Assembly: GCA_947565425.1 (NCBI GenBank)
Contig: CANOFW010000018.1
Coordinates: 1-63,731, forward strand
Origin: an uncultured Lachnospiraceae bacterium
GTDB lineage: Bacteria > Bacillota > Clostridia > Lachnospirales > Lachnospiraceae
Direction of reading: 5' to 3'
DNA length: 63,731 bases
Position 1 is the first letter of the stretch; the number at the start of each line of letters is the position of its first letter. The notes under the pieces were generated by a model, which was not told the DNA's origin, made no database searches, and worked only from the letters and a program-made list of their open reading frames with translations. Made by a program: the position numbers and the translations under genes. Positions 1 to 63,731 of this stretch are shown here, piece by piece.

Positions 1-52
1 GAGCAGCTGATTTGTAATCAGCAGGTTATCGGTTCGAGTCCGATCATCGGCT
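1..52 (+). tRNA. tRNA-Thr(TGT), 5' part outside window
   Basis: The window opens inside the D-arm. The anticodon stem CTGAT/ATCAG holds loop TTTGTAA, giving anticodon TGT (Thr, ACA codons). The T-arm GTTCGAGTC and the 3' acceptor strand CATCGGC with discriminator T are complete. First of five tRNAs on the same strand. Confidence 0.9.
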
Positions 53-72
53 TGTGTTGAGAGAATCAACTT

Positions 73-146
73 GGACCTTTAGCTCAGTTGGTTAGAGCAA
101 CCGGCTCATAACCGGTCGGTCCTGGGTTCGAGTCCCCGAAGGTCCA
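73..146 (+). tRNA. tRNA-Met(CAT), elongator type
   Basis: Cloverleaf with acceptor GGACCTT/AAGGTCC, anticodon loop CTCATAA (CAT) and T-loop GTTCGAGTC. The first acceptor pair is G-C and the anticodon stem is not the GGG/CCC type of initiators, so elongator Met is the best call. A CAT anticodon modified for Ile AUA reading cannot be excluded from sequence alone. Confidence 0.92.
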
Positions 147-167
147 TTTTTATTAGCTATGATATAT

Positions 168-241
168 GGCCTAGTGGCTCAGTTGGTTAGAGCGCCGCCC
201 TGTCACGGCGGAGGTCGAGGGTTCGAGTCCCTTCTGGGTCG
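168..241 (+). tRNA. tRNA-Asp(GTC)
   Basis: Acceptor GGCCTAG pairs with CTGGGTC including G-U pairs, discriminator G. The anticodon stem CCGCC/GGCGG carries loop CTGTCAC, anticodon GTC. T-arm GTTCGAGTC is intact. Confidence 0.95.
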
Positions 242-243
242 TT

Positions 244-412
244 TGTAGTGAGCCAAGCAAGCTTATCGCAGCTTCGGAGGCAGGGCAAGTGAGTGTATGT
301 CGGTTCTACGAACCGTCATCCCGCGCTAACGCTCGGGTAAGAATGAAAACCCCGAGTTTTAGCTAAGCGAGCTTGCCGCAACTCAGGGTTTTCGTTCTTA
401 ACACTCACTACA
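244..412. repeat. Palindromic multi-hairpin element between tRNA genes
   Basis: The stretch separating tRNA-Asp and tRNA-Val is bounded by the perfect 9-bp inverted repeat TGTAGTGAG (244-252) / CTCACTACA (404-412). Inside, 339-358 pairs with 380-399 as a 20-bp stem with two mismatches, and CCCG-GCTAACG-CGGG forms a smaller hairpin near 320-336. No coding capacity. It looks like a small repetitive element inserted in the tRNA cluster; a processing signal is an alternative. Confidence 0.6.
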
Positions 413-422
413 AGTAACGCGT

Positions 423-495
423 GGGATCTTAGCTCAGCTGGGAGAGCATCTGCCTTACAAGCAGAGGGTCACAGGTTCGAGCCCTGTAGGTCCCA
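423..495 (+). tRNA. tRNA-Val(TAC)
   Basis: Acceptor GGGATCT pairs with AGGTCCC, discriminator A. Anticodon stem TCTGC/GCAGA with loop CTTACAA gives TAC. T-arm GTTCGAGCC is intact. Confidence 0.95.
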
Positions 496-500
496 TTTGC

Positions 501-584
501 GCCGGCGTGGCGGAACTGGCAGACGCGCAGGACTTAAAATCCTGTGGTGGCGACATCGTACCGGTTCGATTCCGGTCGCCGGCA
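501..584 (+). tRNA. tRNA-Leu(TAA)
   Basis: Class II tRNA with a long variable arm (TGGTGGCGACATCGTA region). Acceptor GCCGGCG/CGCCGGC, anticodon stem CAGGA/TCCTG, loop CTTAAAA, anticodon TAA. Last tRNA of the cluster, followed directly by a terminator. Confidence 0.95.
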
Positions 585-595
585 GTTTTGGATTT

Positions 596-634
596 AAGGC
601 TTAACTCTTAATAAAGAGTTAGGTCTTTTTATTT
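596..634 (+). terminator. Intrinsic terminator of the tRNA cluster
   Basis: A 14-bp stem (AAGGCTTAACTCTT / AAGAGTTAGGTCTT with G-U pairs) around a 4-base loop is followed by a T-rich tract. Confidence 0.8.
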
Positions 635-719
635 TCGTCGTATTCGTAGGCTTGCCCACTTTGCGTTAATATGCTAGAATGTATGTGCTTGGAATAAATG
701 GAGAAAAGGAGATCTAATC

Positions 720-1220
720 ATGGCAAAAGTAGGAATTGTAATGGGTAGTGATTCAGATATGCCTATCATGGCGAAGGCGGCAGATGTATTAGAGGAGTTG
801 GGTATTGCTTATGAGATGAAGATTATTTCTGCACATAGGGAGCCGGATGTGTTTTTTGAATATGCAAAATCCGCAGAAGATAAGGGATTTAAGGTGATTA
901 TTGCTGGTGCTGGAATGGCAGCACATTTGCCAGGAATGTGTGCGGCAATCTTTCCGATGCCGGTAATTGGCATTCCTATGCATACCACTTCTCTGGGGGG
1001 AAGAGATTCTCTGTACTCGATTGTGCAGATGCCTTCAGGAATTCCGGTTGCCACCGTTGCGATTAACGGTGGTGCGAATGCAGCGCTTCTTGCTGCTAAG
1101 ATTCTTGCAACTTCAGACGAAGAATTGTTGAGTAGGTTAAAGGATTATTCCAATAAATTAAAAGAACAGGTAGAGGCAAAAGATGCTCATTTGCAGGAAG
1201 TTGGCTATAAGAATTATTAA
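720..1220 (+). CDS. purE: 5-(carboxyamino)imidazole ribonucleotide mutase (PurE)
   Basis: PurE moves the carboxyl group of N5-CAIR to C4, giving CAIR, in de novo purine synthesis in the cytoplasm. At 166 residues it has the usual class I length. The GSDSDMP loop (residues 9-15), SAHREP (37-42) and GAGMAAHLPG (about 63-72) are the substrate-binding motifs. AAAAGGAGATC precedes the ATG. It is first of a purE, purM, purN, purD run on one strand; about 160 bases without a gene separate it from purM, and that stretch shows no clear terminator. The other purine genes are not in the window. Confidence 0.96.
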   Translation: MAKVGIVMGSDSDMPIMAKAADVLEELGIAYEMKIISAHREPDVFFEYAKSAEDKGFKVIIAGAGMAAHLPGMCAAIFPMPVIGIPMHTTSLGGRDSLYSIVQMPSGIPVATVAINGGANAALLAAKILATSDEELLSRLKDYSNKLKEQVEAKDAHLQEVGYKNY

Positions 1221-1384
1221 TGATGCAGGGCTACTGATGTTATTGGATGGAATCATAGGGACAATTTAGATGATTCTGTTCGTGTTATAGTGAACGCATA
1301 AAATGAATGTGTTTCCTATAAGTAGAGTATTATGAAATTTTCAGCAGATTAGAAAATTAATTATTAGAATCAGGAGGAAAAATA

Positions 1385-2410
1385 ATGGATTACAAACATG
1401 CAGGTGTCGACATTGAGGCTGGTTATAAGTCTGTAGAATTGATGAAAAAGCATGTACAGCAGACGATGCGTCCAGAAGTACTAACAAATTTAGGCGGTTT
1501 CTCAGGTGCATTTTCTATGGAGAAATTTAAGGATATGGAAAAACCTACGCTGGTGTCAGGTACGGACGGAGTAGGAACGAAATTAAAACTTGCTTTTTTG
1601 CTGGACAAGCATAATACGATTGGAATTGACTGTGTGGCAATGTGTGTGAATGATATTGCCTGTGCCGGCGGGGAACCATTATTTTTCCTGGATTATATAG
1701 CCTGCGGTAAGAATTTCCCGGAAAAAATTGCGGAAATTGTCAGCGGCGTGGCGGATGGCTGCATCCAGAGTGATGCGGCATTGATTGGCGGGGAGACGGC
1801 GGAAATGCCTGGATTTTACCCGGAGGATGAATACGATTTGGCAGGATTTGCTGTGGGAGTGGTGGACGAGAAGGATATCATTACCGGAGCTGATTTGCAG
1901 GCCGGCGATGTGTTGATTGGCATGGCCAGTTCTGGCGTGCATTCCAATGGATTTTCCTTGGTGCGCAAGATTTTTAAGATGGAGAAAGAGACACTAAATA
2001 CATACCATGATGAGTTGGGTAAGACTTTGGGCGAGGCATTGCTTGCGCCCACGAAGATATATGTGAAAGCGCTGCGCGCTGTCAAAGAGGCGGGAGTGAG
2101 AATAAAAGCATGTAGCCATATCACAGGCGGCGGATTTTATGAAAATGTACCGCGTATGCTGCCGGAAGGAAAACATGCGGTGATTGAGAAGAATAGTTAT
2201 GAGGTTCCGGCAATTTTTAAGATGATGGCGAGAGAAGGCCAGGTAGAAGAGAAAATGATGTACAACACCTATAACATGGGTATCGGCATGGTGTTGGGCG
2301 TTAATGCTGCGGATGTAGAGAAGACAATAGAAGCTATTCGTGCGGCAGGAGAGACGGCGTATGTAATTGGCAAGGTGGAAGATGGAGAAAAAGGAGTAAC
2401 ATTATGCTAA
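1385..2410 (+). CDS. purM: Phosphoribosylformylglycinamidine cyclo-ligase (PurM, AIR synthetase)
   Basis: PurM closes the imidazole ring of FGAM with ATP to give AIR. At 341 residues it has the normal length. Visible motifs are [12 protein letters not shown] (nucleotide-binding loop), [34 protein letters not shown] and [29 protein letters not shown] precedes the ATG. The stop codon lies inside the start of purN (7-base overlap), so the two are probably translationally coupled. A divergent PurM domain fused to a helix-turn-helix domain occurs at 41276-42538; comparing the two shows this copy keeps all the standard motifs. Confidence 0.97.
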
Positions 2411-3036
2411 AGATTGTTGTCTGTGTGTCAGGTGGAGGGACGAATTTACAGGCGATTCTTGACTCTCTTGATAATGGTACAATCACCAACACGGAAGTTG
2501 CCGCGGTCATCAGCAATAATCCGAATGCTTATGCCTTAGAGCGTGCAAGAAAACGTAATATAGACGCAGTCTGTATTTCTCCCAAACAGTTTGAAAATCG
2601 AGACATTTTTAACAGGGCTTTTCTTGAGAAAGTAAATAGTTATCAGCCGGATTTGCTTGTGTTGGCAGGTTTTTTGGTGGTGATACCAGAAATGATGATA
2701 CAGGCGTACCGAAATCGGATTATCAATGTCCATCCGTCTTTGATTCCGTCCTTCTGCGGAACAGGTTATTATGGTTTAAAGGTTCATGAAGGGGCGTTAG
2801 AGCGCGGCGTCAAGGTTACCGGAGCGACCGTGCATTTTGTCGATGAGGGCACGGACACCGGGCCGATTATCCTTCAGCAGCCGGTGATGGTGGAAGCGGG
2901 AGATACGCCGGAGATTTTGCAACGGCGTGTGATGGAGCAGGCGGAATGGAAGATTCTTCCGCAGGCAATTGATTTGATTGCCAATGATAAGGTAACGGTA
3001 GTCAATGGCAGAGTGGTAGTTACGGATAATAGATGA
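2404..3036 (+). CDS. purN: Phosphoribosylglycinamide formyltransferase (PurN)
   Basis: PurN transfers a formyl group from 10-formyl-tetrahydrofolate to GAR. At 210 residues it fits the PurN family. The phosphate-binding loop [10 protein letters not shown] (about residues 9-18), the catalytic NVHPSLIP block (Asn and His of the active site) and [13 protein letters not shown] with the catalytic Asp are present. The start ATG overlaps the 3' end of purM, and GATGGAGAAAAAGGAG supplies the ribosome binding site inside purM. Confidence 0.96.
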
Positions 3037-3135
3037 GAAAAAGCATGCGTGTATTAATGAAAATATGCATTTATATGTGTGACGATTGAGCTGTTGCGAG
3101 AAGTTTTCGTATGCAGTTATGAAAAGGAGAACAGA

Positions 3136-4407
3136 ATGAAAGTATTGATTGTAGGAAGCGGCGGGCGTGAGCACGCAATAGCCGTTAGTGCGGCAAAGAG
3201 CCCTAAGGTAGATAAAATTTACTGTGCGCCGGGAAATGCGGGCATTGGGCAGATTGCGGAATGTGTGTCTATCGGCGCAATGGAGTTTGATAAATTAGTT
3301 TCTTTTGCCAAAGAGAAGGAAATAGATTTCACGATAATCGGTATGGATGATCCGCTGGTAGGCGGCGTTGTGGATGCTTTTGAGGCGGAGGGACTTACGG
3401 TATTTGGACCCAGGAAAAACGCGGCTATTTTGGAGGGCAGCAAAGCTTTTTCCAAAGATTTGATGAAAAAATACAAGATTCCTACGGCAGCGTATGAGAC
3501 CTTTGATGACCCGGCGAAGGCGCTTGTATATCTCGAAAATGCTAAAATGCCGATTGTGCTGAAAGCGGACGGCCTTGCATTAGGGAAGGGCGTGTTAATC
3601 TGTAAGACCTTGGAGGAGGCGAAAGCTGGCGTCAAGGAGATTATGGAGGATAAGAAGTTCGGTTCTGCCGGAAATCATATGGTAGTGGAAGAGTTTATGA
3701 CAGGGCGCGAAGTATCGGTACTTTCCTTTGTGGATGGCAAGACGATTAAGATTATGTCCTCTGCGCAGGATCATAAACGCGCCAAGGATGGCGATCAGGG
3801 CTTGAATACTGGCGGCATGGGTACATTTTCTCCCAGTCCATTCTACACTCCGGAAGTGGACGAGTTCTGTAAGAAATACATTTATCAGGCAACTGTGGAC
3901 GCTATGGCGGCGGAGGGCAGACCTTTTGTGGGTATTATCTTCTTCGGTTTGATGTTGACGGAGGACGGCCCCAAGGTATTGGAATACAATGCGCGTTTCG
4001 GTGACCCGGAGGCACAGGTGGTACTGCCGCGTATGAAAAATGATATGATGGAAGTAATGGAGGCATGCGTAGAGGGAAGATTGGATGAAATAGATTTGCA
4101 GTTTGAGGACAATGCTGCGGTCTGTGTCGTGTTGGCATCAGACGGTTATCCGGTGTCTTACGAGAAAGGATATGAGATTAAGGGCATGGATAAATTTGAT
4201 ACGCAGGACGGCTATTATTGTTTCCATGCGGGCACAGCGCTCAAAGATGGCAAAATTGTCACCAACGGTGGGCGCGTTCTGGGCATTACCGCCAAGGGAA
4301 ATGATTTAAAAGAAGCGCGTGCAAATGCATATAAGGCAACCGAGTGGGTTACCTTTGACAATAAGTATATGAGAAATGATATCGGAAAAGCGATTGATGA
4401 AGTGTGA
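3136..4407 (+). CDS. purD: Phosphoribosylamine-glycine ligase (PurD)
   Basis: PurD is an ATP-grasp enzyme joining phosphoribosylamine and glycine to GAR. The start ATG at 3136 is chosen because AAAAGGAGAACAGA stands before it and the protein then begins MKVLIVGSGGREHA, the family N-terminus; an in-frame GTG at 3079 would add 19 unrelated residues. At 423 residues the length is normal. GSAGNHMVVEEFMTGREVSV and LEYNARFGDPEAQVVLPR are the ATP-grasp metal and nucleotide motifs. Its 3' end overlaps the next gene. Confidence 0.96.
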   Translation: MKVLIVGSGGREHAIAVSAAKSPKVDKIYCAPGNAGIGQIAECVSIGAMEFDKLVSFAKEKEIDFTIIGMDDPLVGGVVDAFEAEGLTVFGPRKNAAILEGSKAFSKDLMKKYKIPTAAYETFDDPAKALVYLENAKMPIVLKADGLALGKGVLICKTLEEAKAGVKEIMEDKKFGSAGNHMVVEEFMTGREVSVLSFVDGKTIKIMSSAQDHKRAKDGDQGLNTGGMGTFSPSPFYTPEVDEFCKKYIYQATVDAMAAEGRPFVGIIFFGLMLTEDGPKVLEYNARFGDPEAQVVLPRMKNDMMEVMEACVEGRLDEIDLQFEDNAAVCVVLASDGYPVSYEKGYEIKGMDKFDTQDGYYCFHAGTALKDGKIVTNGGRVLGITAKGNDLKEARANAYKATEWVTFDNKYMRNDIGKAIDEV

Positions 4408-5485
4408 AATCAGACGAATCTCCATTTTTGATGAGTTTCAGTGCGCAGGTCAAAGATGTTCCATAAATTGCTGTCAGGGCTGGAAGATTCCCATCAATCA
4501 CGATGTATATATGAAATATCTGCATGAAAAAGGGCTTTTTGGCATAATGCTTCGGGCTTTTTTAAAAAGAGGCGAGCAGACTGCCTTTTTCCGAAGTCCA
4601 TTCGGCAGATGCCCGTTTTGGGGAAACGACCGGCTTTGCAGCATACAGAAAAAGCATGGGGAAGAATACATGCCTGCCGTGTGCGTACAATTTCCACGGC
4701 AGCTGTATAACCTCAGCTTTTTTTGCGAGGAAACATTGTATCTGGCTTGTCCAGAGGCGGTAAAACTTTTTTTGGAATGTGCCTATTCTGATAAGTCGTT
4801 TGAATATCATATAATAGAAAGTGTACCTGAGTATGAAGTCAATACAACGAATGACGATAAGAATTTTCTGGATTATCTGGTGAAATCAAGGGCAGAGTTG
4901 ACGGCAATGCTTAGGGACGGTATGAACTTTGACAGCATGGCAATCCTTGACTATGGAAGGGAAGCGCAGTCTGCCTGCCTTAACATGGCGACCGCAGGCG
5001 GTGGGCTTCCAAGTCCCAGAGATTATTTCTCTGAGGAATGTTATACAATTGGCATAGAGGAAATTAATAAATTGTTTTTTGAAGGATTTTTCCATCCCAA
5101 TTTGGGCATAATCTCTATGTTTCTCCATAAGCTTTGTAAAAAATATGTCAGGAAGATTGGTAAGTTAGGCAAACGCAATCCGAAAGCTGCCGACAAGAAA
5201 TTGTGTGCCTTACAGGATGACTTATATCAGAAACTTCCTGGGCTGGATAAGATGCTCAATCGGTATTTTGAGTATTATTTATTGACTAATTTTCTTGACA
5301 TCTATGAAGATTACAGTTTTACCAGGTGTTTGCTTTACGGAATTGTTAAGACGAAGATGGTGATGCTGTTTCTTGCACTCTATGCGGAAAATAAAGATAG
5401 CATAGATAGGGAAGAAATAGCAAAAATCATTGCTGTGTATGAGAGGAGGGCGCCTCAAATGAAGGACGCCCTGAAAAAATTATAG
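4397..5485 (+). CDS. FliB-like lysine-N-methylase family protein
   Basis: The N-terminal cysteine pattern CAGQRCSINCCQGW (about residues 14-27) followed by a second cysteine set (CPFWGNDRLC) is the metal-binding signature of the flagellin lysine-N-methylase (FliB) family, which methylates lysines of flagellin in bacteria such as Salmonella. The length of 362 residues agrees with the family. The ATG at 4397 is preferred over 4376 because it gives a family-like N-terminus and has GGAAAAG six bases upstream; both overlap the purD end. No flagellar genes lie nearby, so the substrate is unknown. Confidence 0.75.
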   Translation: MKCEIRRISIFDEFQCAGQRCSINCCQGWKIPINHDVYMKYLHEKGLFGIMLRAFLKRGEQTAFFRSPFGRCPFWGNDRLCSIQKKHGEEYMPAVCVQFPRQLYNLSFFCEETLYLACPEAVKLFLECAYSDKSFEYHIIESVPEYEVNTTNDDKNFLDYLVKSRAELTAMLRDGMNFDSMAILDYGREAQSACLNMATAGGGLPSPRDYFSEECYTIGIEEINKLFFEGFFHPNLGIISMFLHKLCKKYVRKIGKLGKRNPKAADKKLCALQDDLYQKLPGLDKMLNRYFEYYLLTNFLDIYEDYSFTRCLLYGIVKTKMVMLFLALYAENKDSIDREEIAKIIAVYERRAPQMKDALKKL

Positions 5486-5494
5486 AAATATATG

Positions 5495-6739
5495 TTATTT
5501 ATCGTATCGGTAATCTGTCACACGTTTTGTCTTTTTCTCACTTCTGGGCAGTGTTCCCACCGGGACAACCGTTATCTTGGGGGTGACGCCGATTCGTGAT
5601 TTGAATAAATTACGAATCTTATCTGTCGCTCCTTCAAAATCTACACGTCCTTCTACCTCCACGGTTACAATCATGATATCTTTATTTTTGGAATCGTCAT
5701 GGGCAATGGTTACGTTGTACTCGCTGGACGCGCCGTCTACAAGCTGCAATAAGTCCTCGATCTGGCTGGGGAACATATTGACGCCGTGAACCTTGAACAT
5801 ATCGTCGCTGCGCCCTTTGATGATATCGAGGCGCGGAAAATGTCTGCCGCAGGGACATGCGCCAGGGATAATCCGTGAAATGTCATGTGTACGGAAGCGC
5901 AGAAGCGGCGCGCCTTCTTTTACCAGGGTAGTAATGACGATTTCACCTTCTTCCCCGTCCGCTACAGGTTTGCCTGTCTTGGGGTCTATGATTTCAATAT
6001 AAATATAATCGTCCCAGTAATGCATGCCAGTTTCGTGCTCGCAGTTGATACCGATACCGGGACCATAAATTTCCGTAAGGCCGTAGATATCGTAGAGCTC
6101 AATGCCGAGATTTTCTTCGATGGTGTTGCGCATTTTCTCACTCCAACGTTCAGAACCGAAGACGCCTTTTTTGAGGCAAATTTTGTCTTTGATGCCACGC
6201 TTGTTTATCTCTTCTGAGAGCAGCAGCGCATAGGAGGAAGTGGCGGTTATGACCGTTGTTTTCAAGTCCTCCATCATCTGTAACTGTTTATCCGTGTTGC
6301 CGGGTCCCATAGGGATGCACATAGCTCCCAATTTTTCACAGCCAGCTTGAAAGCCGATGCCGGCTGTCCATAAGCCGTATCCGGGCGTGATTTGGATGCG
6401 GTCCCGGTTGGTGATACCGGCAGTTTCATAACATCTGGCAAACATAATCGCCCAGTCATCCACGTCCTTTGCGGTGTAGGGGATGATGACCGGTTTGCCG
6501 GTTGTCCCGGAAGAGGAGTGAATACGGACAACGTCTTCATCCGGCACTGCCTGTATGCCGAGTGGATAAGCATTTCTCAAATCATCTTTGCTTGAAAATG
6601 GCAGATTTTCAAAATCTTTCTGGCTATCAATGCCCGTGATACCAAGTTCACGGTAAATTTTGCCGTAGTAGCTGTCGGTTTTTACCAGTCGCTTCACTTG
6701 AGCGTCTATCTGGCTCAATTGTGTATTGTTCAATTCCAT
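5495..6739 (-). CDS. paaK: Phenylacetate-CoA ligase family (PaaK-like)
   Basis: AMP-forming ligase of the ANL superfamily that makes arylacetyl-CoA from arylacetates. HSSSGTTGKPVIIPYT (about residues 93-108) is the P-loop; YGLTEIYGPG is the adenine-binding A5-like motif, and DDMFKVHGVNMFPSQIED marks the C-terminal swivel domain. At 414 residues it is slightly shorter than the 430-440 residues usual for PaaK. It is the last gene of the iorA-iorB-paaK operon, about 45 bases after iorB. In anaerobes with Ior the pair is linked to aromatic amino acid breakdown; direction in vivo cannot be told. The 3' end faces the FliB-like gene with 9 bases between. Confidence 0.92.
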   Translation of the reverse strand: MELNNTQLSQIDAQVKRLVKTDSYYGKIYRELGITGIDSQKDFENLPFSSKDDLRNAYPLGIQAVPDEDVVRIHSSSGTTGKPVIIPYTAKDVDDWAIMFARCYETAGITNRDRIQITPGYGLWTAGIGFQAGCEKLGAMCIPMGPGNTDKQLQMMEDLKTTVITATSSYALLLSEEINKRGIKDKICLKKGVFGSERWSEKMRNTIEENLGIELYDIYGLTEIYGPGIGINCEHETGMHYWDDYIYIEIIDPKTGKPVADGEEGEIVITTLVKEGAPLLRFRTHDISRIIPGACPCGRHFPRLDIIKGRSDDMFKVHGVNMFPSQIEDLLQLVDGASSEYNVTIAHDDSKNKDIMIVTVEVEGRVDFEGATDKIRNLFKSRIGVTPKITVVPVGTLPRSEKKTKRVTDYRYDK

Positions 6740-6783
6740 GAAATTCTATGTCCTTTCTTTAATTATGTTGTAACGATAAAGGT

Positions 6784-7377
6784 TTATGGCAGTGTAGTTT
6801 CCCCAATTTTGACGCCGGCTAGAAATGCGGCTTTGTTCGTCTCGGCAAATTTAGCAGGTACGCGTGCTTCGATTTCATTTAAAACTGTTTCCGCATCAAG
6901 CCCTAATCTGCCAGTGCCTATGGCAACGCCGAGGATGGCGACATTGAAATAGCGTGTGCTGCCAAAATCAGCGCATAGTTTTTTGGCGTCTACCAATATG
7001 CATTGGCATTTTTTTTGCAGATATGTAAGCATATCGCTGCCGTCATAGCCTGTGTCATGTAGCGATTCTGTCACCGGTTTTACCGGCACGCTGTTGACGA
7101 TGACAATACCGTCTTGCTTGAGGTATGCGAGATTGCGCACGGCTTCTGCGGGCTCAAAGGCAAGAAGAACGTCTGCGCTGCCATGGGGAATCATCGGTGA
7201 ATAAGCCTGTTCGCCAATGCGGATGTGGCTTGTGACTGAGCCGCCGCGCTGCGCCATGCCAATGGTCTCGGCGGAGTGAACGGTATTACCAAGATTCATA
7301 GCGGCAGAGGCGATAAGTTTGGATGCAAGGACTGTTCCCTGTCCGCCTACGCCGCAAACTAAAATGTCTTTATTCAT
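6784..7377 (-). CDS. iorB: Indolepyruvate ferredoxin oxidoreductase, beta subunit
   Basis: Gamma-domain subunit (197 residues) of the archaeal/clostridial indolepyruvate oxidoreductase, which with IorA converts arylpyruvates and CoA to arylacetyl-CoA, reducing ferredoxin. GVGGQGTVLAS (about residues 8-18), AQRGGSVTSHIR and the C-terminal NVAILGVAIG are typical. The ATG at 7377 is chosen for its strong GGAGGTGACACTC ribosome binding site; it overlaps the iorA stop by 8 bases, so the two are coupled. An upstream in-frame start at 7398 would add seven residues without benefit. Confidence 0.94.
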   Translation of the reverse strand: MNKDILVCGVGGQGTVLASKLIASAAMNLGNTVHSAETIGMAQRGGSVTSHIRIGEQAYSPMIPHGSADVLLAFEPAEAVRNLAYLKQDGIVIVNSVPVKPVTESLHDTGYDGSDMLTYLQKKCQCILVDAKKLCADFGSTRYFNVAILGVAIGTGRLGLDAETVLNEIEARVPAKFAETNKAAFLAGVKIGETTLP

Positions 7378-9166
7378 GAGTGTCACCTCCAATCGCATTT
7401 ACCGGACAAATTTGGCTGCAAAGCCCGCAACCGGTACAAAGTCCCGGATCAATCGCAACTTTTCCGTCCACGGTGATAAGAGCGGGACAGCCGATTTCGC
7501 GGATGCATTTCTTACACTGGATACATTTGTCAGAAATCTGCATTTGTTTGTCTGGCTTACTGATGGCGATGCATGGGGATTTAAAAATAATGGCTTTGAC
7601 GCCCTTTTGTGAGGCGCACTCTTTTACTGCATGGACGCTCTTGGCAAAGTCAAGAGGGTCTACAGTGACAATTTTGCAAACGCCCATGCCCTCGAGAATT
7701 TTCTCAATGCTGATTTTATCGACGATATGTCCCATCATATTGCGCCCTGTTCCGGGATGGGGCTGGTGTCCGGTCATAGCGGTCGTGGAATTATCCAGCA
7801 CGCAGAGTACCATGTCGGCTTCATTATAAATAGCGTTGACGACCCCAGTCATGCCGGAGGCGAAAAATGTGGAATCTCCGACAAAGGCGAAACAGGTGCT
7901 TTCTGGATCTGTCCAGTGGAAGCCCTGCGCCATGGTGATTCCAGCGCCCATGCACAGGCATGTGTCGACCATATCCAGCGGCATGGCGTTGCCCAGCGTA
8001 TAACAGCCGATATCGCCGCAGAAATAGCTTTTCCGACCCTCCATGGCCTTTTTGACGGCATAGAAGGATGCCCGGTGAGGACAGCCTGCGCACAGCACGG
8101 GCGGTCGCATGGGCAGCGTGGGTGCATCGGAAGAATCTATGCCGGAATTGGCAACGAAATGTCCTAAAAATGAACGCAGCACCTGAGCGGCATAATCTGC
8201 GGAATTTTCACCGCTGGCCGCGATATGTCCGGTTATTTTGCCGTATATCCTGATAGGAAGATTGTGCGTTCCTACAAGTTTTAACAATTCCGATTCAAGA
8301 AAGGGACTTAATTCTTCAAAACATAATACTTCGTCTACACCCTCCAAACATTTGAGAGCAAAATCTTCAGGAAATGGGTAGGGGGTGGAAATCTTGCACA
8401 ATTTTACATCGGGGTAATCTTTTAGATATTCCTTCGCATAGGCATAACTGATTCCCCCGGTAAATACAGCTTTGTTCCCGGAGCCTTCTACGGTATTGCC
8501 TGAGTATGTAGAGAAGTCCTTACCAATCTGGGGATTTCGCTTCTCGATCATAGCGTGGTTGGCAAAGGAAAGGCGTGGAAAAATCACCCATTTTCCGGAG
8601 TCTTTGATAAATCCTTCGTATTGTCTGGGACTGGTTGTTTCACTGATTTCTACAGAGGCATATGCATGGCATACCCGCGTAGTAGGACGGAACAAGACGG
8701 GCGTATGGTATTTTTCAGAATAGTCAAAAGCGTCCTGAATCATGGTAAAAGCTTCTTCCGGCGAGGACGGATCAAATACTGGGATGCGGCAGAAACTGGC
8801 GAACATTCTCGTGTCTTGTTCTGTCTGAGACGAGATAGGTCCCGGATCATCGGCGGATACAATTACCATGCCGCCCTTGACGCCCACATATGCCAGTGAC
8901 ATCAGGGGATCGGAGGCTACGTTTAGCCCGACTTGTTTCATGGTGACCAGTGTTCTTGCGCCGGAATAAGAGGCGCTGGCGGCTACTTCCATAGCTGCTT
9001 TCTCATTTACAGACCATTCTACATGTATAGTTCCCTGCTTGTATTTGCTGATTGTTTCAATAATTTCTGAGGAAGGGGTTCCCGGATAGCCGGACACTAG
9101 ATTAATGCCGGCGGCGAGAGCGCCAAGCGCAATTGCACCGTTCCCCATCACATATTCTTTTTTCAT
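7370..9166 (-). CDS. iorA: Indolepyruvate ferredoxin oxidoreductase, alpha subunit
   Basis: Catalytic thiamine-diphosphate subunit (598 residues). From N to C it shows the pyrimidine-binding domain with GYPGTPSSEI, the CAGCPHRASFY motif, the TPP/Mg block GDSTFFASGMTG with VLDNSTTAMTGHQPHPGTG, and two C-terminal 4Fe-4S motifs (CIQCKKCIREIGCP and CTGCGLCSQICP). The ATG at 9166 follows AAAGGAGATTGCC and gives the family start MKKEYVMGNGAIA; longer in-frame extensions cross the promoter. It probably oxidises transaminated Phe, Tyr or Trp. Confidence 0.96.
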   Translation of the reverse strand: MKKEYVMGNGAIALGALAAGINLVSGYPGTPSSEIIETISKYKQGTIHVEWSVNEKAAMEVAASASYSGARTLVTMKQVGLNVASDPLMSLAYVGVKGGMVIVSADDPGPISSQTEQDTRMFASFCRIPVFDPSSPEEAFTMIQDAFDYSEKYHTPVLFRPTTRVCHAYASVEISETTSPRQYEGFIKDSGKWVIFPRLSFANHAMIEKRNPQIGKDFSTYSGNTVEGSGNKAVFTGGISYAYAKEYLKDYPDVKLCKISTPYPFPEDFALKCLEGVDEVLCFEELSPFLESELLKLVGTHNLPIRIYGKITGHIAASGENSADYAAQVLRSFLGHFVANSGIDSSDAPTLPMRPPVLCAGCPHRASFYAVKKAMEGRKSYFCGDIGCYTLGNAMPLDMVDTCLCMGAGITMAQGFHWTDPESTCFAFVGDSTFFASGMTGVVNAIYNEADMVLCVLDNSTTAMTGHQPHPGTGRNMMGHIVDKISIEKILEGMGVCKIVTVDPLDFAKSVHAVKECASQKGVKAIIFKSPCIAISKPDKQMQISDKCIQCKKCIREIGCPALITVDGKVAIDPGLCTGCGLCSQICPVNAIGGDTHE

Positions 9167-9187
9167 GGCAATCTCCTTTTTTGTATC

Positions 9188-9216
9188 ATTATAAAGGATT
9201 CTGTCGCGGGGGGCAA
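9188..9216 (-). promoter_or_regulatory. Promoter of the iorA-iorB-paaK operon
   Basis: Read on the minus strand: -35 TTGCCC (9211-9216), 17-base spacer, -10 TATAAT (9188-9193). Transcription would start about 9181, only some 15 bases before the iorA start codon, leaving room for the AAAGGAG ribosome binding site and no leader control element. Confidence 0.7.
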
Positions 9217-9370
9217 TGGTAGATTTTATGAGAGGAAACACTGTGGCAAACCTTTGTTCTTAGGAAAATCTTAATATTAAAACAGGAAATTAGTGAGGAT
9301 TTTGTTAATTGGTCGTGATACAATGTACAATAACAATTCAAAAATGATTGTTTTGGAAGGAGAAATTTCG

Positions 9371-10078
9371 TTGAGTGATAAGATTTTAATTGTGGATGAT
9401 GAAAAAGAGATTGCCGATTTGGTGGCGTTTTATTTAGAAAGTGAGAATTTTGAAGTAAAGGTCTGCTATACGTCAAAGGATGCTATGGAACAGATTCAGA
9501 CGGAAGTTTTTGATATGGCAATTTTAGATATTATGCTGCCCGGAATTGATGGATTGGAGCTTTGTAAGGAAATCCGCAAAACACATAATTATCCGGTGAT
9601 TATGCTGACAGCGAAGGATGAGGAGATTGATAAAATCCGTGGGCTGATGCTGGGGGCGGACGACTATATGACGAAGCCATTCCGACCGTTGGAGCTGGTT
9701 GCAAGGGTAAAAGCGCAGTTAAGGCGGTATAAGAGGTATAATAATCAGTCTCAAAGTGTGGTGGAAGAAGACCCTGCGCTTTTAGTGCATGGCGGTCTGG
9801 TAATCAATATCAAGACGCATGAATGTCAGTTAGATGAGAAACCGCTCAATTTAACGCCGACAGAGTTCTCTATTTTGAAAATTCTCTGTCAGCGTAAGGG
9901 TGAAGTGGTGAGCTCAGAGGAATTGTTTCATGAAATCTGGCAGGATGAGTATTACAGCAAGAGCAACAACACGATAACGGTGCACATCCGTCATTTGCGG
10001 GAGAAGATGAATGATTCCGTGGAACGACCAAAATATATTAAGACCATTTGGGGAGTGGGTTATAAAATTGAGAATTGA
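9371..10078 (+). CDS. vanR: OmpR/PhoB-family response regulator, VanR-like
   Basis: Receiver domain (residues 1-115) with acidic pair D9/D10, phospho-acceptor D53 in AILDIMLPG, and K in MTKPFRP, followed by a winged-helix DNA-binding domain (LTPTEFSILKILC, NNTITVHIRHLREKM, IWGVGYK). The start is taken as TTG at 9371, which has GGAAGGAGAAATTTCG upstream and gives MSDKILIVDDE; an in-frame ATG at 9293 lacks such support. The sensor kinase follows immediately and the VanG-like ligase next, so this is the probable VanR of the cluster. The repeat operator at 11339-11365 is its likely target. Confidence 0.88.
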   Translation: MSDKILIVDDEKEIADLVAFYLESENFEVKVCYTSKDAMEQIQTEVFDMAILDIMLPGIDGLELCKEIRKTHNYPVIMLTAKDEEIDKIRGLMLGADDYMTKPFRPLELVARVKAQLRRYKRYNNQSQSVVEEDPALLVHGGLVINIKTHECQLDEKPLNLTPTEFSILKILCQRKGEVVSSEELFHEIWQDEYYSKSNNTITVHIRHLREKMNDSVERPKYIKTIWGVGYKIEN

Positions 10079-10106
10079 TAATGGCAAAGAAATGGAAGGT
10101 TTTACA

Positions 10107-11291
10107 ATGGGAATCAGAGGACAGCGGGAGTCGGAAAGTTCAGAAATTTCGGGTAAGACGGATAGGAAGAAGAAATCCGGCTATCTGAAATTAAAATTTA
10201 AAGTGTTTCTGCGGACATTCGGCATGATTGTACTGGCGTTCTGCATCATTTTTACGCTGTACCGCCGTTTTTGGTTTGGACGTGTGGGGGATTGGATTGT
10301 ACTGTTTTTACAGAAGGTGTTTCATCTGGAATATTTTGACGCGAGAAATATTTATCAGTATGGAATGCGAGAAAACATGGTACTGATTATTTTTGTGGCT
10401 GTAACGCTCTGTTTTATGCTGCTATTCTGGGCGTCGTTGTCCTGGTTTACACGTTATTTCAATGAAATTGACGAGGGGCTTGAGAAATTAATCCAGGGGG
10501 AGGACAAAGAAATTATTCTGTCTCAGGAAATGGAGCCGATGGAGAAAAAACTGAATCTGCTGCGTCAGACGTTAGAACGGCGGGAATTGGAGGCAAAGCT
10601 TGCGGAGGAACGCAAAAACAACTTGGTGATGTATCTTGCACATGATATCCGTACGCCCTTGACGTCTGTGATTGGCTATCTGAGCCTTCTTGAAGAGGCG
10701 CCGGACATGCCGCTTGAACAGAAAGCGAAATACGTCCATATCACCTTGGAGAAAGCAAACCGTTTGGAGCAGCTGATCAATGAGTTTTTTGAGATTACGC
10801 GCTATAACATTCAACAGATTGTATTAGAAAAGGAAAAAATAGATTTGTACTATATGCTGTTGCAGATGATTGAAGAGTTTTATCCGCTTCTTAGCCAGAA
10901 GGGAAATCAAGCGGTACTGCATGGAGACGAAAATGTGACTGTTTATGGTGACCCGGTGAAGTTGGCGCGAGTTTTTAATAATATTCTCAAAAATGCAGTT
11001 GCTTATAGTTATGATAATACGAAGATTCATATTTTCCTGGAAGAAATGGAGTCAGGAAAGATTGTGATTAAATTTAAGAACCAGGGGAAAACGATTCCTA
11101 AGGAAAAGCTGTCCTCAATTTTTGAGAAATTTTATCGCATGGATGAGGCGAGGAACTCGAATACTGGAGGCGCGGGGCTGGGACTTGCCATTGCCAAGGA
11201 AATCGTCAAATTGCATGGCGGCGAGATAACAGCAGAGAGTGAGAAAGAGCAGGTTACCTTTGTGGTAGAGCTGCCGAAGTCAGACCGATAA
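10107..11291 (+). CDS. vanS: Sensor histidine kinase, VanS-like
   Basis: Membrane histidine kinase of about 394 residues. Two transmembrane helices (near residues 35-55 and 90-115) enclose a short extracytoplasmic segment. Then come the H box HDIRTPLTSVIGYLSLLEE, N box NNILKNAVAYS, F box EKFYRMDEARN and G2 box GGAGLGLAIAKEIV. The start at 10107 has GGAAGG seven bases upstream; ATG at 10092 is the alternative. It overlaps nothing but follows vanR by under 30 bases. Partner of the regulator at 9371; the signal is likely a cell-wall-active glycopeptide or wall stress, by analogy. Confidence 0.87.
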   Translation: MGIRGQRESESSEISGKTDRKKKSGYLKLKFKVFLRTFGMIVLAFCIIFTLYRRFWFGRVGDWIVLFLQKVFHLEYFDARNIYQYGMRENMVLIIFVAVTLCFMLLFWASLSWFTRYFNEIDEGLEKLIQGEDKEIILSQEMEPMEKKLNLLRQTLERRELEAKLAEERKNNLVMYLAHDIRTPLTSVIGYLSLLEEAPDMPLEQKAKYVHITLEKANRLEQLINEFFEITRYNIQQIVLEKEKIDLYYMLLQMIEEFYPLLSQKGNQAVLHGDENVTVYGDPVKLARVFNNILKNAVAYSYDNTKIHIFLEEMESGKIVIKFKNQGKTIPKEKLSSIFEKFYRMDEARNSNTGGAGLGLAIAKEIVKLHGGEITAESEKEQVTFVVELPKSDR

Positions 11292-11338
11292 AACTTATCA
11301 AGTATTAATATGAGACCGGCGGTCTTTGTGACAATTTC

Positions 11339-11381
11339 GTCATAAAAAAGTCACCGGGGTGTCATTCGTGTTATGTATGAT
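11339..11381 (+). promoter_or_regulatory. Putative VanR operator and promoter of the ligase operon
   Basis: Three GTCAY units (GTCAT 11339-11343, GTCAC 11350-11354, GTCAT 11361-11365) repeat at exactly 11 bases. Such 11-bp direct repeats are the binding pattern of PhoB/OmpR-type regulators. A -10-like TATGAT at 11376-11381 starts 11 bases after the last repeat, as in PhoB-dependent promoters where the repeats replace the -35 box. This sits between vanS and the ligase gene. Confidence 0.6.
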
Positions 11382-11445
11382 TGAGAAAAGACGCCGGGAT
11401 TTCATTTACAAATAGGAAAGATGAAGAAAAAGGAGATTACAAGTT

Positions 11446-12492
11446 ATGAAAAGAAGAATTGCAGTTTTATTTGGGGGAGCTTCCAGTGAGTATGAAGTGT
11501 CATTGCAGTCCGCCTATGCGGTGCTTACACATATAGATGCAAAGAAATATGAAATCCTTCCCATTGGAATAGCAAAAAATGGAGCGTGGTATTTGTATCG
11601 GGGGGAGCTGTCGGATATTCCGGGCGATAATTGGTTTGTCAAAGGGAAATGTGTACCAGTAGCAGTTTCGCCGGATAAGAGTTTACATGGTATTTTGTTG
11701 TTGAATGAGGACGGTATAGAAGAGATTTCTCTGGATGGCGCGTTGCCGATTTTGCATGGGAAAAACGGAGAAGATGGCACGGTGCAAGGAGTGTTGGAAC
11801 TGGCAGACATTCCAGTGATTGGTTGTAATACCATGAGTTCCGCTATCTGTATGGATAAGGAAACAGCGCATCGCCTCGCCAGAGCATGTGGCGTCAAGGC
11901 AGCGCAATCTTATACGATTTCCGAAGCTGATAAAAATAACCATGAACAAATCGAGGCTTATGGGGAGATGCTAGGCTATCCATTGTTCGTTAAGCCGCTG
12001 CGGGCTGGTTCCTCCTTTGGTATTACCAAGATTTCTGCGAAAGAGGAATTGTTTGCTGCTGTGGAACATGCATTTGCATATGATTCGGACATAATTTTGG
12101 AAGAAATGATTACAGGATTTGAAGTGGGATGCGCCGTTTTAGGCACAAGGGAATTGACGGTAGGCGAGGTGGATGAGATAGAATTGTCCGAGGGCTTTTT
12201 TGATTATACGGAAAAGTATACGCTTAAATCTTCTCAAATCCATGTGCCTGCAAGGATTTCGGAGGAAAAAGCGCGGGAAATAAAGGATGCGGCAGCGCGC
12301 ATTTACCGTACACTGGGATGCAGTTATTTTGCACGGGTAGATATGTTCCTCACACCGGAGGGAGAAATTTATTTTAATGAAGTCAATACGATTCCGGGAT
12401 TTACGGCGCATAGTCGTTACCCGAATATGATGAAAGCTGCCGGGATATCTTTTGCAGAAATTTTGGACAGATTGTTGGAAATGCAATCTTAA
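11446..12492 (+). CDS. vanG: D-alanine-D-serine ligase, VanG-like
   Basis: ATP-grasp ligase (348 residues) that would join D-Ala to D-Ser for modified peptidoglycan precursors with low vancomycin affinity. N-terminal VLFGGASSEYEVSLQSA, PILHGKNGEDGTVQG, FVKPLRAGSSFGITK, the omega-loop region GFFDYTEKYTLKSS (about residues 247-260) and NEVNTIPGFTAHSRYPNMM are present. The EKYTLKSS loop and the run of flanking residues match what I recall of VanG and related D-Ser ligases rather than housekeeping Ddl. AAAAAGGAGATTACAAGTT precedes the ATG. Preceded by vanRS and followed by VanT parts, which supports the call. A dedicated Ddl role cannot be wholly excluded. Confidence 0.85.
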   Translation: MKRRIAVLFGGASSEYEVSLQSAYAVLTHIDAKKYEILPIGIAKNGAWYLYRGELSDIPGDNWFVKGKCVPVAVSPDKSLHGILLLNEDGIEEISLDGALPILHGKNGEDGTVQGVLELADIPVIGCNTMSSAICMDKETAHRLARACGVKAAQSYTISEADKNNHEQIEAYGEMLGYPLFVKPLRAGSSFGITKISAKEELFAAVEHAFAYDSDIILEEMITGFEVGCAVLGTRELTVGEVDEIELSEGFFDYTEKYTLKSSQIHVPARISEEKAREIKDAAARIYRTLGCSYFARVDMFLTPEGEIYFNEVNTIPGFTAHSRYPNMMKAAGISFAEILDRLLEMQS

Positions 12493-12519
12493 AACTATCA
12501 CAGGAAGACAAAATTATGG

Positions 12520-13590
12520 ATGGATGAGTATATGAGACAGAGACAAAATTATGGGGCGATTGATAATTTTCGCCTGGTCGCGGCTTTGCTGATTGTGGCG
12601 ATTCACACTGCGCCGCTGGCATCTTTTCATGAGACGGCAGATTTTTTTGTGACCTATTGTGTGGGAAGAGTGGGAGTGCCGTTTTTTCTAATGGTAAGTG
12701 GTTTTTTTGTGCTGGCGCCTTATCAAAGACAGAGACAGTCGGCAAGTATGAGAAAGGGAGGTGCGCCGGGGATATTTTCTGGCAGTATGGGCAGGTTTTT
12801 GAAGAAGACAACACTCTTGTATTTGATTTCAACGTTACTGTATCTGCCGTTAAAAATCTATTCTCATAATGTCAGCGATAGCCTGGGAGGATGGCTGAAA
12901 GAAATATTTTTTGATGGAACTTTTTATCATCTTTGGTATTTGCCAGCAGTTGTGTTGGGATGTTTGCTGATTATTGGCTTGTTGCATTTTTGCAGTCCGC
13001 TGGCAGTATCAGTGACAGTATTTGTGCTGTATATCCTGGGGATGTTAGGTGATAGTTATTATAACTTGATTAGCCAACTTCCCTTTTTGAAGATGGTGTA
13101 TGAGGGGATATTTACTGTCAGCTCTTACACAAGAAATGGGATTTTCTTTGCGCCGTTGTTTCTTTGGATGGGCGTGTTGTTGGCGAATGGAAGAGTCAGG
13201 ATATCCCGGAAGGCAGCGGGGATTGGATTGGTGATTTCCCTTGCCGGCATGTTGGCAGAAGGGTTTCTGAGTTATCAGCTTGAGTGGCAGAAACATAACA
13301 GTATGTATTTTCTGTTGATTCCGGTGATGTTTTTCTTGTTTGAATGGCTGCTGTCCCTGGATTGCCGCGGCGTGGAAATTGCCCGGGATTTGTCAATGTA
13401 CATTTACATTCTGCATCCGCTGTGTATCGTGCTCGTGCGTGGTGTGGCAGATGCATTGAAAATGAAAGAATCGCTGGTGGAACAGTCCTTGATTCACTAT
13501 CTTGCGGTAGTACTTTTGTCGGTACTGTTGTCCCTGGCAGTGGTAGGAGCGAAAATGATTTATCAAAAACTTACGATGGAGCGGGATTGA
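12520..13590 (+). CDS. vanTm: VanT membrane domain as separate protein (acyltransferase-3 family)
   Basis: Integral membrane protein of 356 residues with about ten hydrophobic helices. It begins NFRLVAALLIVAIHTAPL and has RVGVPFFLMVSGFF and DGTFYHLWYLP, the acyltransferase-3 pattern that also forms the N-terminal half of VanT serine racemases of vanC/vanG/vanE clusters. There it is thought to help D- or L-serine uptake. Here it ends in its own stop, whose TGA shares one base with the ATG of the racemase gene. The same split (VanTm/VanTr) is known from the enterococcal vanL cluster. It lies 27 bases after the ligase. Confidence 0.8.
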   Translation: MDEYMRQRQNYGAIDNFRLVAALLIVAIHTAPLASFHETADFFVTYCVGRVGVPFFLMVSGFFVLAPYQRQRQSASMRKGGAPGIFSGSMGRFLKKTTLLYLISTLLYLPLKIYSHNVSDSLGGWLKEIFFDGTFYHLWYLPAVVLGCLLIIGLLHFCSPLAVSVTVFVLYILGMLGDSYYNLISQLPFLKMVYEGIFTVSSYTRNGIFFAPLFLWMGVLLANGRVRISRKAAGIGLVISLAGMLAEGFLSYQLEWQKHNSMYFLLIPVMFFLFEWLLSLDCRGVEIARDLSMYIYILHPLCIVLVRGVADALKMKESLVEQSLIHYLAVVLLSVLLSLAVVGAKMIYQKLTMERD

Positions 13591-14708
13591 TGTATAAAAA
13601 AGGCAGGGCTTGGATTGAGCTCAACATGGGAAATTTAAAACATAATATTGAAGAATTTCGCAGATTGCTGCCGTTTGACTGTATGTTGATGCCGGCAGTT
13701 AAAGCAAACGCATATGGACATGGGGCTGTGTTGGTGGCGCAGGCATTACAGAAAGAGGGAATTGATTCTTTTTGCGTTGCCTCAGTATCCGAAGGGATAG
13801 AATTGCGCCAGGCGGGTATTTCGGGAGAAATCCTTGTGCTGGGCTATACGCATCCTGCCGAGTTCGGTGATTTAATAATTTATGGTTTAATTCAGACGGT
13901 TGTAGACGGAGCTTATGCGGAGCAAATGCAAAAGGACGGACGAAAGTTTAAGGTTCATGTTGGGATTGATACGGGGATGCATCGTTTGGGTGAGCGCTGG
14001 GAGAATATAGAGGAAATTGTAAAAATATTTCATATGTCCAATCTGCAAGTGACGGGCGTATTTTCTCATTTGTGCGTGTCGGATGGGGATTCTGTGCAGG
14101 AGCGATCTTATACCATGGGGCAGATTCATCATTTTGAGTATGTAGTGGAAGAGCTTCATCGAAAAGGATTTAGGAACTTTAAATGTCATTTGCAGGGGAG
14201 TTATGGGATTTTGAATTATTCGCAATGCTGTTTTGATTATGCGCGTGCAGGCATTGCTTTGTATGGCATTTACAGTGTTAAGAATGACAGAACAAATGCA
14301 GCGGTAGATTTAAAGCCTGTTCTGTCTTTAAAGACCCGGGTGGAGAGTGTAAAGGCGCTTTACCACGGGGAGGGGGCAGGTTATGGGTTGACTTACAGCG
14401 CTAGAGGGAACCGCAAAATTGCCGCACTTTCCATCGGCTATGCCGATGGCGTTCCCAGAGAGTTATCCAATTGTGGCTATGTGCTCTGCAACGGTGGGAT
14501 GGCGCCAATTATCGGCAGAATTTGTATGGATCAAATGCTTGTGGATGTGACGGAAATCCCGCGGGTACAAGCGGGAGACGAGGCGGTGCTGATTGGAAAG
14601 TCCGGGGATTTGGAAATCCAGGCAGAGGAGTTCGCGCAGTGGGCAGGAACCATCAGTAATGAGATTGTCAGCCGTCTTGGGGAAAGATTGGAGCGGGTGG
14701 CGGAGTGA
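13590..14708 (+). CDS. vanTr: Serine/alanine racemase, VanT racemase domain as separate protein
   Basis: PLP-dependent fold-III racemase (372 residues). PAVKANAYGHG (about residues 33-43) holds the PLP lysine; GIDTGMHRLG, HLQGSYGILNY, YARAGIALYG, the second catalytic tyrosine in GYGLTYSARG and IGRICMDQMLVDV follow. The QGSYGILNY block is the form recalled from VanT racemases rather than ordinary Alr. Start ATG at 13590 overlaps the previous stop (ATGA), so translation is coupled. It probably supplies D-Ser for the ligase; a role as general alanine racemase is the alternative. Confidence 0.82.
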   Translation: MYKKGRAWIELNMGNLKHNIEEFRRLLPFDCMLMPAVKANAYGHGAVLVAQALQKEGIDSFCVASVSEGIELRQAGISGEILVLGYTHPAEFGDLIIYGLIQTVVDGAYAEQMQKDGRKFKVHVGIDTGMHRLGERWENIEEIVKIFHMSNLQVTGVFSHLCVSDGDSVQERSYTMGQIHHFEYVVEELHRKGFRNFKCHLQGSYGILNYSQCCFDYARAGIALYGIYSVKNDRTNAAVDLKPVLSLKTRVESVKALYHGEGAGYGLTYSARGNRKIAALSIGYADGVPRELSNCGYVLCNGGMAPIIGRICMDQMLVDVTEIPRVQAGDEAVLIGKSGDLEIQAEEFAQWAGTISNEIVSRLGERLERVAE

Positions 14709-14720
14709 GGAGGATGATGT

Positions 14721-15230
14721 ATGGTGAAATCAGCAAGGCAATGTTTTGGTAAAACGGCTGAGGAACACAGTGGCAGTATGAGTGTGAGAGGGAAAGCGGC
14801 AGTTTGCGCCTTAGCAATGTTTTTGGTATTTTGCACGGTCTTTATCTATATGGAATTTTTTACAGGGCATGTGCGCAACGCCAAAGTGCGTTTTAATGAA
14901 TCTGAGAAATACAGTCAGGAGGAGCTCTCGGAGGCTGTTGCAGCATTAAAAAGGGAATTATTCTGGAAAATGTGGGGTTGCGAGTTGCAGGAGGTAGCAT
15001 ACAGAGAATGGATTGATTATAACGTTAGCAAAGAAGAGCAGAAAGAGGCGGGGATTGGAAGAGAGGAAGATTTCATCATTTTGGAAACGAAATCTGTTGT
15101 TACATATGATTTTTGTCCGTTGTATTCAGGTTCTATGGTGGAAGGAGCAAGGGACGATATGGAATGGGTGCTTGTCCGTAACAAGGAAACTGGAAGATGG
15201 CGGGTAGCGGGGGCTTTGGGGGGAGGATAA
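14721..15230 (+). CDS. Uncharacterised single-pass membrane protein
   Basis: 169 residues with one transmembrane helix (about residues 30-50: AVCALAMFLVFCTVFIYMEF) and an extracytoplasmic C-terminal domain with several acidic stretches ending in RWRVAGALGGG. I do not recognise the family with certainty; the tail ERDDMEWVLVRNKETGRW-type layout resembles small DUF4829-like domains of Clostridia. It has AGGAGG seven bases before its start, follows the racemase by 12 bases and precedes a terminator, so it is the last gene of the van-type operon. Confidence 0.7.
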   Translation: MVKSARQCFGKTAEEHSGSMSVRGKAAVCALAMFLVFCTVFIYMEFFTGHVRNAKVRFNESEKYSQEELSEAVAALKRELFWKMWGCELQEVAYREWIDYNVSKEEQKEAGIGREEDFIILETKSVVTYDFCPLYSGSMVEGARDDMEWVLVRNKETGRWRVAGALGGG

Positions 15231-15237
15231 TCAAATA

Positions 15238-15296
15238 GAACAAGGGTGTGAAGTCTTTATGAAAATATGATGGGCTTTGCACCCGTGTTTATTTTT
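15238..15296 (+). terminator. Terminator of the van-like operon
   Basis: ACAAGGGTGTGAAG pairs with CTTTGCACCCGTGT over about 13 positions with a loop of roughly 25 bases, followed by TTATTTTT. Confidence 0.65.
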
Positions 15297-15720
15297 AGAG
15301 GGGTACAAAAGTAATTGAGTAAATTGAAGGAGAATGTAAAATTAAGGAAATAGGAGTATAGGTGTAAGAAATTAGATTAACAGGATGGTTTTTAGCGTTG
15401 TAGATGGTATTTATAAAGTAAAATTGAGGAAGTGATGTAATAGGGAAGAGAGAAGTGTTAAAATTTCGCTAAGGTTGTCGACAAATGGAGAAAATTATGA
15501 GATTAGTGTGGTATGATAAAAATAATAGAGATTATAGAGGGATAACTTTAAATTATCCATTATTTAATTTCTTACTATGTGAGAATATGATAATCAAGTA
15601 TTTAATCAGAAAACGAACATGGGAAAATAGAAACGAATGGCAATTATTTTTGCGCTATATGTTTCTGCTTTCCCATGTATTTTTTATACGATAATACTTG
15701 TTTTCAGTATCAATTAAATC
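15297..15720. other. Non-coding stretch with a strong stem-loop
   Basis: No convincing gene. 15617-15634 pairs with 15661-15678 (16 of 18 positions) around a 26-base loop and is followed by ATTTTTTAT, which makes a good intrinsic terminator reading rightwards. A smaller palindrome GGATAA-N7-TTATCC lies near 15540-15558. A 69-codon open frame covers the hairpin and has no family resemblance. Confidence 0.6.
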
Positions 15721-16659
15721 CTAAATCTCAGCCCTTCCCCTATTTACCTTCATGCCATTTCGCGGGTGCTTTTCGTTAAGAATGGCTTTTTGTTTTTGCA
15801 TGGACACGTTGGTATAAATTTCCGTGGTGGTAATTGAGCTGTGTCCAAGCATTTTTTGGATGTAGCGAATATCCACGTCTGCTTCTAAGAGCAGCGTAGC
15901 AAACGAATGCCGGAACATATGCGGAGTAATGTGCATGGAAATACCCGCTAATTTTGCATATTTGTTAATCATAAGCCGCACGGACTGTTCGGACAGACGG
16001 TTGCCGAGCCGGTTGACAAACAACCATCCGCTTTGAGCAATTTGATTCTGAAAAGCATCCTGATAGAGAGAAAGCGCCGAGACAACGTCAGGATTGCCGA
16101 TTTGCAGAATACGTTCTTTGGAACCTTTACCCCAGATGAGCACAGTATGGTTTTCCATATCTAAATCCTGGTATTTCAGACAGCAAAGCTCTGAAATGCG
16201 CATGCCGGTAGCAAATAAGAGCTCAATGACGGCAATGTCTCGTAAAATGGACTTTTTCTTACCAGGGCTAGCGTCTTGCCGGGATTCCTGATAGAGAGTA
16301 TTTAAGAAAAGCTGGATGATGTTGGCGGGGATAGTTTTGGGCAGCCGTTTGGGTTCTCGGAAAGAAAGGCGCATTTTGTTAAAGGGGTTATCGTCCAGCA
16401 GGTTCTCATACTCAAGAAAATGAAAAAATGCCTTGAGGCTGGCAATTTTTCGTTTGGTTGTCTTGGGCTGATATGTTTCATGAAGCATTGCGAGATACGT
16501 AGTTATATGTTCCCTGGAAAATGGCTTGTCTGAATCGTACGAAAATGTTATGAATTGTGATAAATCAATACGGTATGCTTTGAGAGTTTTTGCATTTAAC
16601 TCCTTCTGAGTTTTGCAATGAAGCAGATAATGTTCTTTCAAGCTTTCTAATGAGTGCAT
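15721..16659 (-). CDS. Tyrosine recombinase, XerC/XerD-type integrase
   Basis: 312 residues with the N-terminal SAM-like core-binding domain (residues 1-90) and C-terminal catalytic domain. The catalytic set is visible: Arg in ATGMRISELC, Lys in WGKGSKERI, His/Arg in ITPHMFRHSFATLL, His in LGHSSITTT and Tyr in EIYTNVS. AGGAGAAATATC precedes the ATG. It stands alone without excisionase or phage genes, so it could be a resolvase, an invertase of nearby DNA or a relic. A large stem-loop lies just past its 3' end. Confidence 0.88.
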   Translation of the reverse strand: MHSLESLKEHYLLHCKTQKELNAKTLKAYRIDLSQFITFSYDSDKPFSREHITTYLAMLHETYQPKTTKRKIASLKAFFHFLEYENLLDDNPFNKMRLSFREPKRLPKTIPANIIQLFLNTLYQESRQDASPGKKKSILRDIAVIELLFATGMRISELCCLKYQDLDMENHTVLIWGKGSKERILQIGNPDVVSALSLYQDAFQNQIAQSGWLFVNRLGNRLSEQSVRLMINKYAKLAGISMHITPHMFRHSFATLLLEADVDIRYIQKMLGHSSITTTEIYTNVSMQKQKAILNEKHPRNGMKVNRGRAEI

Positions 16660-16818
16660 GATATTTCTCCTTTATGTGAGCTGGAAAACGACAGCATTAT
16701 TCTATATCATACCCCCTATTCCCCTGGTGGCTATTTGGCTTTTTCTCCAAGTATAATACATATCACTGCCTTGTGGCAAACTGTAAAATGGATTTGCAGT
16801 AAATTCATAAGAGAGTAA

Positions 16819-16872
16819 TTGACAGGTATAAAAGAAAAATATATAATTAAGTTATATAAAGCATTTATATAA
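16819..16872 (+). promoter_or_regulatory. Consensus promoter with TetR-type palindromic operator
   Basis: Perfect -35 TTGACA (16819-16824), 17-base spacer and -10 TATAAT (16842-16847). Right behind the -10 box, over the expected start point, lies the perfect palindrome TTATATAAA-GCA-TTTATATAA (16852-16872). The TetR-family gene starts at 16896, so autoregulation by this operator is the simple reading. Confidence 0.75.
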
Positions 16873-16895
16873 TAGCGTTATGTGAAGGGATAAAA

Positions 16896-17453
16896 ATGCC
16901 AAAACAAAGAATCACAAAGGAAATGATTGTGGATGCTGCCTTTGATATAGCGAGAAGCAGCGGAATGGAACAGGTTATGGTGAAAAACATTGCAGATAAA
17001 CTAGGATGTTCGGTGCAGCCGATTTACAGTTATTGCAAAAATATGGAGGGGTTGCGTCAAGAGGTGGCGATGCGCGTTTGCCAGTTTATAGAGGAATACA
17101 CGGCTGTGCGTGTTGATAGGAATGATTTGTTTCGCAGCACTGGCAAGGCTTATATTCAGTTGTCGAAAGAGGAGCCTTATTTGTTTAAAATTTTTATTTT
17201 TCATCAGAGAACAGGCATCTCTTCACTGGATGAATTTTACCAATCGCAGGCTAGCGCTAACACAGCCAAATTTATTGCCAAAGAACTGAATATTAGTATT
17301 TCTCAGGCGAAGCGGTTACATCTGAATATGTTAATTTATACCATAGGGCTTGGGACCATTTTTTCAGTGACGACGCCGGGAATATCGGCAGATGAAATAT
17401 ATGAGCAGCAGGAGAGTGCTTACGAAGCATTTCTTGAGCAAGCGTTGAAATAA
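16896..17453 (+). CDS. TetR/AcrR-family transcriptional regulator
   Basis: 185 residues. The N-terminal helix-turn-helix (about residues 8-55: ITKEMIVDAAFDIARSSG, MVKNIADKLGCSVQPIYSYC) is typical of TetR; the C-terminal part is a helical ligand domain of unknown specificity. GAAGGGATAAAA precedes the ATG. It is followed after 30 bases by a flavodoxin-like gene, which may be under its control, and preceded by a palindromic operator. Confidence 0.9.
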   Translation: MPKQRITKEMIVDAAFDIARSSGMEQVMVKNIADKLGCSVQPIYSYCKNMEGLRQEVAMRVCQFIEEYTAVRVDRNDLFRSTGKAYIQLSKEEPYLFKIFIFHQRTGISSLDEFYQSQASANTAKFIAKELNISISQAKRLHLNMLIYTIGLGTIFSVTTPGISADEIYEQQESAYEAFLEQALK

Positions 17454-17482
17454 GTTGTTCTGTTACAGGAGGAAAACAGGCG

Positions 17483-18007
17483 ATGGAAAAAGGAATCATT
17501 ATTTATCAATCAAAATATGGAGCAACAAAAAAATATGCGGGCTGGCTACGTGAAATGACGGGTTTTGCGTGCGAGGAAACATCCAAGGCTGCCTGGCGCG
17601 AGGCTGCACATTACGAAACGATTATAGTTTGCGGCGGTATTTATGCATCCGGCATAGCAGGTTTGTCGTTTTTAAAACAGAATATCAACATGCTGAAGAA
17701 TAAGAAGATTGTCATTTTTGCGGTTGGCGCGTCGCCATATGATGATAAGGCTTTGTCGCAAATAAAAGAACATAATCTGAAAAATGAGTTAAAGCATATA
17801 CCGCTTTATTATGGGCGCGGCATTTGGGATGAAAGCCGAATGAAATTTGTGGACAGGACAATGTGCAAAATGCTGCAAAAATCAGTGGCTAAAAAGGATC
17901 CCAGCGCATATGAGCCGTGGATGAAAGCGTTGATGTATTCTATCGGACAGACATGTGACTGGACGGATCAGAAATATTTAATGCCGTTGTTGGAGTCCCT
18001 TCGTTGA
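17483..18007 (+). CDS. Flavodoxin-domain protein
   Basis: 174 residues with the FMN-phosphate loop YQSKYGATKKYAGWL near the N-terminus and a flavodoxin fold pattern (VCGGIYASGIAG, KKIVIFAVGAS). This is the flavodoxin_5 type, related to HemG-like proteins, that commonly sits beside TetR regulators in Clostridia. AGGAGGAAAACAGGCG gives the ribosome binding site. It probably carries FMN and shuttles electrons in an unknown reaction. It is likely co-transcribed with the regulator. Confidence 0.8.
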   Translation: MEKGIIIYQSKYGATKKYAGWLREMTGFACEETSKAAWREAAHYETIIVCGGIYASGIAGLSFLKQNINMLKNKKIVIFAVGASPYDDKALSQIKEHNLKNELKHIPLYYGRGIWDESRMKFVDRTMCKMLQKSVAKKDPSAYEPWMKALMYSIGQTCDWTDQKYLMPLLESLR

Positions 18008-18098
18008 GGTATGAGTAATCCTTTTTGCATATGTTGATTGTGTTTTCTTCCATTTCAAGTTATAATATGAATGACAATTCACCAAAAGGGGACAATAT

Positions 18099-18689
18099 AT
18101 GAAATTAACGGGAATTACAATACTGCTATTTTTCTATGCGGTTTATCTTGGCAAAATGCTTTTGCAAAAAAGAAAGGGGATTTGCACAGATCAGATTGCC
18201 AAGGGCGGCAAGAGAGATAAAATATTTTATATTGAATTGGTGTTAAAAGTTGTAACTTATACAGTTGTGGCTGTTGAGATTATCAGCATATTTTTATCCA
18301 TACCGCGCGTGCCACAACCGTTTATCATTTGTGGTCTTATTTTGGCAAGTTTAGGCGACATAATTTTTCTGTTAGCGGTTGTTACGATGAAAGACAGTTG
18401 GCGTGCGGGTATTGCAGAGGATGATAAGACGGAGATGATAAGCAATGGAATTTATAAAATTAGCAGGAATCCGGCGTTTTTGGGATTTGATTGTGTGTAC
18501 ATAGGTCTGGTATTAATGTTTTTTAATCTGCCTTTGCTTATATGTTCTCTTTTTGCGATGGGTATGCTGCATTTGCAAATCTTACAGGAAGAGCAATATT
18601 TGATAAAAGAGTTTGGTGAAGAATATGTTGAATATAAGAGAAAAGTCTGCCGCTATTTCGGCAGGAAATTTTGGTCTGTCGAAGTTTGA
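18099..18689 (+). CDS. Isoprenylcysteine carboxyl methyltransferase-family membrane protein
   Basis: 196 residues, about five hydrophobic helices. The C-terminal motif SRNPAFLGF followed by EEQYLIKEFGEEYVEYKRKVCRYF matches the ICMT/phospholipid methyltransferase superfamily (SAM-dependent, membrane-embedded). Substrate in bacteria is unknown. AAAGGGG lies 8 bases before the ATG. Not clearly in an operon with the genes on either side. Confidence 0.8.
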   Translation: MKLTGITILLFFYAVYLGKMLLQKRKGICTDQIAKGGKRDKIFYIELVLKVVTYTVVAVEIISIFLSIPRVPQPFIICGLILASLGDIIFLLAVVTMKDSWRAGIAEDDKTEMISNGIYKISRNPAFLGFDCVYIGLVLMFFNLPLLICSLFAMGMLHLQILQEEQYLIKEFGEEYVEYKRKVCRYFGRKFWSVEV

Positions 18690-18722
18690 AACAATGTAAA
18701 ACACAAAAGATAGGAGAAGCGT

Positions 18723-19739
18723 ATGAGGACAGAAGCATCTTTGGAACAATGGAGGATATTGTATGAAGCTGCAACACGGATAAAGGAGCAAAAGCCCTGG
18801 GAGAAGTTCTGGGACATGGATATAATCGGTATCAGAGATGGTGAAGAAGAAGATACCGTTTTTTTCAGTATTCTTGGTAGAGGCGGGGAATGTTATGGGA
18901 TAGCGGTCTATGAGGGTTACGAGGGGCTGAACAGCTTTTTAATGCTTACCATGCAGCAGAGTATGAACCTTTCAGCGAGTTATACCATGTTTAACCATAA
19001 AAATCTTACTTGCTATTGGGGAAACCGTGAGGAATTGTCAAATAAGCAGAGAGCCATCATAAAAGAACTGGGTTATAAATACCGCGGCAAGAACCAATGG
19101 CTTTATTTTATGTCTTTTGAGCCGGGGTATTATCCTTATAATTTGGATGCCGAAGAAGTGCAGCGCATGGGCAAATATTTTCAGGACTTGGAGCTTGCCT
19201 TACAGTCTTATGACGCCGAAGAGATCAGTGTAGATTTTGAGTCTGGCAATATGTTTCTGCTTACTTTTGATGAAGGCAGAAAATCGTGGCATTGTGGACA
19301 GGTCCCTTTGCCGTTTACGGCTTTCCAATTTGGAAATTTACTCATTACAGATGAGGAATTGTTGGCTGATTTAGGCAAGGCGCCCCATTGTGATGCTGTT
19401 TTGGAGGCAGATGTGACGATCATGGGCGTCTCTGTTACAGATAAGAAATATGACCGTCCGGCGAACCCGGCTTTATCGTTGTTGGGGGATGCGAAGTCTG
19501 GAATGATGATAAAGTTTGAGATGGTAAACCCGGGAGAAGATCCGATTGTAATGCTCGCGGAAATTGTCATAGGGTTTATATTTAACTTCGGGGCGCCCAA
19601 AGAGATTCGAGTGTCCAATATCATTGTCGAGGCAGGGCTGGAACAGGTATGCGAAGTCTGCGGAATTAAGCTTCACAGGGTAAAACGGCTGCCAGGACTG
19701 GAAGATTTTATGCAGGGGATGAAAGAATTTTATGGCTGA
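18723..19739 (+). CDS. Uncharacterised cytoplasmic protein
   Basis: 338 residues, no signal peptide or membrane segment. It has the look of the large DUF6930/DUF7309 group of Clostridia (N-terminal WEKFWDMDIIGIRDG with a following substrate-like beta domain, C-terminal PKEIRVSNIIVEAGLEQVC), but I cannot confirm the family by reading. TAGGAGAAGCGT precedes the ATG. Function unknown; convergent with the macrodomain gene downstream. Confidence 0.65.
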   Translation: MRTEASLEQWRILYEAATRIKEQKPWEKFWDMDIIGIRDGEEEDTVFFSILGRGGECYGIAVYEGYEGLNSFLMLTMQQSMNLSASYTMFNHKNLTCYWGNREELSNKQRAIIKELGYKYRGKNQWLYFMSFEPGYYPYNLDAEEVQRMGKYFQDLELALQSYDAEEISVDFESGNMFLLTFDEGRKSWHCGQVPLPFTAFQFGNLLITDEELLADLGKAPHCDAVLEADVTIMGVSVTDKKYDRPANPALSLLGDAKSGMMIKFEMVNPGEDPIVMLAEIVIGFIFNFGAPKEIRVSNIIVEAGLEQVCEVCGIKLHRVKRLPGLEDFMQGMKEFYG

Positions 19740-19785
19740 TTTAGAATGTGCCAGCGTAGTTCAACTCAAAAATAACGTCCCAATT

Positions 19786-20574
19786 TTAGCTGAGGGGAAA
19801 TAAAAGCCTACGGTAAATATCAAAATCTTCCTGTTTGAATACATTAAAGATAACTTTTTCTATTTGCGCATTCGCCTGCAAAAATTCTGAGGCGGTTTGT
19901 ACGGCAATTTCAGCCGCTTTTTGTTGAGGGAAATGAAATTCTCCTGTGGATATACAGCAAAAAGCAACACTTTTCAGTCCCCTGTCAGATGCAAGCGCCA
20001 GGCAGGAGCGATAACAATCTGCGAGCTGACGGTAATGTGTTTCAGTGAGCGCGCCTGACACGATAGGGCCGACAGTATGCAACACATAGCGGCAGGGGAG
20101 ATTGAAAGCAGGCGTGATCTTAGCGCTTCCTGTCGGCTCATCAAATCCTTGCGCTGTCATCAACTCGTCGCAGGTTAAGCGCAGTTGTATACCACTGACA
20201 CTGTGAATGATGTTATCCACACAGCCGTGGCAGGGAACGAAACAACCCCTTAATGCGCTGTTGGCAGCATTGACAATTGCGTCAACCTTTAAAGTGGTAA
20301 TATCTCCGCGCCAGAGGAAGAGCCGGTTGTTGAGCGGGGATGCAGGTAAAGCATCGCTGTCAGTGATTCCTTTGGTATGGACCTCTTCACTTAAATATTC
20401 GTCTTGCACTTTGAGAAATTCATCACTTATCGGATGGGGCGGACGGATATTCATGAGACTTCTGAGAAGCCGTTTCTGTTCTATAGTGTTCTCTGGAATT
20501 TGCATATCCTTATATTGCGGCAGTTCGGATAATAGTTCCTCTATTAAAAATATTCTTTTTTCATTTTGTGTCAT
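19786..20574 (-). CDS. Zinc-type macrodomain protein-ADP-ribose hydrolase
   Basis: 262 residues. The macrodomain core runs from about residue 80 with VDAIVNAANSALRG, then CFVPCHGCVDNIIH, whose Cys-x2-His-x-Cys-like set is the zinc site of the MacroD subgroup that removes ADP-ribose from proteins, and GSAKITPAFNLPCRYVLHTVGP. The N-terminal 75 residues are the helical extension seen in this subgroup. Relatives often sit beside a sirtuin (SirTM) and lipoylated GcvH-like gene; none is here, so it stands alone. TTAGGAGGCTCTCGCT precedes the ATG. Confidence 0.88.
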   Translation of the reverse strand: MTQNEKRIFLIEELLSELPQYKDMQIPENTIEQKRLLRSLMNIRPPHPISDEFLKVQDEYLSEEVHTKGITDSDALPASPLNNRLFLWRGDITTLKVDAIVNAANSALRGCFVPCHGCVDNIIHSVSGIQLRLTCDELMTAQGFDEPTGSAKITPAFNLPCRYVLHTVGPIVSGALTETHYRQLADCYRSCLALASDRGLKSVAFCCISTGEFHFPQQKAAEIAVQTASEFLQANAQIEKVIFNVFKQEDFDIYRRLLFPLS

Positions 20575-20694
20575 AGCGAGAGCCTCCTAAAATTGGTTTT
20601 CTATGGGTTTTATCAGTTTTTGCTTAAATGATTTTTAACTTTTTCAAATTGATTAAACGTCCTAATAGAATATTTCTTATTCGTTCAATTCCTC

Positions 20695-21558
20695 CTAATC
20701 AAATATTACTTCCATTACGCCATTCTCCATATCATCAATACTGTAAATCATATCCATAACCTCAAATGTTTCTCTCAGATTACCTCTTGCACTTTTCCGG
20801 CCAATTCCATCTGTAAACCAGACAAAGGTAAATCCATCTATGGTATCCGCCTCCTGGGAAAGCATTTTATAACTTCGTGCAGTTTCATTCAGTTTTGAAC
20901 CACCGCCACCATAGAAGTTTGTCTCAATACCATAAATCATCTTATCTGTCTTGATTACAAAATCAAATCTCTTAGCAGCTTTACCCTGATTAGAAAGTGC
21001 TGATAAGTCAATGTCCCATTTTTCTTCAATATCCTTTAAATACATTTCTTTGAAATAATTTACATTCTTCTTAAAACCTGCTGCCACAATGTATTTCTCA
21101 ACCAAGTCCTCCATCTGATGACCGCCCCGGTTCTTACGACCATTAGAATCCAATCCTGTCTCAATACCTAAAGCATAATCCACAAGATTATTTACCAAAT
21201 GATTTGCAATTATATCAAACAGCCCTGTTTTTCGCATGAATATCTTGTATTGCTCTACTACGTAATTCATCCTCTTGAAATTATATAGAAATGCACCATC
21301 TTCATCCTGTGCATATATTTCATATCCTCGTACTGCAAGAAGTAACGGAACGCACTGCAATGTTTCCGGATATTTTGTCACTATCTTTTCAAAATCCTCT
21401 TCAATATTTTTTGAACTAATCAATGAATTCAAGATGTTCAATTCCACCTTGATTTCATCCACATTTTTTACGACCTTTTTAAAGTCGATATAGTAATCAT
21501 AACTGGATATACTTGGTCTGAACTAACTCAGCCACTCATCAAAATTTCTATTTGTCAT
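20695..21558 (-). pseudogene. dpnB: DpnII-type restriction endonuclease (GATC), early in-frame stop
   Basis: From residue 32 on the reading frame is a full DpnII-family endonuclease (ETGLDSNGRKNRGG, KRFDFVIKTDKMIYGIETNF with the PD-(D/E)xK-like core, GGGSKLNETARSYKM). The true start should be ATG at 21556-21558, overlapping the dpnA stop, reading MTNRNFDEWLS, which is the family N-terminus. Codon 12 is TAG (21523-21525); behind it the frame continues SYDYYIDFKKVVKNV, again family-like. So one nonsense change separates the first 11 residues from the rest. A GTG at 21462 could start a shortened 255-residue protein. Activity is doubtful. Confidence 0.85.
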
Positions 21559-22354
21559 CTACTGCCTTCTCCAATCTTTTCTTGGATATCTCCAAGTATT
21601 CTTCACTTACATCTATTCCAATGAACTTTCGTCCAAATCGTACTGCTTCTACTCCGGTAGTTCCTGAACCGCAAAATGGATCCAAGATAACTTGTCCTTC
21701 CTCTGTAGATGCTAATATAATTCTTTCCAGCAGATATTCCGGTTTTTGTGTCGGATGCTTACCTTCTGTCTTTTCTGATGGTTTTGTCAATGAACCTGTC
21801 CACACATCCTTCATCTGCTTTCCATCATTCATTTCTTTCATCTTTTGATAATCAAAAAAATGCCGAGACTTCTTATCATTCTTCTTTGCCCATAAAATGG
21901 TTTCCGTAGAATGTGTAAAGCATCGACATGCTAAATTTGGTGGTGGATTTGTTTTCTGCCATGTTATGTTGTTTATTATCTTGAAGCCTTCCTGCTCCAA
22001 TGCCATACCAATCGAATAAATATTGTGTAATGTCCCTGATATCCATATTGTGCCATTCGGTTTTAGTACTTTCTTACATAATCTAATCCACTTTCTGTTA
22101 AACTTATGTTTCTCTTCGACACTGGTTCCACTTTCTGAAAGTTTATCCCATGAGCCTTTATTTACTGAAACCATTTTACCACCCTGACAGGTGATACCGT
22201 CATTACTTAAAAAATATGGAGGATCCGCAAATATCATATCCACAGAGTCCAGTTTCATTTTTGTTAGAATTTTGAATGAATCACCTAATATCAACAGTGA
22301 TTCTTCCGTATCGAAATATAATGGAATCTTCTTTGTAAATAAGTTCGCCATCAT
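21548..22354 (-). CDS. dpnA: DpnII-type second DNA adenine methyltransferase (DpnA-like)
   Basis: Beta-class N6-adenine methyltransferase of 268 residues. Catalytic motif DPPYFLS (residues 44-50) comes first, and the SAM site LDPFCGSGTTGVEA near residue 225 follows, the order of the beta class. WQKTNPPPNL and KHPTQKPEYLLERI are shared with DpnA, which methylates GATC also on single strands in the S. pneumoniae DpnII locus. GGAGATTAGAA precedes the ATG. The stop overlaps the original dpnB start. Confidence 0.93.
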   Translation of the reverse strand: MMANLFTKKIPLYFDTEESLLILGDSFKILTKMKLDSVDMIFADPPYFLSNDGITCQGGKMVSVNKGSWDKLSESGTSVEEKHKFNRKWIRLCKKVLKPNGTIWISGTLHNIYSIGMALEQEGFKIINNITWQKTNPPPNLACRCFTHSTETILWAKKNDKKSRHFFDYQKMKEMNDGKQMKDVWTGSLTKPSEKTEGKHPTQKPEYLLERIILASTEEGQVILDPFCGSGTTGVEAVRFGRKFIGIDVSEEYLEISKKRLEKAVDDK

Positions 22355-22467
22355 TTCTAATCTCCAAACACTACTATGTTTTACTTCATAAAATACCTCA
22401 AGTAATCAGTCATCATTTAGCGGACACATATTCTACACCATGATTGAGGCATTGTTCCGTCATATCT

Positions 22468-22569
22468 TTACCCAAATTCTACTTCAATTTCTGTTCTTCC
22501 ATACGCAGTTTTTCCACACACTGGACATTCTGTCATTTCAAAATGTGGCATAAGCTCTCCTCCAATCAT
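22468..22569 (-). CDS. Small Cys-rich (zinc-ribbon-like) open frame
   Basis: Between dpnM and dpnA a frame reads CKFCMIGGELMPHFEMTECPVCGK..., a Cys-x2-Cys-x16-Cys-x2-Cys zinc-ribbon pattern, ending at a TAA at 22468-22470. From the ATG at 22569 it gives 33 residues with three of the four Cys; the first two Cys lie on either side of that ATG, and a non-ATG start inside the end of dpnM would be needed to include all. A shorter start at 22551 has GGAGG well placed. Real gene, coupling peptide or relic: undecided. Confidence 0.35.
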   Translation of the reverse strand: MIGGELMPHFEMTECPVCGKTAYGRTEIEVEFG

Positions 22570-22597
22570 ACAAAATTTACATGTATTTCCAAAGTTC

Positions 22598-23431
22598 TTA
22601 ATAGTTACATATAATTACTTCTTCTCCCACTCTATTGGATGCATCTGAATTAATCATACGCTTAACACTTACAACATCTATCTTGTAGCCCTTGTTATCA
22701 TATAGCTCATTTATCAACTCTGTATTATGATTTGTGAGCATACAATAACAACCTCTGGCAGTAAGCTTATCATACAGTTTCGCCAGACGCCTGTGGCTCT
22801 CTATATCAAATCCCTCTTTGGTATATGATTCAAAAGACGTTGGGTTCAATGGTGCATACGGACTGTCGATAAAGACAAAATCTCCCTTCTTTGCATTCTT
22901 GCAAGCCTCTTCGAAATCACCATCAATAATTGTTACACCCTTAAGATATTCTGAAATCTCCATAATAACCTTTTCATCAACGGAAGCTCTACGGCTATTG
23001 TTATATGGAACATTAAATAATCCTTTGCCGTTCACACGGTATAAGCCATTAAAACAATGTTTATTGATAAATACAAACAATGCAGCCAACTCCACATCAT
23101 ATTCCGCTTTCATCAGCTTGTCATTGTAATGTTCCCGGAGAGAATAATAGTATTTCTTACCATCTTCCCACATTTCTTCATCAAGCTTATTTACAGCCCT
23201 CAAAAATGTATCGGGTACATTACATATCTGCTTGTATGCATTTATCAATGCCTTATTTATATCATTTATCAGAGCATTTGCAGGTAGCAATTCAAATGTA
23301 ACCGCACCACCCCCCACAAATGGCTCATAATAATCATTATACTGTTCAGGCATTCTTTCCTTTATTTGTGGAATTAACTGACGTTTACCACCAGCCCATT
23401 TCACAAAAGGAGCTACACTTGGATTACTCAT
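22598..23431 (-). CDS. dpnM: DpnII-type Dam-family DNA adenine methyltransferase (DpnM-like)
   Basis: Alpha-class N6-adenine methyltransferase of 277 residues for GATC. FVKWAGGKRQLIPQI and YYEPFVGGGAVTFEL form the SAM site at the N-terminus; the catalytic motif is DSPY (residues 189-192) where most Dam relatives have DPPY. TSFESYTKEGFD and CMLTNHNTELI are family blocks. AGAGGAATCAAA precedes the ATG. First gene of dpnM-dpnA-dpnB, the gene order of the pneumococcal DpnII locus. Confidence 0.93.
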   Translation of the reverse strand: MSNPSVAPFVKWAGGKRQLIPQIKERMPEQYNDYYEPFVGGGAVTFELLPANALINDINKALINAYKQICNVPDTFLRAVNKLDEEMWEDGKKYYYSLREHYNDKLMKAEYDVELAALFVFINKHCFNGLYRVNGKGLFNVPYNNSRRASVDEKVIMEISEYLKGVTIIDGDFEEACKNAKKGDFVFIDSPYAPLNPTSFESYTKEGFDIESHRRLAKLYDKLTARGCYCMLTNHNTELINELYDNKGYKIDVVSVKRMINSDASNRVGEEVIICNY

Positions 23432-23480
23432 TTTGATTCCTCTTCTCTATGTCCATAACGGGCAATCTTCTACATATCCA

Positions 23481-23774
23481 TTATACTTGCAAACATACAA
23501 AATAACAACCAAAACTTTCAGTAGAGCGACAATTATGCTGCTCTTTAATAATAATCTCTTTATTCATAAAACCTGTCTGTAAAAAGCATTCCATCATACG
23601 AAATCCTAACGGAATAACTTTCCCATATTTTCTTAAATCCCCAATCATAACTGCACACATTTTGCCTTTCTTCAGAACTCGATATGATTCCTCAGCTACC
23701 TTATAAGTGAATTTGTTTGCTATGCATTTCATGCGATAATATTCATAAATAGTGAAAGAGGTATTGATATGCAT
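23481..23774 (-). pseudogene. Fragment of an N4/N6 DNA methyltransferase
   Basis: 97 codons of which the middle part (VAEESYRVLKKGKMCAVMIGD, then YGKVIPLGFRMMECFLQTGF and KEIIIKEQHNCRST) looks like the C-terminal third of a DNA methyltransferase acting on cytosine-N4 or adenine-N6. No SAM-binding or catalytic motif is present and the end is unlike the family. It overlaps the 5' end of the divergent XRE gene by 6 bases. Taken as the remnant of a second modification gene. Confidence 0.65.
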
Positions 23775-24023
23775 TTCGAAAACGATACTGACCTATATCG
23801 TGTTATAGGTGCGAACATAAAACATCATAGAGAACAAGCAAAATTAACACAGGTACAACTTGCAGAACAGGCAAAGATCAGCATCAGCTATCTCTCCAAA
23901 ATCGAGGCTTCCGGATGTGACAAAAGTCTCTCTATATCTGTGCTTAATCAGATTGCAAATGTGCTTGGTGTTGAAATTAATGAATTCTTTAAGGTGGTAT
24001 CTACTTATGACACATATAATTAA
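23769..24023 (+). CDS. XRE-family helix-turn-helix regulator
   Basis: 84 residues consisting of one XRE domain (IGANIKHHREQAKLTQVQLAEQ..., ISISYLSKIEASGCDKSLSISVL). Small stand-alone XRE proteins next to restriction-modification genes often act as controller (C) proteins. It is divergent from the methylase fragment and overlaps the following gene by 17 bases. Confidence 0.85.
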   Translation: MHFENDTDLYRVIGANIKHHREQAKLTQVQLAEQAKISISYLSKIEASGCDKSLSISVLNQIANVLGVEINEFFKVVSTYDTYN

Positions 24024-24540
24024 CTATTCATTGCCTTTAGGCGACCGTATTTTTATGCGTAAAAATCTAATTCAGACTTTTTTATGCGAATCCCCTGGTA
24101 CCGGAATAGGCGATAATGCATCACGTTATCAATACAATGTTGAACAATTTGGTGATTATGGCATTTTTCTTAAACGTCCAACCCAATTAAATAAGGGATT
24201 TGATTTTACTGTAAATATTGATGGTCTTTTTTTCAAAAGAAATCGCCGGTATTCTAATCCAAGCCACCAAGATATTATAGATGCTTTAACAGATTGTAAA
24301 ACCAATTTCCCTCACATCTATCCTGTCATCGCACAAAAACTGCAAGAAATATATGATTGCAACCCTGTTTTACTCACTCCGTCTGGTGCTACTTTCCATG
24401 ATTATGCCGGTAATGAACAACCTATTGAAATCATCCTATTAGCTGTAAAATGGTTATTTATGGAACAAGATTGTGCATATTGGAATTATTCTGGACGTGC
24501 CATGTTCTATGGCGTTCTGCAAGAAAATGAGTTAATTTAG
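24007..24540 (+). CDS. Unknown protein paired with the XRE regulator
   Basis: 177 residues starting at ATG 24007 inside the end of the XRE gene. No membrane segment. Features seen: LPLGDRIFMRKNLIQTFLCESPGTGIGDNASRYQYN near the start and a central FDFTVNIDGLFFKRNRRYSNPSHQDIIDAL region with many aromatic and basic residues. I do not recognise it. Position next to a controller-like XRE gene and a methylase fragment suggests it may be a restriction enzyme or its remnant, but no nuclease motif is evident by eye. Confidence 0.6.
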   Translation: MTHIINYSLPLGDRIFMRKNLIQTFLCESPGTGIGDNASRYQYNVEQFGDYGIFLKRPTQLNKGFDFTVNIDGLFFKRNRRYSNPSHQDIIDALTDCKTNFPHIYPVIAQKLQEIYDCNPVLLTPSGATFHDYAGNEQPIEIILLAVKWLFMEQDCAYWNYSGRAMFYGVLQENELI

Positions 24541-24592
24541 TACTTAATACATAGCAATGGAATTTTCTATTCCCAAAGTTCCCCTGTTATTT

Positions 24593-24958
24593 TCACCTTC
24601 CTCTCCACACATCTCTGACCTTCTCTCCAAGCCACTCCATAAACGCCTCCAGCAAATTCATCCCGCTAATCACAAACTGCTTCATAAACTCATACGCCTT
24701 TTCCAGCTTATCCTTCAGGCTTCGGTTCTCCTCCCGGAGCATCTAATTCTGATATCTCAGTTCTATCAACTGCTCCTTCATGTAATCATCACCATCAACA
24801 GCCCCCAGAAATTCTCTCTTAAGCTTTTCTGTCTCTTCCCGTTTAATCTGTGCTTGCGCAGTCTGCCATTTTGCGGTATCCGATATCAGAAATGACTGAA
24901 AAATTCTCTGTATAAATGTATTCGTATCTTGTATACATTTATGAAACAATGCAAACAA
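24593..24958 (-). pseudogene. C-terminal remnant of a mobilisation-type coiled-coil protein
   Basis: On the minus strand a frame runs from MFALFHKCIQDTN... through a charged coiled coil (QIKREETEKLKREFLG, YMKEQLIELRYQN), meets an in-frame TAG at 24743-24745, and goes on as MLREENRSLKDKLEKAYEFM then KQFVISGMNLLEAFMEWLGE. The last part is like the C-terminal end of Pre/Mob-type plasmid mobilisation proteins of Clostridia. The N-terminal relaxase domain is gone. It marks the edge of the acquired patch. Family call is by resemblance only. Confidence 0.5.
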
Positions 24959-25174
24959 GGGTACAATCAGAAATGCTTGTATGTTCCTGTTCTGTGAAAT
25001 TGTTTGTATTGGGCAATGATTTATGTTACCATTTTAGCATCAAATCAAAGCAAATGGAAGCGTCAAATGCATAAACGGAAGCGTACTACTTGAAATACAA
25101 CCTTAGAAGTATAGACATTATGTGAGATAATTGTTATAAAGATCATAGTATATAATTTTGGAGGAGGTAGGCAT

Positions 25175-25642
25175 ATGTATTTATTAGCGATTTTGGGAGT
25201 GATTTTATCGGTTCTTTTGATGGGGCTGTTTTCTCCGGATGGAATGGCGTCTTTGAGTTCCTGTCTTGATCTATTTGCTCTGCTGCTGATTATCGTTATT
25301 GTGATTCCGGTTATGGCAGCTATGGGAATGCTCAAAGATTTGAACCATGCATTTCGGCTGACGCTTGGGAGAAAAGCAGCAGGGGAACTGCGGGAATTGA
25401 AACGAGCGAAGACGGCAATGGTCTATCTGATTCGATGTGTTGTATTGGCAGGTGTGACGGGTACTTTGGCGGGAGTAATGCAAGTGTTGTCCTTCGGTGT
25501 GGAAGAAATGAAAACATTGACAGCCAGCCTGGGGGTGGCCATCTGTCCGCTTCTTTATGCGTTTGTAATTGCAATTGTGCTGTTGCCGATAGAGGCAAGG
25601 CTGGAGCAAAAAATCGTGGAGTTTATGGAGAACGAGGAATGA
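25175..25642 (+). CDS. Small multi-pass membrane protein
   Basis: 155 residues with four hydrophobic helices (about 1-20, 28-50, 85-107, 118-142) and a basic loop between the second and third. The arrangement recalls MotA/TolQ/ExbB-like proteins, but no motif fixes this. GGAGGAGGTAGGCAT precedes the ATG. The stop overlaps the ATG of the next gene (ATGA), so both are made together; it may pass a signal to the membrane-anchored LuxR-type protein. Confidence 0.7.
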   Translation: MYLLAILGVILSVLLMGLFSPDGMASLSSCLDLFALLLIIVIVIPVMAAMGMLKDLNHAFRLTLGRKAAGELRELKRAKTAMVYLIRCVVLAGVTGTLAGVMQVLSFGVEEMKTLTASLGVAICPLLYAFVIAIVLLPIEARLEQKIVEFMENEE

Positions 25643-26349
25643 AAAAAGGCATAGGAATTTTGTTGTATTTGATACTGATGGCAGTATTCCTTAAATTTGA
25701 TTTGCGTTTTTTGTTTGACATCAGGCAGCTTTTGTTAGTCTTGTTTGGAACGATTCTTTTACTATTGCCTTCTCTGTACGAGCAGGGTGGGAGAGATGGA
25801 AAGAGAGCAAAATTACCGCGGATAGATAAGGGAAAATTGACGGTCAGAATCAAGCATTTTTTCGGGGAAGAACGGGAGAGAATTGGACAAAACGCAGTGT
25901 GGGCAGGGCTTCTACAGACATTCGTGCTCTTGTTTTTGAACATGAATATTGCTGATGGGGAGTTTCACGGCGTGCAGACGATTGCCATTTCCTGCCGACC
26001 AATTTTGTATGGTTTTTGTATCTGGGTAATTTTGCAGGACTCAGGGAAAGAAGAGATAAAGAAAGAGAATGGGCAGACACAGGAAAAGGGAGGAACAGAA
26101 GATAAAGTAACGCCGGAAACGATTTCTCCAACGGTAGATTATCGGAAATGTCTGCAAGAATTAGGATTGACAAAACGCGAGGTGGAGATTGCGCTTCTTG
26201 TCATTCAGAAGGAAACAAATGCGGAGATTGCAGAGCAGTTATTTATATCAGAAACTACGGTAAAAAAACATATGTCAAATATTTTTTGCAAACTTGGCAT
26301 TAGCCAGCGGCAGGAAATCAAAGAGAAGTGTATTGCGTCCATTGATTGA
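25639..26349 (+). CDS. Membrane-anchored LuxR-type HTH protein
   Basis: 236 residues: hydrophobic helices at about 3-20, 28-48, 93-112 and 118-135, a charged linker, then a LuxR/GerE helix-turn-helix at the C-terminus (LTKREVEIALLVIQKETN, EIAEQLFISETTVKKHMSNI, FCKLGISQRQEI). A membrane sensor joined directly to a DNA-binding domain is a one-component regulator. Its ATG overlaps the stop of the upstream membrane gene. No receiver domain is present. Targets unknown. Confidence 0.82.
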   Translation: MKKGIGILLYLILMAVFLKFDLRFLFDIRQLLLVLFGTILLLLPSLYEQGGRDGKRAKLPRIDKGKLTVRIKHFFGEERERIGQNAVWAGLLQTFVLLFLNMNIADGEFHGVQTIAISCRPILYGFCIWVILQDSGKEEIKKENGQTQEKGGTEDKVTPETISPTVDYRKCLQELGLTKREVEIALLVIQKETNAEIAEQLFISETTVKKHMSNIFCKLGISQRQEIKEKCIASID

Positions 26350-26467
26350 GCGCTGCTTGCGGCAATTACTAATGTATGTTAATATGTTATTCACATGTGA
26401 AACAGATTGATAAAACTACCCGTGTCTATCGTATGTTTGCGTGCCGGGAAGAGAACAAAGGAGTATC

Positions 26468-27553
26468 ATGTTAGAGGATTTTCCATTAGAAATAATTACA
26501 GAACCGCTGCTGACCTGGTTTCAGTCAAATGCCAGAATCCTTCCCTGGCGGGAGGAGCCGACGCCTTATCGTGTGTGGGTATCGGAAATTATGTTGCAGC
26601 AGACTCGTGTGGAGGCAGTGAAACCGTATTTCCAGCGATTTATAGAGGCGCTTCCGGCAATTCGTGATTTAGCAGAATGTGAAGAGGAGCGGCTCTTAAA
26701 GTTGTGGGAGGGGCTTGGTTATTATAACCGTGTGAGGAATATGCAGATTGCGGCGAGAACAGTTATGGAAGAATACCAGGGGCGGCTGCCGGCTGATTAT
26801 GCAGAACTTTTAAAATTAAAGGGAATCGGACATTATACAGCGGGAGCGATCGCCTCCATTGCCTATAAGATTCCAGTCCCGGCGGTAGACGGCAATGTTC
26901 TGCGTGTGATTGCGAGGGTGACAGCGGATGATTCAGATATTATGAAACAGTCTGTGCGCACCAGGGTGGAGGAAGCGTTGCAGAAGATGATGCCCGAGGA
27001 TGCGGCAAGTGAGTTTAATCAGGCTTTGATGGAGCTTGGGGCTACGGTTTGCGTGCCGAATGGGGAGCCGTTGTGTTTGGAATGTCCTTGGAAAGAGTTT
27101 TGTGAGGCCAGACGTTTGGAATGTTGGCAGACACTTCCTGTTAAGAGTGAGGCCAAACCGAGAAAAATTGAAGAGAAAACAGTTTTTATTATTCGTGATG
27201 GCGAGAAAGTAGTTTTGCATAAGAGGCCGGAGAAAGGACTGCTGGCAGGGCTGTATGAGTTTCCCAATACGGCGGGCCATTTGTCTGAAGAGGAGGCTTT
27301 GCAGTGGGTCAAAGAGAAGAAATTAAATCCGCTGCGTATTCAAAAACTTGAGCCTGCAAAACATATTTTCTCTCATGTGGAATGGCATATGACAGCGTAT
27401 GTTATTCGGGTGGATGAGCTTGCAGAAAATAAGAGTGGCATGCTCTTTGTGGAGGCGAAAGATTCAGAGGAGCGCTACCCGATTCCGGCGGCGTTTGGGG
27501 CGTACACCAAATATATGAATATTCGCTTGGGAAATGAGAAATTTTTGCAATAA
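26468..27553 (+). CDS. mutY: A/G-specific adenine DNA glycosylase (MutY)
   Basis: MutY removes adenine opposite 8-oxoguanine. Catalytic Glu in VWVSEIMLQQTRV, the helix-hairpin-helix LKGIGHYTAGAIAS with catalytic Asp in PAVDGNVLRV, the 4Fe-4S cysteines CVPNGEPLCLECPWKEFC, and a C-terminal NUDIX-like domain (HKRPEKGLLAGLYEFPN) are all present. The ATG at 26468 is chosen because AAAGGAGTATC precedes it; 361 residues is usual. An in-frame start nine codons upstream lacks a ribosome binding site. Confidence 0.95.
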   Translation: MLEDFPLEIITEPLLTWFQSNARILPWREEPTPYRVWVSEIMLQQTRVEAVKPYFQRFIEALPAIRDLAECEEERLLKLWEGLGYYNRVRNMQIAARTVMEEYQGRLPADYAELLKLKGIGHYTAGAIASIAYKIPVPAVDGNVLRVIARVTADDSDIMKQSVRTRVEEALQKMMPEDAASEFNQALMELGATVCVPNGEPLCLECPWKEFCEARRLECWQTLPVKSEAKPRKIEEKTVFIIRDGEKVVLHKRPEKGLLAGLYEFPNTAGHLSEEEALQWVKEKKLNPLRIQKLEPAKHIFSHVEWHMTAYVIRVDELAENKSGMLFVEAKDSEERYPIPAAFGAYTKYMNIRLGNEKFLQ

Positions 27554-27795
27554 CATTTTAATGATTGGGAAAAAGGAGAGACCAGTGCGTGATACACTGG
27601 CCTTCATATGAAAAAGATTTATATAAAAAAGTGAGGATACGTTGTTAGAGCTTTATGCAATAATAGTATATCCATAATATGTGACTTTATTATGTTTATA
27701 ATATGATATTTATGTAAAGAAAATATGAACAAATTGTGCCAGGGTACATAATTTTACAGGATTAGACATATGTAAACTTTTGTAATAATTGGAAT
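27554..27795. other. AT-rich intergenic stretch
   Basis: No gene seen. A small stem-loop CCAGTG-N7-CACTGG lies at about 27582-27600, close behind mutY, without a clear T-tract; it may be a weak terminator. Confidence 0.4.
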
Positions 27796-27823
27796 TTGCG
27801 CTTTTTGTCAAAATGTGTATAAT
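27796..27823 (+). promoter_or_regulatory. Promoter of the structured leader
   Basis: -35 TTGCGC (27796-27801), 16-base spacer, -10 TATAAT (27818-27823). The start point would fall near 27830, at the 5' edge of the structured leader, about 225 bases before the glycosyltransferase start. Confidence 0.6.
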
Positions 27824-27827
27824 ATAG

Positions 27828-28016
27828 CATGAGGAGGGACCATATGACCTAAGGAGGGACCCGGCGAAGCTGGGAGGATGCCTTAGATCACCTACCGTAG
27901 CCAAAGAAGTAAACGGAAGCTGGGAGGAGCCCTGATGCTTCGTGCTGGAGCCAATAAAGGAAATAGCATGAGGCAGGAACCCCAAATAATCCAGATTCTA
28001 AAAATTGGAATCTGGC
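27828..28016 (+). ncRNA. Structured leader RNA, possibly c-di-AMP (ydaO/yuaA)-like riboswitch
   Basis: GC-richer than its surroundings and strongly folded: CTAAGG/CCTTAG encloses CCCGGC-GAA-GCTGGG (27846-27895 region), and GAAGC/GCTTC encloses a GGG/CCC hairpin (27914-27941 region). The blocks GGAGGGACCC, CCGTAGCC...TAAAC and GGAGCCAATAAAGGAA resemble conserved parts of the ydaO/yuaA c-di-AMP riboswitch, the last almost exactly as recalled from the Thermoanaerobacter example. A perfect 8-bp hairpin CCAGATTC-N9-GAATCTGG (27991-28015) lies before the ribosome binding site. The class assignment is tentative; that it is a structured leader is firmer. Confidence 0.4.
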
Positions 28017-28054
28017 ATAGTTATAGGGTAAAAGACTTACAAATGGAGGAAGAT

Positions 28055-29071
28055 ATGAAGTTACTTTCAATAGCAATTCCGAGTTATAATTCTCAGGATT
28101 ATATGGAACATTGTATTGATTCTTTGCTGATAGGCGGTGAAGATGTTGAAATACTGATTGTAGATGACGGTTCAAAGGACCGGACAGGGGAGATCGCGGA
28201 TCGTTATGCGGAAAAATACCCCAATATTGTAAAAGCAATTCACCAGGAAAACGGCGGACATGGAGAAGCCGTGAATGCCGGAATCCGTAATGCAACCGGG
28301 CTGTATTTTAAAGTGGTGGACAGCGATGATTGGGTAGATGCAGATGCTTACCGGCAGATTCTTGCTACATTGCGGGAGTTATCTGGTGGAAGCCAGGTAT
28401 TGGATATGCTTATCAGCAATTTTGTGTATGAGAAAGAGGGCGTAAAGCATAAAAGAGTTACAAGATACACAGGAACGCTGCCAGAAAACAGGATTTTCGG
28501 CTGGGATGAGGCGAAGCATTTTCGCAAAGGGCAGTATATTCTGATGCATTCCGTAATTTATCGTACGCAGCTTTTGCGGGAGTGCGGTTTAGAACTGCCG
28601 AAACATACTTTCTATGTAGACAATATTTTCGTGTATGTGCCTTTGCCCTATGTGAAAAATATGTACTATCTCAACGTGGACTTTTACCGTTACTTTATTG
28701 GCAGGGAGGATCAGTCTGTCAATGAGAAAGTGATGATTGGGCGGATTGACCAGCAGATTAAAGTGAATAAAATGATGGTTGAGACTGTGGATTTGTGGAA
28801 ATTATCGAATCGCAAACTGCGAAAATATATGTTTAATTATTTGGAAATCATTACCGTGGTGTCCACGATTATGCTTATTCGTTCCGGCACGCAGGAAAAT
28901 CTTGAGAAAAAGCGGGAGCTTTGGAAGTACTTGAAAGAATACGATTTGCGTCTCTTCTGGCATTTGAGGAAGGGAATTATGGGGCAGACCATGAATCTGC
29001 CGGGCAGAGGAGGAAGGAAGATTTCTGTAGCGGCGTACAAGATTTCTCAGAAAGTTGTTGGGTTTAATTAA
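28055..29071 (+). CDS. Family 2 glycosyltransferase
   Basis: 338 residues with the GT-A fold: LSIAIPSYNSQDYMEHCIDSL at the N-terminus, VDDGSKDRTGEIAD (nucleotide binding, about 35-48) and VDSDDWVD (DxD metal site, about 90-97). No obvious membrane segments, so a cytoplasmic or peripheral enzyme transferring a sugar to a polysaccharide, teichoic acid or lipid. The ATG at 28055 has GGAGGAAGAT upstream. It lies behind a structured leader and ends at a strong terminator, so it is a single-gene unit. Confidence 0.88.
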   Translation: MKLLSIAIPSYNSQDYMEHCIDSLLIGGEDVEILIVDDGSKDRTGEIADRYAEKYPNIVKAIHQENGGHGEAVNAGIRNATGLYFKVVDSDDWVDADAYRQILATLRELSGGSQVLDMLISNFVYEKEGVKHKRVTRYTGTLPENRIFGWDEAKHFRKGQYILMHSVIYRTQLLRECGLELPKHTFYVDNIFVYVPLPYVKNMYYLNVDFYRYFIGREDQSVNEKVMIGRIDQQIKVNKMMVETVDLWKLSNRKLRKYMFNYLEIITVVSTIMLIRSGTQENLEKKRELWKYLKEYDLRLFWHLRKGIMGQTMNLPGRGGRKISVAAYKISQKVVGFN

Positions 29072-29130
29072 AAGAAAAACTTGACAGCTTAAACAGTTTA
29101 TTTTATAATTCCAGACAGAGTGTGAGACAA

Positions 29131-29188
29131 AGACCACACGAAGGGGTACACCACCGCGGGTGTAATTCTTCGTGGTGGTCTTTTTTTT
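29131..29188 (+). terminator. Strong intrinsic terminator after the glycosyltransferase
   Basis: GACCACACGAAG pairs with CTTCGTGGTGGTC around a loop containing the inner hairpin TACACC-ACCGCG-GGTGTA, followed by eight T. Confidence 0.9.
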
Positions 29189-29390
29189 ATCTTATAGGAA
29201 AAACCTTGTCACGCTAAAGCGTGAAAGCGTTTTTCCTATAAGATAAAAGCCCTTCGGGCGGGATGCGCACTCGTGCGAATAGTAATATGTCGCTAAAGCG
29301 ACCGCACTCGGCGCTTCAAAGTGTGCAATCCCCTTGTGATTGAGGGGTTAGGGGAGCCCCTGCGGACTTGTCCGCTTTGTTCTTCTAAAA
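29189..29390. repeat. Dense array of short hairpins
   Basis: The perfect 15-bp inverted repeat ATCTTATAGGAAAAA (29189-29203) / TTTTTCCTATAAGAT (29230-29244) encloses CACGC-TAAA-GCGTG. Behind it follow AGCCC-TTC-GGGC, GCGCAC-TC-GTGCG, GTCGC-TAAA-GCGAC, AATCCCC/GGGGTT, GGGG-A-GCCCC-type and GCGGAC-TT-GTCCGC, one after another up to the thiS ribosome binding site. No coding. Likely a repetitive element or a chain of RNA hairpins. Confidence 0.6.
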
Positions 29391-29415
29391 TAAGTAAGCA
29401 GGAAAGGAGACACAA

Positions 29416-29610
29416 ATGAAAATCAACGGCGTACAGAAAGAATGTCCTGCCAATTTTACCGTAGCGGCAATGCTCAACCGGGAAGGTTTTGCCCGAGAGG
29501 GCGTAGCCGTAGAGTTAAATATGGAAATTGTGGCAAAGGATGCGTACGATACGACAGTTTTAAAAGAAGAAGATGTTGTTGAAGTTGTTAGTTTCATGGG
29601 AGGAGGCTGA
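29416..29610 (+). CDS. thiS: Sulfur carrier protein ThiS
   Basis: 64-residue ubiquitin-like protein ending in GGG. The C-terminal Gly-Gly is the site adenylated and thiocarboxylated to donate sulfur for thiazole formation by ThiG. GGAAAGGAGACACAA precedes the ATG. First gene of thiS-thiG-thiH-tenI-like; no thiF adenylyltransferase is nearby and no TPP riboswitch is visible upstream. Confidence 0.9.
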
Positions 29611-29612
29611 TT

Positions 29613-30383
29613 ATGAAACAGGATATATTTATGTTAGGCGGACAGGAATTTCAGTCCAGATTTATCTTAGGTTCCGGAAAATACAATGTAGAGCTGATTA
29701 AAGCGGCGGTAGAACAGGCGGGAGCGCAGATGATTACACTGGCTGTGCGCCGGGCAAATTCAGACGGCGAAGGAAATATTTTGGATTATATACCGCAAGG
29801 CGTGACGCTTCTACCGAATACTTCCGGCGCCAGAAATGCACAGGAGGCCGTGCGGATTGCCAGGTTGTCGCGGGAGTTGGGCTGCGGGAATTTTGTGAAA
29901 ATAGAGATTATGCGGGATTCCAAATATTTGCTGCCGGATAATGCAGAGACTGTGAAAGCAACAGAAATACTGACGAAGGAGGGCTTTGTGGTACTGCCCT
30001 ATATGTACCCGGATTTAAATACGGCGCGTGATCTTGTAGATGCAGGAGCGGCGGCGGTCATGCCCCTGGCGGCGCCTATTGGTTCCAATAAAGGGCTTGC
30101 CACCAAAGAGTTTATCCAAATCCTCATTGATGAGATAGATCTGCCAATTATTGTCGATGCGGGCATTGGACGCCCCTCTCAGGCATGTGAGGTCATGGAA
30201 ATGGGGGCGGCGGCAGTGATGGCCAATACTGCCATAGCTACGGCGGGAGATATCCCGCAGATGGCGTCGGCATTCAAAAAAGCGATTGAGGCAGGGCGGC
30301 AGGCGTATCTGTCCGGGCTTGGCAGGGTCAGGGAAAAAGGAGCGGAGGCTTCCTCTCCGCTGACCGGTTTTCTAAGAGATTAA
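29613..30383 (+). CDS. thiG: Thiazole synthase ThiG
   Basis: 256-residue TIM-barrel enzyme that makes the thiazole phosphate from deoxyxylulose phosphate, dehydroglycine and ThiS thiocarboxylate. [12 protein letters not shown] at the N-terminus, ITLAVRRAN, the [13 protein letters not shown] loop, [14 protein letters not shown] and [25 protein letters not shown] are family blocks. It begins two bases behind thiS with GGAGGAGGC as ribosome binding site. Confidence 0.96.
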
Positions 30384-30465
30384 GGATGGAAATTCAGCAG
30401 CCATGATTTCAGGTGCATGGAGAGGCCATGACTACTGAAGTATACCAACAGGAGGATGAGAAGAA

Positions 30466-31698
30466 ATGCAGACAGATATGCGGGAACCTGAGAACCATAT
30501 GGAATATATGGAGGGTATGGAACAGATTGACTCTGATATTTTGCATCAGGTCATAGAGGCGCGCAATCAGTACCAGGCGGATGCTTATACGGCGCGGGAT
30601 GTGGAAGAAGCGTTGTCTCATGACAACCGGAGTATTGAAGATTTTGCCGCGCTGCTTTCCCCGGCGGCAGCGCCGTTTTTGGAAGAAATGGCAAAGATGG
30701 CGAAAAAGGAGACAGAGAAACATTTTGGCAATTCGGTGTATCTGTTTACACCCATTTACATTTCCAATTATTGTGAAAATTATTGTGTTTACTGTGGGTT
30801 TAATTGCCATAACAGAATTCACCGTATGAAACTGAATCGCGAGGAGATGGAAAAAGAGATGGCGGCGATTGCAGCAAGCGGCTTGGAGGAAATTTTAATT
30901 CTCACCGGGGAAAGCCGCGCCCAATCAGATGTAAATTACATAGGGGAGGCGTGTAAGATTGCCCGCAAATATTTCCGAATGGTGGGAATCGAGGTTTATC
31001 CGATGAACTCCGATGAGTATGCATATTTACAGAAATGCGGTGCGGATTATGTGACGGTATTTCAGGAAACGTATGATTCTGACCGCTATGAAATGCTGCA
31101 TCTTGCCGGGCATAAGAGAGTTTTCCCCTACCGTTTTCATGCGCAGGAGCGGGCGTTAAAAGGCGGAATGCGCGGCGTGGCGTTTGCCGCGCTTTTGGGA
31201 CTGGCAGATTTTCGCAAGGATGCGTTTGCCACAGGTCTTCACGCATACTATATCCAGCGCAAATACCCCTATGCGGAAATCTCTTTCTCCTGCCCGAGAT
31301 TGCGTCCAATTATGACGATAGAGGATGCTGCCAGGAATGAAGGCAGCGAAAAAATGAAGGAGAAAGAAGTTGTTCCGGTGGTGGAGCCGTTGGGCGGTAA
31401 GGAGGTTAGCGAGCGGGAATTGATGCAAATCATGTGTGCGTACCGACTGTTCCTGCCGTTTGCCGGGATGACAATTTCCACTAGGGAGCGGGCAGATTTC
31501 CGCGATCATGTGATTGGCGTGGCGGCAACGAAAATTTCCGCCGGCGTCAGTACGGGAATCGGCAGTCATTCTGAGGAAATAACGGAACAGGGCGACAATC
31601 AGTTTGAAATTGCGGATAGCCGCGATGTCAGCGCAGTAACACAGGCCATAAAAAACTGCGGCTTGCAGCCGGTGATGAATGATTATGTGTATGTGTAG
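30466..31698 (+). CDS. thiH: 2-iminoacetate synthase ThiH (radical SAM tyrosine lyase)
   Basis: 410 residues. The radical SAM cluster motif is CENYCVYCGF (about residues 104-113), after which come LILTGESRAQSDVNYI and the C-terminal NAR/LIPL-type domain. It cleaves tyrosine to dehydroglycine and p-cresol for the anaerobic thiazole route, in line with an anaerobe. AGGAGGATGAGAAGAA precedes the ATG. The 3' end overlaps the TenI-like gene by 20 bases. Confidence 0.95.
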   Translation: MQTDMREPENHMEYMEGMEQIDSDILHQVIEARNQYQADAYTARDVEEALSHDNRSIEDFAALLSPAAAPFLEEMAKMAKKETEKHFGNSVYLFTPIYISNYCENYCVYCGFNCHNRIHRMKLNREEMEKEMAAIAASGLEEILILTGESRAQSDVNYIGEACKIARKYFRMVGIEVYPMNSDEYAYLQKCGADYVTVFQETYDSDRYEMLHLAGHKRVFPYRFHAQERALKGGMRGVAFAALLGLADFRKDAFATGLHAYYIQRKYPYAEISFSCPRLRPIMTIEDAARNEGSEKMKEKEVVPVVEPLGGKEVSERELMQIMCAYRLFLPFAGMTISTRERADFRDHVIGVAATKISAGVSTGIGSHSEEITEQGDNQFEIADSRDVSAVTQAIKNCGLQPVMNDYVYV

Positions 31699-32338
31699 AA
31701 TTGCTGTCTCAAACTGGGCATTATTTCAAGCATCCCATGGAGAGACAGATTTGGAAACCTATATAGAATTTTTGGCCGGGATTGCAGCGGGCGACAAATC
31801 TTGCCTTGGAAAAAATCAAAAGCCGGATATCATGATTGTGCGGGAAAAACAGTTGTCCGAGGCGGATTATGTGAAATTGTTTGTAAGTCTTTGGCAGAAA
31901 ATCAGGGAACTGGGGGACAGGCGGACAAGAATCATTGCCCATAGTTATCTGGAGGCTGCAAAAGAGACCGGATGCGGTTGGCTGCACCTTCCTTTCCCAG
32001 CTTTGCAAGAGTATCAAAGGCGCGGAGGACTTGCTGATATTCAAATTGGCGCGTCCGTTCATTCAGTGGCGGAGGCAGAGGCGGCACAGGAGCTGGGGGC
32101 GTCTTATGTGACGGTGGGCCATATTTTTGCCACGGACTGCAAAAAAGGAATCTTACCAAGAGGAATAGAGTTCTTAGAAGAGGTCTGCGCTGCCGTCGAT
32201 ATTCCGGTGTATGCGATCGGGGGCATCCATGAGGAGAACCTGTCTTTGATAAGGGAAAGCTCGGCTTCCGGGGCGTGTATGATGTCCGAATATATTTTTA
32301 CAAGAAATTCATTGCATTTTCCTAGCATTACTTTATAA
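31679..32338 (+). CDS. TenI/ThiE-family thiamine phosphate synthase-like protein
   Basis: 219 residues, TIM barrel. IGASVHSVAEAEAAQELGASYV, GHIFATDCKKGILPRGIEFLEE and IPVYAIGGIHEENL are the phosphate-binding half shared by ThiE and TenI. The N-terminal half has HSYLEAAKETGCGWLHLPF rather than the usual ThiE pyrimidine pocket, which points to TenI (thiazole tautomerase) or a divergent ThiE. Start codons at 31679, 31685 and 31691 are all possible; none has a clear ribosome binding site, so coupling to thiH is likely. Confidence 0.82.
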   Translation: MIMCMCRIAVSNWALFQASHGETDLETYIEFLAGIAAGDKSCLGKNQKPDIMIVREKQLSEADYVKLFVSLWQKIRELGDRRTRIIAHSYLEAAKETGCGWLHLPFPALQEYQRRGGLADIQIGASVHSVAEAEAAQELGASYVTVGHIFATDCKKGILPRGIEFLEEVCAAVDIPVYAIGGIHEENLSLIRESSASGACMMSEYIFTRNSLHFPSITL

Positions 32339-32403
32339 TAAAGCTAGTGCAGCATTTTTGCTGTGGAGGGAAGATTGTAGAGGGAAAGCAATGAGGTCAG
32401 CGA

Positions 32404-33849
32404 GTGAATTTTTTTGATTATATAAAGAACGAATCTTTTTTTAAACCTTTTACCTTCAAATATCGCAGAATTTATTATGATTGTATACAAATTCTGATTG
32501 ACAAGACGAAGGAGCTGCCGGTTCTCTATGAATCGGACGCCAAGGACAGTATTACCCTTTTTCTTAAAAATATGGAACTGCATGAGGAGTCAGACAATCT
32601 CTCCGAGACGACAGAAGAAAATGGAGGCGACTTACAGGCCGCTTCCATTATTTCTTTATTTCGGGAGTGCGGCTGGTTGCTCCCACGGGAGATTGGGCGT
32701 AATGGCGAGTATGTGGTCAATGTTTCCATCGACTGCCGAAGAGTGATGGATTTTCTGCGCAAAATGACGGAGAAGAGCGGGGAGGGCATGATGTCCAACC
32801 GTATTTTTTCCATGTACGAGATTGTCAAGTCCGCATTAGAGGAAGATTCTGTGCGCCGAGAGCGGCCGTACACGAATATTCTTGTGCCCTTAATTGACAA
32901 TGAGAGCGAATTAAAGAATGAATTGACAGATTTAAAAGAGAATATTTCTACCATTATGAAAGCGGTAATTGCATTTCAGGATATCAACAGTTTCGGACAG
33001 TTTATCATGAAAGATGAAATGCTTGACCGCTTTTTCAGCGAATATTTTTTTGTCAAAAATAATGGTTTGATTCCCACGCAGATTTCATTTATCCGCAATA
33101 AGCTGCGGGTGTTGAGGCAGGGGGATTTGTTTGAGAAAATGGTAGCGGAATGTGCCGAGAATTTGCAGATAGATGCGGATGAAGCAAGGCAGCGTGTGGA
33201 GCGCTATTTTGCGGAACTGCAATATTTCCTCAGCGTGGAATATGAAGATAACATGGAGTTGGTAGACCGGCGGATTAACAATTATTATAATCTTGCCAAT
33301 ACGAGGATTATGCTGATGTCAAGCAACGGTATCCGCCTGGAATCAGCCCTCAATGATTTTCTAAACGCTGTGTCCGGGCTTTCAGAAGAAGAGCAGGCGT
33401 TGGCTATGGAAAAAGCCGCGGATTGTACGCGTATCATCAGTCAAAAATATATAGGATATAAATCATTTGAGAAAACGAGAAGGTTGAAAAATGAGGGCGA
33501 GAATATTGGACTGGCAGTTGCAGAATTGTCCGAAGAAGATAAAGATTTAAAGACGGAAGAATTGTTTAAAAATGCGCCGAACCGTTATTCTGTAGAACGT
33601 GTGGGTATGTTCCTGGAAACGCTGCTTGGCAATGAGCGGGAAATTCAGTTAAAAGAGCGGCAGATAAGGACAAAGGAAGAGGCAATTATGTTTGCGGCAG
33701 CTATGCTGTACGCAAAAAATATAGAATTTCCATTTGAGATAGAATTGTCTGAGGAAATGGTGAAAACGGATGTTGCAGATATCAATAATATGAAAATTTG
33801 TAAACATTCAGAACCCCATAGAAATAGCGATACGGGACTGTCGCACTAA
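32404..33849 (+). CDS. jetA: Wadjet component JetA (DUF5716 type, MukF-like)
   Basis: 481 residues beginning with GTG (GAGGT six bases upstream) as MNFFDYIKNESFFKPFTFKY. Mostly helical with a winged-helix-like N-terminal part; JetA is the kleisin (MukF-like) subunit of Wadjet, the SMC complex that cuts incoming plasmids. The DUF5716 form goes with type III systems. The last residues (TGLSH and stop) are encoded by an inverted-repeat element that begins at 33834, so the native C-terminus may have been changed. A gap of 170 bases separates it from jetB, unlike the overlaps between the other jet genes. Confidence 0.85.
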   Translation: MNFFDYIKNESFFKPFTFKYRRIYYDCIQILIDKTKELPVLYESDAKDSITLFLKNMELHEESDNLSETTEENGGDLQAASIISLFRECGWLLPREIGRNGEYVVNVSIDCRRVMDFLRKMTEKSGEGMMSNRIFSMYEIVKSALEEDSVRRERPYTNILVPLIDNESELKNELTDLKENISTIMKAVIAFQDINSFGQFIMKDEMLDRFFSEYFFVKNNGLIPTQISFIRNKLRVLRQGDLFEKMVAECAENLQIDADEARQRVERYFAELQYFLSVEYEDNMELVDRRINNYYNLANTRIMLMSSNGIRLESALNDFLNAVSGLSEEEQALAMEKAADCTRIISQKYIGYKSFEKTRRLKNEGENIGLAVAELSEEDKDLKTEELFKNAPNRYSVERVGMFLETLLGNEREIQLKERQIRTKEEAIMFAAAMLYAKNIEFPFEIELSEEMVKTDVADINNMKICKHSEPHRNSDTGLSH

Positions 33850-33909
33850 TATATTTACTCGTTCAAAAGGTCTTGCCGCTTATGCGGTAAAGACAGAATG
33901 CACAAAAAT
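33834..33909 (+). repeat. MITE-like element, truncated copy 1
   Basis: GGGACTGTCGCACTAA at the left end, then CGTTCAAAAGGT, an internal hairpin TTGCCGC-TTAT-GCGGTAA, then ATGCACAAAAAT. The same order of blocks occurs, read on the opposite strand, in the complete copy at 59879-59989. The right terminal repeat is diverged or missing here. It contains the jetA stop codon. Confidence 0.6.
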
Positions 33910-33935
33910 CACTCTGGGCAGCTATGCTGACATGT

Positions 33936-33981
33936 CTGTGGCGTGGGGTTCTGAATAGCTCTGGCGCAGGGTTCTGAATAG
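33936..33981 (+). repeat. Two 23-bp direct repeats
   Basis: Two adjacent units of CTSTGGCG-type sequence each ending in GGTTCTGAATAG (33936-33958 and 33959-33981) lie between jetA and jetB. Differences are limited to a few bases in the first half. Confidence 0.6.
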
Positions 33982-34019
33982 TCGTGGAAATTAGTAAATA
34001 AACAGAATTAGGAGATGTT

Positions 34020-34715
34020 ATGGGAGATTTTGGTTTTATGAAAAAAATGTCGGACGAGGATGCGTATCTGTTTAAACGGTGCATCCGTAAATTATTGGAT
34101 GCGACATTTATTGTGGCAGATAAAGAAGAACGATTGTATGATTTCATATCCTCCGAATCGAATCAATATGATATCAATACATATCTTGCCGCCATTGGTT
34201 ATAAAGTAGTCGTTGAGGAGCGTATGCGCGTCGCTATGTTACAGCAGAATGATGACGATATTGAAACGGTCGGGTTAAAGAGGATAAACCTGCTGCGCTT
34301 TGAGCCGAAACAGGTCAGGCTCTTGCTGGTGTTATGGCTGTTGTTTTTGGAGCGCATGGGATATGAAGACCCGGTTTATGTAACCATTGGCGATATCATA
34401 GACAAGTGTAAGATTTATAAGATTACCATGACGCCCGCTGATTTCAAGAAAAATTACCGCCTTTTTAAAAGATTCAGCCTGATTGATTACAGCGATGATA
34501 TCGCAACGGAAGATGGTAAAGTGAAATTGTACCCATCTTTGCAATTTTGCATGGATATCGGGCAGTTGAAACGGGTTATGGCAGAGTATGCTGTGGATGA
34601 CGGCGCGGGGGCGGATAAGGACAACATGGCGGATGATGAGGCAGACATGGATAATCTGGCGGATAATGAGGAAGAGCTGGAGGATATGGCAGAAAGCGAG
34701 GATGCATATGAGTAA
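34020..34715 (+). CDS. jetB: Wadjet component JetB (DUF4194, MukE-like)
   Basis: 231 residues. The body (1-185) is a tandem winged-helix protein like MukE, with LLRFEPKQVRLLLVLWLLFLE and FKKNYRLFKRFSLIDYSDDI as characteristic blocks. The last 40 residues are very acidic (repeated ADDEAD, DNLADNEEE, EDMAESED), unlike the rest. ATTAGGAGATGTT precedes the ATG. The stop lies inside the start of jetC. Confidence 0.88.
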   Translation: MGDFGFMKKMSDEDAYLFKRCIRKLLDATFIVADKEERLYDFISSESNQYDINTYLAAIGYKVVVEERMRVAMLQQNDDDIETVGLKRINLLRFEPKQVRLLLVLWLLFLERMGYEDPVYVTIGDIIDKCKIYKITMTPADFKKNYRLFKRFSLIDYSDDIATEDGKVKLYPSLQFCMDIGQLKRVMAEYAVDDGAGADKDNMADDEADMDNLADNEEELEDMAESEDAYE

Positions 34716-37700
34716 AACGGTTTTGCGCAGAATACAGTTGGTAAATTGGTATGGATTTTCCAATACAACGATTCCGGTGTCGGAAGCTCTTACTTTAATT
34801 TCCGGTGAAAATGAATGCGGAAAATCAACAATCTTAGACGCTATTAAGTATGCTTATACAGGGGACACGCAATTTAATAAAGCCACAAGCGGATATAATA
34901 CGGGGGTGGGAAAGCGTAACCTGGTGTCCTATACACGCTGTTTGGTGGATGCCAGCGCCGGGATTTACGCCAGGCCAGCGGAGAAAATACCGGTGGTCTA
35001 TACGCATATCGCCTTAGAATATTATGACGAGATTAATGAGAATCCGTTTATTTTGGGGGTAGTGATTGAAACGGCAGTTACCGATATTCGAGGCACACAT
35101 TGGTATGCGCTCGATAAAAAGTCATTGCAGGACATTTCTTTTGTATATGAAGAGGGGAAAGTGTGGAAGCCGTACGACGCCTCCGGGTTCCAGAAGAGAT
35201 ATGGCGTGTCGATGAAGAGTAAGAAAGAGGGCATCACACTTTTTATGCAGATGACGGGGCTCAAGCTGCCATATCAGGAAGTTTCCAAGTACCAGAGGAA
35301 ACTCAGGAACATCATGGCATACAATCCTGCCGCCAAAATCCAGGAATTTATTAAGGAATCCGTGTTAGAAGAACACAATGTAAATTTTGAAAAGTTAAAA
35401 GAGGCCAAGAAGAATATCGAACAGATTAACAGCAGCTTAGAGCAGATTAATCAGGAGCTGCAGGATTTGGATGCTATTTTGTCTGATTATGAGGAACATG
35501 ATAAAAAAAGCCTGCGTTTGAAAATAGACGACATAAAAGTGATTTACAATAATGTTGTGCAGTGTCAGAGGAGGGAACGCGAATCCCAGGAAATCGTTGA
35601 GAAAAATAACATTATTTGTGGACAGTTGGAGAAGGAAATTCATAGATTGTCACAGGAAATCGAGGAGTTAGAGGTTTATCTATCTGAAGCAAAAAGCGCG
35701 CTGCATGCGCTGGATGTTTCCAAGGCAATTCTGGCGTCCAAACAGTTGATAGACAAATATGAGGAACAATTAAAGAGCTTGAAAAAAGAGGCGCAAGCGT
35801 TAGAGATGTTCCAGAAACAGATGCAGGAAATTGTAACTATGCTACAGGAGTTAGAGATACCTCATACGGATTTCAGTCTGGTGGACAGGTTGACGTCAAA
35901 AGAGGTGGAGCTTGCAGAAAAGAAGCAGTTTGTAGGCGTGTTAAAAGAGCAAATCCGCTTGTGCCGTGACAAGTTGATTGCAGATAAGACGATGCTTGCC
36001 AGAACGTTATTGGAGATTCGGGAGAAGTGTTCGGAGCAGGCGGGGATTATCGAGAACTGCAACAAGAATAAACCGGATTACACATATGTGAGGGAACAGA
36101 TGGAATTGATTCGCGAGATTAATCGTGAGTTCCACAAAAGGGGAATCCAGGAGGAAGCGCGGATGGCGTTTGAATACGTCGTGGAATTAAAGGACGAAGG
36201 CTGGCGGGACGCGATAGAGGCATTTTTAGGAATCCATCGGTATGCGATTATTGTTTCGCCGGAAGCTTTTGCAGTAGCGAATGCGGTGATGGATGGGTCG
36301 CGGCATCGCTACGTGGAATTGGTAAATACCAGGCGGTTGATGGCGAGGGAGATGATGTGCGAAGAAGATTCCGTATTTCATTTCCTGTTTATCCAGAATG
36401 AGACGGCAGCTAATTATTTTAAATTCTGGCTTGGCCGGATTCATGCCGTGGACAAAGAGGATGTGCCCAAGTACGACAATGCCATGTCCAAAGAGGGCAA
36501 GTTAAGCCGTAACATGGCGGTGACTTATGTGAATACAAAGAAATTAAAGAGTTATTGCCTGGGTGGAAAGGCTGTAGAGTTGAATAGGCTGTCTGCACAA
36601 AAGAAATTGCAGCAGTTAGAAGAACGGGAGAAGGAAGTATTGTCCCAGCAAAGACAATTACAGCAGCAGTCAGATTGCCTGCAAAAAGGGCTGGACGATT
36701 TTCGGGAATTTAACTTAGACGCACACCGGGAAATTGCGCAGATAACAATAGAATGGAATGAGGAGAAAGGCCATTACCGGGAACTTTTGGAGGCGCAGAA
36801 AAATAATGCTGAGTTCATGGCTTTGAATGATCGTGTGACTGAGCTTGGCAGCCAACTGGATAAGAAAAAGTCGCAAAAAGGGAGAAACCTGGATAAGAAA
36901 GTGACCTTGACCGCGGAGACGGCCGCCAAAGAAAAGGAAATCAAAGAATGCAAGACGCGGGAAGAGGAGGCGCAGAAACGTTTGGAGGAAGCGCGCATAT
37001 CTGACCATTCTGCGGTAGAAACAGCGGTGCAAGAATACGATGGCTACCTGGCGGGAGAAAACAAAAACGGCGGGCTCATGCAGTATGAGAACAAGGCGAG
37101 AGTTGACCGTCGCGTCCGCGAATTGGAGGCGAATATCAATGGCAAGCAGCAGTCGTATAACAACCGCAAACAGGAAGTGGACAGGCTGCCCATTGGCTTA
37201 GAACATGAAGCCGCTTACCAGAAACGCAGAGGCAGGATTTGGATTGACGATCTTCAGGGCATCCAACAGAAGCTGAAAGAACAGACGGTTACATATGAGC
37301 GTATTTTTAAGCGGGAGTTTGTATTAAGCATCTATGAAACTGCGCAGACGGCGCGCAGCGACATTTCGGATATCAATAAAGAGCTGCGGAAATTGCAGTT
37401 TTCCACGCGCTATCAGTTTGAAGTCAAGTTGTTAAACGACAGCTCTGATTATGCCAAGATTCTGCGTTACGCCAAGTATTTGCAGGAGACAAATAATATG
37501 GCCGATGAAGGGCAGATGACATTTACAAGTTTTATGGGCTACGACAATGATGAAGTTGAATTAAGAGAAAAAGAAATTAAGGATATTATCAACAAAATTA
37601 TTGATAAAAATGATGTGGCGGAAATTAAGCGGTTTGCGGATTACCGTAATTATATGAGCTATGAGATTATCATCAACAATGATGAGGTCAAGGACGGAAA

Positions 37701-38034
37701 ACTGTCGAAGCAGGTGGGCTATAATTCCGGCGCTGGTACTCAGATTCCATACACGCTGATCCTTTCCGCGGCCTTGTCCATGTTATATAATGTGCGTGTT
37801 AATTCTGTGCGGCTGATTTTTATTGACGAGCCGTTTGAAAAGATGAGCGACCACAATATCAAGCTGATGTTGGAATTTTTCAAGAACCAGGATTTTCAGG
37901 TGATTTTCTGCGCGCCGCCCAATAAGCTGGAATCTATTGGCAGCGAATGCGGGGTGATTATCCCGGTTCTCAAATTGAGCAACGACAACATGCAGATCGG
38001 AAAGGTTAAATTCCATGAGCAGCAAAGATTATAA
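34708..38034 (+). CDS. jetC: Wadjet component JetC (SMC/MukB-like ATPase)
   Basis: 1108 residues. Walker A GENECGKST (33-41) at the N-terminus, long coiled coils (about 215-420 and 680-900) around a hinge region, then a signature-like SGAGTQIPYTLILSAALSML and Walker B RLIFIDEPFEKMS (near 1036-1048). This is the motor that extrudes plasmid DNA loops for cleavage by JetD. The ATG at 34708 has GAGG at a fitting distance and overlaps the jetB end; a further in-frame start upstream would only extend into jetB. The 3' end overlaps jetD by 20 bases. Confidence 0.93.
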   Translation: MSKTVLRRIQLVNWYGFSNTTIPVSEALTLISGENECGKSTILDAIKYAYTGDTQFNKATSGYNTGVGKRNLVSYTRCLVDASAGIYARPAEKIPVVYTHIALEYYDEINENPFILGVVIETAVTDIRGTHWYALDKKSLQDISFVYEEGKVWKPYDASGFQKRYGVSMKSKKEGITLFMQMTGLKLPYQEVSKYQRKLRNIMAYNPAAKIQEFIKESVLEEHNVNFEKLKEAKKNIEQINSSLEQINQELQDLDAILSDYEEHDKKSLRLKIDDIKVIYNNVVQCQRRERESQEIVEKNNIICGQLEKEIHRLSQEIEELEVYLSEAKSALHALDVSKAILASKQLIDKYEEQLKSLKKEAQALEMFQKQMQEIVTMLQELEIPHTDFSLVDRLTSKEVELAEKKQFVGVLKEQIRLCRDKLIADKTMLARTLLEIREKCSEQAGIIENCNKNKPDYTYVREQMELIREINREFHKRGIQEEARMAFEYVVELKDEGWRDAIEAFLGIHRYAIIVSPEAFAVANAVMDGSRHRYVELVNTRRLMAREMMCEEDSVFHFLFIQNETAANYFKFWLGRIHAVDKEDVPKYDNAMSKEGKLSRNMAVTYVNTKKLKSYCLGGKAVELNRLSAQKKLQQLEEREKEVLSQQRQLQQQSDCLQKGLDDFREFNLDAHREIAQITIEWNEEKGHYRELLEAQKNNAEFMALNDRVTELGSQLDKKKSQKGRNLDKKVTLTAETAAKEKEIKECKTREEEAQKRLEEARISDHSAVETAVQEYDGYLAGENKNGGLMQYENKARVDRRVRELEANINGKQQSYNNRKQEVDRLPIGLEHEAAYQKRRGRIWIDDLQGIQQKLKEQTVTYERIFKREFVLSIYETAQTARSDISDINKELRKLQFSTRYQFEVKLLNDSSDYAKILRYAKYLQETNNMADEGQMTFTSFMGYDNDEVELREKEIKDIINKIIDKNDVAEIKRFADYRNYMSYEIIINNDEVKDGKLSKQVGYNSGAGTQIPYTLILSAALSMLYNVRVNSVRLIFIDEPFEKMSDHNIKLMLEFFKNQDFQVIFCAPPNKLESIGSECGVIIPVLKLSNDNMQIGKVKFHEQQRL

Positions 38035-39235
38035 GAAGCCGGTTCTTGAGAAATTATTGAAAAAGTATCATAACCGCCTTGCGAGGAATATAAATACCGG
38101 CAGGCGGGTTATCTTAAAGCCGCAGGAAGTATATAAGAATTATACAGACAATAACGCGGATATCAGAGAGAAACAGAGCCTGGAGGAAGCGGTAAATGCA
38201 CTGAAAGAGTTAGGCTTGGTAGCGGTGGATTATTTGAAATTCAGCGCCGATGTGGAGAAAATTTATCTCTGCGAAGAGAATATGGATGTGGTGTATGGGT
38301 ATCTCAAAGAGCATTACGGTGTGGTGCCGCAAAGCATACTTTCTGAAAAAGTGAAGCGGCTCATACAGCAGTATCAATCTTCAGGGGCAGTGGTGCAGTA
38401 TTATATGGAGCATATAGGAATGCAGATAGAAGACCCAAGGCGGCAGATAGATTTGTCCAGAATTGAAGCGAATCTGCAAATGCTTGATTTTTTGGAGAAG
38501 AATGAGGAGGATTTGTATGTGCGCGAGTTGTCCATGCTTGTGTATGGCGATTCCAAATGGTTTGAGCAGAATAATTATGAGGAAATTTGTGCGATTATAA
38601 GAGGCGCGCGTTCCATGCCCAAAGAAGAAGCAGAGGAAAATGACGAGGTGCTGGCCATTTATCATGTCATCCCAGCGGAACAGGAAGTGATGATAAAAGG
38701 AGATTGGAGAATTGTCTGGGATCATTATGTACTTGAAACGGGAAAACTAAAAGGCGGTGTCGCCATATCCTCGGGTGATATCAAGGATATCCGGGAAATA
38801 ACAGTCCATGCGGCAAATTTGATGACAATCGAAAATAAGACGTCCTATCAGAGAAGCAATGATGCTGCCACGGCAATGATGTACCTTGGCGGTTTTGCCA
38901 GCCGCCCGCAAATTGATTTTTTGAGGAGGGTCATTGCGGACAATCCCACCATTCATTATTATCATTTTGGGGATATTGATGTCGGCGGATTTCTCATTCA
39001 CAGGCATTTATGCCGGGCAACGGGAGGAAATTTCAAGTTGTATTGTATGGGCGTTAAGCAACTTGCAGACGACAGGTTCGGCAAGTGTTTGAAACGCCTT
39101 ACGGATCATGACCTCAATCGGCTGCAAGGATTGGAGCAGGAAGAGCCGTATAAGGACGTTGTCGCCTATATGAGAGAGAAGCGCGTGAAATTGGAGCAGG
39201 AGATCGTGAGTTATTATTTTGAGGTACAAAGATGA
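38015..39235 (+). CDS. jetD: Wadjet component JetD (topoisomerase VI-like nuclease, DUF2220)
   Basis: 406 residues. N-terminal DNA-binding region (DUF3322 position) and a C-terminal Toprim-like domain: Glu in MTIENKTSYQ (about residue 272) and the DxD motif in HFGDIDVGGFL (about 317-327) are the metal-binding residues expected for the DNA-cleaving subunit of Wadjet. Begins inside jetC and its TGA overlaps the ATG of the following ATPase gene, so all are translated in series. Confidence 0.9.
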   Translation: MSSKDYKKPVLEKLLKKYHNRLARNINTGRRVILKPQEVYKNYTDNNADIREKQSLEEAVNALKELGLVAVDYLKFSADVEKIYLCEENMDVVYGYLKEHYGVVPQSILSEKVKRLIQQYQSSGAVVQYYMEHIGMQIEDPRRQIDLSRIEANLQMLDFLEKNEEDLYVRELSMLVYGDSKWFEQNNYEEICAIIRGARSMPKEEAEENDEVLAIYHVIPAEQEVMIKGDWRIVWDHYVLETGKLKGGVAISSGDIKDIREITVHAANLMTIENKTSYQRSNDAATAMMYLGGFASRPQIDFLRRVIADNPTIHYYHFGDIDVGGFLIHRHLCRATGGNFKLYCMGVKQLADDRFGKCLKRLTDHDLNRLQGLEQEEPYKDVVAYMREKRVKLEQEIVSYYFEVQR

Positions 39236-40050
39236 TTTATTTGAGCAGTTTTCTATTTTCAGATCAAACAGTCCGAGATCCCAACATTTATCCATACAAT
39301 GTATTTGCCTCAAAAGCGGAGAAAGTATTGTTATTCCGCCCGATTACGATTCTATATGGCAACAATGCGTCGGGCAAATCTACCATGCTTAATATTATTG
39401 CTAACAAGCTAAAGTTGGAAGGATTGGAGTATGCGACTAGCAATATGTTTGGAACGACGCCCTATTTCATGCAATTTATAAATGAATGCCAATATTCCCT
39501 GGGGGAAGATGAGGAAGGAACAACAATTGCTGTGCCTAAGGGGAGCCGTTATATCAAAAGCGAGGATATTCTGTATGAGATTAAGAAAATTCAGCAAGAG
39601 CAGATTTTGCAAGATGGGTATATTTACGAACATATCCGCAGGGGAATGCCCAAAGAACAGAGAGAACATTTGAAGGATTCTTATAAGATGAAAAGGGATA
39701 TGGAATGTCTGGTATTTGCGCAGGAGAAATATTCAAATGGTGAAACTACATTGCAGATGTTAGAAGATTATCTTGAGCCAGATGCACTTTATTTATTAGA
39801 CGAACCGGAGGTTTCCCTTTCGCCGGCAAATCAGGTGGCGCTGGCGGAAGAGCTCAATAAAATGACAAGATTTCTGGGATGCCAGTTTATTATCGCCACC
39901 CATTCGCCATTCATGCTGGGGACGCTCAATGCCAAGATTTATGATTTGGACTCTGGGGAATTGGAAGAGAGGAAATGGACGGAACTTGCGAATGTGCGCT
40001 ATTTTTATGAATTTTTCAGAAAACATAAAGAAGAATTTGAGGAGGAATAA
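39232..40050 (+). CDS. ABC-type ATPase coupled to the Wadjet operon
   Basis: 272 residues. Walker A GNNASGKST (43-51), an inserted helical segment (about 90-160), then ALYLLDEPEVSLSP (Walker B and D loop, near 186-199) and FIIATHSPFML (switch His). It belongs to the AAA_21/predicted-ATPase group related to RecF-like and OLD-like proteins. Its ATG overlaps the jetD stop by four bases (ATGA), which fixes it as a fifth member of the jet operon in this genome. JetABCD is described as complete without such a gene, so the role is unknown; it may regulate, sense DNA ends or act as separate effector. Confidence 0.88.
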   Translation: MIYLSSFLFSDQTVRDPNIYPYNVFASKAEKVLLFRPITILYGNNASGKSTMLNIIANKLKLEGLEYATSNMFGTTPYFMQFINECQYSLGEDEEGTTIAVPKGSRYIKSEDILYEIKKIQQEQILQDGYIYEHIRRGMPKEQREHLKDSYKMKRDMECLVFAQEKYSNGETTLQMLEDYLEPDALYLLDEPEVSLSPANQVALAEELNKMTRFLGCQFIIATHSPFMLGTLNAKIYDLDSGELEERKWTELANVRYFYEFFRKHKEEFEEE

Positions 40051-40051
40051 A

Positions 40052-40717
40052 ATGCCCGATATTTTAATTCGTAATGAAACAGAGAATGATTTTAACGAGG
40101 TGGAAGAATTGACGCGAAAAGCATTTTGGAATGTCTATATTCCAGGGTGTGTGGAGCATTATCTGGCACATATTCTACGTGGACATGAAGATTTTATCCC
40201 AGAGCTTGATTTTGTGGCAGAGACGGAGGATGGAAAGATTGTGGGCAATCTCATGTACACAAAAGCCTGGCTTACAGATGAAAACGGCGAGGAGAGAACG
40301 GTTTTAACTTTTGGACCAATCAGCGTTCATCCAGATTATCAGCGAATGGGAATTAGCAGGAAGTTGTTGGAGCATAGTTTTGAGAGGGCGTCCGCTTTAG
40401 GATATGAGTCAATTGTCATTATGGGGAATCCTGGAAATTATGTGGGAAGAGGATTTAAAAGCTGCCACAAATATCATGTCTGCATGGAAGATAACAGTTA
40501 TCCGGCGGCAATGCTTGTCAAGGAATTGGTGAAAGGGACGTTTGCAGACGGCAGAAAGTGGATTTATCATGGAAGTTCGGCTTATGAGTTTGACAATGTT
40601 GATGCGGAAGCATTTGACAAGCAGTTTCCACCGATGGAAAAAGAAGTTCGTCCCAGTCAGGAGGAATTCTATATTTATAGCCATTCGTTCATCAAGGAGT
40701 GGACAATGGTCTATTAA
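40052..40717 (+). CDS. GNAT-family N-acetyltransferase
   Basis: 221 residues. GNAT core with FGPISVHPDYQRMGISRKLLEHSF (acetyl-CoA loop, about residues 89-112) and GFKSCHKYHVCM near the middle. The C-terminal third matches the YhbS-like group. The ribosome binding site GAGGAGGAATAAA overlaps the end of the ATPase gene, with one base between stop and ATG, so it could be read from the same transcript. Whether it belongs to the defence function is uncertain; GNAT genes are common as independent passengers. Confidence 0.87.
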   Translation: MPDILIRNETENDFNEVEELTRKAFWNVYIPGCVEHYLAHILRGHEDFIPELDFVAETEDGKIVGNLMYTKAWLTDENGEERTVLTFGPISVHPDYQRMGISRKLLEHSFERASALGYESIVIMGNPGNYVGRGFKSCHKYHVCMEDNSYPAAMLVKELVKGTFADGRKWIYHGSSAYEFDNVDAEAFDKQFPPMEKEVRPSQEEFYIYSHSFIKEWTMVY

Positions 40718-40893
40718 GAGTTGATCTGCCTGTGGGACAGGTTGCTTATACATTGAATGATTTGCTTTACGGACGGATGCTTTGCTGGGCAATGAGCGGC
40801 GGAGCGTATAGCTTTGAGGAACGTACGAAGGAGTTTTGCCAAACATATTTAGATACTTTATTAAAACCTTATTTGGTTGGAAAGGATGCGTGA
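40699..40893 (+). pseudogene. C-terminal fragment of a TetR-type regulator
   Basis: The stretch GQVAYTLNDLLYGRMLCWAM, then SFEERTKEFCQTYLDTLLKPYL is like the C-terminal end of TetR-family regulators. No DNA-binding domain precedes it; the upstream part is the GNAT gene. Remnant of a deletion. Confidence 0.6.
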
Positions 40894-40898
40894 ATATT

Positions 40899-41010
40899 AT
40901 GACAACGATTGAGACAGTAAAATGAAACGATGGTGTGGAAATTCCGGTCTATGGATTTGGCACATATCAGATTCCGGCTGATGGCAGCACTTATCGAGCG
41001 GTCAGAGGGA
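40899..41010 (+). pseudogene. N-terminal remnant of an aldo/keto reductase
   Basis: Reading from ATG 40899 gives MTTIETVK, a TGA, then NDGVEIPVYGFGTYQIPADG, which is the N-terminus of aldo/keto reductases (usually LNNGVEIPVLGFGTYQI). The frame stops again within about 15 codons. The remaining bases up to 41275 show no gene apart from a short hairpin GAGAA-N8-TTCTC near 41210. Confidence 0.6.
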
Positions 41011-41275
41011 AGATATTTTGAATTTCAATGCTAAGTATCAAGTTTCCGATTTGGGATTGAAAGTTATCGAACCAATGGTATCTATGGGATAGTGAAGTGG
41101 TTTGGGCTATCACAGAAATCTGGATGAAATGTAAAGGAGTGATTTTCCAGAATTGTATTCTCAACCATCAGTTGAAAAATGCATGTAAAATACAAATAGA
41201 CGGTTATTGAGAACAGATTTATTCTCTGCTAAGATAAAGACAAAGTTGCATAAGTCATTTATAGCGGAGGTGGAT

Positions 41276-42538
41276 ATGTTAGATAATCTGAAAATGGGGA
41301 GATTTATTTGCGAGCAGCGCAGACGCAGGTCTATGACTCAGCAGCAGTTAGCAGACGAATTGGGCATAACGTTTCAGGCAGTTTCTAAATGGGAAAATGG
41401 GATCGTATTTCCCAATATTGAAATTTTGCCGGAATTGTCGCGAATCTTGCAGGTAACGGTGGATGATTTGCTGAGAGCAGATATCAGTGATAAAGAATCG
41501 CTTTCTTACGGCAAGGCAGGAGTGGACATCGCCTATTCCGATGCATTGAAAAAGGATATGGCAAAATTGCTGGTAAGTGAGGATGCGCGCGTTCTCAACG
41601 GTGTGGGGCCTTTTGCCTCTCTGTATGATATAGAGTTTGAGGAGATGAAGAAACCTATCTTAATATTGAAATCGGAGGAGCCAGGCTCGAAGCAGAAGTT
41701 AGCGATGGAATACGGCTATACAGAATCTATCTGTCATGACATGGTGAATCATCTGGTAAATGATATCATTGTTATGGGCGCAAAGCCGCTGGCAGTGCTC
41801 GATACGATTGTGTGTGGGAAGGCGGAAAAAGATACGATTAACACTTTTGTCAAGGGGATTGCTGCTGCTTGCCGTGAAAATGATTGTTCTCTAGTCGGAG
41901 GCGAGACTTCCATACAGCCCCAGGTCGTGCAGGAAGGAACTTATATACTTACATCTACGATTGTGGGTATTGCGGATAAATCTCATGTGATTGACGGTTC
42001 AGGCGTTGAAGAAGATGATATTGTCTTGGCAATTGCCTCGAACGGCCTGCATACCAATGGTTATTCATTGGTAAGGTTATTGATGGACAGATACCCGGAA
42101 ATTAAGCTGGAGAGAATTGAGGGACTGACGTTTGTGGAACAGATTATGAAGCCGCATCTTCCCTATTATAAATGTCTGCGGGAATTTTTCGGTAAGGATA
42201 TCTATCATGGACTTGCCCATATCACGGGCGGCGGTATCGAGGGAAACTTGTGCCGGATTATACCGGATGGCCTTTGTGCTTCGATTGATTTGTCCTGCAT
42301 TGAAATCCTGCCGGTATTTCAGTTTATTCAGGAAAAAGGCAATATCAGCGACCGTGAAATGTTGGCAACGTTTAACTGCGGCGTGGGTATGTGCGTGGTT
42401 GTGTCGCCCCAATATGCAAAGCGGGTGCAGGCGCATATCGGGCGTTTTTATCCTTGCTATCCAATCGGCAAAATTAAGCGGGGAGAGCGGAAAGTACTTT
42501 TCCACAATGATTGGGGTGTCAAAAGCGCCTTTTTATAG
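41276..42538 (+). CDS. XRE helix-turn-helix fused to a PurM-like domain
   Basis: 420 residues. Residues 8-65 are an XRE DNA-binding domain (MGRFICEQRRRRSMTQQQLA, ITFQAVSKWENGIVFPNI). From about residue 77 to the end runs a PurM (AIR synthetase) domain: GKAGVDIAYSDALKKDM, LVGGETSIQP, ASNGLHTNGYSLVR, HITGGGIEGNLCRIIPDG, FNCGVGMCVVV. The glycine loop GTDGVGTK of true PurM is LKSEEPGSK here, so catalysis may be lost or changed. GGAGGTGGAT precedes ATG 41276. It is the second PurM homologue in the window. I infer a regulator sensing a purine intermediate or nucleotide; a fused enzyme is the alternative. Confidence 0.85.
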   Translation: MLDNLKMGRFICEQRRRRSMTQQQLADELGITFQAVSKWENGIVFPNIEILPELSRILQVTVDDLLRADISDKESLSYGKAGVDIAYSDALKKDMAKLLVSEDARVLNGVGPFASLYDIEFEEMKKPILILKSEEPGSKQKLAMEYGYTESICHDMVNHLVNDIIVMGAKPLAVLDTIVCGKAEKDTINTFVKGIAAACRENDCSLVGGETSIQPQVVQEGTYILTSTIVGIADKSHVIDGSGVEEDDIVLAIASNGLHTNGYSLVRLLMDRYPEIKLERIEGLTFVEQIMKPHLPYYKCLREFFGKDIYHGLAHITGGGIEGNLCRIIPDGLCASIDLSCIEILPVFQFIQEKGNISDREMLATFNCGVGMCVVVSPQYAKRVQAHIGRFYPCYPIGKIKRGERKVLFHNDWGVKSAFL

Positions 42539-42581
42539 AATTTAACAAATTTTCATTTTGAAGGTTCATTTTAAAATATAG

Positions 42582-42620
42582 AGCTAAGCCATAAAACTTA
42601 TGGTTTAGTTCTTTTTTTTG
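42582..42620 (+). terminator. Terminator after the HTH-PurM gene
   Basis: AGCTAAGCCATAA pairs with TTATGGTTTAGTT around AAC, followed by CTTTTTTTT. Confidence 0.85.
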
Positions 42621-42807
42621 GTTACATGAACTTATAGCTAAATTCATCTGGAAAATTCTAATTAGTTGATGTTTTTTCTGAAATGTGCATATTGCATAAA
42701 AAACCCCCGATAAATCAAAAGTTTGACACCTAGTTCAACAAAACAATCTTATGTATAATGCAGGAAAGAAATAAAAAATATCTAAAAAAACACAAAAAAA
42801 GGGAAAG

Positions 42808-43491
42808 ATGGTGAAAAAGATGAATGAAACGATTGTTCTGTTGGAACATATCTCCAAAAGCTTTCCTGGCGTCAAAGCTCTGGATAATGTTCATTTTGAA
42901 CTCCGTTCTGGGGAAGTGATGGCGCTGTTAGGAGAAAACGGAGCTGGGAAAAGCACCCTGATGAAAATTCTAAGCGGCGTTTATACCAGGGATGAAGGGA
43001 GTATGCAGATTTTTGGTAAGGAATGCGGAAACTTGACGCCTAAGCAGGCGCAGGAAATGGGAGTCGCAATCATACATCAGGAATTGAATATGTGCCGACA
43101 TCTATCCATTGCAGAAAACATGTTTCTGGGAAGAGAAAAGCGGAAAGGGATCGTTCTTTCCGATCAGGAAATGGAGAAGGAAGCAAAGGCTGTCCTGAAT
43201 GAATTGAAGATTGATTTGGATCCCAAGCAGGTGGTAGGCGATCTTCCGGTATCCAAGCAGCAAATGGTAGAAATTGCCAAGGCCCTTTCCTTTCAGGCGA
43301 AGATTTTGATTATGGATGAGCCGACTTCCGCTTTGACAGCAAAAGAAATTGACGATTTGTTCCGAATTATCAAAGAGCTAAAGGCGAAGGGATGTGGAAT
43401 CGTTTATATTTCTCATGGGAAGAATTTCATAGAATATAACAGGGAGGATTTTGAGGGATTGCCGGACAGTGTGCCATGGAAGTCACTATAA
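42808..43491 (+). pseudogene. Truncated sugar ABC transporter ATPase (RbsA/MglA type)
   Basis: 227 residues against about 500 in the family. The first ATPase half is intact up to the switch His: GENGAGKST (42-50), IIHQELNMCRHLSIAENMFL, a signature region LPVSKQQMVEIAKAL and LIMDEPTSALT. Directly behind YISH (203) the sequence changes to an unrelated 24-residue tail (GKNFIEYNREDFEGLPDSVP...). The second ATPase half, the permease and the binding protein are missing. An internal deletion that joined two genes is the simplest reading. A protein could still be made (ribosome binding site AAAGGGAAAGATG) but would not form a normal transporter. Confidence 0.8.
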
Positions 43492-43533
43492 CAATTGTTA
43501 CAGAAATCAATTCAAAGAGAAAAGGAGAAGAAA

Positions 43534-44214
43534 ATGAAACGTTCAGAGATTAATAAAGCATTAAAGGAAATGGAAGCTATGATTCAGGAGCATAAATTTG
43601 CACTGCCGCCGTTTTGTAATTTTACACCCGAGGAGTGGAAGGAAAAGAATCATGAGTACGATGAAATCCGGGACAATATGTTGGGGTGGGATATTACGGA
43701 TTATGGTTTGGGAAAATTTGACGAAGTGGGATTTTCGCTGATTACCATTCGCAATGGAAATCCCAAAATGGACAAGTATACCAAGACTTATGCAGAAAAG
43801 CTTTTATATATCAAGGAGGGGCAAATGGCTCCCATGCATTTTCACTGGATGAAAATGGAGGATATTATTAACCGGGGCGGCGGCAACGTGCTGATTCGTG
43901 TGTATAACTCCACGGAGGACGGGAAGTTTGCCGACACGGATGTAACCGTGCATTGTGATGGCAGGGAATTTACCGTTCCGGCAGGCACTCAGGTGCGCCT
44001 TTGTCCAGGGGAGAGCATTACCATTTACCAGGGAATGTATCATGATTTTGAGTTGGAGGAAGGCACAGGACCAGTACTGTTAGGAGAAGTCTCTATGTGC
44101 AATGACGATGAAAATGACAATCGTTTTTATGAGCCGATTGGAAGGTTCCCTGCCATTGAGGAAGATGAAGAGCCTTACCGACTGTTGTGTAACGAGTATC
44201 CCAAGGCAGAATAG
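43534..44214 (+). CDS. D-lyxose/D-mannose isomerase, cupin family
   Basis: 226 residues of the D-lyxose ketol-isomerase family (YdaE/sigma-B-regulated type), converting D-lyxose to D-xylulose and also D-mannose to D-fructose. Cupin metal ligands are visible in MAPMHFHWMKMEDIINRGGG (His, His, Glu) and GMYHDFELEEG (His). Start ATG 43534 has AAAAGGAGAAGAAA. It follows the truncated transporter and precedes a cupin and a PfkB kinase, a small sugar-use operon. Confidence 0.88.
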   Translation: MKRSEINKALKEMEAMIQEHKFALPPFCNFTPEEWKEKNHEYDEIRDNMLGWDITDYGLGKFDEVGFSLITIRNGNPKMDKYTKTYAEKLLYIKEGQMAPMHFHWMKMEDIINRGGGNVLIRVYNSTEDGKFADTDVTVHCDGREFTVPAGTQVRLCPGESITIYQGMYHDFELEEGTGPVLLGEVSMCNDDENDNRFYEPIGRFPAIEEDEEPYRLLCNEYPKAE

Positions 44215-44242
44215 AGGGCAGAGGGAAAATGAGGAGGACAAA

Positions 44243-44665
44243 ATGGCATTAATAGAATGTATTACGAAAGAAGCATTTGCACCCTTTGGGAGTGTGATTG
44301 AAATTCCGCAAGGGGGCGAGGATGGCTTCTACATTGTGGAAGCAGAAGAGGAGGCGCCGTGGAGATTGGCTGTTTGTCGTTATAATAACCGCAGCGTCCG
44401 GCAGTTTGAATGCCATCCATATTCAAAGGAGAGTTTTGAACCACTAAAGGGAATTACCGTTTTATTGGTTGCGGAACACGATACACCGCAGGAGTTTCAT
44501 GTTTTTATCTTGGATAAACCCATTTGTCTGAAAAAAGGGGTCTGGCATCAGGTTCTCTCACTGACGGATGAGGCGCAGGTGAAAATTACGGAAAATCTGG
44601 AAGTAACTGCGGAATTTTACGATCTGCAAGAGCCGGTCGGTGTTGGAACTTGCGTGATAGGATAA
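44243..44665 (+). CDS. Ureidoglycolate lyase-like cupin
   Basis: 140 residues. The layout (TKEAFAPFGSVIEIPQG near the N-terminus, HVFILDKPICLKKGVWHQVL in the second half) is that of the AllA/ureidoglycolate lyase cupin family. No allantoin genes are nearby, so within this operon it more likely serves sugar metabolism, for example as an isomerase- or mutarotase-like accessory. GAGGAGGACAAA precedes the ATG. Confidence 0.75.
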   Translation: MALIECITKEAFAPFGSVIEIPQGGEDGFYIVEAEEEAPWRLAVCRYNNRSVRQFECHPYSKESFEPLKGITVLLVAEHDTPQEFHVFILDKPICLKKGVWHQVLSLTDEAQVKITENLEVTAEFYDLQEPVGVGTCVIG

Positions 44666-44682
44666 CCAATGGAGGGACGAAG

Positions 44683-45639
44683 ATGAAAGAAATAGATGTA
44701 ACAGCTCTGGGAGAGATGTTGATTGATTTTACACAGAATGGGGAAAGTCCGCAGGGAAATCCGTTGTTTGAGGCAAATCCAGGCGGTGCGCCTTGCAATG
44801 TATTGGCGATGTTAGCAAAACTTGGGCGTAGCACTGCGTTTATTGGAAAAGTGGGAAAGGATTTTTTTGGAAACCAATTAAAGGATGCAGTGCAGGAGGT
44901 GGGAATCCTTGCAGATCATATACGTATGGATGAAAAAGTCCACACGACGTTGGCATTGGTGCATACATATGCAGATGGAGACCGAGATTTTTCTTTTTAC
45001 CGGAACCCGGGGGCAGATATGATGCTGACGGAAGATGAGGTTCCCGAAGAACTTATCCGCAATTCTAAAATTTTTCATTTTGGCACTTTGTCCATGACCC
45101 ATGAGGGTGTGCGTAAAGCGACGAAAAGAGCGTTGAAGATTGCAAAGGAAGCTGGCGATTTGATTTCTTTTGATCCTAACTTGCGTCCGCCTTTGTGGGA
45201 ATGCTTAGAGGATGCCCGGGAACAAGTTTTATATGGGTTGGGGCAGTGCGATATTTTAAAGATTTCAGATAATGAGATTCAATGGTTGACGCAGGAGGAA
45301 GATTATACGAAAGGCGTAGCGTGGATCAATGAGCGTTACCAGATTCCGTTGATATTAGTGTCTATGGGAAAGGAAGGAAGCCGTGCCTATTATAAAGGCG
45401 AGATGGTAGAGGCAAATGCATTCCCACGGGAGGACACCATTGAAACAACTGGCGCTGGAGACACATTTTGCGGATGTGTCCTGAATTATATTTTAGAGCA
45501 TGGACTGGAGCAGCTTGGAAAAAGCGAGTTGCTAGAAATGCTTACATTCGCCAATGCAGCAGCGTCCTTGATAACGACCAGAAAGGGTGCCTTGCGCGTG
45601 ATGCCTTCTAAGGAGGAGGTTTTGCAAAATATGGGATAA
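44683..45639 (+). CDS. PfkB-family carbohydrate kinase (fructokinase-like)
   Basis: 318 residues. GEMLIDFTQNG and the NPGGAPCNVLAMLAKLG substrate region near the N-terminus, ISFDPNLRPPLW in the middle and the ATP/anion motif ETTGAGDTFCGCVL (about residues 246-259) give a PfkB kinase close to fructokinases. It would phosphorylate fructose made by the isomerase at 43534. Start at 44683 has GGAGGGACGAAG; an upstream in-frame start overlaps the cupin gene. Confidence 0.9.
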   Translation: MKEIDVTALGEMLIDFTQNGESPQGNPLFEANPGGAPCNVLAMLAKLGRSTAFIGKVGKDFFGNQLKDAVQEVGILADHIRMDEKVHTTLALVHTYADGDRDFSFYRNPGADMMLTEDEVPEELIRNSKIFHFGTLSMTHEGVRKATKRALKIAKEAGDLISFDPNLRPPLWECLEDAREQVLYGLGQCDILKISDNEIQWLTQEEDYTKGVAWINERYQIPLILVSMGKEGSRAYYKGEMVEANAFPREDTIETTGAGDTFCGCVLNYILEHGLEQLGKSELLEMLTFANAAASLITTRKGALRVMPSKEEVLQNMG

Positions 45640-45723
45640 GTTCACTTATGAATGGCTGGGCATTCGAGGGATGTTCGTTTCGTGCGGACCGAAGCGGAGA
45701 GCTTGCCTCAAAGACTAAAGAAT

Positions 45724-45776
45724 GAATCCCCGGATTGTGTTGCACCACAGTCCGGGGATTCTTCTTTTCTTTTTAT
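45724..45776 (+). terminator. Terminator of the sugar isomerase-kinase operon
   Basis: GAATCCCCGGACTGTGG-type stem: GAATCCCCGGATTGTG pairs with CACAGTCCGGGGATTC around a short loop, followed by TTCTTTTCTTTTT. Confidence 0.92.
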
Positions 45777-46010
45777 AGCGGCAAAGCACCCGCTAGGCTA
45801 TCTGTTGATCTTGTCGTTAGCATACTATCCGATATTCTTGTAGCGTTTTTCTGAAGCTTTTTTCTTGGGATTGTGGCTATCGCAATCATGATGTGAAAAA
45901 CTCGAAGATTTAAATTGAAAGTTTTTACCATAGTATGTATAATGTAGAAGAATTGGCAATTGTTGCTTATAATGTTGTTGCATAAGGAAAAAGTGATATG
46001 GAGGAAACTT

Positions 46011-47285
46011 ATGATTGGGTTTTTAGGTAAATTTGTTTTTCTGCTGGCGTTTGTGGTACTGCTGGGGTATTTTAATGAGAAGGTGACGAAACTTACGCAT
46101 GAAATTTCGCTCATGCTCTTCTCGTTCCTGGCGGGCAGCGTGTTTCTGGTAATAGGAACAGCTTTTGGGAATATTTCTTCTGTACAGGTATTCCTGGAAC
46201 AGGTGCAGGTATTTGATTTGGAAATGTTTCTTGTCAAAGGCGTATTGTGTTTTATGTTATTTGCAGGTTCCTGTCACATGCGCCTTGCCGATTTGAAAAA
46301 ATATGCCAAAGGGGTCACGGTTCTGGCCGTGGGCGCGACATTCCTGGGCGCGGTATTTTATGGGCTTCTCTTTTATGGGGCGTCCTATTTTCTGGGGATG
46401 CATATGCCGCTTCCTGTCTGCCTGATGTTCGGTAGCGTGGTGGCGCCGACCGATCCGATTGCCGCCACCAGTATATTGAAGAAATTCAACCTGCCCTCCG
46501 GCATTGGCTTTACCATTGAAGGAGAATCTTTGTTTAATGATGGCGTGGGCGTGGCTCTGTTTGTCTGTTTTTCCGGGCTGGTTACAGCGCAGGAGAACGG
46601 AGGGGTTCTCTTTGTGCTGTTTAAGGAACTGTTTGGGGCAATACTGGTGGGCTGTGTGGTAACGGTAATTTGCTTTCTGATTTTCAGCAGGACTAGAGAT
46701 GAAGCAAGGCAGATATTTACAAGCCTTCTTGCCGTATCTATGTCGTATCTTTTGTGTGATGTGCTTGGATTCTCGGGTGCAATTGCATCTGTAGTGTGCG
46801 GAATTCTTTTTTCGGCGCTCAGGGATTGGCAGGAGCAAAAAGGCATGCCTATGGAACTGCAGCAGTTTGATAGCTTCTGGGAGATACTGGATAACCTGCT
46901 GAATTCGGTCTTGTATGTTATTTTGGGATTATCGTTTTTGCACATTCTACAGATGCCGGATGTTTTTCTGCTGTCGTTGGTCGCAATTGCCGCCAATCTG
47001 CTTGCGCGCTCGGGAAGTCTGGGAATTTCCGTCCTGTTTTTGCGGGAATTGCCTGATGGATACGACAGGGGCAGTTTTATCAAACTGCTTACCTGGGGAG
47101 GGCTGCGCGGCGGACTGTCGGTTGCGCTTGCCATGAGCACAAGGTCGATGCTGGATGAGAATACATATTATATCGTGCTGGGCTGCACGTATGCAATTGT
47201 GTTTTTCACCACGATTGTCCAGGGGCTGACGATGAAGAGGGTTTATCAGGGTATAGAGAGAAAAAGAGTTAATAAATGTAAGTAG
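46011..47285 (+). CDS. Na+/H+ (cation/proton) antiporter, CPA1 family
   Basis: 424 residues, about twelve hydrophobic helices. VVAPTDPIAATSILKKFNLP, EGESLFNDGVGVALFV (the ND motif of electroneutral CPA1 antiporters) and LTWGGLRGGLSVALAMS are family motifs. GGAGGAAACTT precedes the ATG at 46011. Stands alone; it presumably handles pH and sodium stress. Convergent with the small DUF1905-type gene. Confidence 0.93.
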   Translation: MIGFLGKFVFLLAFVVLLGYFNEKVTKLTHEISLMLFSFLAGSVFLVIGTAFGNISSVQVFLEQVQVFDLEMFLVKGVLCFMLFAGSCHMRLADLKKYAKGVTVLAVGATFLGAVFYGLLFYGASYFLGMHMPLPVCLMFGSVVAPTDPIAATSILKKFNLPSGIGFTIEGESLFNDGVGVALFVCFSGLVTAQENGGVLFVLFKELFGAILVGCVVTVICFLIFSRTRDEARQIFTSLLAVSMSYLLCDVLGFSGAIASVVCGILFSALRDWQEQKGMPMELQQFDSFWEILDNLLNSVLYVILGLSFLHILQMPDVFLLSLVAIAANLLARSGSLGISVLFLRELPDGYDRGSFIKLLTWGGLRGGLSVALAMSTRSMLDENTYYIVLGCTYAIVFFTTIVQGLTMKRVYQGIERKRVNKCK

Positions 47286-47350
47286 AATGTAGATTTGATG
47301 CTGGATAAAGGAAAAGTCCCGGCTACATGACAACGGACATGCGGAGTGTT

Positions 47351-47632
47351 TTATTCCCGTTCCTGTATCGTAACTGCGACCACATCCCCCGGCTGTTTCC
47401 CTATCTTTGCGAGGATGTCTTTGCGCAGGCCGATAATGTAACATACGCTGCCGTCTGCGTTTTTGACGCCCATATTGACAATGCTGCCGTCATAGGGTTC
47501 GCCGTCAAAAGTGGCGTGCACTTTTATTCTTCCCCTGCCAAATTCTTTGCGAATATCATAGGGGAAGACGACATAGGCGCCGCCTTTTTGCTCGGCATTA
47601 TAAATTTTCGATTCATATTCATAAGTTTTCAT
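47351..47632 (-). CDS. DUF1905-family small protein
   Basis: 93 residues with EYESKIYNAEQKGGAYVVFP, EFGRGRIKVHATFDGEPYDGS and GLRKDILAKIGKQPGDVVAV, the barrel-like DUF1905 fold, function unknown. Eight bases downstream of the LacI regulator gene on the same strand. Confidence 0.85.
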   Translation of the reverse strand: MKTYEYESKIYNAEQKGGAYVVFPYDIRKEFGRGRIKVHATFDGEPYDGSIVNMGVKNADGSVCYIIGLRKDILAKIGKQPGDVVAVTIQERE

Positions 47633-47640
47633 ATTTATTG

Positions 47641-48663
47641 TTACCTCGATTTTGCGGGAGCTGCACAGCTTTTGCGTTCTACCAAGTGATGCGGGACAAT
47701 AATCTTGGTTGGCAGCAGCGATGGGTCCTCAATATGGTTAATTATTTGCGAGGCGGCTTCAATGCCAAGCTGACGGGAATTGATGTCAATGGAGGTCAGC
47801 GGTGGGGAAGTCAGCCTTGCAGCAATAGAATTGTTGAAAGATACAATCGACAAATCCTCGGGAATCCGCAGGTTCATCTGCGATGCGGTATGTGCCAGCA
47901 CCAGCGCGTGAATATCATCGTTTGCAATAAAAGCAGTTGGACGTTCTTTCATGGAGAGCGTCTTTTTTATTTCCTCCGGGTCTTCATAAGGGATAAAAGG
48001 AATCTCAATATAATATTCGGGGCAAAAAGGGATGTTCTGTTCGGCTAGCGCCAGGATATATCCCGATTTCCGGTCGGCGGAAAAAATACGGGCGCTGTCG
48101 CAGCCGAGGTAAGCGATGCGCTCGTGGCCCAGGGAAATCAGATAGGACGTGGCGTCTCTGGCGGCCTGTATATTGTCGTTATCAATGTAGATCGTATCTT
48201 GAATATATTTGTCAGCTTTCCCGATAATCACAAATTGTATTCCTTCCCCATAGAGATAGTCGACAATGGGGTCTTGACGGGAGGAGTAGAGCAGGATAAT
48301 ACCGTCTAATCGTTCCTCTTTGAGCATCTGCCGCATACATTGCAGTATTTCATCGGTGGAGGCGCCGGTGATAAGCGTGGTAAAATATTGTTTCTGATTG
48401 CAGAATTGACTGATGCCGCGCATTGTCTCCAGAAAAAAAGAGTTCTCGTAGGTATCTTTCTCCGAGACGGGCAGGACGATGCCAATGGTCTTTGTATTGG
48501 GTGAAGCAATGGGGGCGCTGGGTTCATAGCCAAGCTCTTGCATTGCTTTTCGTACTTTTTCTTTTGTCTGTTCGCTGATAGACGGGTGGTTCGTGCAAGT
48601 GCGCGATACGGTGGATGGCGATACGCCGGCTAACCGTGCCACTTCTTTGATGGTTATACTCAT
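47641..48663 (-). CDS. LacI/GalR-family regulator, MalR-like
   Basis: 340 residues. N-terminal helix-turn-helix ITIKEVARLAGVSPSTVSRT (residues 3-22) with hinge helix, then a periplasmic-binding-protein-like ligand domain (TIGIVLPVSEKDTYENSFFLE, GHERIAYLGCDSAR, DLSIVSFNNS). It is divergent from the PTS-malQ operon, and ACGCA-N6-TGCGT at 48875-48890 has the geometry of MalR operators. Repressor of maltose/glucoside genes is the likely role. The DUF1905 gene follows directly. Confidence 0.9.
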   Translation of the reverse strand: MSITIKEVARLAGVSPSTVSRTCTNHPSISEQTKEKVRKAMQELGYEPSAPIASPNTKTIGIVLPVSEKDTYENSFFLETMRGISQFCNQKQYFTTLITGASTDEILQCMRQMLKEERLDGIILLYSSRQDPIVDYLYGEGIQFVIIGKADKYIQDTIYIDNDNIQAARDATSYLISLGHERIAYLGCDSARIFSADRKSGYILALAEQNIPFCPEYYIEIPFIPYEDPEEIKKTLSMKERPTAFIANDDIHALVLAHTASQMNLRIPEDLSIVSFNNSIAARLTSPPLTSIDINSRQLGIEAASQIINHIEDPSLLPTKIIVPHHLVERKSCAAPAKSR

Positions 48664-48763
48664 AATATTTTCCTTATCCCAGAATGAAATGTCATATGTT
48701 TCTAAATACTAGTATAAGAAATGAGAATGCAAAAGTCAATGTAAAGCAAATAGGCAAAATTAA

Positions 48764-48859
48764 TATGTGTAACAGTTCCGCTCATAGCCGGCATAATATG
48801 CTCATTCATGTTAGCGTGATTCGCCCATTATGCCTGGCTATGGCTGAACTGTTACACAT
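48764..48859. repeat. 96-bp imperfect palindrome
   Basis: The left arm starting ATGTGTAACAGTTC (48764) and the right arm ending GAACTGTTACACAT (48859) pair over about 37 bases with few mismatches, enclosing a loop of about 22 bases (TCATTCATGTTAGCGTGATTC region). It sits between the divergent regulator and PTS genes. The ends look like terminal inverted repeats of a small repetitive element; a regulatory hairpin is also possible. Confidence 0.7.
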
Positions 48860-48874
48860 ACATTGTGCAAAATA

Positions 48875-48890
48875 ACGCAAAACAATGCGT
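48875..48890. promoter_or_regulatory. MalR/LacI-type operator
   Basis: ACGCAAAACAATGCGT, a 16-bp inverted repeat ACGCA-N6-TGCGT, is the same size and outer sequence as the recalled MalR operator ACGCAAACGTTTGCGT. The related ATGCAAATATTGCGCAAAT lies at 49021-49039, closer to the PTS gene, with the central TTGCGCAA palindrome common in LacI-family sites. Confidence 0.55.
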
Positions 48891-49020
48891 AAAATTGCGT
48901 AGAGTATTATTAATGATTGTGCAAAATAGAGAAAGTAAGAGGAAAAAGAAAAGAAGCATTGATAAATTTGTAAAAACGCGATATATTGAATATAAATAAA
49001 CACAACGCAACGCAATTTTA

Positions 49021-49039
49021 ATGCAAATATTGCGCAAAT
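49021..49039. promoter_or_regulatory. Second LacI-family operator-like site
   Basis: ATGCAAATATTGCGCAAAT contains the 8-bp palindrome TTGCGCAA with central CG and GCAA-ATA-TTGC overlapping it. It is 60 bases before the PTS start codon, suitable for repression. Confidence 0.4.
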
Positions 49040-49099
49040 AGAAAAATATTTGCATTATGCAAGAAAAATAATTCAAAAAGAGGATAGGAGGAAGGAAAA

Positions 49100-51358
49100 A
49101 TGGGAGAGATTAAGATTTTATCTCCGCTCAATGGAAAGGCAATTCCGATAGAAGAGGTTCCGGATGACGTCTTTGCAGAGAAAATTATGGGAGACGGTGT
49201 GGCAATCATGCCCACAGATGGCGCAATCTACAGTCCGGTGGACGGAACGGTCGCAACCGTAGCCGAGACGCTGCATGCGTATGGGTTCGAGACGGAGGAC
49301 GGCGTGGAAATGCTTGTGCATTTTGGCCTGGAGACAGTAGCCCTTGAGGGGAAAGGCTTTACCTCGCATGTGCAGGAGGGGGATTCGGTAAAAGTGGGGC
49401 AGTTGGTTGCCGAAGTGGACATGGATTTTTTAAAGGAACAGGGAATTAATATGGTAACGCCGGTAGTAATCTGTGACGGTGCAGACGACGAGACGCTGCG
49501 TTTTACTTATGGGGAAGTGAAAGCCGGGGATATGCTGGTTAAAAGTGGAGCCGCGGGACAGGCGGATGAGCAGCCGGTGAATGCGCAGGATAAAAATGCG
49601 CAGGATAAAAACGTGCAAAAAGAGGCAGAAAGCGTTGCCGGTAAGGATGCGCAAAAAGAGACGAAAAACATTTCAGGCAAGGATGCGCAAAAAGAAACAG
49701 AGAAACAGCCAAAGAAGAAAAAGAAGTTTGCAATTAATTTTGATTTTTTGCAGAAACTAGGGAAGGTGCTTATGACGGTTATTGCCGTGATGCCGGCGGC
49801 TGGCCTGATGATTAGTATCGGAAATCTGATCGTCATTGCCGGGGGCGACGTCGGTATTGTGCAAACGGTTGGCAATACGGTGGCAGAAATTGGTTGGGCG
49901 ATTATCAATAACCTTCATCTTTTATTTGCAGCGGCAATTGGTGGTTCCTGGGCAAAGGAGCGTGCCGGCGGCGCATTTGCAGCAGTCATTTCCTTTGTGT
50001 TGATTAATAAAGTGACAGGCGTTGTTTTTGGTGTGACGGCGGATATGCTCAACTCTGCGGATGCTGTCACGCATACCTTGTTCGGGCAGGAAATTCCGGT
50101 GGCGGATTATTTTGTAAATGTGCTCAATGCGCCAGCTTTGAATATGGGTGTATTTGTAGGTATCATCGCCGGATTTGTAGGCGCGACGGCTTATAATAAA
50201 TATTATAATTTCCGTAAACTTCCCGATGCGTTATCCTTCTTTAACGGCAAACGTTTCGTACCGTTGGTGGTTATCTTCTATTCCACGGTTACGGCATTGG
50301 TGTTGAGTGTGATCTGGCCGGTTGTACAGACAGGAATCAATAATTTTGGTATCTGGATTGCCAATTCTTCCGATACCTCGCCGGTTTTGGCGCCGTTTAT
50401 ATACGGGACATTGGAGCGTTTGCTGCTGCCGTTCGGATTACATCATATGTTGACGATTCCCATGAATTACACTTCTTTTGGAGGTACTTATACCGTGCTT
50501 ACCGGAGCGAATGCAGGCACGCAGGTATTTGGACAGGACCCACTGTGGTTAGCATGGGTGACAGATTTGATTAACTTTAAGGGAGCCGGGGATATGGCGT
50601 CTTACAATGAACTTCTGACAACGGTAACGCCGGCCCGTTTTAAGGTTGGGCAGATGATTGGAGCGACCGGGCTTTTGATGGGATTTGCACTGGCAATGTA
50701 CCGCAGGGTGGAGCCGGAGAGAAAGAAACAGTATAAGTCGGTATTTCTTTCTATCGTGGCAGCCGTATTCTTGACAGGCGTTACGGAGCCGCTTGAGTTC
50801 ATGTTTATGTTTGCGGCGCTTCCGTTATATATTATCTATGCAATTTTGCAAGGTCTTGCCTTCGCCTTGGCGGGCGTTTTCGACCTTCGTTTACACTCCT
50901 TCGGCAATCTGGAATTTATCACGAGGATTCCCATGTCGTTAAAGGCGGGGCTGGGCGGAGATATCTTGAACTTTGTCATCAGCGTGGTGGTATTTTTCTC
51001 CATCGGCTATGCGGTCGCGTACTTTATGATTGGTAAGTTTAAGTTTGCCACACCGGGACGTCTGGGCAATTATCTCGATGAAGAAGAAGCCGGCGAGGGC
51101 GGTGAGAAATCTGCGGCAGGCGGAAACGAGCAGGCAGAGAAAATTATTGCTTTGCTTGGCGGCAGAGAAAATATTACCTTGGTAGACGCTTGTATGACGC
51201 GGCTGCGCGTGACGGTGAAGGACGTGAATAAGGTAGCGGAGCTGCCAGAGTGGAAAGCGCAGGGGGCCATGGGCCTGATTAAGAAAGATAATGGTATTCA
51301 GGCGGTGTATGGACCGAAGGCAGATGTTTTGAAATCGGATATCAATGATATATTATAA
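49100..51358 (+). CDS. PTS glucose/maltose-type permease, fused EIIA-EIIC-EIIB
   Basis: 752 residues. EIIA (crr-like) comes first with the phospho-His in VEMLVHFGLETV (H74). A charged linker (about 155-212) contains repeated NAQDKN and GKDAQKET units. EIIC follows with about ten helices and VTEPLEFMFMFAALPLY; EIIB is last with the phospho-Cys in LVDACMTRLRVTV (about 698). The A-C-B order differs from the more usual C-B-A order. With malQ downstream and a MalR-like repressor upstream, maltose or glucose is the likely substrate. GGATAGGAGGAAGGAAAA precedes the ATG. Confidence 0.92.
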   Translation: MGEIKILSPLNGKAIPIEEVPDDVFAEKIMGDGVAIMPTDGAIYSPVDGTVATVAETLHAYGFETEDGVEMLVHFGLETVALEGKGFTSHVQEGDSVKVGQLVAEVDMDFLKEQGINMVTPVVICDGADDETLRFTYGEVKAGDMLVKSGAAGQADEQPVNAQDKNAQDKNVQKEAESVAGKDAQKETKNISGKDAQKETEKQPKKKKKFAINFDFLQKLGKVLMTVIAVMPAAGLMISIGNLIVIAGGDVGIVQTVGNTVAEIGWAIINNLHLLFAAAIGGSWAKERAGGAFAAVISFVLINKVTGVVFGVTADMLNSADAVTHTLFGQEIPVADYFVNVLNAPALNMGVFVGIIAGFVGATAYNKYYNFRKLPDALSFFNGKRFVPLVVIFYSTVTALVLSVIWPVVQTGINNFGIWIANSSDTSPVLAPFIYGTLERLLLPFGLHHMLTIPMNYTSFGGTYTVLTGANAGTQVFGQDPLWLAWVTDLINFKGAGDMASYNELLTTVTPARFKVGQMIGATGLLMGFALAMYRRVEPERKKQYKSVFLSIVAAVFLTGVTEPLEFMFMFAALPLYIIYAILQGLAFALAGVFDLRLHSFGNLEFITRIPMSLKAGLGGDILNFVISVVVFFSIGYAVAYFMIGKFKFATPGRLGNYLDEEEAGEGGEKSAAGGNEQAEKIIALLGGRENITLVDACMTRLRVTVKDVNKVAELPEWKAQGAMGLIKKDNGIQAVYGPKADVLKSDINDIL

Positions 51359-51370
51359 AGGAAAAATATT

Positions 51371-52291
51371 ATGAAAATCATGACATTAAACGCGCACAGT
51401 CATGGCGTGGATTTGCCAATAAGCGTATTTGAGGATAATCTTGCTCATCTGGCAGATTACATTTGGCAGCAGCAGATTGATGTAATTGCCTTACAGGAGG
51501 CGTGCCAGACGCAGAGCGAAGATACTGTGAAAACAGAACAAGTTCACGGATTTATAGCGGCGGTCGGTGAAGAAGAAATTCATGATTTGCCTTCGGCGGT
51601 CGGTGAAGAAGAAATTCATGATTTGCCTTCGGCGGACAAAAAGACAGTCATCCGGCGGGATAATTATGTATGGCGTCTGATGCAAAAACTGGAGCAAAAA
51701 GGCTGTCGATATGACTGGACCTGGGACGGCATAAAAACGGGATATGGGATATTTGACGAGGGGCTTGCTATCATCAGCAAGTTCCCCATTGAACATGTGC
51801 AATCGTATTATCTTTCCCATTCCCGCGATTATCAGAACTGGAAGACGAGAAAAGCAATTGCGGCGGACGTTTGTGTCGGAGCGCAAAAGGTTTGTTTTGT
51901 CTGTACGCATCTGGGCTGGTGGGGGGATGAGGAAGAACCGTTTGCCAGCCAGATGGATTTGCTTCAAAAGGCGCTGTCCGAAAAGAAAGGAAACATTTTT
52001 CTGCTGGGCGATTTTAACAGTCCGGCAGATGAGAGGAATACAGGCTACGATTATGTGAAAAGCTATGGATGGCTGGACACCTGGCAGCTCGCCGGAAACG
52101 ACGGACATGAGAGAACCGTTCCGGGAAAAATTGACGGATGGAGCGAGGAAGCAGAAAAAGGGTTATGTATCGACTATATTTGGGCGAACTATCCGGCGAA
52201 CGTCGTCTCTTCGCAAGTCGTACTTTCCGGCCAGAAGGAGCCGGTGATTTCAGATCATTTTGCAATATTAGCGGAAATTCGTGAGAAATGA
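51371..52291 (+). CDS. Endonuclease/exonuclease/phosphatase-fold protein
   Basis: 306 residues. MKIMTLNAHS (Asn), IDVIALQEAC (Glu), FVCTHLGWWG (His), LLGDFNSPAD (Asp, Asn) and VISDHFAILAE (Asp, His) are the metal and catalytic residues of the EEP superfamily. Substrate unknown; in this operon a sugar phosphate or phospholipid phosphatase role is plausible. A 36-base unit is exactly duplicated at 51560-51631. It starts 12 bases after the PTS gene. Confidence 0.88.
   Translation: MKIMTLNAHSHGVDLPISVFEDNLAHLADYIWQQQIDVIALQEACQTQSEDTVKTEQVHGFIAAVGEEEIHDLPSAVGEEEIHDLPSADKKTVIRRDNYVWRLMQKLEQKGCRYDWTWDGIKTGYGIFDEGLAIISKFPIEHVQSYYLSHSRDYQNWKTRKAIAADVCVGAQKVCFVCTHLGWWGDEEEPFASQMDLLQKALSEKKGNIFLLGDFNSPADERNTGYDYVKSYGWLDTWQLAGNDGHERTVPGKIDGWSEEAEKGLCIDYIWANYPANVVSSQVVLSGQKEPVISDHFAILAEIREK
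51560..51631 (+). repeat. Exact 36-bp tandem duplication inside the EEP gene
   Basis: The 12-residue block AVGEEEIHDLPS occurs twice in a row and the two copies are identical at base level, with the first bases of a third copy behind. This insert lies in a loop before DKKTVIRRDNYVW. Identity of the copies indicates a recent slip or recombination; the frame is kept. Confidence 0.9.
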
Positions 52292-52300
52292 GGAAGAAGC

Positions 52301-53803
52301 ATGAGAAAAAGTGGAATTTTACTCCCGATTAGCAGTCTGCCGTCTGCTTATGGGATCGGCTGTTTTTCCAAAGAGGCGTATGAGTGGGTGGATTTTTTGA
52401 AAGAGGCGGGGCAAAGCTGTTGGCAGATTCTTCCGCTTGGCCCTATTGGATATGGGGATTCTCCTTACCAGTCATTTTCGTCTTTTGCCGGCAACCCATA
52501 CTATATCAGCCTGGAAAAGTTGATTTCTTATGGATGGCTGACAGAGGAGGAGTGCGAGAGCGTCGATTGGGGAGCGGATGAGCGGTATGTTGATTACGGT
52601 CTGTTATATGAAAACAGATCTGTGCTGTTACGGAAAGCTTTTCAAAAAAGTGGGATTGAGGATGATCCGCAATTCCGCAAATTTCAGGAGGAAGAGAAGG
52701 ATTGGCTGGGAGACTATGCGCTATTCATGGCCTTGAAAGATGAAAATGAGGGAAAACCTTGGACTTTGTGGGAAGAAGATGTAAAATACAGGAAAGAAGA
52801 GGTTTTGCAAGATAAAGCGAAAGAACTTGTGCAAGAGATTTGCTATTATGAATTTTTGCAGTTTGAGTTCTATCGTCAGTGGTTGGAATTAAAGAATTAT
52901 GCAAACAGTCAGGGTGTGGAGATAATCGGCGATATTCCGATTTATGTGTCTATGGACAGCGCCGACGCCTGGGCGGGCAAAGAATTATTTCAATTTGATG
53001 AACATGCAAGGCCCAAAGCAGTTGCCGGTTGTCCGCCGGACGGGTTCTCGGCGGTCGGACAATTGTGGGGGAACCCGCTTTACGATTGGGATTACCACCT
53101 GGCCAGCGGATTTGCCTGGTGGATGCGGCGGCTTCGGTTTTGCTTCCGTATGTATGACGTGGCGCGTATCGACCATTTTCGCGGGTTTGACGAATATTAT
53201 GCGATACCGAATGGCGCGGTGGACGCCAGAGAAGGAAAATGGCAAAAAGGGCCGGGCATTGCCTTGTTTGAGAAGGTGCGGCAGGTGTTTGGCGAGCGGG
53301 AAATTATTGCCGAGGATTTGGGCTATGTGACAGATTCTGTGCGAAAGCTGGTAGCAGACAGCGGATATCCAGGTATGAAAGTGTTGGAATTTGCCTTTGA
53401 TTCCAGGGATTCGGGAAGCGCCAATGATTATCTGCCGTACAATTATCAAAGAAACAGCGTGGTATACACCGGGACACACGACAATGAGACAATTACCGGA
53501 TGGTTTTGTGAAGGGCTGAAAGCGGAAGAACGGCAGATGGTTCGGGAATATCTCTGTGATTTTAAGAGCAAAGATGAAAAGATGTATTTACCATTAGTAT
53601 GTACGGCGATGGCCAGCGTTTCCAAGTTGTGTGTGATACCGTTGCAGGACTGGCTGGGGTATGATAATCGTGCGAGGATCAATGTGCCGTCGACCACTGG
53701 GGAGAACTGGCGATGGCGGGTAAAGAAGAAAGAATTGACCGAAGAATTGGCAGAGACAATTTATGCAGCAGTAAAACGGTATGGGAGAGAGGTTCAAGGA
53801 TAA
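52301..53803 (+). CDS. malQ: 4-alpha-glucanotransferase (MalQ)
   Basis: 500 residues of GH77. GILLPISSLPSAYGIG and QILPLGPIGYGDSPYQSFSSFA near the N-terminus, IIGDIPIYVSMDSADAW, VARIDHFRGFDEYYA (catalytic Asp), IIAEDLGYVTDSVR (acid/base Glu) and YTGTHDNETITGW are the conserved blocks. It moves glucan chains between maltodextrins and frees glucose. GAGGAAGC precedes the ATG; it starts 9 bases after the EEP gene. Confidence 0.96.
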   Translation: MRKSGILLPISSLPSAYGIGCFSKEAYEWVDFLKEAGQSCWQILPLGPIGYGDSPYQSFSSFAGNPYYISLEKLISYGWLTEEECESVDWGADERYVDYGLLYENRSVLLRKAFQKSGIEDDPQFRKFQEEEKDWLGDYALFMALKDENEGKPWTLWEEDVKYRKEEVLQDKAKELVQEICYYEFLQFEFYRQWLELKNYANSQGVEIIGDIPIYVSMDSADAWAGKELFQFDEHARPKAVAGCPPDGFSAVGQLWGNPLYDWDYHLASGFAWWMRRLRFCFRMYDVARIDHFRGFDEYYAIPNGAVDAREGKWQKGPGIALFEKVRQVFGEREIIAEDLGYVTDSVRKLVADSGYPGMKVLEFAFDSRDSGSANDYLPYNYQRNSVVYTGTHDNETITGWFCEGLKAEERQMVREYLCDFKSKDEKMYLPLVCTAMASVSKLCVIPLQDWLGYDNRARINVPSTTGENWRWRVKKKELTEELAETIYAAVKRYGREVQG

Positions 53804-53822
53804 GTAACGGAGGTGGCAGGAT

Positions 53823-55442
53823 ATGGTGAAATTTTATGGGAAACCAGTGTATAAAGGTATTGCGGTTGGTCCGGTAGTGGTGTTGAAAGATGAAGACCAA
53901 AAAGTAAAGCGCAGGAAGGTAGACAATCCAGGGGAAGAAGTCGCAAGGGTCGAACAGGGAGTGAAAACGGCCCAGGAACAGTTGCAGGCGTTGTATGAAA
54001 AAGCGGTTGTTGAGGTGGGCGAGACCAGCGCGGCAATTTTTGAAGTGCACCAGATGATGTTGGAAGACGAGGATTATTTGGACGCCATTTACAATATGAT
54101 TCGCGCGGAGCAGGTAAATGCCGAATATGCCGTGGCAGTGACAGGGGATAATTTCTCAGAGATGTTTGCCGGAATGGACGACGATTATATGAAAGCCCGC
54201 GCCGCGGACGTCAAGGATATTTCTAACCGCCTGGTGCAGTGTGTCAGCGGAAATCAGGAAGCCGGATTGAATTTCAAAGAGCCGTCCATTATCGTGGCGG
54301 ACGATTTGAGCCCCAGTGAGACGGTACAGATGGATAAGAAAAAGATTCTGGCGTTCGTTACGGTTCATGGTTCCGCCAATTCCCATACGTCCATATTGGC
54401 GCGGATGATGAACATTCCAGCGTTGATCGGCGTACCCTTGGATTTGGATAAAATCCAGTCGGGGATGAAGGCTGTCGTGGACGGCGTTCAGGGAGAAGTC
54501 ATCTTTGAGCCGAATGAGTTCGTCTGTGAAGAGGCGGAGCACAAAATTAAGAAAGAACAGGAAAAATTACAGCTATTACAGGAGCTAAGAGGGAAAGAGA
54601 ATGTAACGCAAAGCGGTAAAAAAATCAATGTTTACGCCAATATTGGCGGTATCGGAGACGTCGGTTACGCGCTGGAAAACGATGCGGGCGGCGTAGGGCT
54701 TTTCCGCAGCGAATTTCTCTATCTGGGCAGAGATGATTTTCCGACCGAAGAAGAGCAGTTCCAGGCGTATCGGCAGGTTTTACAGACTATGGGTGAGAAA
54801 AAAGTGATTATCCGTACCTTGGATATCGGGGCGGATAAGCAGGTGGATTATTTCAACCTGGGAAAAGAGGATAATCCCGCCATGGGTTACCGTGCTATCC
54901 GCATCTGCCTCAAACAGCCCGATATCTTTAAGACGCAGCTACGCGCATTGTTCCGGGCAACCGTATATGGAAATCTTTCGATTATGTATCCGATGATAAC
55001 CTCTGTGGAAGAAGTGGAAAAGATTTATGCGATCGTCGAGGAAGTCAAGGAAGAATTAGCAAAGGAACAAATTACTTTCAAGGACCCGGAGCAGGGCATT
55101 ATGATTGAGACCCCGGCGGCGGTAATGATCAGCGATAAGCTGGCGCAGATGGTTGATTTCTTTAGCGTGGGCACCAATGATCTCACGCAGTATACGCTTG
55201 CCATCGACAGGCAGAACGAAAAGCTGGATGATTTCTATAATCCGCATCATGAAGCGATTCTGGCGATGATTCAGATGATTACCGACAACGCCCACAAATA
55301 TGGAAAGTGGGCGGGAATATGCGGGGAATTAGGCGCAGACTTGGAGCTTACGGAAGAATTTGTTAAAATGGGAATTGACGAATTATCCGTCTCTCCCTCA
55401 ATGGTGCTACCATTGCGGAAACGCATTCGGGAAATAAAATAA
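53823..55442 (+). CDS. ptsI: PTS enzyme I (phosphoenolpyruvate-protein phosphotransferase)
   Basis: 539 residues, a little shorter than the usual 570. Active-site His in HGSANSHTSILARMM (about 188), PEP-binding GGVGLFRSEFLYLGRD, GYRAIRICL, FFSVGTNDLTQYTLAIDR and the Cys in WAGICGELGAD (about 500) are present. It passes phosphate from PEP to HPr. GGAGGTGGCAGGAT precedes the ATG; 19 bases after malQ and 25 before HPr. Confidence 0.95.
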   Translation: MVKFYGKPVYKGIAVGPVVVLKDEDQKVKRRKVDNPGEEVARVEQGVKTAQEQLQALYEKAVVEVGETSAAIFEVHQMMLEDEDYLDAIYNMIRAEQVNAEYAVAVTGDNFSEMFAGMDDDYMKARAADVKDISNRLVQCVSGNQEAGLNFKEPSIIVADDLSPSETVQMDKKKILAFVTVHGSANSHTSILARMMNIPALIGVPLDLDKIQSGMKAVVDGVQGEVIFEPNEFVCEEAEHKIKKEQEKLQLLQELRGKENVTQSGKKINVYANIGGIGDVGYALENDAGGVGLFRSEFLYLGRDDFPTEEEQFQAYRQVLQTMGEKKVIIRTLDIGADKQVDYFNLGKEDNPAMGYRAIRICLKQPDIFKTQLRALFRATVYGNLSIMYPMITSVEEVEKIYAIVEEVKEELAKEQITFKDPEQGIMIETPAAVMISDKLAQMVDFFSVGTNDLTQYTLAIDRQNEKLDDFYNPHHEAILAMIQMITDNAHKYGKWAGICGELGADLELTEEFVKMGIDELSVSPSMVLPLRKRIREIK

Positions 55443-55467
55443 TTTCATTTTAAAGGAGGAAAAAGTA

Positions 55468-55725
55468 ATGCAGAAATTTGATTATGTAATTAAGGATGAA
55501 GTGGGAATCCACGCAAGACCGGCAGGGCTTCTTGTCAAGGAAGCGAAAAAGTATCAGAGTGAAATCCGCATTGTAAAGGATAGCAAATCTGCCGCCGCCA
55601 CCAAATTGATGGCAATTATGGGGCTTGGCGTAAAATGTGGGGACACGGTAACCGTAGAAGTGGAAGGCGCGGACGAGGATGCTGCCTGCGAAGGAATTAA
55701 GGCTTTTTTTGAGAGCAATTTGTAA
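55468..55725 (+). CDS. ptsH: HPr-family phosphocarrier protein without Ser46
   Basis: 85 residues. The active His15 in DEVGIHARPAG is intact, so phosphate transfer from EI to EIIA should work. At the place of the regulatory Ser46 of Gram-positive HPr (LKSIMGVMSLG in B. subtilis) this protein has TKLMAIMGLG with Lys46. It cannot be phosphorylated there by HPr kinase, so it should not serve as corepressor of CcpA. GGAGGAAAAAGTA precedes the ATG. A second, ordinary HPr elsewhere in the genome is probable. Confidence 0.92.
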   Translation: MQKFDYVIKDEVGIHARPAGLLVKEAKKYQSEIRIVKDSKSAAATKLMAIMGLGVKCGDTVTVEVEGADEDAACEGIKAFFESNL

Positions 55726-55760
55726 AGACATTTAATAAGTTTTAGTATAAAATCAACATA

Positions 55761-55815
55761 GACGGACATTTTATAGATAAGATAGTTTCGATTATTTTAT
55801 AATAAAATGTCCGTC
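55761..55815. promoter_or_regulatory. Inverted repeat upstream of ldh
   Basis: GACGGACATTTTAT (55761-55774) and ATAAAATGTCCGTC (55802-55815) form a perfect 14-bp inverted repeat with a 27-base loop. A -10-like TATAAT lies at 55797-55802 next to the right arm. It could be a repressor site pair, an mRNA leader hairpin, or a terminator-like block of read-through from ptsH. Confidence 0.5.
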
Positions 55816-55862
55816 GCCAATGCAGCGTATGTGTCGGCATGGCGGGCAGGAAAGAGGTAAAA

Positions 55863-56816
55863 ATGGAAACAAAGATGAATCCGAGAAAAGTGGCGGTGAT
55901 TGGCTGTGGATTTGTTGGTTCCGCCACGGCGTTTGCTTTAATGCAGAGTAAATTGTTCTCCGAGATGGTGCTCTTAGATGTTGATTTTGATAAAGCGGAT
56001 GGGGAGGCAATGGATATTGCCCATGGAGTTCCCTTTGCCGGACAGATGAAAATTTATGCGGGAAATTATGAGGATATTGCAGATGCGGCGATCATTATTG
56101 TGACGGCGGGGGCGAATCAGAAGCCCGATGAGACAAGGTTGGATTTGGTAAATAAGAACGTTGCTGTCTATAAAAATATTATCCCACAAATTGTAAAACA
56201 GGGATTTGAAGGTATCCTGCTGGTTGTGTCTAATCCTGTAGATATTCTAACTTATGCGGCTGTAAAACTGAGTGGTTTTGCGGAAAACAGGGTGATAGGC
56301 TCGGGGACCGTTCTTGATACGGCGAGGCTGAAATGCGCCCTCAGCGAACACTTGGGCGTTGATAGCCACAACCTTCATTCTTTTATTATCGGCGAACATG
56401 GAGACAGCGAGATTGCAGCCTGGAGCAGTACGAATGTATCGGGTATACCGCTGGACGATTTTTGTGAAATGCGCGGACATTTCAACCATGCGCAGGCGAT
56501 GCGTGAGATTGCAGAAGAAGTCAAAAACAGCGCCTATGAAATTATTGAAAAAAAGGACGCCACGTATTACGGGATTGCCATGTCGGTGAAGCGTATTTGC
56601 GAGAGCATTGTCAGGGATGAGAAATCCATCCTGCCCGTGTCCGCCATCATGCATGGAAATTATGGAATCGAGGGCATAGCGCTGAGTATGCCGGCGATTG
56701 TAGGGGCAAACGGGGTGGAGACGCATGTGCCGATTGCGCTGAGTGATGAGGAAATAGAATCGCTTCACCATTCCGCAGAGACAATCAAGGGTATTGTATC
56801 TGAAATCAATTTATAA
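55863..56816 (+). CDS. ldh: L-lactate dehydrogenase
   Basis: 317 residues. VAVIGCGFVGSATAFAL (NAD loop), DETRLDLVNKNV with the substrate Arg, LVVSNPVDILTYAAVKLSGF, GSGTVLDTARLK and the catalytic His in IIGEHGDSEIAAWS are present. Reduces pyruvate to L-lactate and regenerates NAD+. The ATG at 55863 is chosen because AGAGGTAAAA precedes it; an in-frame ATG at 55839 would overlap the leader. It is probably its own unit behind the inverted repeat at 55761. Confidence 0.95.
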   Translation: METKMNPRKVAVIGCGFVGSATAFALMQSKLFSEMVLLDVDFDKADGEAMDIAHGVPFAGQMKIYAGNYEDIADAAIIIVTAGANQKPDETRLDLVNKNVAVYKNIIPQIVKQGFEGILLVVSNPVDILTYAAVKLSGFAENRVIGSGTVLDTARLKCALSEHLGVDSHNLHSFIIGEHGDSEIAAWSSTNVSGIPLDDFCEMRGHFNHAQAMREIAEEVKNSAYEIIEKKDATYYGIAMSVKRICESIVRDEKSILPVSAIMHGNYGIEGIALSMPAIVGANGVETHVPIALSDEEIESLHHSAETIKGIVSEINL

Positions 56817-56909
56817 GCGCATGTTACATCAACGGGCAGGCATTTCACAGCAAATAGCTGAATCTACTCCTTGAAACAGGCGAAATAATAAATAAAGGAG
56901 GAGAATATT

Positions 56910-57818
56910 GTGCAGATAAATAATGATATTGAAGTTGTCATTACGAGTTTTAACCAAAAATCTATGATCTATGAAGCAGTTCATTCTTTATGCCGCCAAA
57001 CAATAAGGCCTAAACACATGATTATTGTGGACGACGGCTCGACAGATAAAACGTCCATTGATATTTTGCATGAAATAGAAACAGATGAGAAATTATCTGT
57101 CCCGGTACGCATCATCCGTCAGAAAAATAGCGGTGTTTCGGCGGCAAGAAATACAGGTATTTCGGAAACAGAGTCTCCCTTGGTAGTAGTGCTGGACGGA
57201 GATGACAGTCTGGAACCGTCCTATATTGAGGAAGTCAGTAAAATATTACATGAAAATCCTTCTATGGTTGCGGCATCCTCCTGGTTACAGACATTTGGTG
57301 TTCTTGAAGCAGTCGTGCGGCCCGAGGGAGGGGATGTTTCTTCATTTCTTGCACGTAATTGTTGCCCGGCAACGCATATGTTTCGCCGCGACGCCTGGAA
57401 ACAATGCGGCGGATATGATGAGACTATGCGCAGTGGTTTTGAGGACTGGGATTTCTTTTTGCGTATGTTGGAAGCTGTACCTGATACATATATTGGCATG
57501 GTGGAGAAACCGCTTATAAATTACCGCACCACTCCGGCTTCCTCAAATATAAAAAGTATGGAAAAGCGCCTGGAGCTTATGCGTTATATTGTGGAAAAAC
57601 ATCGCGACGCTTATCAAGAACATGTTGTAGACGCTATCCTGGGGATGGAATCTATATCTATGTCAAGGCTGTACGGTTGGGAAAATGAAATAAACTATGC
57701 GCAATTACACGGCAAGAATGTCAGTAACGAAGCGAAAACATTTATTGATAGCCCATCCTATGGCGATGGAGGAATGGCAGCGGCAGTTCGGATTGTATCA
57801 ATGAAAAATCAAATATAG
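56910..57818 (+). CDS. Family 2 glycosyltransferase
   Basis: 302 residues starting with GTG (AGGAGGAGAATATT upstream). EVVITSFNQKSMIYEAVHSLCR, IIVDDGSTDKTSID and VVLDGDDSLEP (DxD) give the GT-A catalytic core; MFRRDAWKQCGGYDETMRSGFEDWDFFLR is the acceptor-side motif of this group. No membrane helices. Acceptor unknown. No partner genes for polysaccharide synthesis lie beside it. Confidence 0.88.
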   Translation: MQINNDIEVVITSFNQKSMIYEAVHSLCRQTIRPKHMIIVDDGSTDKTSIDILHEIETDEKLSVPVRIIRQKNSGVSAARNTGISETESPLVVVLDGDDSLEPSYIEEVSKILHENPSMVAASSWLQTFGVLEAVVRPEGGDVSSFLARNCCPATHMFRRDAWKQCGGYDETMRSGFEDWDFFLRMLEAVPDTYIGMVEKPLINYRTTPASSNIKSMEKRLELMRYIVEKHRDAYQEHVVDAILGMESISMSRLYGWENEINYAQLHGKNVSNEAKTFIDSPSYGDGGMAAAVRIVSMKNQI

Positions 57819-57955
57819 TTGTTATTTATTCCCGCAAGTTTTTATCATCAGACAGAGACAGAGACGTTGAATTCTGCTTCTGTCTGTGTTATGTTTAAAG
57901 GAAAGTTTTGTATGCAGCATATATCAGGTATATGAAATGACACATAGGGAGGAAG

Positions 57956-58468
57956 ATGGCAATGAATATACAGATGATACCATTAGAAGGTATTGTATTG
58001 AATGGTGAAAAAATTTTACTTGGTTCTTCCAGGGAATCCGTAAGAAATATCTTGGGGAAGCCGGATGATTTACAAGGTTCTTACTACTATTACAACAGTG
58101 AATTGAGGTTTGATTTCAATAAAAGGAATGAACTTGAGTTTATAGAGTTTTTAGCGGGTAATGAGGGGAAGCTGCAACCTGAAATTTATGGTATATATCC
58201 GTTTTCTATAGAGGCAGACGAATTATATGCAGTCTTATCGGAACATAACCGGGGAGAGATTGACGATAGCGAAAATGGATATTCTTATGCGTTTCTGGAA
58301 ATCAGCGTGGGGATTTTCAGGCGGCGTATTCCGGAGGATGTTGAAGAAATGGCAAAAGAGGCAGAGGAAAATGGCGAATCATTGAGCGAAGAAGAATATG
58401 AATGTGAGAGGAAGATGGCAAATTACTGGGCGACAATCGGGATTGGCGTAAAAGGATATTACAATTAG
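57956..58468 (+). CDS. Uncharacterised acidic protein
   Basis: 170 residues, acidic, no membrane segment or signal peptide. LGSSRESVRNILGKPDDLQG with the following YYYYNSELRFDFNKRNELEFIEF recalls small immunity-type proteins of Firmicutes, but I cannot assign a family. GGGAGGAAGATGGCA sits before the start; ATG at 57956 or 57962. A short imperfect hairpin of CAGACAGAG type lies in the gap before it. Confidence 0.65.
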   Translation: MAMNIQMIPLEGIVLNGEKILLGSSRESVRNILGKPDDLQGSYYYYNSELRFDFNKRNELEFIEFLAGNEGKLQPEIYGIYPFSIEADELYAVLSEHNRGEIDDSENGYSYAFLEISVGIFRRRIPEDVEEMAKEAEENGESLSEEEYECERKMANYWATIGIGVKGYYN

Positions 58469-58484
58469 GAAGGGAAATAATACC

Positions 58485-59855
58485 ATGGAAGAACGGACGA
58501 ACAGCACATTATTTGAAAAAGAGGCAGTTTCTACTGCCGTTATCAAGCTATCGGTACCGACGATTATCAGTTCGCTTGTAATGGTAATTTATAACTTGGC
58601 GGACACTTATTTTGTCGGCCTACTGGATGACCCGGTGCAGACGGCGGCCGTTTCGCTGGCAGCGCCGGCGCTCCTCGCATTCAATGCGATAAATAATCTA
58701 TTTGGCGTAGGCACCTCAAGCGCAATGAGCCGTCTGCTCGGCAGGGGAGAGACGGAGAAGGTAAAAGAATGTTCTGCCTTTGGATTTTATTGCGCCCTGT
58801 TTTGCGCAGGGATATTTTTTGTGTTGACATGGATATTTTTGCATCCGCTGGTCCGCCTGATGGGAGCAGATGCAGATAATTTTGCCGCCACTTGCGCGTA
58901 TATGAAATGGGCGGTTGCTTTGGGAGCAATTCCCTCTATTCTTAACGTTGTGTTTGCTTATCTGGTGCGTTCCGAGGGAAATTCTATGCATGCCAGCATT
59001 GGCACGATGAGCGGGTGCATCCTGAATATGATTTTAGATCCTTTTTTTATTTTGCCTATGGGGTTAAATATGGGGGCGGCAGGGGCTGGACTAGCTACGT
59101 TTTTGTCTAATTGCGCGGCATGTTTGTACTTTTTGGTCCTGCTATATATTAAGCGTCGGCATACTTGCGTCTGTATTGACATCCGGCGGTTTTCCTTTCA
59201 GAAATCTATCATTGCCAATATCTTTGGCGTAGGAATCCCGGCGTCTATACAGAATCTTTTAAATGTTACGGGAATGACGGTGTTTAACAATTTTGCGACT
59301 GTCTATGGCTCGGAAGTAGTGGCGGCGATGGGGATTGTACAGAAGATTCAGATGGTTCCTTTGCAGATTACGCTGGGCGCTACACAGGGGATTATGCCAT
59401 TTGTCGGCTACAATTTTGCGAGCGGGAACCGAAAACGCATGAAAGAAGCGGTGATGTATCTGTTGAAAAGGACGATTCTGATGCTGTTTGTTGTGGCTGT
59501 GGCAGGCAGTTTGGCTTCTGGCAGCCTGATCGGGCTTTTTATTAAAAATCGTGCAGTGATTGTCTACGGTTCCCGGTTTTTGGTTGGTTTCCTGTTCGCG
59601 TTGCCGTTTGCCTGTCTCGACTATACGACAGTCGGCGTGTTTCAGGCGATTGGCGCGGGAAAGAAATCATTGTTATTTGCATTCTTACGAAAAATTGTAT
59701 TGGAAATTCCGGCGATAGTGCTGCTAAATTACTGGATTCCCTTGTATGGGATGCCGTATGCTTCCATGTGTGCAGAAATGATTCTGTCGCTGTTGGCGGT
59801 GAAGATGTTATGGGGGATATTGCAGGGAGATAAGACGGAGGTTGGTCATAAATAG
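58485..59855 (+). CDS. MATE-family efflux transporter
   Basis: 456 residues, twelve hydrophobic helices in two halves. IISSLVMVIYNLADTYFVGLL (helix 1), GVGTSSAMSRLLGRGE, MSGCILNMILDPFFILPMG and MVPLQITLGATQGIMPFVGYN are the usual MATE blocks. Exports cationic drugs or metabolites with Na+ or H+. AGGAAGGGAAATAATACC precedes the ATG; 16 bases after the acidic protein gene, so they may be co-transcribed. Confidence 0.93.
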   Translation: MEERTNSTLFEKEAVSTAVIKLSVPTIISSLVMVIYNLADTYFVGLLDDPVQTAAVSLAAPALLAFNAINNLFGVGTSSAMSRLLGRGETEKVKECSAFGFYCALFCAGIFFVLTWIFLHPLVRLMGADADNFAATCAYMKWAVALGAIPSILNVVFAYLVRSEGNSMHASIGTMSGCILNMILDPFFILPMGLNMGAAGAGLATFLSNCAACLYFLVLLYIKRRHTCVCIDIRRFSFQKSIIANIFGVGIPASIQNLLNVTGMTVFNNFATVYGSEVVAAMGIVQKIQMVPLQITLGATQGIMPFVGYNFASGNRKRMKEAVMYLLKRTILMLFVVAVAGSLASGSLIGLFIKNRAVIVYGSRFLVGFLFALPFACLDYTTVGVFQAIGAGKKSLLFAFLRKIVLEIPAIVLLNYWIPLYGMPYASMCAEMILSLLAVKMLWGILQGDKTEVGHK

Positions 59856-59878
59856 CAATTTATTCCCGTGAGCAATGC

Positions 59879-59989
59879 AAGGGGCTGTTGCACGAATATA
59901 TTTTTTGTGCATGTTGTTTACATTGCGAAGCAATGCGAACCTTTTGAACGAATCATAACTTGTAATTTATGTTAGTGCGACAACCCCTT
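59879..59989 (-). repeat. MITE-like element, complete copy 2
   Basis: 111 bases bounded by inverted repeats AAGGGGCTGTTGCAC (59879-59893) and GTGCGACAACCCCTT (59975-59989), 13 of 15 positions matching. Internal hairpin CATTGC-GAA-GCAATG. No open frame. Also acts as a ready terminator between the convergent MATE and chemotaxis genes. Its inner sequence matches the truncated copy at 33834-33909 block by block. Confidence 0.7.
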
Positions 59990-61544
59990 ATAAATTTTCT
60001 ATATTTAATAACTTGCTCATCTCGTCTACCATGTTGTTGATTGCATTTGCCTGTGTAGCAACTTCAGCAGTGTCATCCGCATTTCTTCCAGCCATTGCAT
60101 TGATAGAAAGGAACTGTTCATTTTCATTTCTAATACTCTCGGCAATACTCTGATTGATGGATATTGTTTTGCGGATAACCTCTGCTTGTTTATTGTGGGC
60201 TTCGCTCATGGTGGCAATTGCGCTGACGGAGACGTTGAGTAGTTCTGTCGTATCTTGAATGCTGTGGAATACGTTTGCAAAGTATTCATTTTGTGTGCCT
60301 AATTTGGAGGCGTTTTCTTCAATTTGTAATGTAATTTCCTTTACATTATTCTGTACCCGGTCAATAACAGATTTTACTTCGTTTAAGGAATTCTGCGTGC
60401 TGTTAGCGAGACTTCCTACTTCCGTTGCTACTACGGCAAAGCCTTTGCCTGCTTCGCCGGCTCTTGCTGCCTCAATGGACGCGTTTAACGCCAGCAAATT
60501 TGTAGATTCTGAAATTTCACTAATCAGATTTAAGGTGACGTCTATCTCTTGTACTGCGTCAGATAATTTCTGTGCAATATCAGTTGTGGTATTCATAGAG
60601 TTTGATACTTCGCCATTGATCTTATGTAAGTCGTTGAGTAGTTGTTTATTTTTGAAAGAATTATCTAATAAGTCTCTGGAAGCTGCTTCCACCTTCTCTA
60701 CATTGTCGGCAACTACAGCTACCCATTTATTTAATTCACTAAGATTTTCTGTGCCTTCCTCTGTTTTGGAACCGAGCATAGTACTGCTTTCTACCAACTG
60801 TTCACTGGTAGCCGCTAATTCTTCTGCCGAGGAACTTTCGTTTTCCGAAATCTTAGAGAGAGAACTGCCAGCTTCCTGTAATCTGCCTGACAATGTCTGT
60901 ACGGAATCCAGGATATTCATGACTTTTTCATTGTTGCGTTCCATTTCACCTTTCTTGGCGTTCACCAGGATATGGCTCACCAGATAAGTCAATATTGCAA
61001 TAAAAAATAATGTCAGCACGAGGCATACAATGCGTGCAATAATATTGGGTATAAATAAGGAATCCCGTACAGGAAGTAAGGTATCGCCACTGATAAACCA
61101 TGAAACGGCTAAAGAAGCGGAGATTTCCAGCGCTGTTATCAGTACAATTCTGACATCCAGAAAAAGTGCTACGGCTATTACGAACAATAATGCATAACCC
61201 CAAAATTCTGTTGACGGAATCATGTAAAGGATAAAATTAAATTGCACAAACATTATAATAACCAGAAATAATTTGGCAGCTTTTAATTTTGAAGAAGAAA
61301 CATATCCTTCCACAAAACCCGTGCGCACAAAATAGATACCCATACAAAGATAAATCAGGCATGTGACGTCAAATATTACAAGAGCTGTCCAACTGACGGT
61401 CGGGAAAAATCCCAGAAACTTTTCTGTCGTATAAAGTAAACCTGCACATTGACACGCGCCGGGCACTAACAATAGTATCAGTACATATACTTTATTGATA
61501 TATTCATCCAGCGCTGACTTATAATTTTTTTCAATTTTGCCCAT
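59988..61544 (-). CDS. Methyl-accepting chemotaxis protein
   Basis: 518 residues. The N-terminal 200 residues form about six hydrophobic helices with hardly any extracytoplasmic domain and no recognisable HAMP. The signalling tip is in SESTNLLALNASIEAARAGE and GKGFAVVATEVGSLANST. It probably senses a membrane or cytoplasmic cue such as redox or proton-motive force. No che genes are adjacent. The stop codon lies at the edge of the repeat at 59879-59989. Confidence 0.92.
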   Translation of the reverse strand: MGKIEKNYKSALDEYINKVYVLILLLVPGACQCAGLLYTTEKFLGFFPTVSWTALVIFDVTCLIYLCMGIYFVRTGFVEGYVSSSKLKAAKLFLVIIMFVQFNFILYMIPSTEFWGYALLFVIAVALFLDVRIVLITALEISASLAVSWFISGDTLLPVRDSLFIPNIIARIVCLVLTLFFIAILTYLVSHILVNAKKGEMERNNEKVMNILDSVQTLSGRLQEAGSSLSKISENESSSAEELAATSEQLVESSTMLGSKTEEGTENLSELNKWVAVVADNVEKVEAASRDLLDNSFKNKQLLNDLHKINGEVSNSMNTTTDIAQKLSDAVQEIDVTLNLISEISESTNLLALNASIEAARAGEAGKGFAVVATEVGSLANSTQNSLNEVKSVIDRVQNNVKEITLQIEENASKLGTQNEYFANVFHSIQDTTELLNVSVSAIATMSEAHNKQAEVIRKTISINQSIAESIRNENEQFLSINAMAGRNADDTAEVATQANAINNMVDEMSKLLNIENL

Positions 61545-61684
61545 AAATATTCCTCCCGAAAAAAACCACGTTTATAGAAAATTATTATAACCTCAGAGCT
61601 ATATTTTTGTCAATTTATGAAATTCTACTTGTAATAAAAAGGGCGATGCAAACAAAACTTGGCAAATGGATTTGGAGGATTCTT

Positions 61685-61990
61685 ATGGATAAGGAAGATA
61701 TTTTAAGAAAAGCACAAGAAGAAAAGAATGATGAGATGGAGATTCAGATTCGGGACAAATCTATGAAATGGACTTATGTTTCAATGGTTATTGCTGCCGC
61801 TATCTTTTCCTTTATTAGAGATATGCAGGACTACCCAATGATGGACTTAGCGGCTACGGTATCTGTTTCAGTGGCTGTCGGAAACTTTTACAGGTATGTG
61901 AAATGCAAAGATAGATCAAATTTATTCATTGCAATCGTTATGTCTGTAATTTTTGTTTTTTCTACAATCCGATTTATTATGGGGCATTAA
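61685..61990 (+). CDS. Small membrane protein paired with XRE regulator (DUF6442-like)
   Basis: 101 residues starting at ATG 61685 (TTTGGAGGATTCTT upstream). N-terminal EDILRKAQEEKNDEMEIQIRDKS followed by three hydrophobic helices (about 30-47, 53-70, 80-98). Such proteins stand directly before a small XRE regulator with a TTG start in many Clostridia. Function unknown. Confidence 0.8.
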   Translation: MDKEDILRKAQEEKNDEMEIQIRDKSMKWTYVSMVIAAAIFSFIRDMQDYPMMDLAATVSVSVAVGNFYRYVKCKDRSNLFIAIVMSVIFVFSTIRFIMGH

Positions 61991-62035
61991 ATCTTACTAA
62001 TAGAAATTTTAATTACTTTGTAAGGCGGTGGCAAT

Positions 62036-62260
62036 TTGGACGATAAACTTATATTAAAAAATCATTTGAGGGAAGCAAGGACAGAAAAGAAATTGTCGCA
62101 AAGCCAGTTTGCAGAAATGGTAGGCGTTTCCCGTAACACAATTAGTTCCATTGAAACAGGGCAATTCAGTCCTACCGCAAAGTTGGCACTTATATTATGT
62201 TTTGCACTTGACAAAAAGTTTGAAGAATTATTTTATTTGGATTATACTAGAGGGAGATAG
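62036..62260 (+). CDS. XRE-family helix-turn-helix regulator (YozG/Cro type)
   Basis: 74 residues, start TTG at 62036 with AAGGCGGTGGCAAT before it. LREARTEKKLSQSQFAEMVG and SRNTISSIETGQFSPTAKLALIL form the DNA-binding domain; LDKKFEELFYLD is the usual end of this subgroup. It is 45 bases behind the small membrane gene and likely controls that pair. Confidence 0.88.
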   Translation: MDDKLILKNHLREARTEKKLSQSQFAEMVGVSRNTISSIETGQFSPTAKLALILCFALDKKFEELFYLDYTRGR

Positions 62261-62445
62261 GCAATCGTTTGATCTGGCAGATCATAAATGACGCCAGGGA
62301 AACCGGCTACCAATCTATGCTTCTGGATACGCTGCCTTTTTTAGAGAGCGCGATACATATGTATAAAATGCATGGATTCTATGAGATTGAAAGTTATAAT
62401 GACAGCCCGATGGAAACGTCTATCTATATGAAGCTGGATTTATAA
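62252..62445 (+). pseudogene. C-terminal fragment of a GNAT acetyltransferase
   Basis: In another frame than the XRE gene the sequence reads EIGNRLIWQIINDARETGYQ, then SMLLDTLPFLESAIHMYKMH and GFYEIESYNDSPMETSIYMKL, the C-terminal half of a GNAT acetyltransferase with acetyl-CoA helix and final strand. The first half is absent. Confidence 0.7.
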
Positions 62446-62499
62446 TATAGTATTTAGGGCAAGTAGTGGCAATGGCGAGTGGAAGTTAGGAGAGGTTAT

Positions 62500-63054
62500 A
62501 TGTTGAGACTAAGACCGTACAAGGCTTATGATGCGCAGATAATCACAAAGTGGCTGAAAGATGAATTTGCGTTTCGTCAATGGAGCGCGGACCGATATGA
62601 GAATTATCCAATCACCCCGGAGGATATGAATTGTTATTATGACACAGACAGCAGTAACCCGCGGATTTGGGGTATGACGGCATTTGATGATACAGGCATT
62701 GTCGGGCATTTCACCATGAGATTTCCGAATGAAAGCAGTTATGACGAAATACGACTGGGCTTTGTGATTGTCGATGATAAAAAACGCGGGAAGGGATATG
62801 GGAAAGAAATGCTTGCCTTGGCAGTCAGGTATGCGTTTGATTTTGTTAGGGCAGATAAAATTTCTTTGGGGGTTTTTGAGAATAATACAGCCGCTTTCGC
62901 TTGCTATAAGTCTTGCGGTTTTAATATAGTTGACTTGGCTATCCCGGAGAGTTATAATTGCATGGGAGAGACTTGGAAATGTATTGAGATGGAGTTGAGC
63001 AGGAAGGATTTTGAGAAACTTCAAAAGAATGAATATAATAAGGAATACGCCTGA
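62500..63054 (+). CDS. GNAT-family N-acetyltransferase
   Basis: 184 residues starting at ATG 62500 (AGGAGAGGTTAT upstream). LRPYKAYDAQIITKWLKDE at the N-terminus, LGFVIVDDKKRGKGYGKEML (acetyl-CoA loop) and SLGVFENNTAAFACYKSCGF are typical of the RimJ/RimL-like group. Substrate unknown. An upstream in-frame start at 62479 is less supported. Confidence 0.88.
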   Translation: MLRLRPYKAYDAQIITKWLKDEFAFRQWSADRYENYPITPEDMNCYYDTDSSNPRIWGMTAFDDTGIVGHFTMRFPNESSYDEIRLGFVIVDDKKRGKGYGKEMLALAVRYAFDFVRADKISLGVFENNTAAFACYKSCGFNIVDLAIPESYNCMGETWKCIEMELSRKDFEKLQKNEYNKEYA

Positions 63055-63074
63055 GTGCTCTTTTAAATAAGTCG

Positions 63075-63241
63075 ATGGAAAATCATTACTTAAATGGTAC
63101 AGTTTTCGAGATTGATGGAAGTATACAAAAGATTTAGCAGGAAGGGCTGCTGGAGCTTAATATCGGTAAGGTATCTGATTTGATGTATGTCAATGTGCAT
63201 ATGTCGTACTGGTATTCTCAGTATGATAAATGGAAGGATTC
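63075..63241 (+). pseudogene. Broken 5' part of an immunity-like gene
   Basis: Reading from ATG 63075 gives MENHYLNGTVFEIDGSIQKI, a TAG at 63135-63137, then a continued frame with VSDLMYVNVHMSYWYSQYDK ending at KDSGRT. The following frame (shifted) begins ILEERKNEYPKPRDVDKK, which looks like a continuation, so a stop and a frameshift have split one gene. Confidence 0.5.
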
Positions 63242-63621
63242 TGGAAGAACGTAAGAATGAGTATCCGAAGCCGCGTGATGTGGATAAGAAATTAAAAGAG
63301 ACAATCGCCCCCTGTCGCTGGCTATCGGAACGCGGAAGATATACATTAAGCCTTGAGGCGGGTCTTTTGAACAATGATAGCTTTGAGGAATATAATATGT
63401 TAGGAAATGGATATGACTGGGAAACAGTTGTATGCGCATTTCTTGAGGACAATATGGCACAGTTGGAAGGGCAGTTTGCTTTTGACTGTGAAGCAGATAC
63501 TTTTTCAATGCAGTCAAAGACGAAAAAGCCGTTGAAAGAGTTTGCATTTGCTTTCCGTGAATTTTTAAAAGATACAGATAGATTTGAAGAACTTTTGAGC
63601 CAGCTAAAAAATGAGAACTAA
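63187..63621 (+). CDS. Immunity protein 51-like domain protein, possibly part of a split gene
   Basis: 144 codons as an open frame; the meaningful part begins around residue 18. The C-terminal block GNGYDWETVVCAFLEDNMAQ, then FAFDCEADTFSMQSKTKKPL is like the Imm51 family, which protects against contact-dependent toxins. Its first 17 codons overlap the broken upstream frame and show no ribosome binding site, so expression is doubtful. No toxin gene is in the window. Confidence 0.5.
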   Translation: MSMCICRTGILSMINGRILEERKNEYPKPRDVDKKLKETIAPCRWLSERGRYTLSLEAGLLNNDSFEEYNMLGNGYDWETVVCAFLEDNMAQLEGQFAFDCEADTFSMQSKTKKPLKEFAFAFREFLKDTDRFEELLSQLKNEN

Positions 63622-63634
63622 AAATAAGTCAATA

Positions 63635-63663
63635 TAGGCAAAAATAGGAAATTATGCTATAAT
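63635..63663 (+). promoter_or_regulatory. Promoter-like site at the window end
   Basis: TAGGCA (63635-63640), 17-base spacer, TATAAT (63658-63663), followed by a hairpin CCCCATC-TGA-GATGGGG near 63702-63718. It probably serves a gene beyond the window. Confidence 0.45.
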
Positions 63664-63731
63664 GTGACATATTATTATTAAATGAAAAAGTATTTTAATC
63701 CCCCATCTGAGATGGGGAGAATGGAATAAGC

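Follow-up and report, generated by a model that had tools for sequence, protein, structure and literature searches.

Why should a bacterium that has a normal gene for AIR synthetase (PurM) carry a further PurM homologue joined to a DNA-binding domain, and is the fused protein an enzyme, a regulator or both? The question is raised by a gene in a 63,731-nucleotide stretch of DNA from an uncultured Lachnospiraceae bacterium (contig CANOFW010000018.1), referred to here as the window (Table 1). A sequence-only reading had described one continuous frame of 420 residues with a good ribosome binding site, joining an XRE helix-turn-helix (HTH) domain to a PurM homologue that retains the GGET, HTNGYSLVR and HITGGG blocks and has LKSEEPGSK in place of SGTDGVGTK, in a genome with a normal purM at position 1385, and had proposed that an enzyme fold had become the ligand sensor of a regulator. 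The gene is as described: HTH_3 scored 47.4 bits (Pfam cut-off 23), AIRS and AIRS_C matched residues 151–233 and 246–409, the NCBIfam purM model TIGR00878 spanned residues 77–402 with 271.8 bits, above its equivalog cut-off of 236.35, GCGGAGGTGGAT lies directly before the ATG, and the same NCBIfam model recognised the normal purM. A third gene of this genome with an AIRS domain was found on another contig. The mechanical list of open reading frames gives a longer alternative starting at a TTG (41207), but the ATG is the likelier start, because a predicted −10 box (41230–41235) lies inside the longer frame. AlphaFold2, with a 53-row family alignment, predicted the fusion with a mean pLDDT of 89.8 and a pTM of 0.78, a weak linker (62 for the block of residues 71–80) and HTH helices at residues 4–17, 22–29, 33–40, 48–58 and 62–67; the top PDB match found by Foldseek was E. 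coli PurM (1cli, E 5.9e-36).

Table 1. Features of the HTH-PurM locus, by position in the window
Feature	Position	Strand	Remarks
Normal purM of the genome (for comparison, outside the system)	1385..2410	+	TIGR00878, 431.9 bits
Operator 1 (predicted), CTCAACCATCAGTTGAA	41160..41176	.	palindrome TTCAAC-N5-GTTGAA, one mismatch
Possible weaker operator 2, degenerate	41190..41206	.	inferred; ends in conserved GGTTA abutting the −35 box
GGTTATTG element overlapping the −35 box	41202..41209	+	RGTTATTG-like
Predicted promoter TTGAGA-17-TAAGAT, extended −10 (TG)	41207..41235	+	by match to consensus
Ribosome binding site region GCGGAGGTGGAT	41264..41275	+	from sequence; adjoins the ATG
HTH-PurM fusion ORF	41276..42538	+	420 aa from ATG
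XRE (HTH_3) DNA-binding domain	41276..41479	+	residues 1–68; Pfam HTH_3 13–65, E 1.9e-12
PurM (AIR synthetase) domain, EEPGSK type	41504..42538	+	residues 77–420; TIGR00878, Foldseek
KSEEPGSK loop, replaces GTDGVGTK	41669..41692	+	residues 132–139
I213 codon, replaces Glu of GGETxE	41912..41914	+	residue counts in alignment
Predicted intrinsic terminator downstream of the gene	42580..42612	+	15-pair stem, T run

A collection with one genome per species (84,980 species) was scanned for relatives. The search peptides matched 574 stretches, 314 of which encode relatives, and the best 80 of these 314, most of them assigned by record title to Lachnospiraceae or other Clostridia, were analysed. The HTH and PurM domains share a single frame in 79 of the 80, the remaining gene being broken off at the end of its contig; the rows share ancestry, so that counts across relatives do not represent independent events. 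A tree built from 106 PurM domains placed the 77 fused rows in one clade (100/100), and these together with the HTH-less rows of the EEPGSK type (84 rows in all) were separated from 22 canonical PurM sequences (100/100). A long-branch warning attaches to this tree for rows including L114, L115, L116 and L125, most of them HTH-less, and two rows were left untrimmed; L056, L060, L087 and L098 (deleted, truncated or cut) and L005–L009 were excluded from both the tree and the residue counts given below. The ratio dN/dS was 0.037–0.13 over the PurM part in 13 close, partly overlapping pairs (a 14th was left out for its length) and 0–0.25 over the HTH in the 12 of those pairs for which it was computable; by this measure both domains are under purifying selection.

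The sequence-only reading had allowed for a sequencing error that merges two genes. Such an artefact is excluded by the single frame of 79 of the 80 best relatives together with dN/dS values well below 1. The broader idea of a decaying or artefactual merger draws on in-frame deletions in the genes L010/L056, L012, L013 and L087 and on a premature stop in L060, but with a single clade, a shared architecture and dN/dS far below 1 it is already refuted, and we regard its probability as negligible. The internal deletions in the four fusion genes (L010/L056, L012, L013/L129 and L087) remove roughly 50–75 residues, are all in frame and each join short similar stretches; L012 lacks the HTH besides, and the deletion in L087 sits in an isolate genome, that of Lacrimispora saccharolytica An817. 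The fusion gene is thus dispensable in places, given four genes with internal deletions and one with a premature stop. In the family of the window, a fused-type gene was found in 9 of 250 genomes, the source genome counted; one of the nine ends at a contig edge and three are internally deleted, one of these three also lacking the HTH, and one further genome of the 250, from the same genus as the window, has an HTH-less relative. A profile of the loop region (E 1e-24) matched in 6 of 398 genomes of the phylum, the matches being the gene of the window, three HTH-less genes of the EEPGSK type and two ordinary PurM genes.

The DNA before the fusion gene carries a module that is new here: a palindrome, TTCAAC-N5-GTTGAA, situated about 41 bp (39–43) before an RGTTATTG element, which is followed by a sigma-A-like promoter. 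The RGTTATTG-like element was found in 67 of 79 upstream regions (shuffles: mean 1.8, maximum 5), and 13 of 80 regions lack the promoter element or room for it. Among the 67 regions holding the element, the palindrome was present with at most two mismatches in 59 and with at most three in 65, as against 0 and 9 of 1332 control windows taken upstream of the same fusion genes. The exact core, TCAAC-N5-GTTGA, occurred in 44 of 79 regions, and 200 single-base shuffles gave a mean of 0.025 and a maximum of 1. These upstream counts exclude L098 and L114–L116, and the two counts over 79 regions also exclude L073, which has too short a stretch of upstream DNA. Thirty-six modules were aligned, of which 26 remain below 80% identity. 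The information profile showed a conserved −10 box (TATnAT) and, in the 26 less-related modules, TC 11 bp before GTT, the window having A for that T; the weak −35 box begins with the TTG of RGTTATTG. In the window, operator 1 would be centred about −74 and operator 2 about −43 from the predicted transcription start. In genes whose HTH is of the GTLP type, with a shorter loop, the right half-site is TAGA rather than TTGA in 10 of the 13 with an operator, and outside this type TAGA was seen only in L068. Half-site variation may therefore track the HTH subclade, an association that is suggestive only, since it follows the tree and involves few events. Upstream of the operator, at about 40899–41010, the window holds a stop-containing remnant (NDGVEIPVYGFGTYQIP) that by eye resembles the beginning of an aldo/keto reductase.

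The occurrence of the module elsewhere was surveyed with the pattern TCAAC-N5-GTTGA-N18..40-GTTATTG and, as a control, the reversed pattern. In 60 genomes of the fusion set there were 29 sites in 28 genomes (control 0), 26 of them upstream of an HTH-PurM gene by comparison of coordinates by eye; the other three head another gene (G097), have no gene assigned (G691) or show odd spacing (G678). In G658 and G670 the site lies about 0.25–0.3 kb before the gene, and 31 to 32 of the 60 genomes are without an exact copy of the module. A search of 397 family genomes, partly the same as the 60, gave 13 sites in 12 genomes (control 0): five before HTH-PurM genes, one within a coding sequence and seven before genes for HTH-TehB. 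In these last (L198, L211, L212, L213, L214, L216 and L217, with two copies in genome G221), an XRE HTH is fused to a TehB-like SAM methyltransferase. PF03848 gave 74.5 and 62.6 bits (cut-off 20.4) in the two of the seven proteins that were scanned, both of which fall below the NCBIfam tehB cut-offs. The HTH-TehB genes have a spacing of 39–42 bp and a promoter like that of HTH-PurM, except that L198 lacks a −10 box fitting the pattern. The module is missing from four bacterial HTH-less PurM relatives, in which the best palindrome has 3–5 mismatches and no RGTTATTG was seen. Since two unrelated enzyme fusions share the module and four HTH-less relatives are without it, the module, judged from these sequences, accompanies the HTH and not the enzyme. 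The pattern also matched 102 viral stretches; none among the 80 read precedes such an HTH, and these matches were taken as chance.

Conceivably, the palindrome belongs to another regulator, and the fusion uses its HTH on genes elsewhere, the pur regulon for instance. Similar recognition helices are widespread among XRE domains, and binding of the palindrome by the fusion is itself predicted from sequence; such an arrangement nevertheless seems very improbable, as the module is shared by two unrelated HTH-enzyme fusions and missing from four HTH-less relatives, and the pur genes searched give it no support. The sequence-only reading had proposed binding assays on pur promoters, and of an action on these there was no sign: five pur-bearing stretches totalling 61 kb (window positions 1–5000, L320 (purL), L321, L322 and L323) contained no site with at most one mismatch, and the four sites with two mismatches are about the chance rate. 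Within the fusion loci, only one other ORF has such an HTH.

We therefore lean, with moderate confidence, towards a one-component transcription factor of its own gene, in which the HTH would read the palindrome and the PurM domain would dimerise and bind a ligand. The fusion itself, its single clade, the constraint on it, the operator-promoter module and the sharing of that module with HTH-TehB were computed here. Against this reading stand the upstream regions and genomes that lack the element or an exact module, and the fusion genes with deletions or a premature stop. In the proposed working, the XRE HTH would bind the TTCAAC-N5-GTTGAA palindrome that precedes the promoter of its gene, and the sites near −74 and perhaps −43 would stimulate transcription from this promoter, whose −35 box is weak, giving positive autoregulation. 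Lambda cI acts as an activator of its own gene at the promoter PRM, and positive autoregulation is our leading guess because the sites beside the weak −35 box resemble PRM; judged from position, it stands about level with repression. The PurM domain would supply the dimer interface and a pocket in which ATP and probably also FGAM, or a purine intermediate related to it, would bind, and the ligand there may set the switch, catalysis having perhaps been lost or changed upon fusion with the replacement of E by I in GGETxE. The known PurM enzyme is a homodimer according to the available text of one study (PMC5919458).

Whether the PurM half is a sensor or an enzyme depends on its residues, and here the HTH-less relatives are informative. 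Residues E134, E135, P136 and S138 of the loop are invariant in the 77 fused and 7 HTH-less rows, whereas the 22 canonical rows have D, G, V or C, and T at these positions; the KxEEPGSK loop is common to all seven HTH-less rows. In three genomes that are 94–96% complete (G289, G331 and G455), an HTH-less gene with the loop KTEEPGSK or KSEEPGSK is the only PurM match found; beyond it, TIGR00878 at E 0.001 matched at 23 and 30 bits in two of these genomes and gave nothing more in the third. PurD and PurN score over cut-off in all three, and the FGAR-AT linker of PurL is present. By eye, the surroundings of purD are purE-purB-purF-purN-purC-purD-like in two of these genomes, the third having a pur cluster of another make-up, and no purM was seen among the ORFs of these clusters. 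The sole PurM genes (L123, L124 and L125) lie away from pur clusters (with L136, L137 and L138), and L123 and L124 adjoin genes with a flagellar look by eye. An HTH-less PurM of the EEPGSK type, with about 60% identity in the loop region, is also found in three large viral contigs (L114, L115 and L116). As HTH-less relatives are the sole PurM found beside PurL, PurN and PurD, the altered loop is not the mark of a dead enzyme, and a KxEEPGSK loop probably permits AIR synthesis; these relatives suggest that the nucleotide loop of PurM can vary with the pathway retained. The earlier proposal of an enzyme fold serving as the sensor of a regulator thus has support as to a DNA-binding regulator with an enzyme-derived domain, for which the conserved operator and its presence before an unrelated HTH-enzyme fusion argue, and falls as to the loop as evidence.

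A better clue than the loop, on the alignment, is I213. All 22 canonical and all 7 HTH-less rows keep the Glu of GGETxE, and its position is hydrophobic in all 77 fused rows (Ile in 75, Leu in one and Val in one), the fusion of the window having no acidic residue there. The conservation of this acidic residue suggests that it matters for catalysis. Ninety-one positions were invariant in canonical PurM (at least 21 of 22 rows), a set that is partly family-specific since 20 of these rows come from one family, and 56 of them are kept in at least 95% of the fused rows. Just three positions combine retention in 6 or more of the 7 HTH-less rows with loss in most fused rows: the loop Thr (Ser or Ala), a Lys (mostly Asn, although the fusion of the window retains Lys) and the Glu of GGETxE (Ile). 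The change from Glu to Ile in fused rows, with Glu kept in HTH-less rows, points to an active-site change that arrived together with the fusion. The active-site residues of E. coli PurM include D94, H190, H247, T249 and R259, as named in the available portions of two papers (PMC3261824, PMC5919458), and D65 in that of the former (PMC3261824). Mapped by alignment and motif, the equivalents of the first five are kept in 77 of 77 fused rows, and at the position of D65 every one of the 77 fused and 7 HTH-less rows has Glu (E134). The fused domain could therefore still be active, given that the named residues are kept and that the D65-to-E change is common to HTH-less proteins that are probably enzymes; I213 argues against full AIR synthesis and the retained residues argue for it.

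These retained residues, the full-length match to the purM model over the equivalog cut-off, and the HTH-less relatives serving as the only PurM beside PurD, PurN and PurL are what would be expected of a bifunctional trigger enzyme, which, like PutA or BirA, would combine catalysis, here as AIR synthetase, with control of transcription, here of its own gene, substrate occupancy switching it from the DNA-bound to the enzyme form. We hold this as a tentative alternative. It has against it the hydrophobic residue in all fused rows, at a position that is Asp even in a third PurM type, and the copy number of PurM. All ten genomes of the first family set (nine fused-type, one HTH-less) also carry a canonical purM. 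In 50 further fusion genomes, drawn from 50 of the 80 fusion loci, canonical purM was present in 36, and 11 of the 14 without it have a longer third type of PurM (102–114 bits for whole-length matches; three were matched as two pieces and one in part). This type, called Bacteroides-type by resemblance, is about 400 aa long with GGETAD and HADGAGTK motifs (L152, L153 and L155), the Asp having been read in three sequences. The last three genomes have no second PurM, and with no PurN over cut-off either, they are uninformative on whether the fusion can be the sole PurM, a role for which no case was found among the 14. Another PurM is thus present in 47 of the 50 genomes (for one of them, the evidence is a partial hit), so the fusion is probably not needed as an enzyme of purine synthesis. 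A sensing role for the PurM domain of an autoregulator, as we favour, accommodates both the spare copy and I213.

The surroundings of the gene were examined by clustering the ORFs of 84 loci (80 genome, 3 viral and the window; many of them short), and no conserved neighbours emerged. The largest cluster covered 27 loci with positions scattered from −9.3 to +7.0 kb, and clusters of 12 loci look, by eye, like the ribosomal proteins L13 and S9; a conserved partner gene was accordingly rejected, none being fixed beside the fusion. Among the 20 of 61 plasmid records and the 20 of 200 phage records listed, there was no HTH fusion, the tblastn matches beginning at query residue 43 or later; as all of these matches are without the HTH part, a phage or plasmid origin was set aside. 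Anti-phage defence was likewise discarded, PADLOC matches being confined to the first 97 residues of the fusion (HTH region). Downstream in the window, an ORF for the ATP-binding protein of an ABC transporter (42808–43491) has only 227 aa, its last residues looking unrelated by eye, and is followed by a D-lyxose isomerase gene (43495–44214; PF07385, 343.5 bits).

With a predicted promoter and terminator of its own and no fixed partner, the gene might encode a self-induced spare AIR synthetase, a resistant isozyme used when the normal PurM is inhibited, and HTH-TehB, headed by the same module, might likewise be a self-induced detoxifying methyltransferase. This seems improbable: I213 replaces the Glu of GGETxE, the substrates of PurM and TehB have no link, and we know of no PurM inhibitor. 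Starting again from an autoregulator with a sensing domain, the presence of the same site before two unrelated HTH-enzyme fusions suggests a reusable route to a self-controlling enzyme gene. A stronger version, which we consider possible but doubtful, is that of a portable cassette (XRE HTH, operator pair and weak promoter) joined to unrelated enzymes in Lachnospiraceae and their relatives, each product being self-activating in the manner of cI and reading its substrate; if true, there would be a class of regulators in which the fold of a purine-pathway enzyme senses FGAM or ATP. In practice, because the fusion exceeds the NCBI equivalog cut-off, pipelines relying on that cut-off would probably annotate it as an enzyme of purine synthesis, and a likely regulator would then be entered among the enzymes of reconstructed pathways. 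What the fusion controls can be approached directly through the conserved operator.

In the literature searched, which leaves subscription papers mostly outside, we came across neither a description of HTH-PurM or XRE-TehB fusions nor one of a PurM fold in a regulator or of a single operator cassette common to two unrelated enzyme fusions. With PurM itself (TIGR00878; 1cli, 5vk4), the fusion shares the fold, the full length and most of the named active-site residues, and it adds the HTH, the KSEEPGSK nucleotide loop, Ile for the Glu of GGETxE and its own operator. An enzyme that doubles as a transcription regulator is a known principle: in PutA of Salmonella and BirA of E. coli, as the available text of one article has it, enzyme and transcriptional repressor are united in one protein that targets a related operon (PMC6978683). 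In contrast, the only target seen for the fusion is its own gene, and its enzyme activity and DNA binding are deduced from sequence. The domains and pathways of PutA and BirA also differ from those of HTH-PurM. PurR of Bacillus subtilis combines an HTH with an enzyme-derived domain, of phosphoribosyltransferase type, that senses a purine-pathway metabolite, and it controls pur operons, whereas HTH-PurM has a PurM domain and no pur-gene operator in the five stretches searched. In its working, the fusion resembles a trigger enzyme or a PurR-type sensor, as a candidate for either. Lambda cI and P22 C2 have in common with the fusion an XRE-type HTH, for which the PDB matches included P22 C2 chains, and a two-fold operator (a predicted site in the case of the fusion); their site lies near −42 beside their own promoter, and they have no enzyme domain. 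HTH-TehB shares the HTH_3 domain, the operator, a near-equal spacing and the promoter with HTH-PurM, and has a SAM methyltransferase domain where the latter has PurM.
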